This document shows positions 1 to 64,000 of a stretch of 64,000 bases of DNA, piece by piece; positions within the stretch are counted from its first letter, which is position 1, and every line of letters begins with the position of its first letter. The notes below the pieces were generated by a model. It saw nothing but the letters and a program-made list of their open reading frames with translations, had not been told where the DNA came from and searched no databases. The translations under genes and the position numbers were made by a program. The DNA comes from Methylomonas fluvii (GTDB lineage: Bacteria; Pseudomonadota; Gammaproteobacteria; Methylococcales; Methylomonadaceae), in assembly GCF_014850975.1 (NCBI RefSeq), contig NZ_JACXST010000001.1, positions 496,001-560,000 on the forward strand. Reading direction: 5' to 3'.

Positions 1-975
1 AACCAATCTCAAGCGCTGTCCCACTGGTTAAATGCCCGGAAAAGCCAATGGGAACATCTGGAAAACACCCTTAAACCGACGACTAGCCGCCGCGATCGGG
101 AAATCGGTGATGCCCGCCAGCTGTTGTCAGGCTATCGCGCACTATTGAGCGATTTGTCCTTGTCGCGCCGGGTAAACGGCAAAGCCATGATTACCCGTTA
201 CCTGGAAAACCTGTTCTTAAAAGCCCACGAAGAAATCTACCGTCCGTCCAATCATCCATTGGCACGGCTGATCGATTTATATCATTGGGAAATACCGCAG
301 CTGATGCGAGAATTGAAAACCGCAATCTTCAGCGCCTTTGCACTGTTCGCGCTGGGCATTGCCGCCGGCTGGTGGCTGATTGGCAGCTATCCCGATTTGA
401 TCGGTCTGCTGGCCTCGCCGAAGATGATAGACCACGTTCAGAAAGGCGAATTATGGACCGACGGCCTGCTCAACGTCGCGCCGTCCTCGGTATTGTCGCT
501 TAGCATTGCCGCCAACAACATCACGGTGACACTGTTCGCCTTTGGCTTGGGGGCGTTCTACGGCGTCGGCACCCTGTACATCATCGGCTTCAACGGTTTC
601 ATGCTGGGCGGAATCTTTGCCTTTACCGCCGCTTACCAACTAGACGGGCGATTGTTTGCCTTCATCATCGGCCATGGCGTGGTCGAATTGAGCGTTATCA
701 TCATCGCCGGCGCGATGGGCTTGCAACTCGGCGAAGCGCTGATACGGCCGGGCACCCGCAATCGACTGCAAGCGTTTCAGGAAACCAGCATCAGTGCCGG
801 CAAAGTACTGCTTGCGGTAACCCCATTTCTGCTTTTCGCCGGTTTGATCGAAGGCTTTGTCTCTCCCGATCAAGCCTTCAATTTGCCGCAAAGAGCGGTA
901 ATCGGCTGCTGCAGCGGCACGATATTCTGGCTGATTCTGTTGTTCGGCGTGCCGGGAAAATCCAGACAGCAGTGA
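1..975 (+). CDS. SpoIIM-family integral membrane protein, 5' end outside window
   Basis: The reading frame is open from base 1, so the gene starts upstream of the window; a TTG at 124 is only an internal codon. About 325 residues are visible. A soluble, charged N-terminal part is followed by several hydrophobic segments (roughly from the IFSAFALFALGIAAGWWL stretch onward). The glycine-rich membrane core with NGFMLGG and GHGVVELSVI is typical of the stage II sporulation protein M family, which is widespread in non-sporulating proteobacteria, where its role is not settled; it is often found with RDD and MoxR-type genes. The gene ends 230 bases before the convergent sodB. Confidence 0.8.
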   Translation, partial: NQSQALSHWLNARKSQWEHLENTLKPTTSRRDREIGDARQLLSGYRALLSDLSLSRRVNGKAMITRYLENLFLKAHEEIYRPSNHPLARLIDLYHWEIPQLMRELKTAIFSAFALFALGIAAGWWLIGSYPDLIGLLASPKMIDHVQKGELWTDGLLNVAPSSVLSLSIAANNITVTLFAFGLGAFYGVGTLYIIGFNGFMLGGIFAFTAAYQLDGRLFAFIIGHGVVELSVIIIAGAMGLQLGEALIRPGTRNRLQAFQETSISAGKVLLAVTPFLLFAGLIEGFVSPDQAFNLPQRAVIGCCSGTIFWLILLFGVPGKSRQQ

Positions 976-1156
976 CAATACTTCGCAGCTATTCGGCATA
1001 GGCTAATACGGTTTAAGGTATTGCGTTGCCGATAATATCGATAGCTTGGTTGTCGAAACGATAGGTTGAATTGGAGATGACGAGGTAGATGCTTGCCGCT
1101 TTTTAAGCTCGGCTAGCGCCAGTCTTGTATTGAAAAGCCCGAGTAATAAGTCTGGT

Positions 1157-1198
1157 AAAAGCGGCGCGGGCGGGCCTGTGAGGACGCCGGCCCGCGCC
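1157..1198 (-). terminator. Rho-independent terminator of sodB
   Basis: On the minus strand just after the sodB stop, a GC-rich stem (GGCGCGGGC pairing with GCCCGCGCC, arms 1163-1171 and 1190-1198) is followed by a run of four T at 1157-1160. Position and shape fit an intrinsic terminator. Confidence 0.7.
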
Positions 1199-1207
1199 TT
1201 CTAAAGC

Positions 1208-1789
1208 TTAAGCTTCGTAGTTGGCGCTGGCGAATTCCCAGTTAACCAAGGCCCAGAAAGCTTCCAGATATTTGGGACGCAGATTGCGGAAATCGATGTA
1301 ATAAGCGTGTTCCCAAACATCGCAAGTCAACAACGGCGTTTGGCCGGCAGTTAACGGGCAACCGGCGTTACTGGTGCTAACCAGTTCCAGACCGCCTTTG
1401 TCGTTTTTCACCAGCCACGCCCAGCCTGAGCCGAAAGTGGTGACCGCGCATTTGGTGAATTCTTCTTTGAATTTCTCGAAAGAACCGAAAGTTCTGTCAA
1501 TCGCATTTGCCAAACCGCCGGTAGGCTCGCCGCCGCCGTTGGGAGACAGGCTGTTCCAATAGAAGGTGTGGTTCCAGATTTGCGCTGCGTTGTTGAATAC
1601 GCCGCCAGAGGATTTTTTCACGATCTCTTCCAGAGACAAGCCTTCAAACTCGGTGCCAGGAACCAGATTGTTCAGGTTGGTGACATAAGTTTGGTGATGT
1701 TTGCCGTAGTGAAATTCGATCGTTTCTGCGGAAATGTGCGGCGCCAATGCGTCTTTTGCGTACGGTAATGCAGGTAATTCAAAAGCCAT
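1208..1789 (-). CDS. sodB: Superoxide dismutase [Fe]
   Basis: The 193-residue protein has the usual length of bacterial iron superoxide dismutase, which dismutates superoxide in the cytoplasm. The four metal ligands are visible at His27 (in EFHYGKHH), His74 (in IWNHTFYW), Asp157 and His161 (in DVWEHAYY). Gln70 in the AAQIWNH motif is the position that favours iron over manganese enzymes. The start has a good ribosome site (GGAG, about 9 bases upstream). It is monocistronic, divergent from the CYTH gene and followed by a strong terminator. Confidence 0.96.
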
Positions 1790-1862
1790 CTTTATTCTCC
1801 AGATTGATTGAACAGCAGCAGTGATTAGGCGCGGGCTTACCGCCCAAACCTAATTACCCAGC

Positions 1863-1868
1863 ATTATA
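1863..1868 (-). promoter_or_regulatory. sodB: Possible -10 element of sodB
   Basis: A perfect TATAAT on the minus strand, followed by a GC-rich discriminator, lies about 75 bases upstream of the sodB start. No convincing -35 hexamer is seen at 16-18 bases, so the promoter call is weak. Confidence 0.35.
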
Positions 1869-1913
1869 ATAAAGAATTATTGCTTAACACTACCTAATCT
1901 AAGGAAAACAACG

Positions 1914-2387
1914 ATGGCACTTGAGGTTGAACATAAGTTTTTACTGGCGAACGACGACTGGCGCGGCGAAATAGATCACTCCGTACACTATAAACAAGGC
2001 TATTTGAGCAGCAGTCCGCTCAGCTCGGTGCGTGTGCGGATTTCCGACAAACAGGCTTGGCTGAATATCAAGAGCGCCACTATCGGCAGCCATCGCCAGG
2101 AGTTCGAGTATGAAATCCCGTTGAATGACGCCAACAGTATTCTCGACGAGCTGTGCCATAAGCCGTTAGTGGAAAAGACCCGTCATTTTGTCTATCGCGA
2201 CCGGCACGTTTGGGAAATTGATGAGTTTATGGGCGATAACCAAGGTTTGATTGTCGCTGAGATCGAATTGTCGGCAGTAGGCGAGGCCTTTGTTAAGCCG
2301 GACTGGGTCGGCATGGAAGTTACCGACGATATACGCTATTACAACAATAATCTCTGCAAGTATCCGTTCAAGGATTGGGATAAATAA
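1914..2387 (+). CDS. CYTH domain protein (triphosphate tunnel metalloenzyme family)
   Basis: The 157-residue protein begins with the ExExK signature of CYTH enzymes (Glu4, Glu6, Lys8 in LEVEHKFLL). It continues with alternating strands rich in Arg, Lys and Glu (RVRISDKQAWLNIKS, EFEYEIP, EIDEFMG, IVAEIEL), as expected for the eight-stranded tunnel that binds triphosphate and divalent metal. Small bacterial members are usually inorganic triphosphatases; adenylate cyclase or thiamine triphosphatase activity is possible in the family and cannot be told apart here. Start chosen at ATG 1914, with AAGGAAAA upstream. Divergent from sodB. Confidence 0.85.
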   Translation: MALEVEHKFLLANDDWRGEIDHSVHYKQGYLSSSPLSSVRVRISDKQAWLNIKSATIGSHRQEFEYEIPLNDANSILDELCHKPLVEKTRHFVYRDRHVWEIDEFMGDNQGLIVAEIELSAVGEAFVKPDWVGMEVTDDIRYYNNNLCKYPFKDWDK

Positions 2388-2618
2388 GCGGCAACAATCC
2401 AAATAGGCGATGAAAATTGCCGTTTTCTGAGGTTTGCGGCGCTTGTTGCAAAACTGGGACAAGATATTCGCAGAGTCGCTACAGCGCTACAAATGCATAT
2501 CTAGCCTGCCTCACTAAGGCCTGGCGCTTAGCGAATTTTTGCGATAGGCAATACTTTGTTAAAACAATAATTTAAAGGACGTATTGAAATCCAAAATGCA
2601 ATGCTCTATATTGAATGT

Positions 2619-3308
2619 ATGAGCAAAGCTACTTTTGTTGTTTTATTGATACTTTTTGCCGGCCCGCTGCATGCATCGGAGCTGGCAACCGCTATCGCCC
2701 GTTTGGAAAGCGACTGGGCCAGCGTTTATTATCAAAGCGACGAAACCCGGCAAAGGCAAACTTATCCGCAATTGCTGGAAACAGCCGCCGAATTAACCAA
2801 ACGCTACCCGAATGCCGCCGAGCCGAAAATCTGGCAAGCGACGATTATCGCCACCAATGCGGCTTTTCAATCTTCGCTGAGAGCCTTGTCTAGCTTGCAA
2901 ACCGCCAAGACGCTCTTGGAAGAAGCCATTGCTCAAAATCCCAATGCGCTGGATGGCGCGGCCTATGTCACGCTGGGCACGCTGTATTATATGGTGCCTG
3001 GCTGGCCGGTATCTTTTGGGGATAATCAGCTTGCGGAGCAAATGTTGAAAGCCAGCTTGAAAATCAACCCCAACGGTATCGACGCCAATTACTTCTACGC
3101 CGATTATTTGCTGCAACAGGATCGCAGCGCGGAAGCTGAGGAATATTTGCACAAGGCCGTCCAGGCCCCGCTGCGCAAGCAGCAAGTATTTGCCGATAGC
3201 CAGTTGCAAAACGAAGCCAAAATGGCGCTGGCACATACCCAGCAACGTAAATCCAACGCCGGCAAAAATAAATTTCAATCGTTGTTCACTTCCGCGACAG
3301 CCGACTAA
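2619..3308 (+). CDS. Exported TPR-type periplasmic protein
   Basis: From ATG 2619 the 229-residue product has a clean signal peptide (MSKATFVVLLILFAGPLHA, cleavage predicted after HA). An upstream in-frame ATG at 2601 would put six extra residues before it and is less likely. The mature part is helical and contains TPR-like repeats (about residues 70-190, for example DGAAYVTLGTLYYMVPGW and NYFYADYLLQQDRSAEAEEYL). It resembles TatT-like periplasmic TPR proteins. The next gene starts 69 bases later on the same strand and has a periplasmic sensor part, but no functional link can be shown. Confidence 0.7.
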   Translation: MSKATFVVLLILFAGPLHASELATAIARLESDWASVYYQSDETRQRQTYPQLLETAAELTKRYPNAAEPKIWQATIIATNAAFQSSLRALSSLQTAKTLLEEAIAQNPNALDGAAYVTLGTLYYMVPGWPVSFGDNQLAEQMLKASLKINPNGIDANYFYADYLLQQDRSAEAEEYLHKAVQAPLRKQQVFADSQLQNEAKMALAHTQQRKSNAGKNKFQSLFTSATAD

Positions 3309-3377
3309 ATCCGCCTGGCCCGTTTGCCTTTGGCTGTAGAATAACCCTACTTTCAAAACAGGCCACCACTGGCATTT

Positions 3378-6300
3378 ATGAAAAAAACCATTTTCGGACT
3401 GTCCGCGGTATTTTTTTTACTGTTTTGTACGTCCAGCGCCGCTGACACACCTGCAGCAAATCGGCCGCTGGAGACAGTAACGCTGCAATTAAAATGGTTT
3501 CACCAATTCCAATTTGCCGGTTATTACGCGGCTATCGAGCAAGGCTATTATGCCGAGGAAGGCTTGCAGGTAGCGATACGCGAGCGCAATCCTGACCAAG
3601 ACTACGTAGAACAGGTCGCATCCGGGGGAGCCGAATACGGCATCGGCGATTCCGGCATCATTGCCCAGTATGCCAACGGCAAGCCCATCGCGGCTCTAGC
3701 CGCCCTATTTCAGCACGATGCGCTGGTGCTGTTCAGCAAACAAGCTTCCGGCATCGTCAGTCCCTACGAAATGGCCGGCAAGCGCATCATGTACGATGTG
3801 GTGGGCGAGAATAATGCGCAGATTCGCGCCTTACTCGCCGAAGCCAATCTAAACGAAAGCCGCTATCAAAAAATTGCCGAGACCTTTAACAACGCCGACT
3901 TTATTGCGGATAAAGTCGATGTGATGTCCGGCTATATCACCGACCGACCATTCAACTTTCGCGCCGCCGGCATCAAATTCAACATTATCAATCCACAAAA
4001 TTACGGTATCGACTTTTACGGCGACTTGCTTTTCACCAGCCGCAACGAGCTACAGCAACATCCCGGCCGCGCCGAGCGCTTCCTCCGGGCCAGTTTGAAA
4101 GGCTGGGAATATGCGCTGTCTCATCCCGATTTGCTGATCGAGCTGATCCAACACAAATACCCAAGCAAACTCAATTCGGAACAACTGCGCTACGAAGCCG
4201 AGGAAACCCGTAAGCTGATCATGCCGGACAACATCCCGCTGGGCCAGATAGAGACTGCCCGCTTACGCCGGGTAGCCGACATTTATGCCAACCTGAAATT
4301 AGCGCGTCCTTTGAGCGACGGCCAACTCAATGAGTTTGTCTACGGCGGCAGACAATCCGCCAATTTGCCATTGAACGACGCGGAACGGCAGTGGCTGGCT
4401 GAGCATCCTGAAATTCGGGTGGGCATAGACAGAAATTTTCCGCCATACGAATGGCTGGATGCGGCTGGCGAGCATCAAGGCATGATTGCCGAACACCTCA
4501 AGCTAATCGAGCAGAGATTGGGCGTGAAGTTCGTTCTGATCAAGGACAAATCCTGGCAGGACGTGCTGGACATGGCCAAACGCGGCGAACTGGACATGCT
4601 CGCCGGGGCGACCAAAACCCCTGACCGAGAGCAGTACCTGAGTTTTACCCAACCCTATATCAGTACGCCGACGGTGATCATCGGCGACAAAAGCGGTGCT
4701 TATATCAATTCCCTGCCACTACTGACAGGGAGACGGGTCGCCATCGAACAAGGGTATTTTGTTCAGGAATTGCTGAGCAGAGACTACCCAGGGATACAGT
4801 TGCTGACTGCCCCCTCGGTGCAAGAAGCGCTTAATCTGCTGGCCGAAGGCAAAGTGGATGCTTATGTCGGCGATGCGGCCTCGGCCAGTTACGCAATCAG
4901 ACAACAAGGCTTATTGAATCTGCAAATTGCCGGCCAACCAGGCTACCTCAACGAAACCCGGATGGCCGCGCTCACATCTCAGCCGCAATTGCTGTCGCTG
5001 CTGGAAAAAGCTCTGGCCAGTATCAGCCAAGCCGAACACGATGCCATTATTAACCGCTGGATGGCTTTGAAGGTAGAGCAAGGCATTCAAGTGGAAGCGC
5101 TGTTGCGATCCGCCGCCGTTGCCCTGCTGGCCCTGTTGTTTTTCGTCTATTGGGTGTTCAGGCTGCGTAAGGAAATCAAGGCCCGCAAACGTAGCGAAGC
5201 CGACCTGGCGCGGCTTTACACCAATATGTCGCTGGGCTTTGCGCTACATCAGGTAATACGCGACGACAGCGGCAAAATCGTCGATTATCGCTATCTGGAT
5301 ATCAACCCGGCCTTTGAAAAAATGACCGGTATTGCCCGCGAGAACTGGATAGGCAAAACTGTGAAACAGGTGTTGCCGAATACCGAGGGAGCCTGGATCG
5401 CCAGCTTCGATGGGCTGGATACCAGCGGCGAGCCGCAACATTTTGAAAACTGCGTGACCGATTTGGGCCGCTGGTATGCCATCGATAGCTATAAAGCCAG
5501 TCCCGACCGTTTCGTCGTGTTAGTCCAGGACATTACCGAGCGCAAACAGACCGAACTGGCACTAAAAGAGAGTGAAGAACGCTTTCGGATCAGCCAAATC
5601 TATGGTGGAGTGGGGATCTGGGAAGCGGATTTATTGAAAAATCGCCAGTTCTGGTCGGAAATCGTCACGACTGAATTGGGTTTTCCACATAAGGCACAAA
5701 ATACCTGGAACGATTTCCTGGAAGTGGTTTGTCCGGAGGATAGACATTTAATTTTGGAAGCGACCCGCGAGCACCTTGAACGCGGCGCCAATTACGATGT
5801 GGAGTACCGTATCCAAACCCCTAGCGGCGAAAAGCGCTGGATGCGCTCGGTGGGCCAGGTCGAACGCGACGGTAACGGCAAACCGGTAAGAATGCGCGGC
5901 ATTGTCCATGATGTCAGCAAACGCAAAGCGGCCGAAGAAAAACTGCGGCTGTCGGCGCGGGTATTTTCGGACGCCCACGAAGGCATCATCATTACCGACC
6001 TCAACGCCTGTATCATCGATGTCAACGCCGCCTTCACCGACATCACCGGCTACAGCCGCGAAGAAGCGCTCGGGCAAAATCCCAGCTTTTTGAAATCCGG
6101 CCGGCAAGCGCCGGAGTTTTATGACGCCATGTGGGCCATCATAAACCAGACCGGTCATTGGCAAGGCGAAGTCTGGAATCGCCGGAAAAATGGGGATTTG
6201 TATGCCGAACTGTTAACGGTTTCGGCCTTGCGCGATGACGCCGGCAATATCATCAATTACCTGGGCTTGTTCTCGGACATCACCGAAAGCAAACAACAGC

Positions 6301-8012
6301 AGCAAGCCCTGGAAGTGCTGGCGCATTTCGATCCGCTTACCCAATTGCCCAATCGCGCCTTATTCGCCGACCGCTTTGCCCAGGCTATCGCCCACAGCAA
6401 ACGTGCCGAATCGCTATTGGCGGTGTGCTACCTGGATTTAGATGGATTCAAGCAAGTTAACGATAACTTCGGCCACGAAACCGGCGACCAGCTATTGGTG
6501 GAAGTGGCCAAGCGCATCAAGTTAAAGCTGCGCGAAGGCGATACGGTTTGCCGGCTGGGCGGTGACGAATTCGCGTTGCTATTTGAAAACTTGCAATCGG
6601 TGCAGCAATGCGAAGATGCCTTGACCCGCATTCATCAGGCCATGGCCGAACCTTTCGAGTTGGAAAACCGCCATGTGCGGATTGCCGCCAGCAGCGGCGT
6701 GACCATCTATCCGCTGGATTTGGAAGATCCGGATATTCTGTTGCGCCACGCCGACCAAGCCATGTATCAGGCCAAATTGGATGGCCGCAACCGCTATCGG
6801 ATTTACGATCATTTGCCGGGCCAATCGAGCAGCATCAATCATCGCCCCAGCCGTTTGGAGCAAGCCTTGGCCGAAGTCGGCCAGGCGCTGATGGATAGCC
6901 AGTTTTGCATGTATTACCAACCCAGGGTCAATATCAAAACCGGCGAAGTGGTCGGCGCAGAAGCGCTGATCCGTTGGCATCATCCGGAACGCGGCGTGTT
7001 GCCGCCGGCCGAGTTTCTGCCCATAGTCGAAAACACTACCTTGGAAATCGACCTGAGCAACTGGGTGCTACGGCAAGCCTTTAAACAATTGCAGGTTTGG
7101 CACGATCTCGGCTTGAATCTGCAAGTGAGCGTGAACATATCCCCGCGCCATCTGCAATGGCCGGATTTCATCAAAACCCTGGAAACCTTATTAACGGAAT
7201 ACCCGCAAATTCCTTCCTGGCAATTGGAATTGGAAGTATTGGAAAGTAGCGTACTGGAAGACTTGATCTCGGTTGGGGAAACGCTGAAACAATGCTATTA
7301 CGACCTCGGCGTACCCTGTGCGCTCGACGATTTCGGCACCGGTTATTCGTCGCTGGCGCATTTGCGGCATTTGACCATCAACACGGTAAAGATCGATCAG
7401 AGTTTTGTCCGCAATATGATAGACGACCCGGATGACATGGCCATTGTCGAAAGTGTGATTGCGCTGGCCAAAGCCTTTAAACGCGAAGCGGTTGCCGAAG
7501 GCGTGGAAGATATAGAACACGGGATTTTTCTGATCGATTTGGGCTGCAGCATCGCTCAAGGCTGCGCCATCGCCGAGGCCATGCCGGCCGACGCGGTGTT
7601 GGCTTGGGTCAACAGTTATCGCAACCCTACGGCCTGGACTGATTGCGCCGGACTTTCGCTGACGAATTGGCAAAACCAATTGGAATTATTGAAACTTCAG
7701 CAGCAGTATTGGATGCGCCGTCTGGAACAATGTCTGCATCCTCCAACCGGCAGCAGTCCACGCTGGCCTATCCTGAACTCGAAAAAATCGCATCTGGGTA
7801 GATGGCTGGAACGGCTCAAACACGAGCGCGGCATTGATGCACGTTTACTGGAACAACTGGAGCGGGCGCAATCCCGCCAACAAATTCTGGCGGAACAACT
7901 CCAACGTCATCGGCTGGACGGCAGGAGCGGCGACAGCGCAGATTTTAGCCAATTACGTGAAGCCAATCTGCAAATAGTGCAGTTACTGGAGCGTCTAGAA
8001 CCGGCGGCCTAA
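3378..8012 (+). CDS. Multidomain c-di-GMP sensor protein: NMT1-SBP3-TM-PAS(3)-GGDEF-EAL
   Basis: This 1544-residue membrane protein starts with a signal sequence. It then has an NMT1/THI5-like binding domain (about 35-310, beginning LQLKWFHQFQFAGYYAA), a family-3 solute-binding domain (about 330-560, with RVGIDRNFPPYEWLD) and a transmembrane segment near 575-595. Three PAS/PAC units follow, then a GGDEF domain with an intact LGGDEFALL active site and a preceding DPLTQLPNRALF, and an EAL domain with AEALIRWHHP, DDFGTGYSSL and EGVEDIE intact. Both cyclase and phosphodiesterase motifs look competent, so the net activity cannot be predicted. A helical C-terminal tail (about 1430-1544) resembles a degenerate CZB domain. 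The periplasmic part implies sensing of a small nutrient such as a pyrimidine-like or amino-acid ligand (inference). Confidence 0.9.
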   Translation: MKKTIFGLSAVFFLLFCTSSAADTPAANRPLETVTLQLKWFHQFQFAGYYAAIEQGYYAEEGLQVAIRERNPDQDYVEQVASGGAEYGIGDSGIIAQYANGKPIAALAALFQHDALVLFSKQASGIVSPYEMAGKRIMYDVVGENNAQIRALLAEANLNESRYQKIAETFNNADFIADKVDVMSGYITDRPFNFRAAGIKFNIINPQNYGIDFYGDLLFTSRNELQQHPGRAERFLRASLKGWEYALSHPDLLIELIQHKYPSKLNSEQLRYEAEETRKLIMPDNIPLGQIETARLRRVADIYANLKLARPLSDGQLNEFVYGGRQSANLPLNDAERQWLAEHPEIRVGIDRNFPPYEWLDAAGEHQGMIAEHLKLIEQRLGVKFVLIKDKSWQDVLDMAKRGELDMLAGATKTPDREQYLSFTQPYISTPTVIIGDKSGAYINSLPLLTGRRVAIEQGYFVQELLSRDYPGIQLLTAPSVQEALNLLAEGKVDAYVGDAASASYAIRQQGLLNLQIAGQPGYLNETRMAALTSQPQLLSLLEKALASISQAEHDAIINRWMALKVEQGIQVEALLRSAAVALLALLFFVYWVFRLRKEIKARKRSEADLARLYTNMSLGFALHQVIRDDSGKIVDYRYLDINPAFEKMTGIARENWIGKTVKQVLPNTEGAWIASFDGLDTSGEPQHFENCVTDLGRWYAIDSYKASPDRFVVLVQDITERKQTELALKESEERFRISQIYGGVGIWEADLLKNRQFWSEIVTTELGFPHKAQNTWNDFLEVVCPEDRHLILEATREHLERGANYDVEYRIQTPSGEKRWMRSVGQVERDGNGKPVRMRGIVHDVSKRKAAEEKLRLSARVFSDAHEGIIITDLNACIIDVNAAFTDITGYSREEALGQNPSFLKSGRQAPEFYDAMWAIINQTGHWQGEVWNRRKNGDLYAELLTVSALRDDAGNIINYLGLFSDITESKQQQQALEVLAHFDPLTQLPNRALFADRFAQAIAHSKRAESLLAVCYLDLDGFKQVNDNFGHETGDQLLVEVAKRIKLKLREGDTVCRLGGDEFALLFENLQSVQQCEDALTRIHQAMAEPFELENRHVRIAASSGVTIYPLDLEDPDILLRHADQAMYQAKLDGRNRYRIYDHLPGQSSSINHRPSRLEQALAEVGQALMDSQFCMYYQPRVNIKTGEVVGAEALIRWHHPERGVLPPAEFLPIVENTTLEIDLSNWVLRQAFKQLQVWHDLGLNLQVSVNISPRHLQWPDFIKTLETLLTEYPQIPSWQLELEVLESSVLEDLISVGETLKQCYYDLGVPCALDDFGTGYSSLAHLRHLTINTVKIDQSFVRNMIDDPDDMAIVESVIALAKAFKREAVAEGVEDIEHGIFLIDLGCSIAQGCAIAEAMPADAVLAWVNSYRNPTAWTDCAGLSLTNWQNQLELLKLQQQYWMRRLEQCLHPPTGSSPRWPILNSKKSHLGRWLERLKHERGIDARLLEQLERAQSRQQILAEQLQRHRLDGRSGDSADFSQLREANLQIVQLLERLEPAA

Positions 8013-8126
8013 GCCTATTCTGACCAACGCCAGCCGGATTTTGAACCCATTAGAACAGCCACAATGCGCCTGACTAAACAAACCAACTTTACGGACCGCA
8101 TCCACTTTGCTTAAGGGCAAAGCCAC

Positions 8127-8167
8127 AAGCCTCGCGCGAATCGTTTATTGGCCTGCGCGCGAGGCTT
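8127..8167. terminator. Inverted repeat, candidate terminator
   Basis: A perfect 12-bp inverted repeat (AAGCCTCGCGCG at 8127-8138, CGCGCGAGGCTT at 8156-8167) lies 115 bases after the c-di-GMP gene. There is no long T run (TTCAAGTTT follows), so it could be a weak terminator or a palindromic dispersed element. Confidence 0.4.
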
Positions 8168-8173
8168 TCAAGT

Positions 8174-8557
8174 TTGGGGTTGCACCCATTTGGCTTAGTC
8201 AAATAGCTTTTTACCTGGCCCGCAAAGTTATGGTGGTTTGCGATTAAAGCAATTTGCTATCGGCGAGAACCGTTTCCGCTTGCGCGCTTGCCCAGTCAGC
8301 TTTGCGATTGAAGCTATTTGCCTTGCACGAACGGCTAAATGGCTGGCGCGCAAGGTCGAGTAGGTTTAAGTTTGAACCAAATTGGCGTAGCCGAATAGCT
8401 TTTTGCCTCGCGCACAAAGCTATCTTGGCTGGCAATTAAAGCGATTTGCTATGGACGAGAACTGTTTTAGCTTGCGCGCTTGCTTAGGCCAGTTTGCGAT
8501 TGCAGCTATTCGCCTTGCGAGCATGGCTTTTTAGCTTGTCGGCATGCCTTAGAACTC
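8174..8557. repeat. Degenerate tandem array, six 64-bp units in two 192-bp super-units
   Basis: Aligning the non-coding stretch at an offset of 64 bases shows six diverged units, starting near 8174, 8238, 8302, 8366, 8430 and 8494. Their common core is like TGCGATT-AAGC-ATTTGC. Units 2 and 5 (about three quarters identical by eye), 3 and 6, and 1 and 4 match each other better than their neighbours, giving a 192-base higher-order period. No long convincing reading frame is present. Origin and function are unknown. Confidence 0.7.
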
Positions 8558-8681
8558 GGCGCTTAAGGCTAAAAGGTATTCGGGAAGGGCAAAAAGCCTG
8601 GGATTGGTAGCGTTGAAGCTCAGCGGTATAGCCTTGCGGTCGGCCGTCCCCCGCGGCCGGTTGCAAACGCCACCGTCAAGC

Positions 8682-9152
8682 TTAGCCGGCGGCTGGTTCG
8701 ACTTTGCTCTTGGCGCCACGATTGAAACGCACCGCCATCGCCTGCCGCAGCGTTTCCAGCGCCGCGCCTTTGCCGGCGATTTTTAAAGAAGCGTAGGCGT
8801 CCAGGCAAAAGCTGTAAATATCGCTGCCCAGCGCCATGTCGGTATCATCGCCGCGCGCCTGCAAATCCCGCAGCCGATGCAAGCGTGGGCGGAGTTGGTC
8901 GAGGCTGGTCATGTCCGCTTGCGCCTCGGGCATGTTCAGATTGGGCGGGATCGCCTGAGCATTTTGGGCGGCCAGCAGCATGGTCTGCCGACAGAAGGCT
9001 TCGGTCTTATCGCCCATCTTGAGAATATTGCGGCGCTGGTCGGGTGACAGCGACGCGAAGCCGGCGAAATGGGTTTCCAGGGTATTCAAAGCCGCGTCGA
9101 TCTCCGCCAACGCCGCATCACTGAAAGTTAACGATAACAAATTCTGACTCAT
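8682..9152 (-). CDS. Hypothetical helical protein
   Basis: I do not recognise this family. The product is 156 residues, soluble, largely alpha-helical and Ala/Leu-rich, with no signal peptide or membrane segment. Two conserved-looking stretches are PDQRRNILKMGDKTEAFCRQ and SDIYSFCLDAYASLK. Start chosen at ATG 9152, which has AGGAG at 9159-9163. An insertion sequence is joined directly to that ribosome site, so the native promoter has been moved away by 1.5 kb. The IS transposase is read in the same direction and might supply transcription. Confidence 0.65.
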   Translation of the reverse strand: MSQNLLSLTFSDAALAEIDAALNTLETHFAGFASLSPDQRRNILKMGDKTEAFCRQTMLLAAQNAQAIPPNLNMPEAQADMTSLDQLRPRLHRLRDLQARGDDTDMALGSDIYSFCLDAYASLKIAGKGAALETLRQAMAVRFNRGAKSKVEPAAG

Positions 9153-9208
9153 CTTAATCTCCTACATAGTCGTCCCTGAAAAAGCCGATATTTTCCGAAC
9201 ACCAGCAT

Positions 9209-10555
9209 TCAGGCCGACAATAAAAACGGCGCGCTCAATGGCCGCGCCAAAATCCGACATGGCGGTCTCCAAAAATGAGGCAAAAAAATCCTCAACTGCC
9301 TGAGGATCATACGGATATTGTGGCCAGCACCGCATAAGATGGCATGCATGGCATCGCCCAGTTCGCCTTTCAGGTAATTGCGGCCCAGCAATCCGTCGTT
9401 TTTGAGGTGCCCGATGACGGGTTCGATGGCATTGCGGCGTTTGAGGGCGCGTTTGAGTCGCCGGGTGTTTATTCCTCTCTTTTGCCGGGCTTTGTAAATG
9501 GTCACGTTCGGGACCTCGACACCACGGTATCCTAAATCCACAAAAGCTTCTTTTGCGCGTGTACCGCTTAGAATCTCCGCCTGTTCCAGACACGATTCCA
9601 GGGTGTGTCCATCGTAGGGATTACCGGAAAAGCTGCGGGCGCCGAGCACAAAATTACTTTTGTTGGTGACGGTGATGCCCACTTTGACGCCGAATTCATA
9701 CTTCTTGTGGACTTTGCCTTTGGAAATGCATTCGACTTCCGTGGCGTGGAAACTGTACAGCTTGTTTTTATCCTGGGGTTGTTGGTTCAAAATCCGTTGG
9801 GTTTTCTCTAGCGTCTCTTTAAAAGCCAATTTGACTGCATCGGATTGATCCGTCAATTGGCGCTCGATATCTCGGTAAACCCGACCCACCAAAGTTTTGA
9901 GCTGTTTGAGCATTTTGCGTTTGCGCTTCATTTGCTTGGCATGACTGTACCGGTTCGCCATCATCAGCAAATAGGGGGCTTTGCGGTTGTAGTTCTGCCG
10001 TAGTGTAATCTCATGCTGCTCAGCCAGACGTACCATGTGCTGGCGACAGCGTTCATACAATTTTCCATCGGTCGGATACGTGATGGCTTTCTCTTGCACC
10101 GTGCTATCAACCGTCACCGATTCAAAATCCTGTTTCTTCACGGTCTTGCTGGCTACGCCAGCCTGGATCGTCACCGATAACATCCACTCGCAACCTTCTT
10201 CTCCGATCCGTTTTCGCCAATAGGTCAGTGACGTGGGGTGGCAAGGTATCTGGTGTTGGAAATACTCTTCGCCACAAAAATATTGCCAATAGGGATTTTC
10301 AAGCCACTGTGCCACGACCGCTTCGTCCGAGCGTGCAAACGCATGTTTGAGGTAATGAAGCCCGGCAATAAGACGCGTTGGCAACGCCGGAGCGCCTTGG
10401 TTCTCGGTAAAAAATTCACCGAACGCATCATCCAGTACTTTCCAATCGATCAAATTTGCCAGTTGGTAAAGCTCATGCTTCGGATTCAACAGGTCGGCCA
10501 GTGGTGTGTTGAATAGATCGATTTGGCCGCTACTTTCTTGGGATTTTGGCTTCAT
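9209..10555 (-). CDS. IS5-type DDE transposase, copy A
   Basis: The 448-residue transposase has an N-terminal DUF772-like region (LPTRLIAGLHYLKHAFARSD, then NPYWQYFCGEEYFQ). The DDE catalytic core includes VTVDSTVQEKAITYP (first Asp), VDLGYRG (second Asp) and a final AIEPVIGHLKNDG (Glu). It cuts and rejoins the ends of its own element. No Shine-Dalgarno sequence precedes ATG 10555; instead a 13-bp inverted repeat lies just upstream in the leader. A 143-codon frame overlapping the 3' end is a shadow. Confidence 0.92.
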   Translation of the reverse strand: MKPKSQESSGQIDLFNTPLADLLNPKHELYQLANLIDWKVLDDAFGEFFTENQGAPALPTRLIAGLHYLKHAFARSDEAVVAQWLENPYWQYFCGEEYFQHQIPCHPTSLTYWRKRIGEEGCEWMLSVTIQAGVASKTVKKQDFESVTVDSTVQEKAITYPTDGKLYERCRQHMVRLAEQHEITLRQNYNRKAPYLLMMANRYSHAKQMKRKRKMLKQLKTLVGRVYRDIERQLTDQSDAVKLAFKETLEKTQRILNQQPQDKNKLYSFHATEVECISKGKVHKKYEFGVKVGITVTNKSNFVLGARSFSGNPYDGHTLESCLEQAEILSGTRAKEAFVDLGYRGVEVPNVTIYKARQKRGINTRRLKRALKRRNAIEPVIGHLKNDGLLGRNYLKGELGDAMHAILCGAGHNIRMILRQLRIFLPHFWRPPCRILARPLSAPFLLSA

Positions 10556-10568
10556 TTTCGATAAAAAT

Positions 10569-10607
10569 TTGCAAGAAATTAATATCTATTTTACTAATTT
10601 CTTGCAA
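10569..10607 (-). promoter_or_regulatory. Perfect inverted repeat in transposase leader, copy A
   Basis: TTGCAAGAAATTA (10569-10581) and TAATTTCTTGCAA (10595-10607) are perfect 13-bp arms with a 13-base loop. They end 13 bases before the transposase ATG on the minus strand. A leader hairpin of this kind could limit translation from transcripts entering from outside, or bind a regulator. The same hairpin is at 37533-37571 in copy B. Confidence 0.5.
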
Positions 10608-10685
10608 TTATTGCCCGTCTTTTTCTTCAATTATTTATTGTGTTTCAATGCTTTAGCCGTGAATTTGTGGCTTTTCAGGGGCGAC

Positions 10686-11130
10686 TACATAGTTGCCGAA
10701 TACGCGAACCAGCAGCACCGGTCCGCAGAGAAAAAGCGTAGGCTATTTTTCTAAAAAGGAGTGATTTTATATGTTAGAGATGGGCGTTTTTTTTGGTAAG
10801 GTGCGTAGCCTGGATGAAGCGAAGCGGAATCCGGGATTGCGGCTCAAATTTCCATGGATTACGCTACTCCTGTCTGATCGGCTACCCTCAGAGGGGAAAG
10901 CATAAAGCGGCCATAAGCACCGGACGAATTCAAGAGAGCTAATCGCAAAGGCCTACAAAGGCAAGCGTAGGGTGTGGTGAGTTTACGAACCGCACCATTC
11001 GCGAACGATGCGCTTCACACTGTTCAGCACATCCTACGGTCTCGGTATCATTCAAGCATTGAGTTAAGTCTAGGGTACGCCTAGCGTAATCATGTTGATA
11101 AACGCCAGAAGGTACGCGACGCGTACCCTT
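10686..11130. repeat. Gene-free stretch with three dispersed palindromic repeats
   Basis: No gene is supported between the IS5-type and IS110-type elements. Three repeat types follow each other. One at 10805-10884 begins GTAGCCTGGATGAAGCGAAG, a motif seen in many proteobacterial intergenic repeats. One at 10966-11038 begins CGTAGGGTGTGG and ends ATCCTACG; a second copy lies at the ISAs1 element near 49257-49327. One at 11072-11129 is flanked by AGGGTACGC and GCGTACCCT. These are the kinds of REP-like sequence that IS110 elements often target. Confidence 0.6.
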
Positions 11131-11159
11131 GTATCTTACTTCTCGCCATGGTTAGCTAC

Positions 11160-11330
11160 CTTGGCACTGAGACAGAAAGAGCTTGTGCGTACCCTTAAGG
11201 TTCGACCTTGGCATGTAGATTAAGCCTTCTGTCTCACTTCTGACGCCAACGAAGACACTGAACGGTAGCCAAGGGCAATGACCCTGCATGCACAAGGCAA
11301 GTGGGCTCAGTTGGTTTATTTTGTTTCTTC
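11160..11330 (+). ncRNA. Candidate IS110 bridge RNA
   Basis: The leader upstream of the recombinase folds into a long stem: TGAGACAGAA plus GCTT (11168-11184) pairs with AAGCCTTCTGTCTCA (11222-11236). Inside is a short hairpin AAGGTTCGACCTT (11197-11209), and the loop strand holds GCGTACCCTT (11187-11196), identical to 11121-11130 at the presumed insertion site. A second structured part follows (GGGCAATGACCC near 11272 and ACTGA/TCAGT arms). Bridge RNAs of IS110 elements have this two-loop plan, with guides matching target and donor. Assignment is inference from structure and position. Confidence 0.5.
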
Positions 11331-11345
11331 ACACTGAGTTGCCTT

Positions 11346-12332
11346 ATGTTTTTTATCGGTATCGATGTCTCTAAAGCCAAGCTCGACTGTAGTCTGTTGC
11401 TGGACACCTGCATCAATAAACGTCGCGCCAAATCCGTTGCCAATTCCAAAACGGGCTTCGACGATCTGCTGACTTGGTGCGCCAAACAACGCGTGTGTCC
11501 ACAAGAATTGCATGCCATTCTCGAAGGCACGGGCGTTTACCACGAGCAGGCCGCCTTAGCCTTAGCGGATGCAGGGGTAACGGTGTCTATCGTGAACCCG
11601 GCACAGGTCAAGGATTTTGGCCGCAGCCTGGGTGTGCGCACCAAAACCGACGGCGTTGATAGCCTGGTGTTGGCCCGTTACGGCGCGTTGTTGAATCCCA
11701 AGCCTTGGACACCTCCAACCCCAGAAGCTCGCACGTTGCAAGCCCTGCTATCCCGCCGCGAAGCGATTGCCCAGGATTTGCAACGTGAGCGCAACCGCCT
11801 CGAAAAAGCCCAGGCCACCGATACCCCGGCACTGATTCACCAGTCCTTGCTCGACTCTATTACCTTCCTGGAAGCACAACTCGCTAAACTCCAGATCGAC
11901 ATCGACGACCATATCGATCAGTACCCTGAACTGAAAGCGGACCGGATGCTGTTAATCAGTATTCCCGGCGTCGGTCCCCAGGTTAGCAATCACTTGTTAG
12001 CGGTCATGCACAATCATCGCTTTCAATCCGCCGAACAACTGGCCGCTTACCTGGGGTTGGTGCCCGTGGAGCGACAGTCCGGTTCGTCGATTCAAGGGCG
12101 ACCCAGACTATCCAAAGCCGGGCCGGCCCGTATGCGGGCCATCCTCTATATGGCTGCCGTAGTCGGCGTTCAATACAATCCGCACCTCAAAGCACTCTAT
12201 TTGCGCTTGCAAGCACGCGGTAAATCAAAAATGTCGGCTCTCGGTGGCGCCATGCGCAAACTCGTGCATTTGTGCTTTGGCGTCTTGAAAACTCGTGAGC
12301 CTTACCGGGTCGATTACGCTCTCCACAGTTGA
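11346..12332 (+). CDS. IS110-family transposase (DEDD recombinase)
   Basis: From ATG 11346 the 328-residue protein starts with the DEDD signature FFIGIDVSKAKLDCSLL. It continues with EGTGVYHEQAALALADAG, NPAQVKDFGRSLG and RTKTDGVDSLVLARY of the RuvC-like N-terminal domain. A coiled-coil linker is followed by the C-terminal Transposase_20 domain (ISIPGVGPQVSNHLL, AAYLGLVPVERQSGSS, with the serine nucleophile region). An upstream in-frame start at 11301 would add 15 hydrophobic residues not expected in the family. It inserts the element with guidance from its own RNA, according to recent work on this family. Confidence 0.92.
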   Translation: MFFIGIDVSKAKLDCSLLLDTCINKRRAKSVANSKTGFDDLLTWCAKQRVCPQELHAILEGTGVYHEQAALALADAGVTVSIVNPAQVKDFGRSLGVRTKTDGVDSLVLARYGALLNPKPWTPPTPEARTLQALLSRREAIAQDLQRERNRLEKAQATDTPALIHQSLLDSITFLEAQLAKLQIDIDDHIDQYPELKADRMLLISIPGVGPQVSNHLLAVMHNHRFQSAEQLAAYLGLVPVERQSGSSIQGRPRLSKAGPARMRAILYMAAVVGVQYNPHLKALYLRLQARGKSKMSALGGAMRKLVHLCFGVLKTREPYRVDYALHS

Positions 12333-12445
12333 CTTTTAAGACGGTATCTACCGGGCTGCCTATCGGGCGGATTTCTGAATGACCGTGATGCCGGAACTTA
12401 ATCGATTAACGCGGCATTTAGAGGCTTATCCGTTGAAATGATTTG

Positions 12446-13948
12446 TTAAAGACTGCATGAACTCTCTTCAATCCGAACGTTATGTATTTTCTCAATTAGC
12501 AGATCTGTAAACTGGTTAAGTTGACTGTCGCGATCTTGGCTGGGATCAAAAGTGAACCCACCAGTGCCGTTTGTTAGATCAAACATTCCTGGCGGGCAGT
12601 CGGAAAACCACAGAGGAATTACGCAGTTTTCTCCAAATCTTTCTTTGAAATTGTCAGCTTCGAATTTACACCAAACTCTCGATGGATAGTTCTTGCTGAG
12701 TATAGCGACGATAAATCTCGATTCCGACCTGTATATAGGTGCAAGATACTCCTCTACGTTTTGAGAAAGAATTCTTGCTTGTTCATTATTGTCATAAAAT
12801 ACAGATATTTCATTATCAGACAATTTTTGTTGAATGTAGTCGGCAATATTTCGCTCTAATCCAGTAAAAGATAGTGCGTAGTCATACTCTGAAGAAAATT
12901 CAACTGTATGAAAGCCAATTTTTTTAGCAACTTTAGACCATGGTAGATTTTTAATATAGAAAAAGTACTTTGGGTCTTCGATGGAAAGCTCGGTAGTCTC
13001 GTTGTTGTAATATATAACCTCAGAGTAACTCTCATTTCCTTCATAATGTTCTTTGAGATGACCTTTAGTCAGAATCTGACCAACGCTATTTCTATGATTT
13101 GGTTGTTCAATAAGAGTTGATTCAATATTTATACTCATGCTCTCAGACTTAGAAAGCCAATATAGAACATGAAGGTATGGAGCCCGACTTCCTTTCTTTA
13201 CTCTCTGACCTTTACAGAAGCGAGTAGTTAACTGTGAAAAACTAGTTGATAAGTCATCAAGGATGAACTCCTTTAATGCCTCAAAGCTTACAGTTGTAGG
13301 GGTGAGAATTTCACATTCTTCCAAAATATTGCTTTTCAAGCAAGCGTGATGAGCAAGCATCTGTGCGAGATGGAAGCTACCCTGCGATCCTAAAATTATT
13401 TCCGATTTAACATTCAGCTCTACCTTTAGACATTGCTCTCCCTTTTCCAAGAGCTCTTCCAGTTTTTCTTCTGAATTTGATTCAAACTTTATTATGTCTA
13501 TTCGGTTTCTTAGATCTGCTGAATACTGGAACAAAGAATGGCCAGTTTTATTGATTCCAACAAGTACTAGCTTTGAATTTTCATTTTCTTCATCAGCAAG
13601 AATTTTTAGTAGATCAGAAAGTTTCTGTTTCAAAGGTTCTTCGAGCTTATGAAAGTCATCAATTATAACTGTTCCAAAATTTTCGTTATCGATTAGCGCC
13701 TCTATGACTGGTTTGTCAAGACGTTTCCTTCCAGATAGAACTCGAATATTGCTATTATCCCCCAGTCGATCAAGGACTTTTAGCACACAAGTTGTTTTTC
13801 CTATACCCGACGGCCCTTCAACTACGAGCCCTCTACCTTTAGAACGTAGCGCAACGAAAAGCCGAGTATATTCTGCTGGTTCAACGAAGGTGAACTCAGG
13901 CACACCTGACAGTTTAAAAACGTCTTCTAGATTCTTCTTTTCTGTCAT
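12446..13948 (-). CDS. AAA ATPase with C-terminal TIR domain, candidate defence protein
   Basis: The 500-residue protein combines a P-loop ATPase and a TIR domain. Walker A GPSGIGKT is at residues 45-52 and Walker B VIIDDFH near 94-100; the ATPase and a helical linker extend to about 350. The TIR domain runs from about 353 (EYDYALSFTGLERNIADYI). Its WCKFEADNF motif places a glutamate near residue 430 at the position used as catalytic residue by NAD-cleaving TIR enzymes. This order suggests an immune-type sensor that activates NAD depletion (inference). The gene is clearly more AT-rich than the housekeeping genes, is preceded by AGGGA, stands alone, and lies between an IS110 element and palindromic repeats, all signs of transfer. 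Confidence 0.8.
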   Translation of the reverse strand: MTEKKNLEDVFKLSGVPEFTFVEPAEYTRLFVALRSKGRGLVVEGPSGIGKTTCVLKVLDRLGDNSNIRVLSGRKRLDKPVIEALIDNENFGTVIIDDFHKLEEPLKQKLSDLLKILADEENENSKLVLVGINKTGHSLFQYSADLRNRIDIIKFESNSEEKLEELLEKGEQCLKVELNVKSEIILGSQGSFHLAQMLAHHACLKSNILEECEILTPTTVSFEALKEFILDDLSTSFSQLTTRFCKGQRVKKGSRAPYLHVLYWLSKSESMSINIESTLIEQPNHRNSVGQILTKGHLKEHYEGNESYSEVIYYNNETTELSIEDPKYFFYIKNLPWSKVAKKIGFHTVEFSSEYDYALSFTGLERNIADYIQQKLSDNEISVFYDNNEQARILSQNVEEYLAPIYRSESRFIVAILSKNYPSRVWCKFEADNFKERFGENCVIPLWFSDCPPGMFDLTNGTGGFTFDPSQDRDSQLNQFTDLLIEKIHNVRIEESSCSL

Positions 13949-14002
13949 CGTGATCCCTAAACTTATGTTTCGATATATTTTAACTAGTTATTATCTAGGA
14001 CC

Positions 14003-14086
14003 GTAGGGTGGATAAGCGCAGCGCCATCCACTTAATTTAAAATTCTTCTACTCTATGGCGGATGACGCTACGCTTATCCACCCTAC
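14003..14086. repeat. 84-bp hairpin-forming dispersed element
   Basis: GTAGGGTGGATAAGCG (14003-14018) and its exact complement CGCTTATCCACCCTAC (14071-14086) form 16-bp perfect arms. The pairing continues imperfectly inward (CAGCGCCATCC against GGATGACGCTA), giving a near-perfect arm of about 28 bases. This is a MITE- or REP-like element located upstream of the AAA-TIR gene. Confidence 0.65.
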
Positions 14087-14232
14087 AACTTTCGTTATTT
14101 GAATATCAAACCGGCGTGCTGGATTAAATACACCAATTTCAGCTTCGGTCCGATCGTAAGCAAACAGCCCTACCATATCGTCAGCCGGTAGCCACTATGA
14201 TTTAATTCCTGTCACTGAACGGCAGCAGCCCG

Positions 14233-14301
14233 CTCCAATTAGCGATAGCGTAATCGGAGGGAGGTTGACTTCGAAATGTGCGATTACGCAAGCTAATCGC
14301 A
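14233..14301. repeat. Two adjacent related palindromes
   Basis: CTCCAATTAGCG..CGTAATCGGAG (14233-14259) and TGCGATTA..TAATCGCA (14279-14301) are short hairpins sharing an ATTAGC/GCGTAAT core, probably two copies of one dispersed family. The rest of the gene-free stretch 13949-14485 shows nothing I can name. Confidence 0.5.
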
Positions 14302-14485
14302 CCTACATTTTGAATGACAACTTATTGGCCTTTCCTTTACCGTTCACCGCAAATTAAATCTTATCTGGCAACAATAAGTCGGGCGGTGACCATGAGATAA
14401 ATCGCCATTCAGCGCAGAAAACCTGTTTCGAAAAAACGCAATGTTTAGCGCAGTTTGCTGGAGCGTTGGGTTAGGCGACTACTCA

Positions 14486-14518
14486 AAACCAATGGTTGGT
14501 CTGACCCCCCATTGGTTT
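14486..14518 (-). terminator. Terminator of the small exported-protein gene
   Basis: AAACCAATGG (14486-14495) and CCATTGGTTT (14509-14518) are perfect 10-bp arms around a 13-base loop, just 3' of the minus-strand gene ending at 14530. Four T follow the stem on that strand. Confidence 0.55.
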
Positions 14519-14529
14519 CTACACACCAA

Positions 14530-14808
14530 TTATTTTTCCTTTTGTAGCTCAGCAGGCACCTTGTTCTCCGCGGGCACTACCACCTCAGTCGGCGTTTGTG
14601 TCTCAGCTGCCTTTTTTGCCTCTCTCTCCGCCGCCTTTTTTGCCAGCGCGGCCTTCTGATCAGCAGCCTGTCTCGCAGCTACCGACCCGGTTTCTGCCGC
14701 AGCCAATAACATTACTGTGTCTGCCTGGGTTGGCACTGGAGTTAACATTACTGATAGCGTGCAAAGGCAAACCGCCAATCTAATTTCTTTTGATTTCATA
14801 CTCAACAT
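14530..14808 (-). CDS. Small exported Ala/Lys-rich protein
   Basis: The 92-residue product has an N-terminal signal peptide (LAVCLCTLSVMLTPVPTQA, cleavage predicted after QA). The mature part of about 60 residues is rich in Ala, Lys and Glu, with a short coiled-coil-like stretch (QKAALAKKAAEREAKKAAE) and a Pro/Val-rich tail. Start at ATG 14808 has GAGG five bases upstream; ATG 14799 is also possible. I do not recognise a family. A hairpin terminator directly after the stop supports it as a real gene. Confidence 0.5.
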   Translation of the reverse strand: MLSMKSKEIRLAVCLCTLSVMLTPVPTQADTVMLLAAAETGSVAARQAADQKAALAKKAAEREAKKAAETQTPTEVVVPAENKVPAELQKEK

Positions 14809-15094
14809 AACGACCTCGCTGTAATAGTTATTTTAGATTTGTGCAACTCGGTAGGCTCCGAGGGTGGATAAGGTAAAGCAAGGGGGATCTAATTACTTTT
14901 ACCCCCATCCTTACTGCAATTTACCAAATTTTGGTGATTTTGATTTGATCATCTTACATAACAATGTAGAACGCCCATCCGTTATCAGGCACTGATCAGC
15001 CCGATCAATCAATTTCCGCGAATGGCTGTCTAGGTCGATCTCGCTATTCCCCGTTGTTACCTAACTCCAAATTCAACGAGTAGATCGCAACCAG
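14809..15094. other. Intergenic stretch without recognised feature
   Basis: Between the small exported-protein gene and the glmS terminator I see no gene, RNA or clear repeat. The region is AT-rich around 14880-14970, which would fit promoter DNA for the minus-strand small gene, but no good hexamer pair stands out. Confidence 0.4.
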
Positions 15095-15133
15095 CAAAAA
15101 AGGGTTTGCCAAGACTTAACCCGACAAACCCTT
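15095..15133 (-). terminator. Rho-independent terminator of glmS
   Basis: AAGGGTTTG (minus strand, 15133-15125) pairs with CAAACCCTT (15108-15100) and runs into a T tract (A tract 15096-15100 on the plus strand). It lies about 50 bases after the glmS stop. Confidence 0.85.
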
Positions 15134-15179
15134 AAACCCAAACCGAACATACTCGGAATCCGTTCCGTCGAATCCCCCG

Positions 15180-17009
15180 CTATTCCACCGTCACCGACTT
15201 GGCTAAATTGCGCGGTTGGTCTACATCGGTGCCTTTCAGCACGGCAACGTGGTAGGACAGCAGTTGCAGCGGGACGGTATAGACGATAGGCGAGATGATG
15301 TTGGCGACGCTGGGCATTTTGACGATTTGCACGTTTTCGTCGCTGCTTTCCGCCAGTTCTTCATCCATGAACACGATCAACTGGCCACCACGGGCACTGA
15401 CTTCCTGGATGTTGGATTTCAATTTTTCCAGCAGGTTATTGTTGGGCGCGACTGTTACCACCGGCATTTCCGCATCGATCAAAGCCAGCGGGCCGTGTTT
15501 CAGCTCTCCGGCTGGGTAGGCTTCGGCGTGAATGTAGGAAATCTCCTTTAGCTTCAAGGCACCTTCCATCGCTATCGGGTAATGGGTGCCGCGCCCCAAG
15601 AACAAAGCATTGTGTTTGTCGGCAAAGCGCTGCGACAGCAGTTCGATAGCGTTATCCAGTTTCAGCACTTTTTCGATGTTGCCGGGCAGACCGAACAATT
15701 CGGAGACAATTTGTTCTTCCGTTTCCTTGGTCAAGGCAAAACGGCGGCCGACGGCGATGATTAACATCAGCAAGGCTACCAGCTGGGTGGTGAAGGCTTT
15801 GGTCGAGGCGACACCGATTTCCGGGCCGGCGCGAGTCATCATCACCAGATCGGACTCACGAACCAGCGAGCTTTCCGGGGCGTTGCAAATCACCAAAGAG
15901 TGTTTAACGCCCAGGCGTTTGGCTTCCAATAAGGCGGCCAAGGTGTCGGCGGTTTCGCCGGATTGGGAGATGGTGACGACCAGGGTATCGGGGGAAATTA
16001 CCGGATTGCGGTATCTAAATTCGCTGGCCACTTCGATATGGCAAGGCACCCGTGCCAATTTTTCGAACCAGTAACGCGCTACCAAACCGGCATGGAAGCT
16101 GGTGCCGCAGGCCAGAATTTGTACCGATTTGATTTGATCGAAGACTTCCGCTGCGTTGTGGCCGAAGGCATTGTCCTGCAGGCGGTTGTCGATGAAGCGG
16201 CCTTCCAGGGTTTCGGAAACCGCCCAGGCTTGCTCGTAAATTTCCTTGAGCATGTAGTGGCGGTATTTGCCTTTGTCGACCGAATCGGCTTTTAGTTGGC
16301 TTTCGACGATAGGGCGCTCGACGCGGCGATTATGTTCGTCGTAAATTACCAGGCTATCGATTTTCAATTCAGCGATGTCGCCGTCTTCCAGGAAAATGAA
16401 GCGCTGGGTAACCGGTAATAGGGCGGCAATGTCGGAGGCGATGAAGTATTCGCCGATACCGACACCGATCACCAGCGGACTGCCTTTACGGCAGGCGATT
16501 AAGGTATCGGGGCAGTCGATGTAGACCACGCCGAGTGCATAGGCGCCTTGCAAAGTGGCGACCGTGGCCTTGACCGCATTTAACAGACTATCGGCGGTTT
16601 GCAGGTCTTCGGCAATTTTATGCACGATGACTTCGGTATCGGTTTCGGAGGTAAATACGAAACCGTTTTGCTGCAAGGCCGTACGCAGGTGGTCGTGGTT
16701 TTCGATAATACCGTTATGCACTACCGCCACTTTATCGCGGCTAACATGCGGGTGGGCATTGCGGGTGCTGGGTTTACCGTGGGTGGCCCAGCGGGTATGG
16801 GCGATACCGATAGTGCCTTCAATAGGATCGGCGGTGATTAATGCTTCCAGTCCTTTGACTTTACCCAGTTCACGTTTGCGGAATATCTCGCCTTGACTCA
16901 CCACGGCCAAACCAGCGGAATCGTAGCCGCGATATTCCAAGCGTTTTAGGCCTTCCAGCAAAATAGGCACAACATTACGCTGTGCAACTCCCGCGACTAT
17001 CCCACACAT
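15180..17009 (-). CDS. glmS: Glutamine-fructose-6-phosphate aminotransferase (isomerizing)
   Basis: GlmS makes glucosamine-6-phosphate from fructose-6-phosphate and glutamine, the first step toward UDP-N-acetylglucosamine. The start is ATG 17009, giving MCGIVAG, because Cys1 after removal of Met is the glutaminase nucleophile; the frame is open 18 codons further upstream, but that would bury the cysteine. The 609-residue protein has the N-terminal amidotransferase domain ([11 protein letters not shown]) and two SIS domains ([45 protein letters not shown]) and ends in the usual SVTVE. It starts one base after the glmU stop, so the two are co-transcribed, and a strong terminator follows. Confidence 0.97.
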
Positions 17010-17010
17010 A

Positions 17011-18432
17011 TTATTTCTCCGACTGACAAGGAGGTAAGGAGTGCGGAGAATTGTCGGAAACAATCTCCGCCAGTTTAACCGGCCGCTGCCAGGTCGGCAC
17101 GCTAAGCTGTTTGGTCCGGCTAAGGGTTAACTGATTTTCCGGCGTATCGCGGGTAATGGTCGAACCGGCGCCAATGGTGGCATTTTTACCGACCGTGACC
17201 GGCGCCACCAACTGCGTATCGGAGCCGATAAAGGCGCCATCGCCGATAATGGTTTTAAATTTATTCACGCCATCGTAATTGCATGTAATAGTGCCGGCGC
17301 CAATATTGACTTTACTACCCACTTCGCTATCGCCAATATAGCTTAAATGGTTAATCTTGCTGCCGGTGGCGACGGTGGATTTTTTGATTTCTACGAAATT
17401 GCCTATATGCACATGGTCGGCCAGTTCGGTTTGCGGACGCAGACGGGCGAAAGGGCCGATTCGGCTGCCGACGCCGACTGCGGCGTCCTCTATCACGCTG
17501 TTGGCAAAAATCTCCACATCGTTAGCGATGCTGGCATTTTTAATCAAACAATTGGGACCGATTTTGACGTTTGAGCCTATGCGGTTAATACCTTCGAAGA
17601 TTACGTTGATGTCCACATCAATGTCTTGACCAAGCTCGGCGAAACTGCCCCGCACATCCACGCGGGCCGGATCGCGCAGCGTGACGCCTTTTTCCATCAA
17701 CGCTTGCGCTTGCTCCGATTGATAGACGCGCTCCAAATGCGCCAATTGGCTGCGATTATTGACACCTAATACTTCATCCTGACTGCCGGCTTGGGTGGTT
17801 TCGACACTCAACCCGTCTTCCACAGCCATTTCGATAATATCGGTCAAATAGTATTCGTTTTGTGCGTTGCTATTGCTCAGCCTGGACAGCCATTGTTTCA
17901 ACTGACTACCTTTGCAAGCCAGAATACCGGTATTGCCTTCGCTGATTTGCAATTCCACTTCGTTGGCGTCTTTTTGCTCGACTATTTTAACGACAGCATG
18001 GTCTTTATCCCTCACGATACGGCCGTAGCCGGTTGGGTCGTCCAAGTTAACCGTCAGTAAAGCCAAGGACGTCAAGCTGACCTTATGCAACAGGGTTTGG
18101 ATGGTTTTGGCTTTTAGTAGTGGGACATCGCCGTACAAAATCAATACGGTATCCGGATCGTCAACATGGTGAATGGCTTGTTGCACCGCATGGCCGGTAC
18201 CTAACTGCTGCTTTTGCTCTATCCAAGTAGCATCCAGACTACTTAAAGTTTGTTTTACGGTTTCGCCGCCGTGGCCGTAAATAATGAAAATCTGATTGTT
18301 TTCCAGCGAGAGACTGGTTTCATAGACATGCTGCAACAATGCTTTATTGGCGATTTCGTGCAGTACTTTCGGCCGTGACGAACGCATTCTGGTGCCCTGG
18401 CCGGCTGCTAAGATGATGGTTTTAATCGACAT
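17011..18432 (-). CDS. glmU: Bifunctional GlcN-1-P acetyltransferase / GlcNAc-1-P uridyltransferase
   Basis: GlmU acetylates glucosamine-1-phosphate and couples it to UTP, completing UDP-GlcNAc synthesis for peptidoglycan and LPS. The 473-residue protein shows the nucleotidyltransferase signature [20 protein letters not shown], then YGDVPLL. The C-terminal left-handed beta helix has hexapeptide repeats, with the acetyltransferase site around [11 protein letters not shown] and [13 protein letters not shown]. It is slightly longer than the Escherichia coli protein because of a C-terminal tail. AAGGAA precedes the ATG. It forms an operon with glmS, separated from atpC by a terminator. Confidence 0.97.
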
Positions 18433-18447
18433 TGCTATTCCTTAAAA

Positions 18448-18482
18448 CAAAAAAAGCCCGATAACGAAACGTCATCGGGCTT
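18448..18482 (-). terminator. Terminator of the atp operon
   Basis: AAGCCCGAT (18454-18462) and ATCGGGCTT (18474-18482) form a 9-bp stem followed on the minus strand by seven T residues. It separates atpC from glmU, though some read-through into glmU is likely, as no clear glmU promoter is seen. Confidence 0.85.
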
Positions 18483-18504
18483 ATATTTTTACGCGTTAAA
18501 TGGT

Positions 18505-18927
18505 TTACGCACCACGTTTTCTTAATCTTTCCAAAGTTCTCAACTGGTTTACAGCTTGCGCCAATTCGGCTTGTGCAATCGCGTAATCGTATTTACCCGA
18601 TTTATCGCTGAGCATTTCTTCCGCTCTGGATTTGGCTTGCAAGGCTGCGGCTTCGTCGATGTCTTTTGCTCTGATCGCGGTATCCGCCAAAACGGTCACC
18701 AAATGCGGCTGAACTTCCAGAAAACCACCGGACACATAAAATGCTTGATAGTCTTTATCGCTCAGCTTAACCCGAACTTCACCGGGTTTCAGCTTGGTGA
18801 TTAGCGGCGCATGGCGTGGCGCGATACCGACATCGCCCATTTCGGCCGGTGCAAAGACCATTTCAGCCAAGCCGGAAAAGATTTCCTGCTCCGCGCTGAC
18901 GATGTCCACATGAATTGTCATTGCCAT
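18505..18927 (-). CDS. atpC: ATP synthase F1 subunit epsilon
   Basis: The 140-residue subunit caps the rotor stalk and inhibits wasteful ATP hydrolysis. It shows the N-terminal beta-sandwich ([52 protein letters not shown]) and the C-terminal helical hairpin ending in [12 protein letters not shown]. It is the last gene of the atp operon, 24 bases after atpD, and is followed by an intrinsic terminator. Confidence 0.96.
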
Positions 18928-18951
18928 GTTAAAACTCTCCTATGAGGTGGT

Positions 18952-20367
<1,416 letters not shown>

Positions 20368-21231
20368 CTAAACGGCAGCAGCGCCGGCCACGATCTCGGA
20401 AATCTCTTGCGTAATTGCCGCCTGCCTGGCTTTGTTATAAACCAGTTGCAATTCTTTAATGATATTCCCGGCGTTATCGGATGCGCTTTTCATTGCCACC
20501 ATTCGGGCAGCCTGCTCGCAGGCGTTGTTTTCCACTAAACCTTGGAAAACTGCGGATTCCACATATCGGATCAACAAACTGTCCAATACTTCTTTAGCAT
20601 CAGGTTCGTATAAGTAATCCCAGCGGCCTTTGGACTCGTCGCCCAAATCACCCACAGCAACCGGCAACAATTTTTGCACAACCGGTTTTTGTGTCATGGT
20701 GTTTACGAAGTCATTACTAATCAAAAATAACTCGTCAATTTCTCCGGCGGCGAACGCATCCAGCATGATTTTGATCGTGCCGATAATTTCGCTTTGATGC
20801 GGCGTATCGCCCAATTTCGAGACTTGTCCGACCAGGTTAGCTTTGATCATGCTGAAAAAACCCGCCGCTTTGCTACCGATGGTACAGACGTCTACTTCGA
20901 TCTGGCGGCTTTGCCATTGCTGCATTTCGCCTAAAACTTTTCGAAACAAGTTGGCATTGAGGCCGCCGCACAAGCCTCTATCGGAGCTCACTACGATGAT
21001 ACCGATGCGCTTGACTTCGCGTTCGATCAAAAAAGGATGCTTGTATTCGGGATTGGCATAAGCCAGATGTTTGATGATCTGGCCTATCTTTTTCGCGTAA
21101 GGCCGGGTGGCCTGCATTCTGTCTTTGGTTTTACGCATCTTGCTCGCCGCCACCATTTCCATGGCCCGAGTAATCTTCTGAGTATTTTTAATACTCGCGA
21201 TCTTGGTACGTATCTCTTTGCCAACAGCCAT
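20368..21231 (-). CDS. atpG: ATP synthase F1 subunit gamma
   Basis: The 287-residue central stalk subunit begins with the N-terminal helix [20 protein letters not shown] and contains [11 protein letters not shown]. It ends with the C-terminal helix [20 protein letters not shown], which contacts the catalytic hexamer. Typical length; it lies 11 bases after atpA. Confidence 0.97.
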
Positions 21232-21242
21232 GTGCGGACCCT

Positions 21243-22784
21243 TTACCAGCTACCGGTCTTGACGAAACGTTCAATGGCACTGTGGATGCCTTTTTGAATG
21301 TCGTCGTTGTAGTCGCCTTTCTCGTTGATTTTAGCCATCAAAGCAGATTCGTCGGCGTGCATGAAGTCCAGCAAGGCCGCTTCGAAATCGCGTACTTTTT
21401 TAACTTCCAGGCTATCCAGGAATCCGGCGTTTGCGGCATACAAGGAAACCGCCATGTCCGCGACCGACATCGGCGCGTATTGGTTTTGTTTCATCAGCTC
21501 GGTAACGCGTTGGCCGCGTTCGATTTGCTTACGTGTGCTTTCGTCCAAGTCGGAGGCAAACTGGGCAAACGCCGCCAATTCGCGGAACTGCGCCAAGTCC
21601 AAACGAATGCCGCCGCCCAGTTTTTTGATGATCTTGGTTTGTGCCGCACCGCCAACCCGCGACACTGACAGACCGGCGTTAACCGCAGGACGAATACCCG
21701 AATTGAACAGACCGGTTTCCAAGAAAATCTGGCCGTCGGTAATGGAGATCACGTTGGTCGGTACGAAAGCCGACACGTCGCCACCTTGTGTTTCGATAAT
21801 CGGCAATGCGGTCAATGAACCGGTTTTGCCTTTTACTTTACCGTTGGTCAACTTCTCTACTTCAACCGCATTGATACGCGCAGCACGTTCCAGCAACCGC
21901 GAGTGAATGTAGAACACGTCGCCTGGATACGCTTCGCGACCTGGCGGACGGCGCAACAGCAAGGAAATTTGGCGATACGCCCAAGCTTGCTTGGTCAAAT
22001 CATCATAAATAATTAGTGCATCTTCGCCAATGTCGCGGAAATATTCGCCCATTGAGCAACCGGTGTAAGGCGCAATAAATTGCAGCGCCGCCGATTCAGA
22101 AGCTGAAGCCACCACGATGATGGTGTGCTCCATCGCGCCGTGCTCTTCCAGTTTGCGAACCACGTTGGCAATAGATGAACGTTTTTGACCGATAGCCACA
22201 TAGATACATTTGATGCCGGTGCCTTTTTGATTGATGATCGCATCAATCGCAATGGCGGTTTTACCGGTTTGTCTATCACCAATAATCAACTCCCGTTGGC
22301 CGCGACCAACTGGAATCATCGAGTCAATCGCTTTCAAACCGATTTGCACCGGTTGATCGACTGATTGTCTGGCAATAACGCCTGGAGCAATTTTTTCGAT
22401 AGGCGAGCTTAATTTGGTTTCGATAGCGCCTTTGCCGTCGATCGGGTTACCCAAGGCATCGACCACGCGACCCAGCAAGGCTTCACCAACCGGCACTTCC
22501 AAAATTCTACCGGTACATTTAACGGTATCGCCTTCGGTAATATGTTGGTACGCACCGAGCATTACCACACCGACCGAGTCTCTTTCCAAGTTCAAAGCCA
22601 TGCCGTAAGAGCCGCCAGGGAATTCCAGCATTTCGCCTTGCATTGCTTCCGACAGACCGTGAACCCGAACAATACCGTCGGTGACACTGACTACGGTGCC
22701 TTCGGTATGTGCCTCAACATGGGCGTCGAAGTTCTCGATCTTCTTTTTGATCAGATCACTTATTTCTGATGGATTTAATTGCAT
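21243..22784 (-). CDS. atpA: ATP synthase F1 subunit alpha
   Basis: The 513-residue subunit matches the family length. It carries the non-catalytic P-loop [15 protein letters not shown], the [14 protein letters not shown] context and the [18 protein letters not shown] motif containing the arginine that reaches the beta catalytic site. The N-terminal segment [19 protein letters not shown] binds subunit delta. It lies 21 bases after atpH. Confidence 0.98.
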
Positions 22785-22805
22785 TTTATTTTCCCGCTCT
22801 AACTC

Positions 22806-23336
22806 TTAAAGTCTTTTAGCTAATTGATGAAGCTGGCCTTTGATAGAACCGTCGATGACTTTGTCGCCCGCTTTAGCGAGGATGCCCCCAATTAACGATT
22901 TATCGACAGAAACGGATGCATTGACCTTTTTATGCAAAAGCTTTTCCAGCATGGCGACATACTTGCCTTGCTCGGCTTTTGTTAGCGAGTACGCACTGTA
23001 TAAATCAACATTGACGTAGCCTTCATCATCCGCCTTGTACTGCTCGAACATCACCGAAATTTGCGGCAATAAGGGCAGCTTGTCATTTTCTATCAACACT
23101 TTCAGAAGATTCTTGGCTTCGTCATGTATTTGATCCTGGCAAATATCCAGAATCAACTGTGCTGTATGCTGTTTGCCAACCCGAGGATTTTTGACAATGG
23201 CAGCTAATGCCTCATCCTGGATGACCAAGGACAAAAACGTCAACGAATCGGACCATTGCTTGGACGACCCCGTTTCCTTGGCACGCTTGAAAGCTGCTTC
23301 CGCGTAAGGTCTTGCTAATGTCGATAACTCAGCCAT
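22806..23336 (-). CDS. atpH: ATP synthase F1 subunit delta
   Basis: The 176-residue subunit links F1 to the peripheral b stalk. The N-terminal LARPYAEAAFKRAKETG and the C-terminal VDKSLIGGILAKAGDKVIDGSIKGQL are the conserved parts of this family. The start follows the atpF stop after three bases, a typical coupled arrangement. Confidence 0.96.
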   Translation of the reverse strand: MAELSTLARPYAEAAFKRAKETGSSKQWSDSLTFLSLVIQDEALAAIVKNPRVGKQHTAQLILDICQDQIHDEAKNLLKVLIENDKLPLLPQISVMFEQYKADDEGYVNVDLYSAYSLTKAEQGKYVAMLEKLLHKKVNASVSVDKSLIGGILAKAGDKVIDGSIKGQLHQLAKRL

Positions 23337-23339
23337 TGC

Positions 23340-23813
23340 TTAACCCAATTGATCCGCTGCTTTGCTGAGAATGTCTTGATGCTTGGCTTTGTCGATTTCT
23401 TCTTTCAAAATCTGTTCAGCGGCACGCAAAGCCAGTGAGGATACTTCTTTGCGCAAGCTCTCTTTAGCGTGCAACATTTCCTGCTCTATCTGGGCTTTTG
23501 CTGCTTCAAGCAAACGCTCGCCTTCTTTTTTGGCTTGATCTTTCGACTCTTCAACCAGCTGATTGGCGCGTTTTTGCGCTGCACTGACGATTTCCGCCGA
23601 TTGTTCTTTCGCTTCCTTCAGCAGGCTCTTGGCTTTTTTCTCGGCCAATTTAATTTCTTCCTGGCCTTTCTCGGCCGCGGCCAAACCTTCGGAAATTTTG
23701 GTTTTGCGCTCTTCCAGAGCGGCAATGATCGGTGGCCAGACATACTTCATGGTAAACCAAACCAGAAGTGTGAAAGTTATCATCTGCCCGATCAGAGTAG
23801 CATTGATGCTCAT
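23340..23813 (-). CDS. atpF: ATP synthase F0 subunit b
   Basis: The 157-residue peripheral stalk subunit has one N-terminal membrane helix ([20 protein letters not shown]). A long charged coiled coil follows (about 35-150), ending with the delta-binding region. Single b-type gene; no b' subunit is present, as usual in gammaproteobacteria. Confidence 0.96.
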
Positions 23814-23897
23814 TGATGCTTTCCTCGTAATGCCGTTGTCATTCTATCGGTATGCGAATAGGGTTTAGCCTATTCAACTGAATCCGATAATTGCTAA

Positions 23898-24221
<324 letters not shown>

Positions 24222-24224
24222 CTA

Positions 24225-24998
<774 letters not shown>

Positions 24999-25006
24999 CT
25001 AAAAAA

Positions 25007-25375
25007 CTAATCACGCCATAAAAACAGCGCAAACCAAAAAACCGACAACACTGCGATGTAACCCACCATCAGTGTTAAGAAATCAACAGAGGGAATCTGT
25101 AAAACAATAGAAAACAGGGCTACCGTCAAAATTAACTTAACCGTTTCGCCTGCATAAAATGCATTAACGATACCCTGCGCGCCCAAATCCTTGGCCAGAT
25201 AGATTTTGTAGGCAAAATACAGATTGGGCAATAAAGCCACAAACCCTCCGAATAACGGGGACACCGCACTTTTCCAACCGCCTATCAATAAAAATCCCGA
25301 CGCCACTAATGCAGCCATCAGGACCTGTCCAAAAACTACTTTTCTGACAGTAGAAAAATCATTTCTAGCTGTCAT
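25007..25375 (-). CDS. atpI: ATP synthase assembly protein I
   Basis: The 122-residue protein has four membrane helices, including the conserved SPLFGGFVALLPNLYFAYK region, and matches AtpI, which helps c-ring assembly or magnesium supply. It opens the nine-gene atp operon; a good ribosome site (GGGGAAG) precedes ATG 25375. No promoter is identified in the 310-base gap to parB. Confidence 0.9.
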   Translation of the reverse strand: MTARNDFSTVRKVVFGQVLMAALVASGFLLIGGWKSAVSPLFGGFVALLPNLYFAYKIYLAKDLGAQGIVNAFYAGETVKLILTVALFSIVLQIPSVDFLTLMVGYIAVLSVFWFALFLWRD

Positions 25376-25685
25376 GTACTTCCCCTTTCGTCTTGAGCTG
25401 GGCGATTATATCCAGCCAGCACGTCTAAAGCAAGGTAAGCACGTTCAGCAAGAAGCAATCAGCGTCGCCACCTTGTTGATTTGGCAAGACTATCCCAACA
25501 AGCTCTCTGCCAGCACCAAACCACAACAGGCATATTCCAAACATTCAATCCCAACGCTTACAGCAATACACATGCCATTTTGTAACATACTGATTTTTTG
25601 AAACATTGCCCAAAGCAGCAATGTAGCAAATCCGACAAAACACTGAACCATGGCCGGAATACGACATTTGCCGGCACCGGCGCAC
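25376..25685. other. Gap between parB and atpI
   Basis: These 310 bases have no gene. They should hold the atp operon promoter on the minus strand, but I cannot pick out a convincing -35/-10 pair. No parS-type palindrome or DnaA-box cluster was seen. Confidence 0.4.
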
Positions 25686-26534
25686 TCAATTGATTTTTTT
25701 TATGATGCCTTCCAGCTCTTCCAAACTGGTGTAAGTAAAAATCAATTTACCTTTGCCACTGCTTTGATGATTGATTTCCACCTTGGCACCGGTTCGTTCA
25801 CTCAGGTCGCGTTGCAAACGCAAGGTATCCGGGTCGACTTTTTTTACCGCGGCGGGCTTATCCTCATGCAGTTCGCGCACCAGCTTTTCTACCGCTCTGA
25901 CGGTCAAACCCTGTTTGACGGCTTTATTGGCAATTTCGACCTGTTTGGCTTCGTCCAGACCCAGCAATGCGCGGGCATGTCCCATTTCCAGCAAACCCTT
26001 GCCCAACATGCCTTTCACTTCACCGGCCAGTTCCAGCAGGCGAAGTAAATTAGTGATCGTAGTGCGCGACTTGCCCACTGCGGTAGCGATCTGCTGATGA
26101 GTGAGCTCGAACTCGTCCTGCAACCGATGCAGCGCCTCGGCTTCTTCCAGCGCATTCAAATCCTCGCGCTGAATGTTCTCGATTAAGGCTATCGCCATCA
26201 CCGAACGATCATCCAAATCCTTGATCAATACCGGCACGTCCTGCAACTCGGCCAATTGCGCCGCCCGCCAACGGCGTTCGCCGGCGATGATTTCGTATTT
26301 TTCGCTATCTATTTTGCGGACGATGATAGGTTGGATGATGCCTTGCGCGGCAATCGAATCGGACAACTCCTTCAGCTTCTCCGGATCCATGTCCTTGCGC
26401 GGCTGATACTTGCCGCGCTGCAAAAACTCGATAGGCAAACTTTGCGTGTCTTGAGATTTTTCCGGCACCGGTGCGCTCACGTCGCCCAGCAACTCGCTCA
26501 AACCTCGCCCTAAACCGCGTTTTTTTTGTATCAT
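25686..26534 (-). CDS. parB: Chromosome partitioning protein ParB
   Basis: The 282-residue protein begins KKRGLGRGLSELLG, then has the ParB N-terminal domain with LRQxxQPR-like segments (REIIAQPIIV context) and AGERRWRAAQLA. An HTH follows (LTHQQIATAVGKSRTTITNLLRLL), then a short C-terminal dimerization region. It binds parS, hydrolyses CTP and spreads as a clamp. Its start overlaps the parA stop by four bases. Confidence 0.96.
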   Translation of the reverse strand: MIQKKRGLGRGLSELLGDVSAPVPEKSQDTQSLPIEFLQRGKYQPRKDMDPEKLKELSDSIAAQGIIQPIIVRKIDSEKYEIIAGERRWRAAQLAELQDVPVLIKDLDDRSVMAIALIENIQREDLNALEEAEALHRLQDEFELTHQQIATAVGKSRTTITNLLRLLELAGEVKGMLGKGLLEMGHARALLGLDEAKQVEIANKAVKQGLTVRAVEKLVRELHEDKPAAVKKVDPDTLRLQRDLSERTGAKVEINHQSSGKGKLIFTYTSLEELEGIIKKIN

Positions 26535-27307
26535 TTTTTTGCCGCTTTTTCTTTTCTGATCATTTCGCCGGCCAGCGCGATGTATGCCATCGCCCCGCGC
26601 GAAGCTTTATCGTAAGCCAACACCGGTACGCCATGACTAGGCGCCTCGGCCAGGCGAATGTTTCTGGGAATGGTGGTTCGGAAAACTTTGTCGCCGAAAT
26701 ATTCGATCAACTGATCAGAAACATCCTTGCCCAATCTACTGCGGCTATCCACCATGGTTCGCAAGATACCTTCCAGATACAAACCCGGATTGACGCTATC
26801 GCGGATGCTGCGCAAAGTCGACATCAATGACGACAAGCCTTCCAGCGAATAATATTCGCACTGCATCGGAATCAACACGCTGTTGGCGGCCACCATCGCG
26901 TTTAGGGTCAGCATATTTAGGGACGGCGGACAGTCGATCAAGATGTAGTCGTACTGTTCTTTTATTGTCAATAAAGCGTCGGCCAAGCGCCGCTCACGAT
27001 GCTGCGCACTCATCAACTGCACTTCGGCGGCCGTTAAATCGGCGTTACCGGGAATCAAATCAAAACCCAGCTGCTTGTTTTTCACGACAATCTCGGAAAC
27101 CGGCACTTCTTCCAGCAACAACTCGCAGCTGGAATATTCGATTTCTTCTTTATTCACGCCGCAGCCCATCGCCGCATTGCCTTGCGGGTCCAGGTCGATT
27201 AACAACACCTTGCGCTTGGTAGCCGCCAACGCCGCCGCCAGATTGACGCTGGTGGTGGTTTTGCCAACTCCGCCTTTTTGGTTGGTAATTGCGATAATCT
27301 TAGCCAT
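26531..27307 (-). CDS. parA: Chromosome partitioning ATPase ParA
   Basis: The 258-residue protein has the deviant Walker A KGGVGKTTTSVNLAA at residues 11-25 and the Walker B-like YDYILIDCPPSL, as in Soj-type ParA. It uses ATP-dependent DNA binding to move ParB-parS complexes. It overlaps parB by four bases and rsmG by eight, so the cluster is translationally coupled. Confidence 0.97.
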   Translation of the reverse strand: MAKIIAITNQKGGVGKTTTSVNLAAALAATKRKVLLIDLDPQGNAAMGCGVNKEEIEYSSCELLLEEVPVSEIVVKNKQLGFDLIPGNADLTAAEVQLMSAQHRERRLADALLTIKEQYDYILIDCPPSLNMLTLNAMVAANSVLIPMQCEYYSLEGLSSLMSTLRSIRDSVNPGLYLEGILRTMVDSRSRLGKDVSDQLIEYFGDKVFRTTIPRNIRLAEAPSHGVPVLAYDKASRGAMAYIALAGEMIRKEKAAKK

Positions 27308-27929
27308 GCTTGGGTTTCTCCAGTCGAATCAGGCAGCGCTCGGCGTCTATGCCGGGTACCGTCAGCGGAATCACGCTGTATGTTGCGGCCAAGTCTATCA
27401 GCTCCTGCTCGGGCTGCTGACCTTTCATCGCCAGCAGCACGCCATCGTCCGCCAGCAAATGACCGGTGAGTTGCAGAATATCTGGCATGCTGGCAAACGC
27501 CCTGCAAAGCACCGTGGAAAATAATTCTGCCGGCTCCAGCAGCTCAACGCGGCTATGCACTACCTCGACATTTTTCAGCTTTAACTCCAGCACGGCCTGT
27601 TGAACGAAACGGGTTTTTTTGGAGTTGGAATCGACCAAGGTGAAATGGCAATCCGGCCGGCAAATCGCCAACGGAATGCCCGGCAAACCAGCACCAGTGC
27701 CAATATCCGCAACGCGCGAACCATGAAGATACGGCAAAATCGCCAAGCTATCCAGGATGTGCAGATTAACCATCTCCAACGGATCGCGCACTGCCGTCAG
27801 GTTATAGGCTTTGTTCCATTTTGCTATTAAGTTGACGAACCGCAGCAAAGCATCGATTCGCTCGCCGCCAATGTCCAGCGACAAGGCACTTAAGCCTTGC
27901 TCCAGTTTTTCGCGACAGATGTCCATCAA
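27300..27929 (-). CDS. rsmG: 16S rRNA (guanine527-N7)-methyltransferase
   Basis: RsmG (GidB) methylates G527 of 16S rRNA using S-adenosylmethionine. The 209-residue protein shows the cofactor loop [17 protein letters not shown], preceded by [14 protein letters not shown] and followed by [13 protein letters not shown]. It lies in the conserved mnmG-rsmG-parA-parB order and overlaps both neighbours by a few bases. Confidence 0.96.
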
Positions 27930-29800
27930 GCGCTTTTCTTCTTCAAATGCACCAACAATAAAGAAATCGCCGCCGGGGTGATGCCGGGAATCCGTGAGGC
28001 CTGGCCCAGGGTTTCCGGGCGTTGTTTTTTGAGTTTTTCGCTGACTTCGTTAGACAGGCCAGACACCAGACTGTAATCGACGTTTTCGGGTAATTTCAAA
28101 TGCTCGTAGCGCTGAGTCCGGTTAATTTCGGTTTGCTGCCTGTCAATATAGCCGGCGTATTTGGCTTGAATCGCCACCTGTTCGGCCACTTGCTCATCGA
28201 CTTCGGTTTCGTCACTGAAACGCAGCAGATTCTCGACATCGACTTCGGGCCGACGCAGCATTTCCATCAAGCTAGCTTCTTTCAACAACTTTTTACCCCA
28301 CAACTCTTCGGCCAGCGCGGCTTCATCAGATTCGGTTCTGATCCATTTTTTCGCCAACTTGCCTTGCAGATTAGCAATGGCTTCGCGCTTTTCCTCAAAA
28401 CGTTGCCAGCGGGCATCATCAACCAAACCCAGCTCCCGGCCTTGTTCGGTCAAACGCAAATCGGCATTGTCTTCGCGCAACTGCAAACGGTATTCGGCGC
28501 GACTGGTGAACATTCGGTAAGGCTCGGCGGTGCCGCGCGTGATCAGATCGTCGATCATCACGCCAATGTAGGCTTCCTCCCGACCGGGACACCAGCTTTC
28601 CAGGCCTTTGGCCAGGCGGGCGGCGTTCAAGCCGGCGATCAAACCTTGGGCGGCAGCTTCTTCGTAGCCGGTGGTGCCATTGACTTGGCCGGCGAAGAAC
28701 AGTGCGTTCATGTGCTTGGTTTCCAGCGAGGTTTTCAAATCGCGCGGATCGAAAAAATCGTATTCGATCGCATAACCGGGGCGGACGATCTCGGCATTCT
28801 CGAAACCCAGCATGGTGCGAATGAACCGGTATTGAATATCAAACGGCAAACTGGTGGAAATACCGTTCGGGTAGACTTCATTGGTGGTCAAACCTTCCGG
28901 TTCGACGAAAACCTGATGCGAATCGCGGTCGGCAAAACGCACTACTTTATCTTCGATAGACGGACAGTAACGCGGACCGACACCTTCAATAATCCCGGAA
29001 TACATCGGCGACCTATCCAGGCCGGAGCGAATGATGTCGTGGGTTTCTTGATTGGTGCGGGTGATATGGCAGCAAATTTGCCGTGGATGCTGTTCACGGC
29101 TACCCATGAACGAGAACACCGGCAACGGGGTGTCGCCGTGCTGTTCCTGCAAACTGCTGTAATCGATGGTCCGGCCATCGATACGCGCCGGCGTGCCGGT
29201 TTTCAACCGGCCAATCCGAAACGGCAACTCCCGCAAACGCTCGGCCAAGGCAATCGATGCTGCATCGCCGGCGCGGCCGCCGCTGTAATTTTCCAGACCG
29301 ATGTGTATACGTCCAGCCAGGAAAGTACCGGCGGTCAGCACCACAGCTCTAGCGTTAAACTCCAGGCCCATCTGGGTTTTTACGCCCACCACTCGCTCGC
29401 CTTCGACCAACAAATCGGAAACGGTTTGCTGAAACAAAGCCAGATTGGGTTGATTTTCCAGCGCAGTGCGCACTGCCTGTTTATACAACATCCGGTCCGC
29501 CTGCGCCCGGGTCGCCCGCACTGCGGGGCCTTTGCTGGCATTCAGAATGCGGAACTGGATGCCGCCTTTGTCGATGGCCTGTGCCATGATACCGCCCAGC
29601 GCATCTACTTCCTTGACCAGATGACCCTTGCCGATGCCACCTATCGCCGGGTTGCAGCTCATCTGCCCCAGGGTCTCAATGTTTTGCGATAACAACAGAG
29701 TTTGCGCACCAGAACGGGCAGCAGCCAAGGCTGCCTCGGTACCGGCATGACCACCGCCCACTACTATCACATCAAAGTCTTTCTGGAATTTCACAGGCAT
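27926..29800 (-). CDS. mnmG: tRNA uridine 5-carboxymethylaminomethyl modification enzyme MnmG
   Basis: MnmG (GidA) works with MnmE to modify U34 of several tRNAs, using FAD. The 624-residue protein has the FAD-binding [21 protein letters not shown], the [24 protein letters not shown] signature and [13 protein letters not shown]. The catalytic cysteines lie in the conserved SCNP and YCPS motifs. First gene of the leftward cluster; only 48 bases separate it from the divergent small gene. Confidence 0.97.
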
Positions 29801-29848
29801 TCTATGTTCAAATAAAACGTTATTTTAATAGCTTGCGGAGAAAAAAGC

Positions 29849-30088
29849 ATGAGAAAACAAAACCCCAGCAAGGACTTGCAAGACAAGCCCAGCAAAAACC
29901 CGGTGGCGAAATTCGCCCATCAGTTCAACAAAGCGCAGGTTTTCGCCGACAAAACCCGCTATCGCCGCAAAGCCAAACATGCAGGCCTGGAGCCTTTCGT
30001 AATCGTTGCCCACTCAGCAATTACGAAAGGCTCCAGGCTATTGGCCATCGCTTCTGCCGCTAAGCAGTCGCGCGCACGTGCCGCTTAA
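29849..30088 (+). CDS. Small basic protein, DUF7230-like
   Basis: The 79-residue product resembles a family of small basic gammaproteobacterial proteins, with NPVAKFAHQFNKAQVFADKT followed by YRRKAKHAGLEPF. No function is known to me. GGAG lies eight bases before ATG 29849. The 3' part of the gene contains a perfect 19-bp inverted repeat, and the last 15 codons (LAIASAAKQSRARAA) extend beyond what I remember of the family. Confidence 0.7.
   Translation: MRKQNPSKDLQDKPSKNPVAKFAHQFNKAQVFADKTRYRRKAKHAGLEPFVIVAHSAITKGSRLLAIASAAKQSRARAA
29985..30038. repeat. Perfect 19-bp inverted repeat inside a coding region
   Basis: GCCTGGAGCCTTTCGTAAT (29985-30003) and its exact complement (30020-30038) flank a 16-base loop inside the DUF7230-like gene. 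The RNA would form a very stable hairpin about 50 bases before the stop codon. No T tract follows, so it is not a standard terminator. Confidence 0.85.
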
Positions 30089-30115
30089 TGCCGCAGATTG
30101 AGGACTCCCACAGCA

Positions 30116-30724
30116 GTGAAAGCAAGCATAGAAGACAAAGTTCAAACCCGAATTCCCACCAAACACGGCGAATTCATCCTGCACTACTACAGCAACAACC
30201 TGGATAAAAAAGAACACGTCGCCTTCGTGAAAGGCGAGGTAGCCGGCAAGGAAGACGTGCCGGTACGCATCCATTCCGAGTGCTTTACCGGCGATGTGCT
30301 GGGCTCGCGGCGTTGCGATTGCGGGGAACAGCTAGATATGGCCCTAGATTTGATCAACACCGCTGGCTGCGGCGTACTGATTTATCTGCGCCAGGAAGGC
30401 CGCGGCATCGGTTTGCTGAAAAAACTCCAGGCTTATAACCTGCAAGACCAGGGGCTGGATACCGTGGATGCCAACATCAAACTCGGCCACTTGGCCGACG
30501 AACGCCAATACGACATTGCCGCGCTGATTTTGAATAGCTTGCAAGTCCGCTCTATCGAACTGATCACCAACAATCCATTGAAAATAGACGAACTGACCAA
30601 GCTGGGCATCAAGGTGAACAACCGCATTGCCATCGAAACCCGCATTCATCAAGACAATCTTGAATATCTGAAAACCAAAGCCGAACGCATGAGCCACATG
30701 CTGTCGATGCCTAACAGCAAATAA
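30116..30724 (+). CDS. ribA: GTP cyclohydrolase II
   Basis: RibA opens GTP to start riboflavin synthesis. Zinc ligands are visible in SECFTGDVLGSRRCDCGEQ, and the active-site region is YLRQEGRGIGLLKKLQAY; the ending with TNNPLKIDEL and the later KTKAERMSHML also fit. GTG 30116 gives a 202-residue protein with GAGGA upstream; a TTG at 30098 has no ribosome site. This is the stand-alone enzyme, without a RibB domain. The next gene starts eight bases later. Confidence 0.95.
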   Translation: MKASIEDKVQTRIPTKHGEFILHYYSNNLDKKEHVAFVKGEVAGKEDVPVRIHSECFTGDVLGSRRCDCGEQLDMALDLINTAGCGVLIYLRQEGRGIGLLKKLQAYNLQDQGLDTVDANIKLGHLADERQYDIAALILNSLQVRSIELITNNPLKIDELTKLGIKVNNRIAIETRIHQDNLEYLKTKAERMSHMLSMPNSK

Positions 30725-30732
30725 CCCGCATC

Positions 30733-33120
30733 ATGCTTGAACAATTAAAATTGCCGGTCTCAGCCCTGAAGCTGGCGATTGACTTGCCCAGCGCCGCGCC
30801 AAGCACACAACACAACGTCATCCTCGGCCAAACTCGCGCCCAATCGGCTCTAGCTTTTGGCATCGCGATGAAGGCACCGGGCTACAACATCTTCGTGATG
30901 GGCGACCCCGGCACCGGCCGCCTGTCCATGGTCAGCCATTATTTAAGCACCTATGCCGAACAGCAAGAATCGCCGCTGTCTTACGCCTATGTCGATAACT
31001 TCGAGAATCAACGCGAGCCGGTAGCTATCGAATTACCATCCGGGGAAGGGCATAGTTTTGCCAAGGACATCGAAAAGCTGATCGACGACGTGCTGGCCAC
31101 CTTTCCGGCCGCCTTCGAAAGCCCTAGTTACCAACAAAAAAAGACGGCGATAGAGCGCCGCTTTAACCAGCGTTACAACGCCGCCATCGATCTGGTCGAC
31201 GCCAAAGCCCGGGAGATGAGCGTGGCGCTGTATCGTGACAGCGACACCATCACCTTTCTACCAATTCGCAACGACAAAGCGCTGGACGAAGATCAGTTCA
31301 CCCTGCTGCCGCAAGCGGAGCGCGACGCCTTCCACCAGCACACTGAAGAATTGGAAGAATTTCTTGGCGACGTATTGCTGGAACTGCCGCAATGGCGGCG
31401 CACGCTGGTGGAAGAAACCCGCCAGCTCGACAACGACACCATCAAGCAGGCTTTGGAACCGCTGCTGGCCGAGCTGAACGACAAATACCAAAACGTCGAT
31501 GACGTGATTACTTACTTGGCGGAAATCGAAAAAAGCCTGAGCAATACCATCGGTGAATTGCTGATGCCCAGCCGCAGTCAGGATAGCCGAGAGATCATCG
31601 CCAAGCGCTTGGCGCTAATCGAGCAATATCTGCCCAATATCCTGGTAGATTGCAAACACGACGGCAACGGCGCGCCAGTCATTTACGAACCACATCCGAT
31701 CTATCAAAACCTGTTCGGCCGCATTGAGTACATCAGCGACCAAGGCACGCTGGTGACCAGTTACCGGCGCATTTGCCCCGGCTCCTTGCATCGCGCCAAC
31801 GGCGGTTATCTGATCCTGGATGCGGAGAAAATCCTGACTTACCCCTTCGTCTGGGAAGGATTGAAGCGAGCGCTACAAGCTGGCCGTATCGAAATCGAAT
31901 CACCTTATTCCGAACTGGGCATCAACACCATTACGCTGAAACCCGGCGTGATTCCGCTCAATGTCAAAGTCATCCTGGTCGGCTCGCGCGACATTTACTA
32001 TTTACTGGAAGAGCTGGATAGCGAATTCAACGAAATGTTCCGGGTATTGGCCGACTTTGACGACCACATCAAACGCAGCCCGGACAATGTCAGCCAATTT
32101 GTCACATTGTTAAAACGCCACGCCGCCGACTCCGGCGCCAAAGCCTTGACCGACGGCGCCTTGCTGCGCTTGATCGAATACAGCTGCCGCTTAGCCGAAA
32201 ACCAACAACGCCTGTCCGCGCACGTCAACAGCTGTCTGGAAATCATCGCCGAAGCCAATTTGTTGGCCAGCCAAACCAACGCGGCTAACATCGATAAGGC
32301 CGAGATTGAACTGGCACTATCGGCACGTGAACAACGCAACGGCCGCATTGCCGAAGCCATCCTGGAAGAAATGCTGGAAGGCACCATTTTGATCGACACC
32401 GACGGCGAGGCCATAGGTAAAGTCAACGGCCTAACGGTGATGGACATCGGCGGCAGCAGTTTCGGCGCGCCGGCGCGGATCACCGCCACCGTGCACCCAG
32501 GATCCAGAGGCATCGTCGATATTGAGCGTGAAGTGGAACTGGGCCAACCCATCCACTCCAAAGGCGTGATGATTTTGAGCGGCTATCTCGGCCATTGCTA
32601 TGCCCAGCAATTTCCGTTGGCGATCTCTGCCAGCATTGCCATGGAACAATCCTACGGCCACATAGACGGCGACAGCGCCTCCTTGGCCGAGCTGTGCTGT
32701 TTGATCTCGGCACTGACGCGCACACCGATTCAACAAGGTTTTGCCATGACCGGCTCAATCAATCAGTACGGCGAAGTACAAGCCATCGGTGGCGTTAACG
32801 AAAAAATCGAAGGATTTTTCGAACTTTGCGCGGCGCGCGGTTTGACCGGCCAGCAAGCCGTGATCATTCCGGCATCCAACAAACGCAATTTAATGCTGAA
32901 ACAGCAAGTGGTGGATGCGGTGGAGCAAGGCCTATTTGCCATTTACACCGTATCCAGCGTCGATGAAGCCTTAAGCCTGCTCACCGGCCAGGAAGCCGGC
33001 CGCATTAACTCAGAAGGCCAATATCCGGAAGGCAGCGTCAACTTCAAAGCCGTCGCGCGTTTGAAGGAAATTTCCGATATGTCGGTGGATGAGGATAAGG
33101 AAACCGAGACCGGGGCATAA
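30733..33120 (+). CDS. Lon-like ATP-dependent protease (AAA_32 type)
   Basis: The 795-residue protein resembles the YcbZ/Lon-like family rather than classical Lon. The P-loop is a variant, GDPGTGRLS, without the usual lysine, as in this family, and there is a long helical insertion (about 110-300). The C-terminal Lon protease domain has the catalytic serine in DGDSASLAELC and the lysine in GGVNEKIEGFFELC. It begins eight bases after ribA. Physiological substrates are unknown. Confidence 0.9.
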   Translation: MLEQLKLPVSALKLAIDLPSAAPSTQHNVILGQTRAQSALAFGIAMKAPGYNIFVMGDPGTGRLSMVSHYLSTYAEQQESPLSYAYVDNFENQREPVAIELPSGEGHSFAKDIEKLIDDVLATFPAAFESPSYQQKKTAIERRFNQRYNAAIDLVDAKAREMSVALYRDSDTITFLPIRNDKALDEDQFTLLPQAERDAFHQHTEELEEFLGDVLLELPQWRRTLVEETRQLDNDTIKQALEPLLAELNDKYQNVDDVITYLAEIEKSLSNTIGELLMPSRSQDSREIIAKRLALIEQYLPNILVDCKHDGNGAPVIYEPHPIYQNLFGRIEYISDQGTLVTSYRRICPGSLHRANGGYLILDAEKILTYPFVWEGLKRALQAGRIEIESPYSELGINTITLKPGVIPLNVKVILVGSRDIYYLLEELDSEFNEMFRVLADFDDHIKRSPDNVSQFVTLLKRHAADSGAKALTDGALLRLIEYSCRLAENQQRLSAHVNSCLEIIAEANLLASQTNAANIDKAEIELALSAREQRNGRIAEAILEEMLEGTILIDTDGEAIGKVNGLTVMDIGGSSFGAPARITATVHPGSRGIVDIEREVELGQPIHSKGVMILSGYLGHCYAQQFPLAISASIAMEQSYGHIDGDSASLAELCCLISALTRTPIQQGFAMTGSINQYGEVQAIGGVNEKIEGFFELCAARGLTGQQAVIIPASNKRNLMLKQQVVDAVEQGLFAIYTVSSVDEALSLLTGQEAGRINSEGQYPEGSVNFKAVARLKEISDMSVDEDKETETGA

Positions 33121-33131
33121 TTCCGCCCCGG
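33110..33131. terminator. Weak hairpin at the end of the Lon-like gene
   Basis: CCGGGGC (33110-33116) and GCCCCGG (33125-33131) form a 7-bp stem over the stop codon. The absence of a T tract makes a terminator role uncertain. The rest of 33132-33325 shows nothing I can name. Confidence 0.3.
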
Positions 33132-33325
33132 CTCATCAACCAAGATTACAGCAAGATACAACCCGTACAGTCAGCGGCAACCGATTGAAAATGCTCACTA
33201 TCTCTGAGACATGAGTGAGAGCAAACCCTTAAAGACGAGGGCTTCAATAAACCTAGTTAGCCTTAATCGAAGACATTCGGATAAGGCTGACCAGGCGGTT
33301 TAGAATAAAAAAGAGTTATCGCAAG

Positions 33326-34168
33326 CTAGGCCATATCGCGCTTGCGATTCAGCCATGACAGGCCGAACAGGGCCGCGCCGAAAGACCAGACCGCTGCCGG
33401 CAATGGAACCGGAGCAGGTGCGCCGTAGAGGTATTGGATGCCGGCGATGTCGTCTGCATCCAGCGTGCGATTGATTTTGCCGAAACAGGACCCGCCCACT
33501 TCCATCACCGGGCAACTACTGTCAAACGTGGCCGGGTGCGCCAAACCCAGGGCGTGTCCCAGTTCGTGCAGCAACAGGCTCTCGAAGTCATTCGGTGCGG
33601 TAGAAGAGCCTCCCGGAAAAAAAGTATCGCCATCCTTGCCCGGTTGAAAGCCATAAAAAGAGTTCGCATCAAAAATTATATCGCCGCTACCGGTACCGCC
33701 GTTGGGTGGTGGCGCATAGCCAACCGCACCACCGCCGGAAGCAAACGCAAATACGCCGATGCGTATATCCGGATTGCCAGCCGCCGGGTTATTGATGGCT
33801 AATCCGGAATCTGCAAACGGTCCGACAAAGCTGATGTTGGCGACGCTGGCCCATTTATCCATCGCAGCTTCAATAGCGCCCTGTAAATCCGTCAGCAACG
33901 TCGGGGTGTAACCTGTGCCCGGCGAATTTTCGATGTTGAGCATGGTTTGGGCGGTGCCCGGGCAAGCATCGCCGCAATAAGCCGACCCAGGGGTGCCGGC
34001 CGGGATAAAGCCCCAAGTTATCGTGCCGCCCGGCGTGCCCGGTGTATTGCTCCCACCCCACTTCAATACCCCGCCACTGACGTCATCAAAAGTGTTAAAC
34101 GCCATCGAGGCATTGGAAACCAGCAAAAAGCCGATGCCGGCAAACACTCTATACAATCTGTTAACCAT
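33326..34168 (-). CDS. Secreted matrixin-type metalloprotease with PEP-CTERM-like sorting signal
   Basis: From ATG 34168 (preceded by GGGGGA) the 280-residue protein has a signal peptide (FAGIGFLLVSNASMA). The matrixin zinc motif HELGHALGLAH is followed by a methionine-turn region with CPVME. The C-terminus has VPLPAAVWSFGAALFGLSWL followed by a basic tail, the PEP-CTERM-like signal for exosortase-dependent sorting (VPLP variant). It probably acts outside the cell, on the surface or in exopolysaccharide (inference). Monocistronic; an upstream TTG would add 23 residues and lacks a ribosome site. Confidence 0.88.
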   Translation of the reverse strand: MVNRLYRVFAGIGFLLVSNASMAFNTFDDVSGGVLKWGGSNTPGTPGGTITWGFIPAGTPGSAYCGDACPGTAQTMLNIENSPGTGYTPTLLTDLQGAIEAAMDKWASVANISFVGPFADSGLAINNPAAGNPDIRIGVFAFASGGGAVGYAPPPNGGTGSGDIIFDANSFYGFQPGKDGDTFFPGGSSTAPNDFESLLLHELGHALGLAHPATFDSSCPVMEVGGSCFGKINRTLDADDIAGIQYLYGAPAPVPLPAAVWSFGAALFGLSWLNRKRDMA

Positions 34169-34446
34169 GATAATTCCCCCAATTTCCGTCTTTAATCCAA
34201 CCGAGGCCGCAAACAATCGCGACCGCACCAAAAGCAAGCAGCATTTTTGCCCTTATGCTTTTGTGATCCATTTAACATATATTTGAAAAATCGCAAAAAT
34301 AAATAGTCGATACTCGCTTTGCCGGCAAAATAGGGATTGGCAGCTAAACTTTGTTTCGAAATGCTATTTTGTAAAATGGCAGACTGTCTGTGAGGCCAGG
34401 GCTACTAAAATGTTTGCATTATCCGGAGCTTCAAGGAGATTTGGCG

Positions 34447-35358
34447 TTGAAATCCAATTCCGACTATAAAGCCAGCATCCTCATCGCCGACGATGCTCAA
34501 CTGATGCGGGACATCCTCCGCACATATCTGCAATCCGCCGGGTACGAAGTTCAATCCGCGGAGGACGGACTCGAAGCTTGGCAAATGTTGAACAGTAGCG
34601 AAAAGCCGTTTGACATTGTGGTTACCGACCGCAACATGCCGCAGATGGATGGCATGGCCTTATTGGCCAAAATCAAAGCTGACCCGCGTTTTAGCGATTT
34701 GCCGGTTATTTTTCAGACCGGTGAGTCATCGCGAGAGTCAATTGTGGAAGGCATTCAAGCCGGGGTTTACCATTACCTGACCAAGCCCTACGACGAAAAA
34801 ATTTTACTGGCTTTCGTAGCGGCAGCACTGGAAGACAGCCGCCGCCACAAAGCGTTAAGAAACCGGATTAGCAACAAAAAGGTGGCGCTCGGTTTATTGA
34901 GAAAAGCGGAGTTTTCTTTCCAGACCTTGAGCGAGGCCAATGGCTTGACCGCACTGCTGACCGGTTTGTCATGCAACCCGGAAAAGGTCGCCACCGGGCT
35001 TTCCGAATTGCTGCTCAACGCCGTCGAGCATGGCAATCTGGGCATTAGTTATCAAGAAAAAACCGAACTGGTAAGTCAAGGTTGTTGGCGGGAAGAAATC
35101 GAGCGCCGACTGGGGTTGCCCGAATATACAGATAAATTCGTGCAGGTTAAAATCGTTAGAACACCCACTCAGACCATCTTTACCATCAAGGACCAGGGCA
35201 AAGGCTTCGATCCATCTCCTTACCTGGACTTTTCCCCTGAACGCGCCACCGATCTGCATGGCCGCGGCATAGCCTTGTCGCGAATGTTGAGTTTCGACGC
35301 GCTGGAATACCTTGGAAACGGCAATCAAGTGATTGCCACCGTTAATTTACCGGCCTAG
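34447..35358 (+). CDS. Response regulator with C-terminal anti-sigma-type ATPase domain
   Basis: The receiver domain (about residues 8-125) has the acidic pair in ILIADDAQ, the phospho-acceptor Asp in VVTDRNMPQMDG and the lysine in YLTKPYDEK. After a helical linker, an HATPase_c domain of the RsbW type shows the N box GLSELLLNAVEHG, FTIKDQGKGFDP and HGRGIALSRML. Such fusions often control a partner-switching anti-sigma system; no partner gene is next to it. TTG 34447 is chosen because AAGGAG lies upstream; no ATG is available. Confidence 0.85.
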   Translation: MKSNSDYKASILIADDAQLMRDILRTYLQSAGYEVQSAEDGLEAWQMLNSSEKPFDIVVTDRNMPQMDGMALLAKIKADPRFSDLPVIFQTGESSRESIVEGIQAGVYHYLTKPYDEKILLAFVAAALEDSRRHKALRNRISNKKVALGLLRKAEFSFQTLSEANGLTALLTGLSCNPEKVATGLSELLLNAVEHGNLGISYQEKTELVSQGCWREEIERRLGLPEYTDKFVQVKIVRTPTQTIFTIKDQGKGFDPSPYLDFSPERATDLHGRGIALSRMLSFDALEYLGNGNQVIATVNLPA

Positions 35359-35381
35359 GTTTTGCGCTTAAACAGCCTGGC

Positions 35382-35903
35382 TTACAGGTACTTTTCCAGT
35401 AACTCCAGAGACAAATCCGCCACTTTTGGCGTCCACATCTCAGGATTTAGCGGAAACGCTTTGCTAATACCTGTACGCCGATAGCCGCGCCGTTCGTAAA
35501 ACGCCATCAATTCGGCCCGACAAGGGATCACCGCCATCACCAAATGATTAACTCCCCAAGTTTGCACAGCCTCCGCTTCCGCCGCCGCCAACAAACGCTT
35601 GCCAATTCCCAGACCTTGCATAGCCGGCGCGACCGCCAACATGCCGATATGCACCTGTTGATCGACATTTTGTAAATGCACCGAACCTAACAACTCTCCC
35701 TGCCGCCGACACTGCAAAATCATGGTCCCCGCACCGGCGATTAAGCCCATAATATCCGCCGCATCAGTACGCCGACCATCCAGCAAATCAGCTTCAGTGG
35801 TCCAGCCCTGCCGGCTGGATTCGCCGCGATACGCCGCATTGATAAACTCCGCCAATTGCTCGGCATCGGCCGGTTCGGCTCTGGTAAATGTCAGTTCCAA
35901 CAT
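35382..35903 (-). CDS. GNAT-family N-acetyltransferase
   Basis: The 173-residue protein has a GNAT fold. The acetyl-CoA loop is in MLAVAPAMQGLGIGKRLLAAAEAEA (Q/RxxGxG/A type), followed by a late motif MAFYERRGYRRTG. The acceptor substrate cannot be told. ATG 35903 has GAGG upstream; an in-frame TTG four codons earlier is less likely. Convergent with the response-regulator gene. Confidence 0.88.
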   Translation of the reverse strand: MLELTFTRAEPADAEQLAEFINAAYRGESSRQGWTTEADLLDGRRTDAADIMGLIAGAGTMILQCRRQGELLGSVHLQNVDQQVHIGMLAVAPAMQGLGIGKRLLAAAEAEAVQTWGVNHLVMAVIPCRAELMAFYERRGYRRTGISKAFPLNPEMWTPKVADLSLELLEKYL

Positions 35904-36132
35904 GATTAACCTCAAAAAAGTCGCTGCTTCGGCAAATTAACTTGCGCGCAAATAAAACCTTCCCGGAGCAGAAAAAATCCCGGCCTTGCTGCTAAGGTTT
36001 ATGGGCAATAATCTGCGTTCATCTTCCCCACCAAGCCTGGAGCCCCAACATGAAGCCATGCCCCAAGTGTCATCGGGATGTGCCGCCCGCGGAGGAAACC
36101 TGCCCTCACTGCTGCATCGTCTTTGCTAAATA

Positions 36133-37649
36133 GTCGTCCCTGAAAAAGCCGATATTTTCCGAACACCAGCATTCAGGCCGACAATAAAAACGGCGCGCTC
36201 AATGGCCGCGCCAAAATCCGACATGGCGGTCTCCAAAAATGAGGCAAAAAAATCCTCAACTGCCTGAGGATCATACGGATATTGTGGCCAGCACCGCATA
36301 AGATGGCATGCATGGCATCGCCCAGTTCGCCTTTCAGGTAATTGCGGCCCAGCAATCCGTCGTTTTTGAGGTGCCCGATGACGGGTTCGATGGCATTGCG
36401 GCGTTTGAGGGCGCGTTTGAGTCGCCGGGTGTTTATTCCTCTCTTTTGCCGGGCTTTGTAAATGGTCACGTTCGGGACCTCGACACCACGGTATCCTAAA
36501 TCCACAAAAGCTTCTTTTGCGCGTGTACCGCTTAGAATCTCCGCCTGTTCCAGACACGATTCCAGGGTGTGTCCATCGTAGGGATTACCGGAAAAGCTGC
36601 GGGCGCCGAGCACAAAATTACTTTTGTTGGTGACGGTGATGCCCACTTTGACGCCGAATTCATACTTCTTGTGGACTTTGCCTTTGGAAATGCATTCGAC
36701 TTCCGTGGCGTGGAAACTGTACAGCTTGTTTTTATCCTGGGGTTGTTGGTTCAAAATCCGTTGGGTTTTCTCTAGCGTCTCTTTAAAAGCCAATTTGACT
36801 GCATCGGATTGATCCGTCAATTGGCGCTCGATATCTCGGTAAACCCGACCCACCAAAGTTTTGAGCTGTTTGAGCATTTTGCGTTTGCGCTTCATTTGCT
36901 TGGCATGACTGTACCGGTTCGCCATCATCAGCAAATAGGGGGCTTTGCGGTTGTAGTTCTGCCGTAGTGTAATCTCATGCTGCTCAGCCAGACGTACCAT
37001 GTGCTGGCGACAGCGTTCATACAATTTTCCATCGGTCGGATACGTGATGGCTTTCTCTTGCACCGTGCTATCAACCGTCACCGATTCAAAATCCTGTTTC
37101 TTCACGGTCTTGCTGGCTACGCCAGCCTGGATCGTCACCGATAACATCCACTCGCAACCTTCTTCTCCGATCCGTTTTCGCCAATAGGTCAGTGACGTGG
37201 GGTGGCAAGGTATCTGGTGTTGGAAATACTCTTCGCCACAAAAATATTGCCAATAGGGATTTTCAAGCCACTGTGCCACGACCGCTTCGTCCGAGCGTGC
37301 AAACGCATGTTTGAGGTAATGAAGCCCGGCAATAAGACGCGTTGGCAACGCCGGAGCGCCTTGGTTCTCGGTAAAAAATTCACCGAACGCATCATCCAGT
37401 ACTTTCCAATCGATCAAATTTGCCAGTTGGTAAAGCTCATGCTTCGGATTCAACAGGTCGGCCAGTGGTGTGTTGAATAGATCGATTTGGCCGCTACTTT
37501 CTTGGGATTTTGGCTTCATTTTCGATAAAAATTTGCAAGAAATTAATATCTATTTTACTAATTTCTTGCAATTATTGCCCGTCTTTTTCTTCAATTATTT
37601 ATTGTGTTTCAATGCTTTAGCCGTGAATTTGTGGCTTTTCAGGGGCGAC
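36133..37649 (-). mobile_element. IS5-type insertion sequence, copy B
   Basis: This is the second 1517-bp copy, apparently identical to 9169-10685 and in the same orientation. The flanking duplication is TAAATA (36127-36132 and 37650-37655). The shared pattern TAMATA with copy A suggests a target preference. It interrupts the zinc-ribbon membrane-protein gene. Confidence 0.95.
36173..37519 (-). CDS. IS5-type DDE transposase, copy B
   Basis: The 448-residue protein is identical in sequence to the transposase at 9209-10555, with the same DDE motifs (VTVDSTVQEKAITYP, VDLGYRG, AIEPVIGHLKNDG) and the same leader hairpin (37533-37571). Complete and presumably active. It is read opposite to the gene it interrupts. 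Confidence 0.93.
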   Translation of the reverse strand: MKPKSQESSGQIDLFNTPLADLLNPKHELYQLANLIDWKVLDDAFGEFFTENQGAPALPTRLIAGLHYLKHAFARSDEAVVAQWLENPYWQYFCGEEYFQHQIPCHPTSLTYWRKRIGEEGCEWMLSVTIQAGVASKTVKKQDFESVTVDSTVQEKAITYPTDGKLYERCRQHMVRLAEQHEITLRQNYNRKAPYLLMMANRYSHAKQMKRKRKMLKQLKTLVGRVYRDIERQLTDQSDAVKLAFKETLEKTQRILNQQPQDKNKLYSFHATEVECISKGKVHKKYEFGVKVGITVTNKSNFVLGARSFSGNPYDGHTLESCLEQAEILSGTRAKEAFVDLGYRGVEVPNVTIYKARQKRGINTRRLKRALKRRNAIEPVIGHLKNDGLLGRNYLKGELGDAMHAILCGAGHNIRMILRQLRIFLPHFWRPPCRILARPLSAPFLLSA

Positions 37650-38333
37650 TAAATATTTCAAATACCACGGCGATACGCCTATGTCGGCGGCGGAACGCCC
37701 GCAAGTTGTCATTACTATTGATGCACCCGCGGACACAGTATTTGGCGACGACGCCTACCGGGACAGCGAAGCCATCTTTATCGGCCGTTGCCTATTATTA
37801 CCAGGATTTTTGCTGTGGAGCTGGTTGCTGATTACGCCGGGACTGGCTAGCAATGCGGTCGGCGCATCGTTTCTGCACCTGGTCAACCTGCCGTTTCACG
37901 AAGCCGGCCATGTGATTTTCCGGCCGTTCGGACAATTTATCACTTCGCTGGGCGGCACCTTAGGCCAACTCTTGATGCCTACTATTTGCATGCTGACCTT
38001 ATTATTGAAAACCCGTGATCCGTTTGGCGCCGGCCTGTGTTTATGGTGGGTGGGCGAGAATTTCCTGGATATTGCCCCGTATATCAACGACGCCCGCGCC
38101 GGCCAATTGCCTTTGCTGGGCGGCAATTTCGGCCATTCCGCACCTTACGGTTTTCACGATTGGGAATATTTGCTGACCGAATCCGGCCTATTAGCCCAGG
38201 ATCATACGCTGGCAAAACTCGCACAACTACTGGGTACCATCTTGATGATAGCGGCCCTGATCGGCTGCGGCTACGTGTTGTTCAAACAGCGGCAAAATCT
38301 GACTGGCTCAAAACCCGATTAGCCGCCAAGAAT

Positions 38334-38804
38334 TTAGCCCAACCATGCTTTCACTTTTGCCTTCACCTGCGCTTTTACCTGCCGCGACCAACGGTAAATC
38401 TCGGTATCGACAATCTTGGCATGCGCCCACTGCAGCCAGCCCATCACGGTGTGATACACAAAAGCGATAAGCCCGAAGGTCAGCAACTGCGGCTTGGTCA
38501 ATTTAAACACCCGCGACACCAGCAAGGTCCCCAGTAACTTGGCGAACACCTCTAATAAAATGCCTTGCAACAACAGGCCATGCACGATCAAAGACAGCGC
38601 CGCCAGATTCAGCGGAGTGACGATCAATACCGGAATCGTAAATGCCAGCAAAGCCATGGCCGGCGAAGTTTGCGCCAACCAGCGCTCAACACTTTCCAGC
38701 CTGAGCAGCAGAGCCAGATAGTGTCCGCAAGCCGACAGGAAATCCCACAACCATTCTTCAATGATCAGCAGGATGGCCAGCAGCGTAAGCAGGAGTTTTT
38801 TCAT
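38334..38804 (-). CDS. Predicted integral membrane protein
   Basis: From ATG 38804 the 156-residue protein has an N-terminal hydrophobic helix (KKLLLTLLAILLIIEEWLW), two or three further membrane segments and a basic amphipathic C-terminus (VKAQVKAKVKAWLG). I do not recognise a named family, although similar small membrane proteins are common in proteobacteria. It converges with the split zinc-ribbon gene, 11 bases away. Confidence 0.65.
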   Translation of the reverse strand: MKKLLLTLLAILLIIEEWLWDFLSACGHYLALLLRLESVERWLAQTSPAMALLAFTIPVLIVTPLNLAALSLIVHGLLLQGILLEVFAKLLGTLLVSRVFKLTKPQLLTFGLIAFVYHTVMGWLQWAHAKIVDTEIYRWSRQVKAQVKAKVKAWLG

Positions 38805-38926
38805 GGTGATTTCCCGATAGTTAGACGCAGACACTATACCCAAGCGCACTTACGCTTGTCGCCAATTTAAGTCTTAAAGGATTTGAATAGCCGGAATGCG
38901 TAGCTTAGCGGCAATCCGCTAACAGC

Positions 38927-39331
38927 CTAAGCAACGCTATGATTTGATTCCGCTTGCGCCGACAACTGGGCAATCATCTCGTCAAACCGGCGCAAGGTTT
39001 CATTGTCAGCTTGCAACATCTGTAACAGGCTTAAAATGCCGCGCGCTTCTTGCCAATCCTGCCGGCCCAAATTTTCGTACAGCGCCCGATATAGCTGTTG
39101 CAGCAAAAAGCCTTGCAACAGCTTTGCTGCAGGCGTTTGCTTGAAACTCAAGGAGCGCAACAGCGCCGGCACCGCGGTAGCCAACCGGCCGGCCCGCGTG
39201 GTTTGCAATGCGACACCTAGCCACTGCTCGGCCAAGCGTTGGCTACGGAAGATGGGCTGCAACTCGGCGCCGCAGCGCGGACACAGCGTATCCGCGCCTA
39301 GCCGGGCGTTGCAGGCCGGGCAGCGCTGCAT
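38927..39331 (-). CDS. Zinc-ribbon protein of the Hsp70 module
   Basis: The 134-residue protein starts MQRCPACNARLG and has a second pair in CPRCGAEL, a four-cysteine zinc ribbon, followed by a helical region (AVPALLRSLSFKQTPAAKLL) that resembles a short TPR-like fold. Its ATG overlaps the Hsp70 stop (TGATG), so it is translationally coupled as the last gene of the operon. Function unknown; a client- or membrane-linked adaptor for the Hsp70 is an inference. Confidence 0.7.
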   Translation of the reverse strand: MQRCPACNARLGADTLCPRCGAELQPIFRSQRLAEQWLGVALQTTRAGRLATAVPALLRSLSFKQTPAAKLLQGFLLQQLYRALYENLGRQDWQEARGILSLLQMLQADNETLRRFDEMIAQLSAQAESNHSVA

Positions 39332-41067
39332 CACGATTCCAGGTAGTAGATGATGTCGTTCAAGCGTTCGACCGGCTCCTTCAAACCGGCCTCGTCGTCG
39401 CTCTCCAGACAAGTCGAAATGGTTTCGATCAAATCGACCATGTCTTCCTTGTCTTCGGCGGAAACGGTTTCGAACAAGGCTTCCGCCTTCTTGATGACTT
39501 GCCGCGCGGCGGCCACGGCCGAGCTGTCGGCGGTCCGCCCGGCTTGTTCGGCCGAATCGCCGAACAAGCCGTCGATACGCTGTTTGGCGCTGCTCAGTTC
39601 GCCGCTATCGAAGCGGGAAATCGCGTTGTTGATGGTGATGGCTTTTTCCTTGCCGGAGGCTTTTTCCCTCGCCGAGACATGCAAGATGCCGTTCAAATCC
39701 AGATCCAGCGTCAAGGTGATGATGTTGCCGGCCGGCACGTCCAACAAGCCTTCGACCAAAAATTCGCCGATTTCGACGTTGTTCAACGCATCCGGGTCCT
39801 CGCCTTGAAAAATCCGCACGTTCACTTCGCGTTGATTGTCGGTAAAGGTTTCAAAAGCTTCGGACTTGCGCACCGGCAACACGCTATTTTTATGCACGAT
39901 AGGTATGTATTGATACGGATAGGGCATGCCGTCCAGATAACCGACCGCGCAAGTGCCGAAGGTATAGGGCGTCACGTCGACCAAGACTGTGCCGATGTCC
40001 TCGCCGTTGATCATTGCCGCCTGCATCGCCGCGCCCATCGCCACGCACAAGTCGGGATCGACTTCGCCGTGCGGTTCGAAACCGAATTCCTCGAACAGCC
40101 GCTCGCGGATGCAAGGCGTGCGCGTCGAGCCGCCGACCAGGATGATTTCGTCGATGTCCGAGGCGATCAGCTTGGCGCCTTTTAGCGCAATGTGGGTGGC
40201 GTCCAGCGTGGCATTGATGTGGTCGGCGATCAGATCTTCGTATTCCGAACGCGCCAACTCCAGCGTCAAATGCAGCGGCGTGCCTTGGCGCTCCAGCAAA
40301 TATTCTTCCTCTATCGTCGCATAGGGTTCGTCGGACAAGACCAATTTTGCTTGTTCCGCCGCCCTTACGATCCGCGCCATCGCCTTGCCGTGCGGCTCGA
40401 CTTCGATGCCGAATTGCTGACGAATATGCGCCAAAATCCGCTCGACGATCAGTTGATCGAAATCGTCGCCGCCCAGATGATTGTCGCCATGGCTGGCCAG
40501 CACCTCGACGACGCCGCTCTGCACATTGACCACCGATACATCGAAGGTGCCGCCGCCCAAGTCGTAGACCAGCATACGCTTGGCATCGAGCTGGCCGGCG
40601 CCGTAAACCAACGCGGCGGCGGTCGGCTCGTTAATCATCCGCACCACCTCCAGCCCGGCGATTTCGCCGGCTTCGCGGGTCGCCTGGCGCTGAGCATCGG
40701 AAAAATAGGCCGGCACGGTAATCACCGCCTTGGCTATAGACCGGCCGACATAGGCTTCGGCAATCGCCTTCAAACGCTTCAGAATGATCGCGGAAATTTC
40801 CTGCGGCGTGTAAGCCTGACCGGCCATCGTGACTCGGGTATCCTGACCCATCAAGCGCTTGATCGACTTGACGGTGCGCTCCGGGTAAATCAGATATTGG
40901 TTGCGGGCGCTGGCGCCGACCAGAATCTCGCCGTTATCGTCCAGCCCGACGAAAGACGGCAAAATCTTGTGACCGTTGTCGGCGATCACGGTGACTTTGC
41001 CGTTTTCGACGATGGCGACTTCGGAGTTGGTGGTCCCTAGATCGATGCCGATGATGATGTCGTTCAT
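39331..41067 (-). CDS. Hsp70-family chaperone (non-DnaK paralogue)
   Basis: The 578-residue protein has the complete Hsp70 ATPase: GIDLGTTNSEVAIVENG, VITVPAYFSDAQRQATREAG, VYDLGGGTFDVSVV and ILVGGSTRTPCIRE. A substrate-binding domain (VLPVRKSEAFETFTDNQ, LDLNGILHVSAREKASG) and a short helical lid follow. It is about 60 residues shorter than DnaK and lacks the DnaK-type acidic tail. It sits in an operon with its own J-domain protein, a GrpE-like factor, a TPR protein and a zinc-ribbon protein, so it is probably a specialised chaperone set and not the housekeeping one. Confidence 0.92.
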   Translation of the reverse strand: MNDIIIGIDLGTTNSEVAIVENGKVTVIADNGHKILPSFVGLDDNGEILVGASARNQYLIYPERTVKSIKRLMGQDTRVTMAGQAYTPQEISAIILKRLKAIAEAYVGRSIAKAVITVPAYFSDAQRQATREAGEIAGLEVVRMINEPTAAALVYGAGQLDAKRMLVYDLGGGTFDVSVVNVQSGVVEVLASHGDNHLGGDDFDQLIVERILAHIRQQFGIEVEPHGKAMARIVRAAEQAKLVLSDEPYATIEEEYLLERQGTPLHLTLELARSEYEDLIADHINATLDATHIALKGAKLIASDIDEIILVGGSTRTPCIRERLFEEFGFEPHGEVDPDLCVAMGAAMQAAMINGEDIGTVLVDVTPYTFGTCAVGYLDGMPYPYQYIPIVHKNSVLPVRKSEAFETFTDNQREVNVRIFQGEDPDALNNVEIGEFLVEGLLDVPAGNIITLTLDLDLNGILHVSAREKASGKEKAITINNAISRFDSGELSSAKQRIDGLFGDSAEQAGRTADSSAVAAARQVIKKAEALFETVSAEDKEDMVDLIETISTCLESDDEAGLKEPVERLNDIIYYLES

Positions 41068-41084
41068 GTGTATTCCCTGAATGC

Positions 41085-41735
41085 TTAAAGTTTATTGACC
41101 TTGACTTCCGCCAAGCGCAGCACTTGGTCTTCCATTAAAAAGCCCTTGCGCAGTTCTTCCAACACAACGGCGTTTGCCTGAGTGGGATCGTTACCGATGG
41201 CGAGGGTCGTCATGGTCCGCGCGTCGAAGGGCCGGCCGACGCAATCGATGGCAAACACCCGCCGGCGTTGCAGCATTTGTTCCAAGCGCTTCAGCGTGAT
41301 TTCCTGGCCTTCGCCAACGCTGGCGATGAAGCGCACGTCCTGCGGTTTGGAATGCCGGAACAAGCCATCGACCGGCCGATACTGTCGCACGGCCCGGTAG
41401 CCGGCATCGAGCCGGTCGTAAATATCCAGCCACTCCAGCAGCAGCGCTCGTTCGTCCTCGCGACGTTGTAGTTGCAGGCGTTCGTTGGCTTTTGCCAATT
41501 CGTCCGCCAGGGCTTGATTATCGGCTTTCAGCGCGGCGACCGCATCACTCAAGCTATCCAGCGTGGCTTTAAATTGCCGCGACTCGGCTTTGACCTCGGT
41601 TTTCAACCCGGCCAAATCGCTGAATAAAGCGGTCAAATCCGGTTGGTCGATTGCGGTCAGATGGGCGAAATCGGTTTCCTGTAGATAGTGCTGCAAGGCT
41701 GTCAGCAATTCGTCTTGCGGGGTGTCTGTGGTCAT
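41085..41735 (-). CDS. GrpE-like nucleotide exchange factor
   Basis: The 216-residue protein has a long N-terminal coiled coil (about 40-105, LKTEVKAESRQFKATLDSL onward). A C-terminal domain ends in VVLEELRKGFLMEDQVLRLAEVKVNK, which matches the GrpE signature (GYxxxdrvLRpAxVxV). It is divergent in the middle compared with housekeeping GrpE. It overlaps the J-domain gene by four bases and precedes the Hsp70 gene by 17 bases. Confidence 0.82.
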   Translation of the reverse strand: MTTDTPQDELLTALQHYLQETDFAHLTAIDQPDLTALFSDLAGLKTEVKAESRQFKATLDSLSDAVAALKADNQALADELAKANERLQLQRREDERALLLEWLDIYDRLDAGYRAVRQYRPVDGLFRHSKPQDVRFIASVGEGQEITLKRLEQMLQRRRVFAIDCVGRPFDARTMTTLAIGNDPTQANAVVLEELRKGFLMEDQVLRLAEVKVNKL

Positions 41736-42067
41736 GATGGCGTTTTAGTCAATTGAGCGAGCGATTTTTCGATGGACAGCGTGCTCAACAGTTTTAAGAA
41801 GTCGTCCGCGGCCATCGGCTCGCTGGCGCCCTGTTGACCAAACGCTTGCGCCAACAACGCGTCGAATTCGATGTGGGGCATAGCAAACAAAGCGTGGCGC
41901 AGCCGGCTGTCTTGGTCCTTGATCGCTTCGAAAGCCTCTTGAATTTGCCGAAAGCGCGCGGGGTCGCGGTCGGGCGGATTGTCCTTGACCCGCTGCAAAT
42001 AGGCTTGTTTGATGTCGGCGTCGCTAGCCTGTTCGGGCACGCCCAGAATGTCATACGGTGAAATCAT
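41732..42067 (-). CDS. J-domain protein with altered HPD motif
   Basis: The 111-residue protein is a J domain (SPYDILGVPEQASDADIKQAY, then FRQIQEAFEAIKD) with a helical tail. The catalytic HPD tripeptide is replaced by PPD in KDNPPDRDPARF. ATG 42067 is used; a GTG two codons upstream abuts the previous stop and is also possible. It would deliver substrates to the neighbouring Hsp70, but whether it can trigger ATP hydrolysis without the histidine is open. Confidence 0.8.
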   Translation of the reverse strand: MISPYDILGVPEQASDADIKQAYLQRVKDNPPDRDPARFRQIQEAFEAIKDQDSRLRHALFAMPHIEFDALLAQAFGQQGASEPMAADDFLKLLSTLSIEKSLAQLTKTPS

Positions 42068-42073
42068 AAGCAC

Positions 42074-44569
42074 TTAATTGAAAGGCAGCGAATACTGCGG
42101 AGAATCGTGGTTGAAGCGGGCAATGATGTCGTCGAAACCGACGCCGATCTCGAGTTTCAGTTCCTCGGCGGCGGCGAATACCGTCACACACCATAAGAAG
42201 TCTTGATTCATGAACAAAATCGCCAGGTTTTGCTCATCGCGGCCGTTGCCGTATTGACGCATGATGTTGGCGACGAACTGTTCGGGACCGCGCTTGCGCA
42301 CCAACTCCTCGATTTTCTTTTCAATGCGCGCGAACACGGCATCCGGAATGTGGCCGAACAAATCTTCAATCGGATCGTCGCTGATGGGCGGCTGGTCGAA
42401 GTCGTCCGCTTCATCCTCCATCGGCAAATACTCGGGTCCGCCTCTAGCCCGTTCGAGCAGGCGTGCGATCAATCCGGCGGTCCTGTTGTCGCTATCCGCC
42501 CGCGCCTCCGCCGAAGCAATTTCCAAGCGGCATAAGCTCATGAAGTCCAAGTGGCTGGCATCGCCCTGGCATTCGGCCAGCGTCCGGTAATACATCAAGG
42601 CCGGCGTGTGTCGGCGGGCCTGAGCCGTTTTGGCGCAGTGCTTCAATAGCTCGAAATGACCGATGCTTTCCAAAGCTTGGCACCAGGCGAGCAACAGCGT
42701 TTCATGGTCCAGCAGCCATTCCACCGACTTCTTCAGCGGCGCTTTGACTTTGTCCAGGGCTTTCAGGATCAGGCTGTTATCGTCCAATTGCTCGTCGTAA
42801 TCATTCAGCAAGCCGATCAGCCGCTGCAATTGCGGGGCGGACAGCAGATAGTCCTTAAACGCCGGCAGCGCGCGGCTAATTCCCTGTGTCGGCAGTTCCA
42901 ACAGACCAGCTTCGATTTGCGCCTGCACATGCATATTGACTGGATCGTCGTACAGGCTTGCCAGCGTATCGGCGATGCGTTGCAAGCCCTGAGCCTTGTC
43001 CTCGGCCTGCCACAGATAAAAACCGCGCAACAACTCGGCTTGGCGGCGCAGGCTTTTATCGATGGTCAATTGTTCCGCCGCTTGAATTTCCTTTTCCACC
43101 AAATGAAATTTTTCGGCTTTCACCAAGCGGCGGGCGTGGGCCATGTGATTGGCAAACAATAGCTGTTTAGCCAAGGTATTGACCGGGTCTATCTGCAACA
43201 AGGCTTTGGCGTAGGCCGCGGCCTTTTTGAAGGCTTTTCTGGCGGCGGCGGATTTGGCTGCCCGCACCAGTAAATCGGTATCGCTGGGAAAACGTTGCAA
43301 GCCGCGTTCCAACCAGTGTTCGTACTGAGCCATATTTGGCCGCTGTTCCTGGTAAATCGTTAGCAGCTTCAGATAGCTTTGCCGGTCGTCAGGGTCGTAT
43401 TCCAAGCTGTCGGCCAACAACGCCGCCGCTTCGGCGGAATAAGCCTTGTCGGCCATACGCCTGAGGATCAAGGCAATTTTGCGGTCGTTGGCCGGCCGGT
43501 CTTGTTTCAGAATATCGATGCAGCGTTGCCAAAAAAAACCGGCGTCGTAAGCGTTTTCGGCTTGTTCGTGCAACAAGGCCTGCAAGCGGTTTTCCTCGAA
43601 CGGGTCCTTGCTGGCGAAGTGTTTGAAGTAGTCTTTTTCGCCGCCCGGATACTCGGCCAACGCGCCCAGACAATAGGCTTGCGCGGCGTCGTTGCCGAAT
43701 ACATCCCGATATTGCAAAACGAGATTGAAGCGGGTCTTGGCGTCGAGCTGACCGTTGAGTTTGACCAGCGCTTCCAATAACTGGCTTTGGCGGGCGTTGA
43801 GACCTTTGGCCTGGGCAACGATGCGGCGTTGATTGTGTTCCAAATTCGACAGACTGGCTAAGAAGTCCGCGCCGGATTGACGGTAAGCCAAGCAGGCCTT
43901 AGCCAGCGGTTGATAAGGTGATTCGTCGGGGATTTTGGCTAGCATGGCCGGTGCTTGCTCGAAATCCGCGCCCTCCAGTAGCTGAACTTTCAGCAGGGTG
44001 CGCAGATCGCGAAACGCCGAACGGAACGGCAATGGTTTCAAGGCATGCTCGCAGCCCTCGCGCTCGCCGTTACGATAGGCCGCCAGCGCTTGGCTGGCCC
44101 ATTGCCAATGCTTGAGCAATGCGGAATCCTGGGGCAAATGCGGCAACAGCTCCGTGGCCCCGGAGACCAACAGCGCTCCCAAATAAACCGCAAGCGCCGG
44201 AAGCTCTTCGTCCAACTGCCGCGCGTCAAATCCATCCAATATGGCGTAGGCCTTCCGCTCGTTTTTGCCAGCCAACAGCCACAACTGGTAAACATCTTGC
44301 ATTTGCAGCGGCGATTGCGCGTTAGCGGCGTAATTTTCCCAAAGCACGCAGGCTTCCTTGAACATGGCCTTGGCCGCCATGCCCCTGGCCCGCTGCAGAT
44401 AGCAATCGGCCAGATAACGCTTGGTCTCGGCATCGCCAGATTGTTTTAATAACTCCTTGAACAGATCGCTCGCTTCCTTGTAGCGCCCGGCGGCATAGTG
44501 CGCCTGCGCTTTTTCCGGCAACGACGATTCCGAGAGCCCGGCAGAAATTTTTTGGATGATTTTTTTCAT
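42074..44569 (-). CDS. Large TPR-type helical protein, first gene of the Hsp70 module
   Basis: The 831-residue soluble protein is almost wholly helical, with TPR-like pairs (AQAHYAAGRYKEASDLFKEL, AKAMFKEACVLWENY and many more) and an acidic stretch near residue 745 (MEDEADDFDQPP). No signal peptide or membrane segment. It is followed immediately by the J-domain gene, so it belongs to the chaperone operon; a role as client-binding scaffold is an inference. Confidence 0.75.
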   Translation of the reverse strand: MKKIIQKISAGLSESSLPEKAQAHYAAGRYKEASDLFKELLKQSGDAETKRYLADCYLQRARGMAAKAMFKEACVLWENYAANAQSPLQMQDVYQLWLLAGKNERKAYAILDGFDARQLDEELPALAVYLGALLVSGATELLPHLPQDSALLKHWQWASQALAAYRNGEREGCEHALKPLPFRSAFRDLRTLLKVQLLEGADFEQAPAMLAKIPDESPYQPLAKACLAYRQSGADFLASLSNLEHNQRRIVAQAKGLNARQSQLLEALVKLNGQLDAKTRFNLVLQYRDVFGNDAAQAYCLGALAEYPGGEKDYFKHFASKDPFEENRLQALLHEQAENAYDAGFFWQRCIDILKQDRPANDRKIALILRRMADKAYSAEAAALLADSLEYDPDDRQSYLKLLTIYQEQRPNMAQYEHWLERGLQRFPSDTDLLVRAAKSAAARKAFKKAAAYAKALLQIDPVNTLAKQLLFANHMAHARRLVKAEKFHLVEKEIQAAEQLTIDKSLRRQAELLRGFYLWQAEDKAQGLQRIADTLASLYDDPVNMHVQAQIEAGLLELPTQGISRALPAFKDYLLSAPQLQRLIGLLNDYDEQLDDNSLILKALDKVKAPLKKSVEWLLDHETLLLAWCQALESIGHFELLKHCAKTAQARRHTPALMYYRTLAECQGDASHLDFMSLCRLEIASAEARADSDNRTAGLIARLLERARGGPEYLPMEDEADDFDQPPISDDPIEDLFGHIPDAVFARIEKKIEELVRKRGPEQFVANIMRQYGNGRDEQNLAILFMNQDFLWCVTVFAAAEELKLEIGVGFDDIIARFNHDSPQYSLPFN

Positions 44570-44604
44570 GGCTGTTTCGACATTAGTCCTTCCTGGAAAA
44601 GGGC

Positions 44605-44610
44605 ATTATA
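44605..44610 (-). promoter_or_regulatory. Possible -10 element of the Hsp70-module operon
   Basis: A perfect TATAAT on the minus strand lies 36 bases before the TPR-gene start, giving a short leader. No good -35 is visible, and no heat-shock sigma-32 type promoter was recognised. Confidence 0.3.
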
Positions 44611-44836
44611 AAACAGCGAGGGGGATAGGTGGCCGGTTATGCTTTTGTGTCTGGACTTCGATAAGCGTTTCTTTGATTGGCTACTCGCGAACGAGCAAAA
44701 TCGACCCTTTGCAGACACCAGTACTATGCGCTTTATTGTCGGCAGTAGAATACATACCTGTCGTTAAAGGTAACAATAGTGCTTGATTACAAGACTTGAC
44801 CCCGTTTTCGCGCTGGGTCCGGTTGGTTAATAATTA

Positions 44837-45756
44837 TCAGGGAACCCTCTGCACTCTCTGATCAATCTTGTTACCTGAATCTCGACAAACTGAAATAGAT
44901 GGTTTGGTGTTCTTCTGTACAGAGTTCTTCATGTTAGTAATCACCAATTCTTTTTCGGTTTTAGGTATCTTAGACATATACCTAAAACTCTGATGAATCT
45001 GTTGGAAATTGGCATAAAGCAATTCTATAAACTCATCTTTGTCGTAACTTAGAAGCCAAGGAAAATCTGCTTCATTCAAGACATCGGCCAATCTTTTGTG
45101 ATCAACTGTTTTGTAATGAAATCTATAAAGTTGGGAGCCCTGTTTAAAATATGGGGGGTCAATATAATAAAAACATTCTTTAGTGTTTTTAGCGTTAAAC
45201 TTATTTAAAAACGATAACGCATCACCAAACGTAATAAAAATACGTTCTTTTAGCTGCGCAATATTTTTAATCCGAGAAACGATGTCTTTTTTTATAAAGC
45301 GGCAATCAATTTTATATTGCGAGCTTTGGCTTCTACCGCCAATAGGTCCGCTATGTAAAACTCCAGAAAAATTTGTTCTATTTAAAAAAATACAAGCTAA
45401 TGCCAATTCGACAACACGATCTTCGTCAGGCTGATCGTGTTTAAGAAGCTCTCTAAAATAATGCCATGAATCAATATTAACGCTGACGCCCTCTATTTTA
45501 GAAACCAGAGCATCCGTGTGATTAAAAACAGCTTTCCAAAAAGAATAAATAAGGGAGGGGGCTCTTTCGATCAAAGTTGCTTTACTAACAACCTCATTTG
45601 CTACGAGAGAAAGTGAAACAATAGCACTTCCTGCATACGGCTCTACTATTTCTTTTTTCTGTAAGTTATAAGTTTTAATGAAGTCTAAAACAACATTTAG
45701 AAACGTTGTCTCATTTCCAGAATACCGCGGTGGACTTAGTGTTTGTTCCTAAGCAT
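44837..45756 (-). pseudogene. D12-class adenine DNA methyltransferase with apparent 5' frameshift
   Basis: The frame 45748-44837 encodes about 303 residues with D12 motifs: PPRYSGNET near the N-terminus, the cofactor motif IVEPYAGSAIVSLSL and the catalytic YIDPPYFKQG. It should methylate adenine N6. The frame has no ATG, GTG or TTG before these motifs and is closed by the TAG of the upstream gene. An ATG at 45756 lies one frame away; one extra A in the AAA at 45742-45744 would give MLRNKTLSPPRYSGNE and an eight-base overlap with the upstream gene. So this is a one-base deletion, a phase-variable tract or a sequencing error. AT-rich. Confidence 0.8.
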
Positions 45757-46768
45757 AGACACAAGCGTCGCGAAATTTTTCGATTACATCATTCACCCAT
45801 GCGCTGATTACGTCTATGTCATCTAACCTTTCAATAACTAAGTTATTATTGCATCGGCCAATTTCTAAACCCGCTTTTGCAAGTAGTGGAATTCGATATC
45901 TATAAAATAAGCTCCCAAAGCGTCTAGTTAGTACTGATATTCTATCTTGCAGCGTTTCTTTGTTGGTTGGAACAATGTTAAAAGGAATAAACATAGCAGG
46001 TATTGATCTGCTTGCAGGAGGTATTTCGAACCAATTTGCATGGAAAGCATCAATAGCCCCCGTTATGCTTTTATCAGGCCAATTATTTCCAGATGCAACT
46101 TGCCCTAATATATAGTAAGTTCCAGGAGCATTATCTTGTCTAGGGCGCCAAGCTATAATGTCGATTTCCTCATCTTTAGGATTAATAGATACACCAGGGA
46201 TAGGTTCATTTCTTACCTTGCCATCGGAAAACTTTTGGTAAACGGCTGTAAGCTTAGGTAAGAAGCTAGAATGGTCTGGGCGAGGAAAGCCAAAAGAATA
46301 AGAATGCCCTTGAACTTCACCTGCCGCCGCCCAAGTGGAGCATGCTTGAAATAAATCCCTTACTTGATTATTAATAGAAAAAAAAGAGTCATCATCGAAT
46401 ATGGCTCTATTATTTGCGTTAGAGATAAACAAACAGAATATGTATATGACAGAACCTTCATTTAACGTATGTTTATTGAAAACAAGCTCTTCATCATTAT
46501 CGCTAAATATAAAGGGGTAACAATCTCCCAGGCAATCCATTCTTTCCCGAGCAGTTTGATAAATCTTTTCTAGAAATTCATCGTCTTCGGAGCTTGAAGA
46601 TGCCTGAAAATCTAGTTTTTCAGTATTTCTACGCTTATCCCACATTCTGGATAGTTCGCTAAACATTGCCACGTGAAATTCGGACGATAAAGCGTACAGT
46701 TCAAGCCAATCGCAAATTTCTTGGACATCGCTATCCAGAGGCAGCATCGCCAGCGGTGTTTCAATCAT
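45749..46768 (-). CDS. Unknown protein of the ParB-methyltransferase cassette, possible nuclease
   Basis: I do not recognise a named family in this 339-residue soluble protein. The segment EIDIIAWRPR (Asp203) followed by YYILGQVASGNNW (Gln223) resembles the D...(E/Q)xK core of PD-(D/E)XK nucleases, with the lysine not conserved in place. Aromatic and acidic patches (FDDDSFFSINNQVRDLF) lie before it. It starts 17 bases after the ParB-like gene and overlaps the likely methyltransferase start. The context suggests the effector of a modification-linked defence cassette (inference). AT-rich. Confidence 0.6.
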   Translation of the reverse strand: MIETPLAMLPLDSDVQEICDWLELYALSSEFHVAMFSELSRMWDKRRNTEKLDFQASSSSEDDEFLEKIYQTARERMDCLGDCYPFIFSDNDEELVFNKHTLNEGSVIYIFCLFISNANNRAIFDDDSFFSINNQVRDLFQACSTWAAAGEVQGHSYSFGFPRPDHSSFLPKLTAVYQKFSDGKVRNEPIPGVSINPKDEEIDIIAWRPRQDNAPGTYYILGQVASGNNWPDKSITGAIDAFHANWFEIPPASRSIPAMFIPFNIVPTNKETLQDRISVLTRRFGSLFYRYRIPLLAKAGLEIGRCNNNLVIERLDDIDVISAWVNDVIEKFRDACVYA

Positions 46769-46785
46769 GGCATCCTTTTCCAGGA

Positions 46786-47913
46786 TTATTTATTTTCTGA
46801 TTTACCATGCTTACGTAGCATAGTCATTAATAATGTTTCTGATTTTTCAACCAGTTCTGTAGCAACTGATAGCAAAGAAGATGAACCATCGTATTTTGCA
46901 AGCAAGGCAATTGACGCATCAATTTTAAGGCTTGCCTGAACCAATGCTTCACTGAATACCGCCCCTCCGTCACGGACTTCATTGTGAGCTGTTTTAAGAT
47001 CCGCACCACCTCTGATTTTTTCTAAGGCAACAGGATGAACCAATATTTCACCCAAGTTTTTTAGGTCTGGATTTTGGCTCTTGATCAGGGAGGGTTCGTC
47101 GTCTTTCTTTGAGCCGTAGAGATACGTTAAAACTTCTTTAAGTTGCGAGATTTTTTTCTGATTTACCGGTTGTTCATCCGGTGCTTGGTTCCAACCTTTA
47201 GCTAATCCCAGAAACTCTTGGTATTCTTTTCGTCCCAATGCTGTGTAAAGATGAGAGAACGCGAACCGGCCTCGATTGTAACGATCTTTAATTTCAAACA
47301 AGCGTTCGTTTTCCGCTTGCTCCAAGACTAAGACCGCGCCAATATAAGCGCGAATAGTGTCGTTATCATCGCCTAGTTGTCTGGTAATGGACTCTATAGT
47401 TAATCCATTGCTTTTATCTTTTTTATACCAGTCGGCAACGAAACGAGCCTTGGCATAGGCATCCCAACGATAAGGCCCTACGATATGTTTAAAACCTATA
47501 AACGCCTGCGCATCAACTTTTTCTTGCACTCGCCAGACGCTGACATGCATGATGGAATCAAGTACTTTTTGTGAAATAGTGGCGGGTAGTGAAACCTTAC
47601 AGTCCCTAGCTAATTCGCGATCTTTAATCAGTTTGATCGCCGCGAGGCGTCTATTGCCTTCCAAGACGGTAAAACGGCCATCTGTTTTAGCCAATACAAT
47701 CAAGGGTTCAAGATTAAAATAACCGTTGTTACAGATAGACTGAATCAGTTCGTCCAATGCCGCAATATCACGCAGCGAACAAATCATGTTTTTTTCGTCA
47801 TGTGTAGACAGATTGTCGCCAGTCGTTAGGCGCGGATTTTCGTAATCGAAATCCAACAACGATGTTGGGCAATCTGGAGTTGCCTCGCCTATTTTTGCTT
47901 GAAATTCTGACAC
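46786..47913 (-). CDS. ParB/Srx-like protein of the methyltransferase cassette
   Basis: The 375-residue protein has an N-terminal ParB-like nuclease-fold domain: IQSICNNGYFNLEPLIVL, then FTVLEGNRRLAAIKLI with the GNRR motif near residues 86-89. A central helical part with an HTH-like ITRQLGDDNDTIRAYIGAV and a helical C-terminus follow. It is not the chromosomal ParB, which is at 25686-26534. Such domains occur in DNA-modification and defence gene sets, where they can bind nucleotides or DNA. Start taken as GTG 47913. First gene of the leftward cassette. Confidence 0.75.
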   Translation of the reverse strand: MSEFQAKIGEATPDCPTSLLDFDYENPRLTTGDNLSTHDEKNMICSLRDIAALDELIQSICNNGYFNLEPLIVLAKTDGRFTVLEGNRRLAAIKLIKDRELARDCKVSLPATISQKVLDSIMHVSVWRVQEKVDAQAFIGFKHIVGPYRWDAYAKARFVADWYKKDKSNGLTIESITRQLGDDNDTIRAYIGAVLVLEQAENERLFEIKDRYNRGRFAFSHLYTALGRKEYQEFLGLAKGWNQAPDEQPVNQKKISQLKEVLTYLYGSKKDDEPSLIKSQNPDLKNLGEILVHPVALEKIRGGADLKTAHNEVRDGGAVFSEALVQASLKIDASIALLAKYDGSSSLLSVATELVEKSETLLMTMLRKHGKSENK

Positions 47914-48052
47914 CTTGATAGACCTATTTTAGAACGAAGCCGGCTCAACTTAGCCATGCGGTTATCCTGTAAAATACTTATTACATTCCGCTTTAACAAT
48001 AAGAATTGTAACGTATCTGCCCTCCAAAAGACATGGTAGGGCCGTAGGATGC

Positions 48053-49256
48053 CAGGGCAATCGCGCTAAAACGTCCTTGAAAACAGAAAGCCGTTGAGGT
48101 AATTGGTTTATCTTTTTGATTGCTAAAAGATGAGCCTGCCCAGCGCTTCGATACTTCAACATTTTGCCAACCTTGCTGATCCGCGCATCAATCGGCAGAA
48201 AAAACACCAACTCCAGGACATTTTCTTCATCACGCTGTGCGCCGTGATCTGCGGCGCCGATAACTGGGTGGAGATCGAAGAATACGGCTGCGCCAAAGAG
48301 GACTGGTTTACCGAGCAGTTGGGCCTTACCAACGGCATTCCGTCTCACGACACGTTTGGCGCAGTGTTTGCCGCCATTGACCCAACCCAATTCAGTGAGT
48401 GTTTTTCGCGTTGGGTGGCCGACTTGGCTGCGCTCACCGAGGGTGAAATCATCGCGATTGACGGTAAATGCCTGCGCCGTAGTATCGATAGCTCATCGAA
48501 GAAGGCGGCTATTCATCTGGTCAGCGCTTGGGCGCAGCAAAATCGCTTGGTCTTGGGTCAAGTCAAAGTCGACGACAAATCCAACGAAATCACGGCGATT
48601 CCCAAATTATTGGAACGGTTGGACATCGCCGGTGCTGTCATTACCATCGATGCGATGGGTTGCCAGAAGAAAATTGCCGAACAGATCGTCCGACAGGGTG
48701 GGAATTACGTGTTGAGTTTGAAAGGCAATCAAGGCAGCCTGTTGGACGATGTCGAGACGTTTTTCACCTCAGCCTTAGCGCCCGATGCTGTGGCTGTCGG
48801 CGTCGATGGCGAGCATGGCCGCCTGGAAACCCGCACGATTGCCGCCACCGATGACATCGGTTGGCTACGCGAACGCCACGACTGGCCGGGGCTGAACAGT
48901 ATTCTCGCGGTCACGCTACGCCAGGAAAGCGGCCAAACAATCCGCGAAGACACCCGATATTTTATTTCCAGCCTGAAAGCCGACGATCACCGGCACCTAG
49001 CAAACGCCGTCCGCGCTCACTGGTCTATCGAGAATAATCTGCATTGGGTGCTGGATGTGGCTTTCGACGAAGACCGCAACCGCACTCGTCAGGGCCATAG
49101 CGCCGCCAACCTCGCGGTGATTCGGCATATCGCCTTGAATCTACTCAAGAACGAAACCTCCCGCAAGGTTGGAATTAAAGTCAAACGCAAGCGTGCCGGT
49201 TGGGATAATGACTATTTGCTGCGCTTGATTCGAGGAATTTAAGCGCGATTGCCCTG
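48053..49256 (+). mobile_element. ISAs1-family insertion sequence
   Basis: The 1204-bp element has terminal inverted repeats CAGGGCAATCGCGCT(A/T)AAA. It is flanked by a perfect 10-bp duplication CGTAGGATGC (48043-48052 and 49257-49266). It is inserted in a dispersed repeat whose intact relative is at 10966-11038, in opposite orientation. Confidence 0.93.
48130..49242 (+). CDS. ISAs1-family DDE transposase
   Basis: The 370-residue protein starts with the DUF4338-like/ISAs1 N-terminal region (ILQHFANLADPRINRQKKHQ, DIFFITLCAVICGADNWVEI). The DDE core follows: EIIAIDGKCLRRS, GAVITIDAMGCQKKIAEQI, YVLSLKGNQ and HWSIENNLHWVLDVAFDED. The protein is complete and the ends are intact, so the element could be active. 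Confidence 0.93.
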   Translation: MSLPSASILQHFANLADPRINRQKKHQLQDIFFITLCAVICGADNWVEIEEYGCAKEDWFTEQLGLTNGIPSHDTFGAVFAAIDPTQFSECFSRWVADLAALTEGEIIAIDGKCLRRSIDSSSKKAAIHLVSAWAQQNRLVLGQVKVDDKSNEITAIPKLLERLDIAGAVITIDAMGCQKKIAEQIVRQGGNYVLSLKGNQGSLLDDVETFFTSALAPDAVAVGVDGEHGRLETRTIAATDDIGWLRERHDWPGLNSILAVTLRQESGQTIREDTRYFISSLKADDHRHLANAVRAHWSIENNLHWVLDVAFDEDRNRTRQGHSAANLAVIRHIALNLLKNETSRKVGIKVKRKRAGWDNDYLLRLIRGI

Positions 49257-49327
49257 CGTAGGATGCTGAACAGCGTGAAGTACATCGTTCGCGATTGGTG
49301 CGGTTCGTAAACTCGCCACACCCTACG
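49257..49327 (-). repeat. Dispersed repeat carrying the ISAs1 insertion
   Basis: Read on the minus strand this begins CGTAGGGTGTGGCGAGTTTA and closely matches 10966-11038. Its CGTAGG end was duplicated by the ISAs1 element. The rest of the non-coding stretch to 49530 shows no gene I can support. Confidence 0.65.
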
Positions 49328-49530
49328 GCTGCTTTAGGCTGGACATTTCTCATTGGGATTTTTGTTCCATCTGGCGGCTTTTGGCCGAACTAAACCGATC
49401 AAAAATATTCAACCTCCCTTTTTCGGTCACTTCATAATAACTTCACTCGAAAATTCCGACGTTCTAGCTATCCCGGCAATTGACGCCCACGCCGTGATCA
49501 CCGAAGATCAAGGCTTTTACGGGAGCTGTG

Positions 49531-50379
49531 ATGAGCACCAACGACTTTATTATTTCCGCCGCCGGCGTGCGTATGCCGGGGATTATTTATGGTACGGCCT
49601 GGAAGCAGGAGCGGACCGCCGCGCTGGTGGAACAGGCGCTGACGCTGGGGTTTCGCGGCATCGATACGGCTTGCCAGCCCAAACATTATCACGAGGCCGG
49701 GGTTGGCGAAGGCGTGTCGGCGGCTTGCCGGACATTAGGTTTGGCGCGCGCCGATCTTTACTTGCAAAGCAAATTCACGCCGCTGAACGGCCACGATCCG
49801 CTACGGATACCTTACGATGCCAAGGCCAGTCTGCCCGAGCAAGTCGCACAATCGTTCCAGGTTTCGTTAAAAAATCTGCAAACCGATTATCTGGATGGCT
49901 TGGTGCTGCATTCGCCGTTGGCGGACCGCAAGCAATTGCTGGAGGTTTGGCAAGCGCTGGAAGCGATCCAGCAAAGCGGCGGCGCTAAGCAATTGGGCAT
50001 CAGTAATTGCTACGATCCGGCCTTGTTCGAGTTTTTGTACGAAAACGCCACGGTTAAACCCGCCGTGTTGCAGAACCGGTTTTATGCCGATACCGGCTAC
50101 GATAAACAGCTGCGGGCGTTTTGCCGGCAGCGGCAAATCGTCTACCAAAGCTTCTGGACGCTGACGGCCAACCCCAAAATCCTGGCTGACGCGGCTGTGA
50201 ATGCGTTGGCGGAAAAATACCAGCGCGGCCCGGCGCAAATATTCTTCCGCTATTTAACGCAGAACGGCATCGTGCCGTTAACCGGCACTACATCCGCCGC
50301 ACATATCCGCGAGGATTTGGCTATTTTCGATTTTGAGTTGACTAGCGCGGAATGCGCGGCAGTGGCGGCCTTGCTTTAA
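49531..50379 (+). CDS. Aldo/keto reductase
   Basis: The 282-residue NADPH-dependent oxidoreductase has the AKR tetrad positions: Asp in FRGIDTACQ, Tyr in PKHYHEAG, Lys in LQSKFTPL and His in LVLHSPLAD. The later LGISNCYDP and GTTSAAHIREDL are also typical. The substrate is unknown. ATG 49531 has GGGAG upstream. A longer frame overlapping its 5' half is a shadow. Confidence 0.9.
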   Translation: MSTNDFIISAAGVRMPGIIYGTAWKQERTAALVEQALTLGFRGIDTACQPKHYHEAGVGEGVSAACRTLGLARADLYLQSKFTPLNGHDPLRIPYDAKASLPEQVAQSFQVSLKNLQTDYLDGLVLHSPLADRKQLLEVWQALEAIQQSGGAKQLGISNCYDPALFEFLYENATVKPAVLQNRFYADTGYDKQLRAFCRQRQIVYQSFWTLTANPKILADAAVNALAEKYQRGPAQIFFRYLTQNGIVPLTGTTSAAHIREDLAIFDFELTSAECAAVAALL

Positions 50380-50697
50380 GCATAGCTCGACAGCGCGAAG
50401 AATCAGTACCCAATACTCCCGGCGGAGGACGTCGAAAAAACGGCAACTCCCCCGGCACAGGCTTATAGAACGGTGGTAAATTACTGTTTTATAAGCCTCA
50501 TCCTAACCTTCTTCCGAGGGGAGAAGGAACAAAACCCTGTTTTACGACACCTGCGAGGAGAGGCTTTTATTCAATCCCGCAGGCTGGCTAGTTTGCCATG
50601 GTTCTCTATTGACCCAGCCCATCATCAACTGATTTGCCCAGTTAACGCTTAAGGCTTTTATAATAACGGCAACCTTGCCTCTCCACGCCTAAATGTC
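50380..50697. repeat. Gene-free stretch with two hairpins
   Basis: AGGCTTATAGAAC (50459-50471) and GTTTTATAAGCCT (50485-50497) pair at 12 of 13 positions. Overlapping its end is CCTTCT..AGAAGG (50507-50527), part of a CCTAACCTTCT-type dispersed repeat. No T tract follows the first hairpin, so it is at best a weak terminator for the reductase. The remainder should hold the TonB-receptor promoter, which I cannot pin down. Confidence 0.4.
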
Positions 50698-52728
50698 ATG
50701 CTGATTAACCGTTATCTGCGTCAATTCGCCTACTTTTGCAGCGGACTTTGTCTGGCAAATATGCAAGTGCTTGCTCAAGGAAACCCGGCCGACATCGAAG
50801 CGACCAACGAATTGCTGCCGCTAAGTTGGGAGGAACTCACCGAACTGGAAGTATCCAGCCTGGCGCGGCAAGAACAAACCGTCAAGGACAGCCCAGCCGC
50901 AGCGTTCGTGATCACCTCGGAAGACATCCGCCGTTCCGGCGCCACCAGCCTGCCCGAGGTTTTGCGCATGGTGCCGGGCATGAATGTGGCTAAAATCAAT
51001 GCCTGGAATTGGGCGGTGAGCGCACGCGGTTTTAACGATTTGTACGCCAACAAGCTGCAAGTGATGATAGACGGCCGCAGCATCTACGATCCACTGATCA
51101 GCGGCGTGTATTGGGGCCAGCAAAACCCGTCGCTGCCGGACATTGAACGCATCGAAGTATTACGCGGCCCCAGCGGCAGTTTGTGGGGGGCCAATGCCGT
51201 GAACGGCACCATCAACATCATCACCCGTTCGGCTCGCGATACCCAGGGCGGCTTGCTCAATGCCGGCGGCGGCACCGAGGAGCGCGGTTTCGGCGGGATT
51301 CGCTACGGCCAAAAGTTGTCTGAATCGACATTCTTGCGCGGCACCATCAGTACGATGGTGCGCGACGCCAGTATTGATTTGGCCGGCCGGCAAGATACCC
51401 ACGACACCGGCGATACCGAGACCGCCAATTTTCGGTTGGACAGCCAACTCAGCGCCCAGGACAAATTGATGCTGGAAGCCAACGTCTCCCGCTACCGGCT
51501 GGGGGGTTACTATATCGGCAAAACCTCGACGACAGCGCCGCTGTGGCAAAACGACGATTTCGGCAGAGACGGCGTAACCGGCAGTTTGCAGGGCAACTGG
51601 TCGCATCGCACCGACAGCGGCCACGATTGGCGATTGAATATGGCGTTTACCCAAACCGAATGGCAATTGGCGGTCAATCGGATGAGCCGCTCGCATTACG
51701 ACCTGGATTTTCAACATACCCTGCCGGCCATCATCGACAACCACAAACTGATGTGGGGGTTGAATTATCAGAATATCGCCGATAGTTTCGACAATACCCT
51801 AACCCTGGGCTTTGAGCCGAATCAATTCACGCAACACAATGTCGGGGTATTTTTACAGGATCAAATCGATTTAACGGACGATCTTAAACTGACTATTGGC
51901 AACCGGGTGGAGCATTTCACCTTTACCGGCTGGGAAACCGAACCCAACGCTCGGCTGCTGTGGACACCCAACAAGCAGCACAGCTTGTGGGCGGCAGTGT
52001 CGCGAGCCGTAGTCTTGCCAAATCGGGCGCAACACAGCATTCGTTTATTCAAACAAATCCCGGATACCAACCGGTTTTTCGAAGCCAAAGCCAACCCGGA
52101 CATGCTCACGGAAAACTTGCTGGCCTACGAATTGGGCTGGCGTTGGCAAGTTTCCACGAGTTTCGATATTGATAGCGCCTTGTTTTACAACATCTATGAT
52201 CGGATGCAAGGCACCAAATTTACCAGTGTGACCTATAACAACCCTATTTTCGGCACTATCAAACAGGCCACCGTGGCCAATTACCGGCAAGTGGACAGTT
52301 ACGGCCTGGAGTTGGCGGTCAATTACCGGGTAAATCCCGATTGGCGGCTGCAAGCGTCGTATAGTGCCAACCAATTCTCGGTCAATTACGATAAAAATCA
52401 GCCCTGGTTTCGCGATCCGCTCACCGAAGAACATTTCAATCCGCAACACAATGTCTCACTGCGCTCTTTGTACAACCTGACCAGCGAAATCGAACTGGAC
52501 GCCTGGGCCCGTTATGTCGATGAAGTGTATATCGACCGACGCAGCATTCCGGCCTATATCTCGCTGGACTTGCGGCTGGGCTGGCACCCGCATAAAAATT
52601 TGGAGTTATCGATCAGCGGGCAAAATCTGCTGGATAACCAGCATCCGGAATTCAGCGACGTACTGTACATACCGGTCGCCAGCCAGATTCAACGCGGCTA
52701 TCTGGCGCAAATCTCCTGGCATTTTTAA
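50698..52728 (+). CDS. TonB-dependent outer-membrane receptor
   Basis: The 676-residue protein has an N-terminal signal region and a plug domain (SPAAAFVITSEDIRRSGATS, LPEVLRMVPGMNVAKIN, ARGFNDLYANKLQVMIDGRS, IERIEVLRGPSGSLWGANAV NGTINIITR). A 22-strand barrel follows, ending in aromatic residues (AQISWHF). No clear TonB box was identified. It is followed at 17 bases by a YfiR protein and a hybrid kinase, a recurring three-gene set in which the receptor-like protein may act in signalling as well as transport (inference). Confidence 0.92.
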   Translation: MLINRYLRQFAYFCSGLCLANMQVLAQGNPADIEATNELLPLSWEELTELEVSSLARQEQTVKDSPAAAFVITSEDIRRSGATSLPEVLRMVPGMNVAKINAWNWAVSARGFNDLYANKLQVMIDGRSIYDPLISGVYWGQQNPSLPDIERIEVLRGPSGSLWGANAVNGTINIITRSARDTQGGLLNAGGGTEERGFGGIRYGQKLSESTFLRGTISTMVRDASIDLAGRQDTHDTGDTETANFRLDSQLSAQDKLMLEANVSRYRLGGYYIGKTSTTAPLWQNDDFGRDGVTGSLQGNWSHRTDSGHDWRLNMAFTQTEWQLAVNRMSRSHYDLDFQHTLPAIIDNHKLMWGLNYQNIADSFDNTLTLGFEPNQFTQHNVGVFLQDQIDLTDDLKLTIGNRVEHFTFTGWETEPNARLLWTPNKQHSLWAAVSRAVVLPNRAQHSIRLFKQIPDTNRFFEAKANPDMLTENLLAYELGWRWQVSTSFDIDSALFYNIYDRMQGTKFTSVTYNNPIFGTIKQATVANYRQVDSYGLELAVNYRVNPDWRLQASYSANQFSVNYDKNQPWFRDPLTEEHFNPQHNVSLRSLYNLTSEIELDAWARYVDEVYIDRRSIPAYISLDLRLGWHPHKNLELSISGQNLLDNQHPEFSDVLYIPVASQIQRGYLAQISWHF

Positions 52729-52745
52729 GACGGTTGATAGCGCCC

Positions 52746-53255
52746 ATGCGTCTGCTCACCCTTTTGCTACTCAGCGTCTGCGTTTGGTTCGCCGGATCAG
52801 CGCGCGCGCAGGAAAATAGCCAAAGCCGTGAGTTTCAATTAAAGACCGCCTATCTGTTCCATTTTGCAGAATTGGCGCAATGGCCGACTACCAAGCCGGT
52901 GACGATTTGTTTGCAAGGCCACAGCCTGTTACGCGCCTATCTGCCGGTTTTGGAAGGCCAGCAAATCAACGGTAATGCGGTTCATGTCAATCTGGCCGAC
53001 GCCCCCGACATTACCCAATGCAGCATCTTATTTCTAAGCGACTTGGCCGGCTTAACACCGGTATTGACCGAGCAAGCCCGCCTGCATCATGTGTTGTTGG
53101 TCGGCGACGTGGAAAACTTTGCTAACCACGGGGGTATGGTGCAATTTACGTTGCGCGACAACAGGTTAAAACTGGTGGTAAATTTAGCCGCGGTGAAATC
53201 AGCCGATTTAAAGCTGAGTTCGAAATTACTGCGGATGGCCGAAATAATAGAATGA
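52746..53255 (+). CDS. YfiR-family periplasmic protein
   Basis: From ATG 52746 the 169-residue protein has a signal peptide ([19 protein letters not shown]). The YfiR/DUF4154 fold follows: [25 protein letters not shown]-like, [28 protein letters not shown] and [17 protein letters not shown]. YfiR proteins are periplasmic repressors of membrane-bound signalling partners; here the partner is probably the kinase encoded next, whose start overlaps its stop (ATGA). Confidence 0.9.
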
Positions 53256-55177
53256 CAGCGTCAACAAATCCTCGCATTTCCATCAGCCGCAAGCTGGGTA
53301 AAATCCTGCGAGTGATGGTGATGTTAAGCCTGATGGTGGCGACGGTGTCGCTGTCGATTCGGGAATATTCGGCTTTGCAGCAGAACATTGGTCAAAAACT
53401 GACCTTGACCGCGAATATGATCGGCCAAAACAGCAGCTTTGCCTTGTTGTTCGACGATAATCAAACCGCCCAGGAAGTATTGGATGCGCTGGCCCACGAT
53501 CCGGACATCATCGCCGGGCAAATCCAAACCCCCAGCGGCGTCACGCTGGTCCGTTACGCAAAACCGGCAAGCAATTGGCACGGCTGGTGGCCGGCCTGGC
53601 TATCGAAAACCAGGCAGATCACCCTGCCGATTTTGCATAAAAATAAACAGATTGTCGGCCACATTACCCTGGTTGCCGACCTGAAACGCTCTTACCACTC
53701 CTTGCTGTTCAATACCCTGATTAACACCGGCATTATCCTGATCGCCTTGAGTGTGGTGGCCTTGTATGTGCAGCGTTTGCAGCGTTCGTTTTTGGGGCCC
53801 TTGTTGAAATTGGCCAATACCGCGCGTCAAATCGAAAAAGACCACGATTACAGCCGGCGCTCGGATTATTCCGGTAACGACGAAATCAGCGATTTGGCCG
53901 AAGCCTTTAATAATATGCTCGCGCAAATCCAGGCGCACGAGACCGATTTGGAAAGCCAGGTGCGAAGCCGCACGCAGGAGCTTGAGCTCGCCAAACGGGA
54001 TGCGGAATCCGCCAATCAGGCCAAGGGCCAGTTCCTGGCCAATATGAGCCATGAAATCCGCACGCCGATGAACGCGATTGTCGGCTTGGTGGAGCTGTGC
54101 CTAAATAGCGAACTGAGCTTTAAACAGCGCGAATATCTGAAACGGGTGGAGTCGTCCGCGCATTCCTTGATGACACTGATCGGCGACATTCTGGATTTCT
54201 CCAAAATGGAAGCCGGCAAAATGCAGATGGAGACCATACCCTTTCTACTGGAAGAGATGCTGGAGCATGTGTTTTCCACCATGTTGCAACTTAGCGCGAA
54301 TAAGGGGATTCAACTAATCAGGCCGCCGGCCGGCGAGTATCATGCGGTAATCGGCGACCCGCAACGGCTGCGGCAGGTTTTAATCAATCTCATCGGTAAC
54401 GCCATCAAGTTTACCGAGCACGGCGAGATAACCGTCAGCTTCAGCGAAATCAGCCGCGATGCGCGCTCGGTGCGTCTGCAATTCGCCATCAGCGACACCG
54501 GCATCGGCATCACCGCCGAACAGCAAACCAAGTTGTTCCAGGCTTTTAGCCAGGGCGACAGCAGCGTGACCCGCAACTACGGCGGCACCGGCTTGGGTTT
54601 GATAATCTCCAAACAATTGATAGAGCAAATGGCCGGCAGCATAGAAGTCCGCAGCGAACCCGGCGTCGGCTCCACCTTTACCTTTAACGTGCTGCTGGGT
54701 GCCACCGATTTGAATACCATCCGCAATTTCCAAATCCGCCGTCACCGCACCAGCATAGACATCGGTAAATTGGCGCGGCTGCAGGGGCGGCGGGTGTTGC
54801 TGGTGGAAGATAACGAAATCAACCGTATCGTCGCCATCGAGCTGTTGGAACAAGCGCAATTAGCGGTGGATATTGCCGAAAACGGCGAACTGGCCTTGGA
54901 GAAGTTGCGGCATAACCACTACGACTGTGTGCTGATGGATGTGCAAATGCCGGTGATGGACGGCTACCAAGCTACCCGGCTGTTACGGCAAATCCCGGCG
55001 TGCCGCGACCTACCGGTCATTGCGATGACCGCCAACGTGATGCACGGCGATCATCAACACTGCCTGGCCGCCGGCATGAACGACTTCATCGGCAAACCGA
55101 TTCTGCCGGCCACGCTTTACGAGGCCTTATTGAAATGGATGAAACCCGTTGCCGACCAACCTTTGGACCTGGGATAG
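53252..55177 (+). CDS. Hybrid sensor histidine kinase (CHASE8-HAMP-HisKA-HATPase-REC)
   Basis: The 641-residue membrane kinase has an N-terminal helix, a CHASE8-like periplasmic domain (about 30-150; [21 protein letters not shown]), a second helix and a HAMP domain (about 185-240). HisKA follows with [13 protein letters not shown], then HATPase_c ([33 protein letters not shown]) and a receiver with [11 protein letters not shown] and the phospho-acceptor in [12 protein letters not shown]. It probably reads YfiR state and passes phosphate to an unlinked partner. CHASE8 occurs widely with YfiR. Confidence 0.93.
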
Positions 55178-55190
55178 GGTTCACAACGCC

Positions 55191-55667
55191 CTATCTACCC
55201 CAAGGCATCACCGGCACAGTCGACACGCTGTTGGCCGGCGCGCCTTCGATCACTCTGCGACTAATCGCCAAATAAACCAGGGTATTGTGCTTGGCATCCC
55301 ACAAACGGGTAATGTTGGTGGACTTGAAAAACAGCGAGGTGCTTTCCGAAAACACGGTTTCTTCCGTGCTCAGTTTGGCAGGCAATGTGATCGGGCCGAT
55401 TTGCCGGCAAGCCAGCGAAAATTCCGACGGATCTTCCGACAGACCCAAACCGCCGGAAATACCCCCCGATCTGGCCTGGCTGATATGGCAAATCACGTTA
55501 GGGATTTTCGGATCTTCAAACGCATCGACGCAGACCTTGTGATTGGCACCGATCAGTTTCCAGGCCGTAGTTACGCAACCCACTTCATCGGCCTGCGCCG
55601 CGCCCGCCAGCATTAGCAACACGCCGCAGCATAAGCGGCCGCTACGTTTTAAGGATGTTTTCAACAT
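55191..55667 (-). CDS. creA: CreA family protein
   Basis: From ATG 55667 the 158-residue protein has a signal peptide (RLCCGVLLMLAGAAQA). The CreA family follows, with EVGCVTTAWKLIGANHKVCV, DAFEDPKIPNVICHISQARSG and SLACRQIGPI. It is a conserved periplasmic protein of unknown function. An upstream start would bury the signal peptide. Convergent with the kinase operon, 13 bases away. Confidence 0.88.
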   Translation of the reverse strand: MLKTSLKRSGRLCCGVLLMLAGAAQADEVGCVTTAWKLIGANHKVCVDAFEDPKIPNVICHISQARSGGISGGLGLSEDPSEFSLACRQIGPITLPAKLSTEETVFSESTSLFFKSTNITRLWDAKHNTLVYLAISRRVIEGAPANSVSTVPVMPWGR

Positions 55668-55707
55668 AAATTTCTCGCAGACAATGAGTTGATCGGAATG
55701 GACGAGC

Positions 55708-56184
55708 TCAGGGTAACAAGCGCCAGTCGCTAAAACAAGCCGCCTGGCCGTAATACGCTTGCGCATTATCGTAGACATTCCACACCACCGCCCGCTCGAT
55801 CAAAAAACGCTTACCGGATTTGGCGATACGCACGCCGCTGTAATTGTCGATATAACCCTGGCTGGTCACTTGATTCAGCAAGCGCTCGCGTTCCTCGCGG
55901 TTGACGGGTTCCGCCGAAAAACGCGACGGCATGCCGATAAATTCCGGCCAACTTAGTTCGAATAAATCTTGTGCGGTGCAGTTGGCGTAATTGAATACAG
56001 GATCGGCGGCGGTGTCGTGAGATAGCAAAGCAAAATCGGCTTCATAGACTTGCCGGCCCAACGCCATGTTTGCGGACGTTTCCAATAGCGGCTTGCCCAG
56101 TAGTTGCTGATAGCTTTGGAGCAGCAATTGGATATGGGTCTCGTAAAAATCGTTTTCTTGGCTGGGTGCTGGCAAATCGAGCAT
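55708..56184 (-). CDS. MEKHLA domain protein
   Basis: The 158-residue cytoplasmic protein has a PAS-like MEKHLA domain: HIQLLLQSYQQLLGKPLL, DPVFNYANCTAQDLFELSWPEF and IDNYSGVRIAKSGKRFLIE. This domain is found alone in bacteria and in plant HD-ZIP III proteins and is thought to sense small ligands or redox state. It follows the RES gene by nine bases on the same strand, so it may be read from the same transcript. Confidence 0.82.
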   Translation of the reverse strand: MLDLPAPSQENDFYETHIQLLLQSYQQLLGKPLLETSANMALGRQVYEADFALLSHDTAADPVFNYANCTAQDLFELSWPEFIGMPSRFSAEPVNREERERLLNQVTSQGYIDNYSGVRIAKSGKRFLIERAVVWNVYDNAQAYYGQAACFSDWRLLP

Positions 56185-56193
56185 GGTTATCCG

Positions 56194-56892
56194 TTACACA
56201 CCGGGCTGGTAAAGTTCTTTTTTATAAACCGTGCTGATTTGCCGGCCGTCCCACACATAGCAATAATGCGCGCCTTGTTTGACCGGCGCCAGCAAACGCG
56301 GTTTAAACACCGCCACACATTCGCCACCGGCAGCGCGCACGCTGGAATAGACGATACCGTCCGCGCCGTCTGCTCGCAACTGCCTGGCCCAGGCCTGCGC
56401 GGCAGCGTAATTGCCGGTGTCGGCGTCGTAAATTTCCGATAATTCGGTTTGCCGGCCGCGAATGTCGTGCAAATCGGCATTCAAATCCGACGCATAGCTG
56501 CGCATGTCGATGTCAATCGGTGCCTGTTGCGTCGCGGCCATAAACCGATTGCGATGAAAACGGGTCTCGGCAATCGCGGTATCGATGTCCTTGGCCGCGT
56601 AATACACGCCGTAACTGCCGTCACAAAACCGGCTGCCTTCCGGATTGAGATGCGTGAAGGCCGCCATGATAGGTGTAGTCCCCGGTCCGACAATCCGGTC
56701 CGCCGCCGCGACCAAGCTGATTTCGCCGGCTTCATCGCGCAGCCTGTCGTTAGTCAACGCTTCGATAGCAAACACCACGTCCAGGTCGGCCGGGTCGGCC
56801 ACTCTGTCGAATAAACCCGTGGGCGGAAACCGGCTGGGCACCAAGCGCCAGCAAGGCCGCCAATCTATCCGACTGATTTTCGCTACCACCAT
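56194..56892 (-). CDS. RES-domain toxin (NAD+ phosphorylase type)
   Basis: The 232-residue protein has the RES fold of toxins that degrade NAD: WRLVPSRFPPTGLFDRVADP near the N-terminus, then RFCDGSYGVYYAAKDIDTAIAETRFH and DGIVYSSVRAAGGECVAVF. The Arg/Glu/Ser triad that names the domain is visible. ATG 56892 overlaps the stop of the antitoxin gene (TGATG); an alternative start five codons upstream is less likely. Longer than the smallest RES toxins but within the family. Confidence 0.87.
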   Translation of the reverse strand: MVVAKISRIDWRPCWRLVPSRFPPTGLFDRVADPADLDVVFAIEALTNDRLRDEAGEISLVAAADRIVGPGTTPIMAAFTHLNPEGSRFCDGSYGVYYAAKDIDTAIAETRFHRNRFMAATQQAPIDIDMRSYASDLNADLHDIRGRQTELSEIYDADTGNYAAAQAWARQLRADGADGIVYSSVRAAGGECVAVFKPRLLAPVKQGAHYCYVWDGRQISTVYKKELYQPGV

Positions 56893-57296
56893 CAGGCCCA
56901 ACCGCACTGCGCATCCAGATACTGGCGCACCACGTATAAATCCGCCACTCGCCCGGACAACATGCGTTGCAACGCAGATTGCCCGGAAAACAGCGCCGCC
57001 TGATTGGCTTGATGCAGCCAGCCATCCGCCGCGTCCGGCTTAGGCAGTAAAATCTGCAAGGCTTTATAAATCCCAAAGATATAAGACAGCCTTTCCAGTT
57101 TATCGGCGTTAAGACTGGCGCTTTCCGGGTTTTTCTTCCATTTAAAATACGTGCTGCGCGAATCCAGCCCCAGTAAAACCATCGCCTGCTCGACATTCAA
57201 ACCCCAGGCATCGGCGATATTAAAAAAGGTCCGTAATGCCGCGCCGGCCACCAGCGCGCTGTCGGCCGGTAAATGCGCTTGAGCGGTAAATAACAT
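56892..57296 (-). CDS. Xre/MbcA/ParS-type antitoxin of the RES toxin
   Basis: From ATG 57296, with GGAGGG upstream, the 134-residue protein has an HTH-like N-terminal region (WGLNVEQAMVLLGLDSRSTYFKWK) and a C-terminal domain of DUF2384 type (SYIFGIYKALQILL, ALQRMLSGRVADLYVVRQYLDAQ). That C-terminal domain blocks the RES active site in known pairs. Such proteins also repress their own promoter. It lies directly before the toxin gene. Confidence 0.87.
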   Translation of the reverse strand: MLFTAQAHLPADSALVAGAALRTFFNIADAWGLNVEQAMVLLGLDSRSTYFKWKKNPESASLNADKLERLSYIFGIYKALQILLPKPDAADGWLHQANQAALFSGQSALQRMLSGRVADLYVVRQYLDAQCGWA

Positions 57297-57310
57297 AAGC
57301 CCTCCAAACA

Positions 57311-57339
57311 ACTTATCTAAACTTTTAGTTAAAATAAGT
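57311..57339. promoter_or_regulatory. Possible operator of the RES/Xre module
   Basis: ACTTAT (57311-57316) and ATAAGT (57334-57339) form an inverted repeat in the AT-rich leader, 15 bases upstream of the antitoxin start. Spacing and place fit autoregulation by the antitoxin, but only one such pair is seen. Confidence 0.35.
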
Positions 57340-57345
57340 CTATTT

Positions 57346-57603
57346 ATGGACTTTGTCAAAGGGGATTTGGACTTGGATGCAAAACTGGCGATGCTTTGGG
57401 CCGAGGGGCCTTTCGATCATGTCCATACGCAGATGGACGACATGCAGTTCGATATCGCTTGTCGCGGCTACGCAGTTGCCCAGTTGGCCGTGTTCGAAAA
57501 GTATCTGGGCTGGTTTTTCTGGAGCTATAAAACCGAGAATATGCCACAATGGAATTTTCGAGAATGCGTCGAGCGTGGCTGGTTACCGGGTATGTATGCT
57601 TGA
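57346..57603 (+). pseudogene. C-terminal remnant of a GH5-type exo-glucanase
   Basis: The 85-codon frame ends in AVFEKYLGWFFWSYKTENMPQ and WNFRECVERGWLPGMYA (two adjoining segments). These match the C-terminal part of GH5 beta-1,3-glucanases and related enzymes, where GWxFWxxKTE and WxFxxxxxxGWxP are conserved. The catalytic glutamates and the rest of the barrel are missing, because the frame begins directly at the RES/Xre leader. I read it as a truncated relic; the toxin-antitoxin pair may have replaced the 5' part. Confidence 0.6.
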
Positions 57604-57737
57604 CGGTTGGAGCGATTGCTAAAATATTTGGTATTTTAAGTGGGGGATTTACGTTCTGGAACGTCTTACTATTAACAGCATCGTAGCAATCATGCCGAAT
57701 GGGTATGCTTTAGCCGATAATGATGATTAGGTGTAAT

Positions 57738-57998
57738 ATGAAAACAAGACGATCTCGAACCAAATTGGACAAAATGTCGCCGGAAGCCTTGGATGCCTGC
57801 TTTCCGTCGGCGCGCTATTTTCAAGTTCACTTCGAATATCTGCATGAAACCATCAATGAACTGAAACAGCAGCTTACTCAGTCCAACCAGCAAATTGCCG
57901 AACTGCAACAGCAGCTGCAAGCCCAGTCATTGGCCGAAATGCCAACGGTAAATTACGCTGCCGAGTCAAAGGCCACCGGTAATTTGCGCCAGTCTTAA
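57738..57998 (+). CDS. Small basic coiled-coil protein
   Basis: From ATG 57738 (AGGTG upstream) the 86-residue product has a basic N-terminus (MKTRRSRTKLDKMSPEALDA), a middle coiled coil (YLHETINELKQQLTQSNQQI, then AELQQQLQAQ) and a polar tail. No family recognised. It converges with moaE, 12 bases away. Confidence 0.55.
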   Translation: MKTRRSRTKLDKMSPEALDACFPSARYFQVHFEYLHETINELKQQLTQSNQQIAELQQQLQAQSLAEMPTVNYAAESKATGNLRQS

Positions 57999-58010
57999 CT
58001 GGCATTACGG

Positions 58011-58463
58011 TTACTTTGAATAGCCGTCACTGTTCTTTTCGACCCAGCGTATTTGCCCGGATTCCAAGGTTTCCCGTTTCCAAAACGGCGCCTGGCTTTT
58101 CAAGTTTTCCATAATGAAGCGGCTGGCATCAAAAGCGTCGCCGCGGTGCGCGGACCACACGGCCACCAGCACCAGCGTATCGTTGGGCAATATCTGGCCG
58201 ATGCGATGGATCAGCAACACGTCCAACAATTGCCACTGGCCTTGGGCTTGTTCGACAACACGCTGCAATTGCTTTTCGGTCATCCCCGGATAATGCTCCA
58301 GGTACATACCGCGTACCTCGTCGCCTTGATTGAAGTCGCGCATGGTGCCGACGAAAACGCCGGTGGCGCCGTATTTGCCGGCCATGTCGACAGCTTGGGC
58401 TTGAAAGTCGACCAATTCTTGCCAGGGATCGAAAATCTCGGCGCTAAGTTTGATGGTCATCAT
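58011..58463 (-). CDS. moaE: Molybdopterin synthase catalytic subunit
   Basis: MoaE transfers sulfur from MoaD to precursor Z to form molybdopterin. The 150-residue protein has GATGVFVGTMRDFNQGDEVR, LEHYPGMTEKQL, VLLIHRIGQILPNDTLVLVAV and the lysine-containing ENLKSQAPFWKRE. GGAGG lies five bases before ATG 58463; the next codon is also ATG. The start lies one base after the moaD stop. Confidence 0.95.
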   Translation of the reverse strand: MMTIKLSAEIFDPWQELVDFQAQAVDMAGKYGATGVFVGTMRDFNQGDEVRGMYLEHYPGMTEKQLQRVVEQAQGQWQLLDVLLIHRIGQILPNDTLVLVAVWSAHRGDAFDASRFIMENLKSQAPFWKRETLESGQIRWVEKNSDGYSK

Positions 58464-58464
58464 T

Positions 58465-58698
58465 TCAACCTCCGGTGACCGGGGGGAAAAACGCGACGTC
58501 GTCGCCATCGCTAACCTTGGCATCCAGACCGACGTACTCCATATTCACCGCCGCCAACAGCGTATCGGGTATGTCCATGTTCGGATTAAGCCGTTGCCAA
58601 ACCTCAACTACCGTCAGCGGCGCCTCGATTGTCAGTTCGTCGCCGCTCCGGCCAATCCGGTCCTTCAAGCTTGCAAAGTAAAGCACTTTAATCGACAT
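58465..58698 (-). CDS. moaD: Molybdopterin synthase sulfur carrier subunit
   Basis: The 77-residue ubiquitin-like protein ends in Gly-Gly (FFPPVTGG), the site of thiocarboxylation, and starts SIKVLYFASLKDRIG as in MoaD. It forms the synthase with MoaE, encoded directly downstream. Confidence 0.94.
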   Translation of the reverse strand: MSIKVLYFASLKDRIGRSGDELTIEAPLTVVEVWQRLNPNMDIPDTLLAAVNMEYVGLDAKVSDGDDVAFFPPVTGG

Positions 58699-58751
58699 CT
58701 TTATTCACCCGGTAATACAATGCTTGGCTGATTTCACTTGCCTAGTATGCC

Positions 58752-59240
58752 ATGTCCCATTCGCCGCTCACTCATTTTAATGCCGCCGGAGAAGCCCATA
58801 TGGTGGATGTCGGGGATAAGGCCATCACCCAGCGTCAAGCGGTTTGCGAGGGTTACATAGAGATGCAGCCGGAAACCTTGGCGCTGATTGTGGCCGGTAC
58901 CCACAAGAAGGGCGATGTGCTGGGCATCGCCCGCATTGCCGGCATCATGGCCAGTAAAAAAACCGCCGACCTGATTCCCTTATGCCACCCCTTGCCGATC
59001 AGCCATGTCGAGCTTAGCCTGCAAGCCCAAATCGACTTGAGTCGCGTGTATTGTCAAACCATCGTGAAGACCGCCGGCCAAACCGGCGTGGAAATGGAAG
59101 CCCTCACCGCGACGCAGATTGCTTTGCTGACTATTTACGATATGTGCAAAGCCGTGGATCGCGGCATGACGATTCAAGGGGTGCGTTTGCTAGAAAAAAG
59201 CGGCGGCAAGTCCGGGCATTGGCGCCGGGACGACGCTTAA
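58752..59240 (+). CDS. moaC: Cyclic pyranopterin monophosphate synthase
   Basis: MoaC, with MoaA, makes cyclic pyranopterin monophosphate. The 162-residue protein has [58 protein letters not shown] and KAVDRGMTI with the active-site Asp and Lys. It is divergent from moaDE, separated by 53 bases. No molybdenum-cofactor riboswitch is visible in that gap. Confidence 0.96.
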
Positions 59241-59255
59241 TTCAAGCCTTCCCGC

Positions 59256-59837
59256 TTACTCGTCGGCCTTCTTGTCAGGTGGGCGGTTGATGATTTTTTC
59301 GTCTATGGCCTTGTGCAGCAGGCGAATCAGTTCTGCCGAGCCATCTTCGCCAAACTCCAGGTCTTCCGGTTTTGTCAGGCTGGCGTTGACGGTTAAGCCA
59401 CGCCGCTCTTCTTTCAATTTGATGGTGTATTCGGCTTCATCGTAATCATTATTCAATAAAGCGCGCAACAAGCCGACATCCTTGCCGCTGGTGTCGGGGT
59501 CATAACGCACCTGAAAGCGTTGATCTTCCTGGCTTTTATCCAGCACTTCGATATTGCTGATTTTCAATGCCGTAGCAACCATTTCCCAAGCCCGGTCGGG
59601 GCGGGTATTCAAAGTAAGTACGGGTTTGCCGGCATCGTCGGTAAACGCCATCAAATCGGCAAGAGCCGATTTGGGTTTCAAATCATCGACGGCTAATGCC
59701 GGTTGCGGATTGGTATGTTCTATCGGCAAAACCGGCGGCAGTTCCAGGTGGTGGGTGTCGCGGTATTTGTCCGGCGCATCCGCGCAAGCTACCAGCAACA
59801 GGCAAGGCAGGCTGTAAGTCAGCGTTCTCAACAACAT
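59256..59837 (-). CDS. bamC: Outer-membrane assembly lipoprotein BamC
   Basis: From ATG 59837 the 193-residue protein has a lipoprotein signal with lipobox LLVAC. A disordered N-terminal stretch (YRDTHHLELPPVLP) then typifies BamC, followed by one helix-grip domain (RPDRAWEMVATALKISNIEV, DQRFQVRYDP). It is shorter than the enterobacterial protein, having one recognisable domain after the linker. Part of the BAM complex that folds barrel proteins. Its start overlaps the end of the amidase gene. Confidence 0.8.
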   Translation of the reverse strand: MLLRTLTYSLPCLLLVACADAPDKYRDTHHLELPPVLPIEHTNPQPALAVDDLKPKSALADLMAFTDDAGKPVLTLNTRPDRAWEMVATALKISNIEVLDKSQEDQRFQVRYDPDTSGKDVGLLRALLNNDYDEAEYTIKLKEERRGLTVNASLTKPEDLEFGEDGSAELIRLLHKAIDEKIINRPPDKKADE

Positions 59838-59842
59838 AAGGC

Positions 59843-60661
59843 TCACTCGCAAAAAAAGCGTCTATGTTCCAGCACCGGGAAAGACAGGCGGGTTTTTTCC
59901 AGGCGGCTTTTATCAACTTCGGCGCTGACAAAGCCAGGGCCGGTTTTGTAACAATCCAGCACCACGCCCCAAGGATCGATCACCATGCTGTGGCCGTAGG
60001 TTTGCCGGCCGTTCATATGAAAGCCGCCTTGGTTTGGCGCAATGACGTAGCAAAGGTTTTCGATGGCGCGGGCCCGCAATAACACTTCCCAGTGCGCGGC
60101 GCCGGTTTTGGCAGTAAACGCGGAAGGGATGACCAATATGTCCAGGCCTTGCCGGGTCATCGGCCGAAAAAATTCCGGGAAGCGCAAATCGTAGCAAACC
60201 GCCACGCCCAGCCGGCCGAACGGCGTATCGATCACGCAGGAAGCGTCGCCGGCTTCCACCGAGTCGGACTCGCGGTATTCCTCGGCGGTATCCGGCACGC
60301 TGACGTCAAACAAATGCACTTTGTCGTAACGGGCGACTCGCTCGCCCTGCTCGTTGTAAATCAAACAAGCCGCGCGGACTTTATTGGGGGCGGAGGCCTG
60401 CATCGGCATGGTGCCACCTATTACCCAGATGCCGTATTTTTTTGCGGTGGCAGCCAGAAAATCCTGAATCGGGCCGTTTCCATCCTGCTCGCTGACTTTA
60501 ACCTTGTCGTATTCATTCATACCCATGATGGCAAAGTTTTCCGGCAAGGCTACCAGTTTCGCACCGGCTTTTACGGCTTCGGCGATCTGTTTCTCGGCTT
60601 CGAGCAAATTGGCGCTGACTTGCGGTCCGGAGGCCATCTGGATGGCGGCACATATGGTCAT
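59843..60661 (-). CDS. Carbon-nitrogen hydrolase (Nit family amidase)
   Basis: The 272-residue enzyme has the nitrilase triad: Glu41 in ALPENFAIMG, Lys in RYDKVHLFDVSVPD and Cys in GVAVCYDLRFPEFF. Length and motifs fit the Nit1/Nit2 branch, such as deaminated glutathione amidase or omega-amidase; the exact substrate is not settled by sequence. It follows yhdP by about 70 bases, an order common in gammaproteobacteria. Confidence 0.9.
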   Translation of the reverse strand: MTICAAIQMASGPQVSANLLEAEKQIAEAVKAGAKLVALPENFAIMGMNEYDKVKVSEQDGNGPIQDFLAATAKKYGIWVIGGTMPMQASAPNKVRAACLIYNEQGERVARYDKVHLFDVSVPDTAEEYRESDSVEAGDASCVIDTPFGRLGVAVCYDLRFPEFFRPMTRQGLDILVIPSAFTAKTGAAHWEVLLRARAIENLCYVIAPNQGGFHMNGRQTYGHSMVIDPWGVVLDCYKTGPGFVSAEVDKSRLEKTRLSFPVLEHRRFFCE

Positions 60662-60729
60662 GAGGTGTCCCTGATTCTAATTGTTTTCGATAGTTTTAAC
60701 TGTTGGGGAAGTTTATTCAGCAGAGCCGT

Positions 60730-63700
60730 TCATTTGCTCAGCGACTCCAGCCAGCCGCCGGTTAATCCGCGCCAAGCTTTTTGCACCAAGCCGTCCTGAT
60801 CGTGTAACGGCGTGACCTCGACATTGCCCCAGGGCCCGGCAAGTTTGTATTGCGAGCCGAAAAAATAACCTTCTTTGTAATCGTCAGTCACCACTTGGGT
60901 AATGACGGCAGCGATACCGCCCACGATTGTACCAGCAATCGGCACGGCCCCGGAACTCTTGGGCACGACGGCAACGCGGTGGTCCATGGTCTTTTTCACC
61001 AGGTCTGCGGTGCCGGCTATGCTGAGTTTCGCCGATACCGCGTCGATCAATAAATTGTCGGTATAGGCCAAGCCGTTGCTGATTTTAAAGTCGCCGGTAA
61101 TCTGATCAAAGGCCAAGCCCTGCCGGTAGACGTCGGTAAAGTCCAAACTCAAGCGTTTGGCCCATTGTTCCATGGCGATCAAGCCCAGCAAGCGGCCAAA
61201 GCCGGGTTCTATGCTGGAAATGCGGCCGTCGCTGAACTTGAGCTGCATTTGCCCGGTCAGGTTGGCTGTTGAAAACTGCTGTGGCGCGCCGCGCCAGCCG
61301 GCGTTGAAATTGATTTCGGCATGCGTGCCTCTTAAATCATCGGTGAAACCTAGCTGCGACAAGAACAAGCCAAAGCCGTTCATGTTCAGCTTACCGGTCA
61401 ATTGCGTCGAGCTGCCGCCGACCAGTTTGATCCAGTCTGCGCTGAAATCTATCGTCCCAGCCACGCTGGCCAGTTGCACATGCTTGAAATGAATGCCGTT
61501 GATCAGCCGCTCGGTATCCAGCTTTAAGCTGCCCAAATCGACACCGCGCCATAGCAGCTGTTTACTATCGATGTCGATCAAGGGCAGATCGGTGACCACT
61601 TCTTCCGCAGCATCGAAATTCAAACCGTCCATCGCCGATAAATTCAGGTAATCCATTTGCAGCTTGATGATGTTGGTGCCGCCGCGCTGGTCGGGGATCG
61701 TCAATTTGCCGCGTGCCATCGCGCTGTCCAACGTGGCTTGCCAAGCTTGATTGATATGCTGCAACCGGCATTTTAGTGCGCCGATGTTCTGGCCTTGCCA
61801 GATCAGTTGCTCGGTATCCAGAATAACTTCTTTTAACGCCGGCAAACGTTGCTGGGTTTCGTTGTCGGAGAATGCCGCAAGCGCGTCGGACAATTTGAAT
61901 TGCGGCTGCTTGATTTCCAGTTTCAAACCCGCAGGCTCGTAAAAGTCCGCCGAGTTCCGGCCGAAGACGATATGCCCGGAATGGAGTTGATTTTGTTTGC
62001 CGTCGATCAACAGCGCAGAGTTCAACTCCTTGCCGTAAGTAATTTTTAGTGGCAAATATGGGCTGTTGTTAAAAATAAAGCTTAGATTCAATGCTTGCTC
62101 TTGATCGGCCGATTTGGCCAGAGCATCCTGGGTGTTGATCGTTACGCCCTGTAAGTTGCTGTTAATGCTCAGGGTGGACGGCTTAGCCGCATCGTAAGGC
62201 AGCGTCAATACGGTTTGATAGTTAAAACTGCCGTCGGCAACCTGATTTTTCAGGAAGCTGAATTGCTTTTCCAAGCGCTGGATGTCGGTGGTGCCGTCTA
62301 TCAGGATTTGCGTGGCGCTGGCATCGCTTTGCAGGATGGCATGTATCGGATAACCCAGAGTACTGCCTTCCAGGCGGTTGCTGCTGACCCGGTCTTCGGT
62401 AAAACGCAGCACACCGCTAATGTCGTTGACGGCCAGATCGACCGGCTTCACCATTAAGCGAGCCTTATCCAGATGCGCATCCACTTTAACGGTGGTCGGC
62501 AGCGTTTCGTAGTAAGCGATTTTCAGATCCAGATCGACTTGGGTATGGCCATCCGGTGCCAACACTTTGGCCAGCGGATCGATTTTGGCGCGTAACGGGG
62601 TTTTTTGCAGATACTGCAAACTCTGCGGTAACTTGCTCTGCACCTGGCCCAACACGTAAACGTAGTCGCTATTGGCTAGGTCAGGAATCGAGACCACGGC
62701 TTGATTGATGTCGACGTTTTCGCTATGGCCGCCATTGATCGCCACTTTCAGGTCCGCGCCGAGAAATTGCACATCGGCATGTACCGCGCGCAAATGCGGC
62801 CACAGGGCATTGAACTGAATTTCGCCGTCGTCTATCTCAAACACTACTTCAAATAGGCCGGGACCGTTGGTAAACGGGAAGTCCGCCAATTTGCCATTCA
62901 AGCGCATTTCGCCCTTGTCGATATGCCCGCCGATAAAAGCATCGTCCAGCCAGGCGACCGCATCCTTACCCATGATTTTGGCCGGCAGGTATTGCGGTAC
63001 GTTACTGATGTCTTTGAAATTGTCGAAACGGGTGCACATATCAATGACAGCGCTGTCGTCATTCTTGGGGATGCTGAGTTGCAGATGGGTTTGCGTGCGA
63101 AAGGCCGCGCTGTCCAGTTGCAGATTTTCGCTGGAGATTTGCCATTCGCTGTCGGTCTGCCGCCAGTTGACTCGGCCTTGCAAGCGCGGGACGTCCAGGC
63201 TACTCCTAAACATTTGTGGCGCATTGAATTTGGCGTTTGTGCTGTCGAATATCAGTTGCCCGCCCTGGTCGCCGGCAACGATTGAGCCGCTTAGCTCTTG
63301 TATTTGCGGCACGTCGTCTTGCGCATCGTTACCAAGGTGGCTGAAATGGCCGTTGAGTGCATAGCGTTGCTGATTACTCTCAGCGTAAAACGACAGATCG
63401 TGCAAAGTGCCGCGTGGATTGAGTTCCAGCCATTTAGCCCAATCGGTTTGCTCTGCCGGCAGAAACGGCGGTATCAAATGCATCAAGGCTTGCAAATTCA
63501 ACTGTTTGATCACGCCGCTGAGGTTGCCTTGCGCATCCTGCTGTAGATAGAGCTCGCCATCCCGCCAGCGCTGATGATTGGCGAAGACATTGACGTCGTA
63601 GGCGCTCCAGCGTTGCCGACCATTTTGTTCAGCCCAGGCCAGATTGCCTTCAAAGGTGTCGAGTTGCAGCGGTTTGCCTTGCTGTCTGCTGAGTTTAATC

Positions 63701-64000
63701 TGTTGGCCTTGCAGATAACCGCTTACTTGGTAGGGCATCGATTCGCGCCATTGGCTCCAGATCCGTATATCGCCTGAGCCGGATTCCAAATGCAAGCCCA
63801 GCGGTAAATCCTCGATCAGCCAAGCCGGCCCTTGCAGATTGCTGCCTTCCACATAAATTTGGCCGTTTATGCCATTGGCCTGGAAGATATTGCCGTCAAG
63901 TCGGGCGGAAATGCGCAAGCTGTCACCGTATTGCTCCGGCAAACTACTTATTAGATGAAGCTCGTGGCTTTGATCCAGATAGTGGTTTTTGATCAGCAAA
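60730..64000 (-). CDS. yhdP: YhdP family AsmA-like protein, 5' end outside window
   Basis: The frame is open to the end of the window, giving at least 1089 residues. The protein is rich in amphipathic beta strands of repeating-beta-groove type. The conserved C-terminal part contains IEPGFGRLLGLIAMEQWAKRL and FDQITGDFKISNGLAYTDNL, followed by VAVVPKSSGAVPIAGTIVGG. YhdP is one of the large AsmA-like proteins that carry phospholipid to the outer membrane. The N-terminal anchor is not visible. Confidence 0.92.
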   Translation of the reverse strand, partial: LLIKNHYLDQSHELHLISSLPEQYGDSLRISARLDGNIFQANGINGQIYVEGSNLQGPAWLIEDLPLGLHLESGSGDIRIWSQWRESMPYQVSGYLQGQQIKLSRQQGKPLQLDTFEGNLAWAEQNGRQRWSAYDVNVFANHQRWRDGELYLQQDAQGNLSGVIKQLNLQALMHLIPPFLPAEQTDWAKWLELNPRGTLHDLSFYAESNQQRYALNGHFSHLGNDAQDDVPQIQELSGSIVAGDQGGQLIFDSTNAKFNAPQMFRSSLDVPRLQGRVNWRQTDSEWQISSENLQLDSAAFRTQTHLQLSIPKNDDSAVIDMCTRFDNFKDISNVPQYLPAKIMGKDAVAWLDDAFIGGHIDKGEMRLNGKLADFPFTNGPGLFEVVFEIDDGEIQFNALWPHLRAVHADVQFLGADLKVAINGGHSENVDINQAVVSIPDLANSDYVYVLGQVQSKLPQSLQYLQKTPLRAKIDPLAKVLAPDGHTQVDLDLKIAYYETLPTTVKVDAHLDKARLMVKPVDLAVNDISGVLRFTEDRVSSNRLEGSTLGYPIHAILQSDASATQILIDGTTDIQRLEKQFSFLKNQVADGSFNYQTVLTLPYDAAKPSTLSINSNLQGVTINTQDALAKSADQEQALNLSFIFNNSPYLPLKITYGKELNSALLIDGKQNQLHSGHIVFGRNSADFYEPAGLKLEIKQPQFKLSDALAAFSDNETQQRLPALKEVILDTEQLIWQGQNIGALKCRLQHINQAWQATLDSAMARGKLTIPDQRGGTNIIKLQMDYLNLSAMDGLNFDAAEEVVTDLPLIDIDSKQLLWRGVDLGSLKLDTERLINGIHFKHVQLASVAGTIDFSADWIKLVGGSSTQLTGKLNMNGFGLFLSQLGFTDDLRGTHAEINFNAGWRGAPQQFSTANLTGQMQLKFSDGRISSIEPGFGRLLGLIAMEQWAKRLSLDFTDVYRQGLAFDQITGDFKISNGLAYTDNLLIDAVSAKLSIAGTADLVKKTMDHRVAVVPKSSGAVPIAGTIVGGIAAVITQVVTDDYKEGYFFGSQYKLAGPWGNVEVTPLHDQDGLVQKAWRGLTGGWLESLSK

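What the first reader, a model, noticed from the sequence alone, without database searches (positions are those of the whole stretch)
11121..11236. IS110 bridge-RNA candidate whose loop repeats the flanking target sequence
A strong stem (11168-11184 with 11222-11236) encloses a loop that contains GCGTACCCTT. The same ten bases end the palindromic repeat immediately upstream (11121-11130), where the element's left end is expected. A guide loop identical to the adjoining target half is what the bridge-RNA model predicts, so the insertion site appears to be readable from the sequence.
Basis: partly seen in the sequence, partly recalled or inferred. Interest (0 to 1): 0.72.

Follow-up and report, generated by a model that had tools for sequence, protein, structure and literature searches.

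The report
Guide RNA of REP-targeting IS110 element
A small jumping gene, in a bacterium from a family of methane-eaters, encodes what looks like a guide RNA whose two short guides match the repeated DNA hairpin it sits in; this is a new example of the recently described bridge-RNA system, and it may read the same four-letter mark that another mobile-DNA enzyme cuts.

Summary
An IS110-group element (core dinucleotides 11128-11129 and 12348-12349; recombinase 11346-12332) sits at the edge of a GGTACGC-GAC-GCGTACC hairpin. Its left end encodes an RNA with the IS621 bridge-RNA layout. The left target guide 11187-11195 (GCGTACC-CT) equals the left flank. The second genomic copy and one in another species lie at the same kind of site. 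Across relatives guide and flank change together: 146 of 175 letters match over 25 distinct left guides, against 72 (sd 7) with shuffled flanks, in the predicted register only. The genome holds 25 exact targets, 24 at such hairpins. It is a new member of a known kind. Possibly new: CTAC is the complement of GTAG, the REP tag that RAYT enzymes cut. Of elements with distinct guides, 14 of 18 with right guide GTAG abut a hairpin, 0 of 6 with other right guides do; kinship is not corrected for, so this is a lead. No experiment was possible.

The parts
11111..11127 (+). REP hairpin (GGTACGC GAC GCGTACC) forming the left flank; its 3' arm is the left target
   Evidence: 27 exact copies of the palindrome in the genome
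11074..11090 (+). degenerate partner hairpin (GGTACGC CTA GCGTAAT) of the same paired repeat
   Evidence: read; paired layout as
11128..11129 (+). left core dinucleotide CT
   Evidence: comparison of three copies and relatives
11130..11345 (+). left non-coding end (LE), 216 nt
11132..11137 (+). -10 box TATCTT of the predicted circle-junction promoter; the -35 is in the right end
11144..11315 (+). bridge RNA; both ends are inferred, not measured
   Evidence: length by analogy with the 177-nt IS621 RNA
11146..11164 (+). 5' stem-loop of the bridge RNA
11169..11185 (+). 5' arm of target-binding-loop stem (pairs with 11221-11235)
11187..11195 (+). left target guide GCGTACC-CT
11197..11209 (+). inner stem-loop AAGG-TTCGA-CCTT of the target loop
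11215..11218 (+). right target guide GTAG; with 11212-11214 (CAT) it also matches CTACATG at copy 2
11219..11220 (+). AT at the place of the IS621 handshake guide
11221..11235 (+). 3' arm of target-binding-loop stem
11262..11269 (+). left donor guide ACGGTAGC (donor ACGGTATC)
   Evidence: position by analogy with IS621
11288..11296 (+). right donor guide ATGCACAAG, same spacing as IS621 A157-U158/C162-G165; handshake place 11297-11298 (GC)
11346..12332 (+). IS110-family DEDD/serine recombinase, 328 aa
12329..12334 (+). -35 box TTGACT of the promoter predicted on the excised circle (17-nt spacer)
12333..12347 (+). right non-coding end (RE), ending ACGGTAT
12348..12349 (+). right core dinucleotide CT; right flank starts at 12350 (AC, so CTAC)

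Best explanation
This is a complete IS110-group insertion sequence of the IS621 kind. On excision its right and left ends join (ACGGTAT-CT-TGTATC); the joint places TTGACT 17 nt from TATCTT and should drive the left-end RNA. That RNA binds the recombinase. Its donor loop pairs with the joint, and its target loop pairs with GCGTACC-CT (bottom strand, left guide) and CTAC (top strand, right guide), so the circle recombines at CT at the edge of a GTAG-tagged REP hairpin. Shown here: element ends, guide-flank agreement across relatives, consensus structure, target census. Inferred from IS621: RNA expression, binding to the recombinase, strand exchange. Also inferred: because CTAC is the complement of the GTAG tag, each insertion splits the tag that RAYT enzymes cut and should disable that end of the REP for RAYT.
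For: Recombinase domains PF01548 and PF02371; match to the IS621 (8wt6, E 5.9e-59) and ISCro4 (9t56, E 2e-62) chains. Ends fixed by three copies. Left guide 146 of 175 letters over 25 distinct guides, 0 of 100,000 permutations as good; right guide 73 of 100 letters over 20 distinct guides against 38.4 (sd 5.1), 0 of 100,000; beyond the shared AC, 23 of 39 letters over 13 guides against 9.9, 1 of 100,000. Elements with a different right guide match a different right flank, 5 of 5 letters for L049, L056 and L059. IS621-like consensus fold, 17 of 39 pairs with double changes. A covariance model from 24 sequences finds the RNA in 5 of 5 members of the 50-54% identity group, which were not in the model, E 1e-17 to 5e-13. 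Junction promoter: -35 with at least 4 of 6 letters at 17 nt in 38 of 42 elements, against 1 of 42 at the same place in the inserted state. 25 exact targets in the genome, reversed-pattern control 1; 24 of 25 at the hairpin, 22 exact and 2 with one mismatch.
Against: Several relatives match poorly: left guide L115 2 of 7, L040 3 of 7, L039 3 of 7 (it abuts another copy), L055 and L056 4 of 7; right guide L050 1 of 5. In the window copy the right guide beyond GTAG matches 1 of 3 further letters. The model finds only 1 of the 7 loci of the 44% identity group given to it (7 of 15 held), though their guides read well by eye. The single sequence does not fold better than most shuffles by a clear margin. 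Donor guides hardly vary, so donor pairing rests on three donor types. No orthologous empty locus was found. No promoter-like site was found at the inserted left end, and there are no expression or activity data.
Confidence: 0.95

Rival explanations
1. The recombinase protein alone recognises the hairpin, and the loop copies the flank by chance or by an old capture of REP sequence.
For: The target is a palindrome, a shape proteins often bind; the left guide equals one hairpin arm.
Against: Across relatives loop and flank change together in one register only, on both sides, including elements whose flank shows no hairpin at my threshold (L056, L059; L049 is borderline, p 0.038).
Confidence: 0.03
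2. The left-end structure is chiefly a leader that controls recombinase translation, as reported for the sRNAs and 5'-UTR of ISPpu9.
For: The RNA region lies directly upstream of the gene; ISPpu9, also REP-inserted, is reported to have such control (title and start of abstract of PMC8450116, search listing).
Against: It does not explain loop-flank agreement or the IS621-like guide spacing. It could act in addition.
Confidence: 0.05
3. The CTAC/GTAG agreement with REP tags only reflects that REP repeats are abundant, safe landing sites and that CT is a fixed core; the RAYT tag has no special role. (This rivals the GTAG reading, not the bridge-RNA reading.)
For: Only two letters beyond the core are shared. 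The contrast of 14 of 18 against 0 of 6 rests on a label that changes three times on the best tree (well-supported branches force only one change), and independent pairs are too few for a test. With a threshold of p 0.05 it becomes 14 of 18 against 1 of 6 (my recount).
Against: Three separate recombinase groups (the window's own, the 50-54% and the 44% group) have CTAC targets beside hairpins of different sequence, and the IS621 target and REP sequences quoted in PMC11208160 show the same layout (my reading).
Confidence: 0.45

Closest known systems
IS621 of Escherichia coli (IS110 group; bridge RNA, Durrant 2024 PMC11208160; structure, Hiraizumi 2024 PMC11208158)
   Same: DEDD/serine recombinase, bridge RNA in the left end, CT core, 11-base target with right part CTAC (natural target ATCAGGC-CT-AC), split right donor guide and handshake places, insertion in REP repeats (donor letters of IS621 partly recalled).
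   Different: Other host lineage; left guide GCGTACC; other REP family; one copy carries a partial second RNA unit.
ISCro4 (PDB 9t56)
   Same: Best sequence match among solved structures; deposited as ISCro4 transposase.
   Different: Its guides and targets were not examined here.
ISPa11, ISPpu9, ISPpu10 (REP-inserted elements listed as IS110 family in PMC1525189)
   Same: IS110-family elements found in REP sequences.
   Different: ISPa11 is treated as IS1111-type with the RNA downstream of the gene (PMC11187229, passages); here it is upstream.
GTAG-tagged REPs and RAYTs (PMC3733652, PMC2817692, PMC6006769, passages)
   Same: The target is a repeated hairpin with a GTAG tag at one foot, mostly in head-to-head pairs; the genome has Y1 transposase matches.
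   Different: PMC3733652 holds no mention of IS110 or of methylo- names in its main text. Which RAYT serves this REP family was not established.

Membership tests
IS110 family, IS110 group | DEDD (RuvC-like) domain plus C-terminal serine domain | tested here: met
   PF01548 81.5 bits and PF02371 87.2 bits, both above cut-off; catalytic D, E, D, D, S places (recalled) align by eye with the ISCro4 chain
IS110 family, IS110 group | Left end longer than right end, RNA upstream of the gene | tested here: met
   216 nt against 15 nt; RNA model hit at 11130-11316 (the window was in the model)
IS110 family, IS110 group | Insertion at a short core without longer target duplication | tested here: met
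   Two own copies and one in G003 share CT at both ends and differ in the sequence beyond the shared target; no orthologous empty locus found
Bridge-RNA (IS621-type) system | 5' stem-loop plus two stem-loops with internal loops | tested here: met
   Consensus fold of 24 sequences; model finds 5 of 5 loci of the 50-54% group, but 1 of the 7 loci given of the 44% group
Bridge-RNA (IS621-type) system | Target loop complementary to both strands of the target | tested here: met
   Left and right guide permutation tests
Bridge-RNA (IS621-type) system | Donor loop complementary to the joined ends | tested here: inconclusive
   Left donor guide matches 6 or 7 of 7 letters in 53 of 55 rows (near-copies and duplicate loci included) and follows three donor types; too little variation for a covariation test
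Bridge-RNA (IS621-type) system | Promoter assembled on the excised circle | tested here: met
   By sequence only: 38 of 42 junctions have a -35 with at least 4 of 6 letters at 17 nt
Bridge-RNA (IS621-type) system | RNA is expressed, binds the recombinase, directs recombination | not testable with these tools
   Needs RNA-seq and a recombination assay
GTAG-tagged REP repeat (the target) | Repeated hairpin with GTAG at one foot | tested here: met
   27 exact palindromes in the genome; palindrome in 27 of 37 genomes of the genus. Comparing by hand: 22 of the 27 have an intact CTAC foot, 2 are split by the element, 3 lack it
GTAG-tagged REP repeat (the target) | Mobilised by a RAYT of the host | tested here: inconclusive
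   Three Y1_Tnp matches in the genome, one a fragment; only one of their three loci (L117) has a GTAG-tagged copy nearby

The most novel reading that the evidence does not exclude
The IS110 group is largely a set of guided parasites of the RAYT/REP system: the right guide is held at GTAG because REP families keep that tag for RAYT cleavage, while the left guide drifts to follow the stem of whichever REP family the host has. Each insertion splits the tag and so disarms that REP end. Retargeting away from REPs then needs a change of the right guide, as seen in six elements here.
Probability: 0.4. Interest if true: 0.6.

Novelty: new member of a known kind. Interest (0 to 1): 0.4.

Why it matters
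It is a sequence-only confirmation of the bridge-RNA model in a little-studied lineage, with two guides that can be read off and tested and 25 ready-made target sites. The GTAG link, if it holds in a wider survey, would help explain why IS110 elements so often sit in REP repeats: two unrelated mobile systems would be reading the same four bases, one by RNA guide and one by protein.

Tried and rejected
Rfam has no match in 8000-14000 at curated cut-offs. No relative was found in viral contigs by the protein-pattern scan. Plasmid relatives are only about 50% identical and were not used. A first parser for the guides failed on most rows and was corrected; its anchor words were chosen by eye from the alignment. 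For nine rows of the 44% group (L029, L032-L039) the corrected parser misread the right guide, and I set it by hand to the letters found. The first tree was distorted by frameshifted genes and replaced. The first promoter script was off by one base and was rerun. The search for an orthologous empty locus failed (lists capped): matches across the junction were copies of the repeat family.

Rows dropped: L008, L025, L061, L065 and L066 (fragments or distant) were never used in the guide tests; nine loci (L099-L103, L105, L106, L109, L110) as duplicates of loci already held, judged by eye from matching flanks; L042, L062 and L114 lack a readable left end; L045b, L046 and L047 have masked flanks; L048 was left out of the hairpin test for N in its flank. 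One search did not apply the duplicate filter. One search used one row per distinct guide: 25 of 45 usable rows on the left, 20 rows on the right. The hairpin threshold (p 0.02) was my choice.

Rejected as the main account: protein-only recognition and a translation-control leader (see rivals). For the duplicated left end in copy 2, pure slippage is possible (five shared bases ACCCT) but I think it less likely, since the unit starts exactly at the element's boundary.

Full report
Observation. Its closest named relatives by this gene include Methylobacter and Methylomicrobium, and what looks like the same gene copy as one of the Methylobacter loci turns up in a genome that the genome search lists as of the same family. 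The gene at 11346-12332 is an IS110-family recombinase, matching the IS621 and ISCro4 chains in the PDB.

Element ends. A second, 100% identical gene copy lies on C2, and a 92% one in genome G003 of the same genus. Comparing copies, the left boundary is GCGTACC-CT|TGTATCTT and the right is GACGGTAT-CT|AC. The element runs from the core at 11128-11129 to the core at 12348-12349, 1220 bases core to core. Removing it leaves GCGTACC-CT-AC.

Guides. In the RNA strand the target loop has GCGTACC-CT (11187-11195) on its 5' side and GTAG (11215-11218) on its 3' side. By the IS621 scheme (PMC11208160, sections 6 and 12 and passages; [quoted passage not shown] The window copy matches 7 of 7 left letters plus the core, and CTAC on the right; of three further right letters it matches one. 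Copy 2 matches all three.

Test across relatives. Relatives came from GTDB contigs (27 loci), the genus (37 genomes) and the order (311 genomes, 18 with a match at E 1e-95 or better). A rule that does not look at the flank picked the guides. With one row per distinct left guide (25), 146 of 175 letters match the own flank; shuffled flanks give 72.3 (sd 6.6), never above 103 in 100,000. The 18 rows outside the 44% and 50-54% groups alone give 105 matches of 126 against 50.3. Offsets of 1 to 4 bases give at most 2.64 of 7, the true register 5.84. The right guide gives 73 of 100 letters over 20 rows against 38.4 (sd 5.1); with the common AC removed, 23 of 39 over 13 rows against 9.9. Poor matches are L115 (2 of 7), L040 and L039 (3 of 7), L055 and L056 (4 of 7) on the left, and L050 (1 of 5) on the right.

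Structure. RNAalifold on 24 left ends gives a 5' stem-loop, a target-loop stem with inner stem-loop, and a donor-loop stem with inner stem-loop; 17 of 39 pairs have double changes, mostly in the 5' stem-loop and the target-loop stem. The donor loop carries ACGGTAGC and ATGCACAAG, the latter with the spacing reported for IS621. The left donor guide follows three donor types (ACGGTAT, ATGGTAT, ACAGTAT). The covariance model finds 5 of 5 loci of the 50-54% group and 1 of the 7 loci given of the 44% group (15 held). One sequence alone does not fold remarkably (22 of 200 shuffles as stable).

Promoter. No promoter-like site lies in 11000-11400. On the joined circle TTGACT lies 17 nt from TATCTT; 38 of 42 elements have a -35 of at least 4 of 6 letters there, against 1 of 42 in the inserted state. 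Durrant et al. report that excision of IS621 reconstitutes a promoter (passages).

Target. The palindrome occurs 27 times in the genome (control 0) and in 27 of 37 genomes of the genus. The full target GCGTACCCTAC occurs 25 times (reversed-pattern control 1). Of these, 24 lie at the hairpin (22 exact, 2 with one mismatch; L088 not), and 18 of 25 have a second hairpin with GTAGGGTACGC facing the other way within 75 bases. Since CTAC is part of that pattern, the tag is better counted from the palindromes: of 27, 22 have an intact CTAC foot, 2 are split by the element and 3 lack it (searches compared by hand). These are GTAG-tagged REPs in paired arrays as described in PMC3733652 (abstract and passages), which states that an E. 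coli RAYT cleaves the GTAG motif. The core CT of the IS lies inside the complement of that tag. Some REP families have other tags, such as GTGG (PMC2817692 table; PMC6006769).

GTAG and hairpins. Among distinct guides, 14 of 18 with right guide GTAG lie directly against a hairpin (each p 0.02 or less against shuffles of its own flank), and 0 of 6 with another right guide do (hypergeometric 0.0016). At p 0.05 it is 14 of 18 against 1 of 6. Over all 44 rows tested it is 24 of 38 against 0 of 6. In a few rows the stem found is not a compact hairpin (for the window copy the script preferred a distant partner; the compact 7-pair hairpin is listed). The label needs three changes on the best recombinase tree, supported branches force only one, and independent pairs are too few for a test, so this is a lead.

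In print. Searches for bridge RNA with RAYT terms and for REP, GTAG, RAYT and IS621 list no paper that combines bridge RNA with RAYT. Two papers hold both IS110 and GTAG. In the passages seen, PMC2817692 says that some ISs use REPs as targets (its IS621 mention is a reference), and PMC6006769 compares RAYT genes with the unrelated IS110; neither passage ties the IS target to the tag. I did not read the original IS621 paper (Choi 2003), and subscription papers are largely missing from the library, so novelty of the link is not established.

Copy 2. The first 155 bases of the left end (from 11131) are duplicated in tandem (100% identical), and the joint lies at ACC-CT|TGTATC. The internal site used, AATGACC-CT-GCATG, is fourth of 136 CT sites in the element for match to the guides (7 of 12, tied with the third; the first is the guide itself). 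Insertion into itself followed by homologous deletion would give this; slippage between two ACCCT repeats is the alternative.

Verdict. New member of a known kind, well supported by sequence; mechanism steps beyond complementarity are inferred from IS621.

Noticed in passing
L002 about 1260-1630 (second genomic copy, G000:C2:1256512-1256882): The left end is partly duplicated (155 nt), giving a truncated extra bridge-RNA unit; the joint is at the core dinucleotide, suggesting a self-insertion event.
   Followed up: partly
L039 and L051, left flank: The element abuts the right end of another copy (tandem) in L039, and L051 has a right-end relic of another copy nearby.
   Followed up: no
window 11005-11041: A different GTAG-type hairpin repeat (reverse complement GTAG-GATGTGC...GCGCATC) lies just upstream; about 30 of its bases recur in many genomes of the genus in a capped list.
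   Followed up: no
window 12446-13948, minus strand: A protein with AAA-type ATPase and TIR domains; matches candidate defence models PDC-S59 (2e-19) and PDC-S66 (4e-7).
   Followed up: no
window 9209-10555, minus strand: A DDE transposase with DUF772, so two unrelated transposase genes are close together.
   Followed up: no
G000:C2:1257296-1257595 (L117): A Y1 (RAYT-like) transposase gene lies about 340 bases from the paired REP that holds copy 2.
   Followed up: partly
L007 (G000:C1:674055) and L026-L039: A second IS110 lineage (about 44% identity) with right end ACAGTAT, left guides such as ATCGGAC and ATCGGAG and, in many copies, hairpin targets around TCCGATTACGC..GCTAATCGGA; ten copies in genome G024.
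   Followed up: partly
L045 (Candidatus Ferrigenium straubiae): Two copies of a relative lie in opposite orientation within 5 kb.
   Followed up: no
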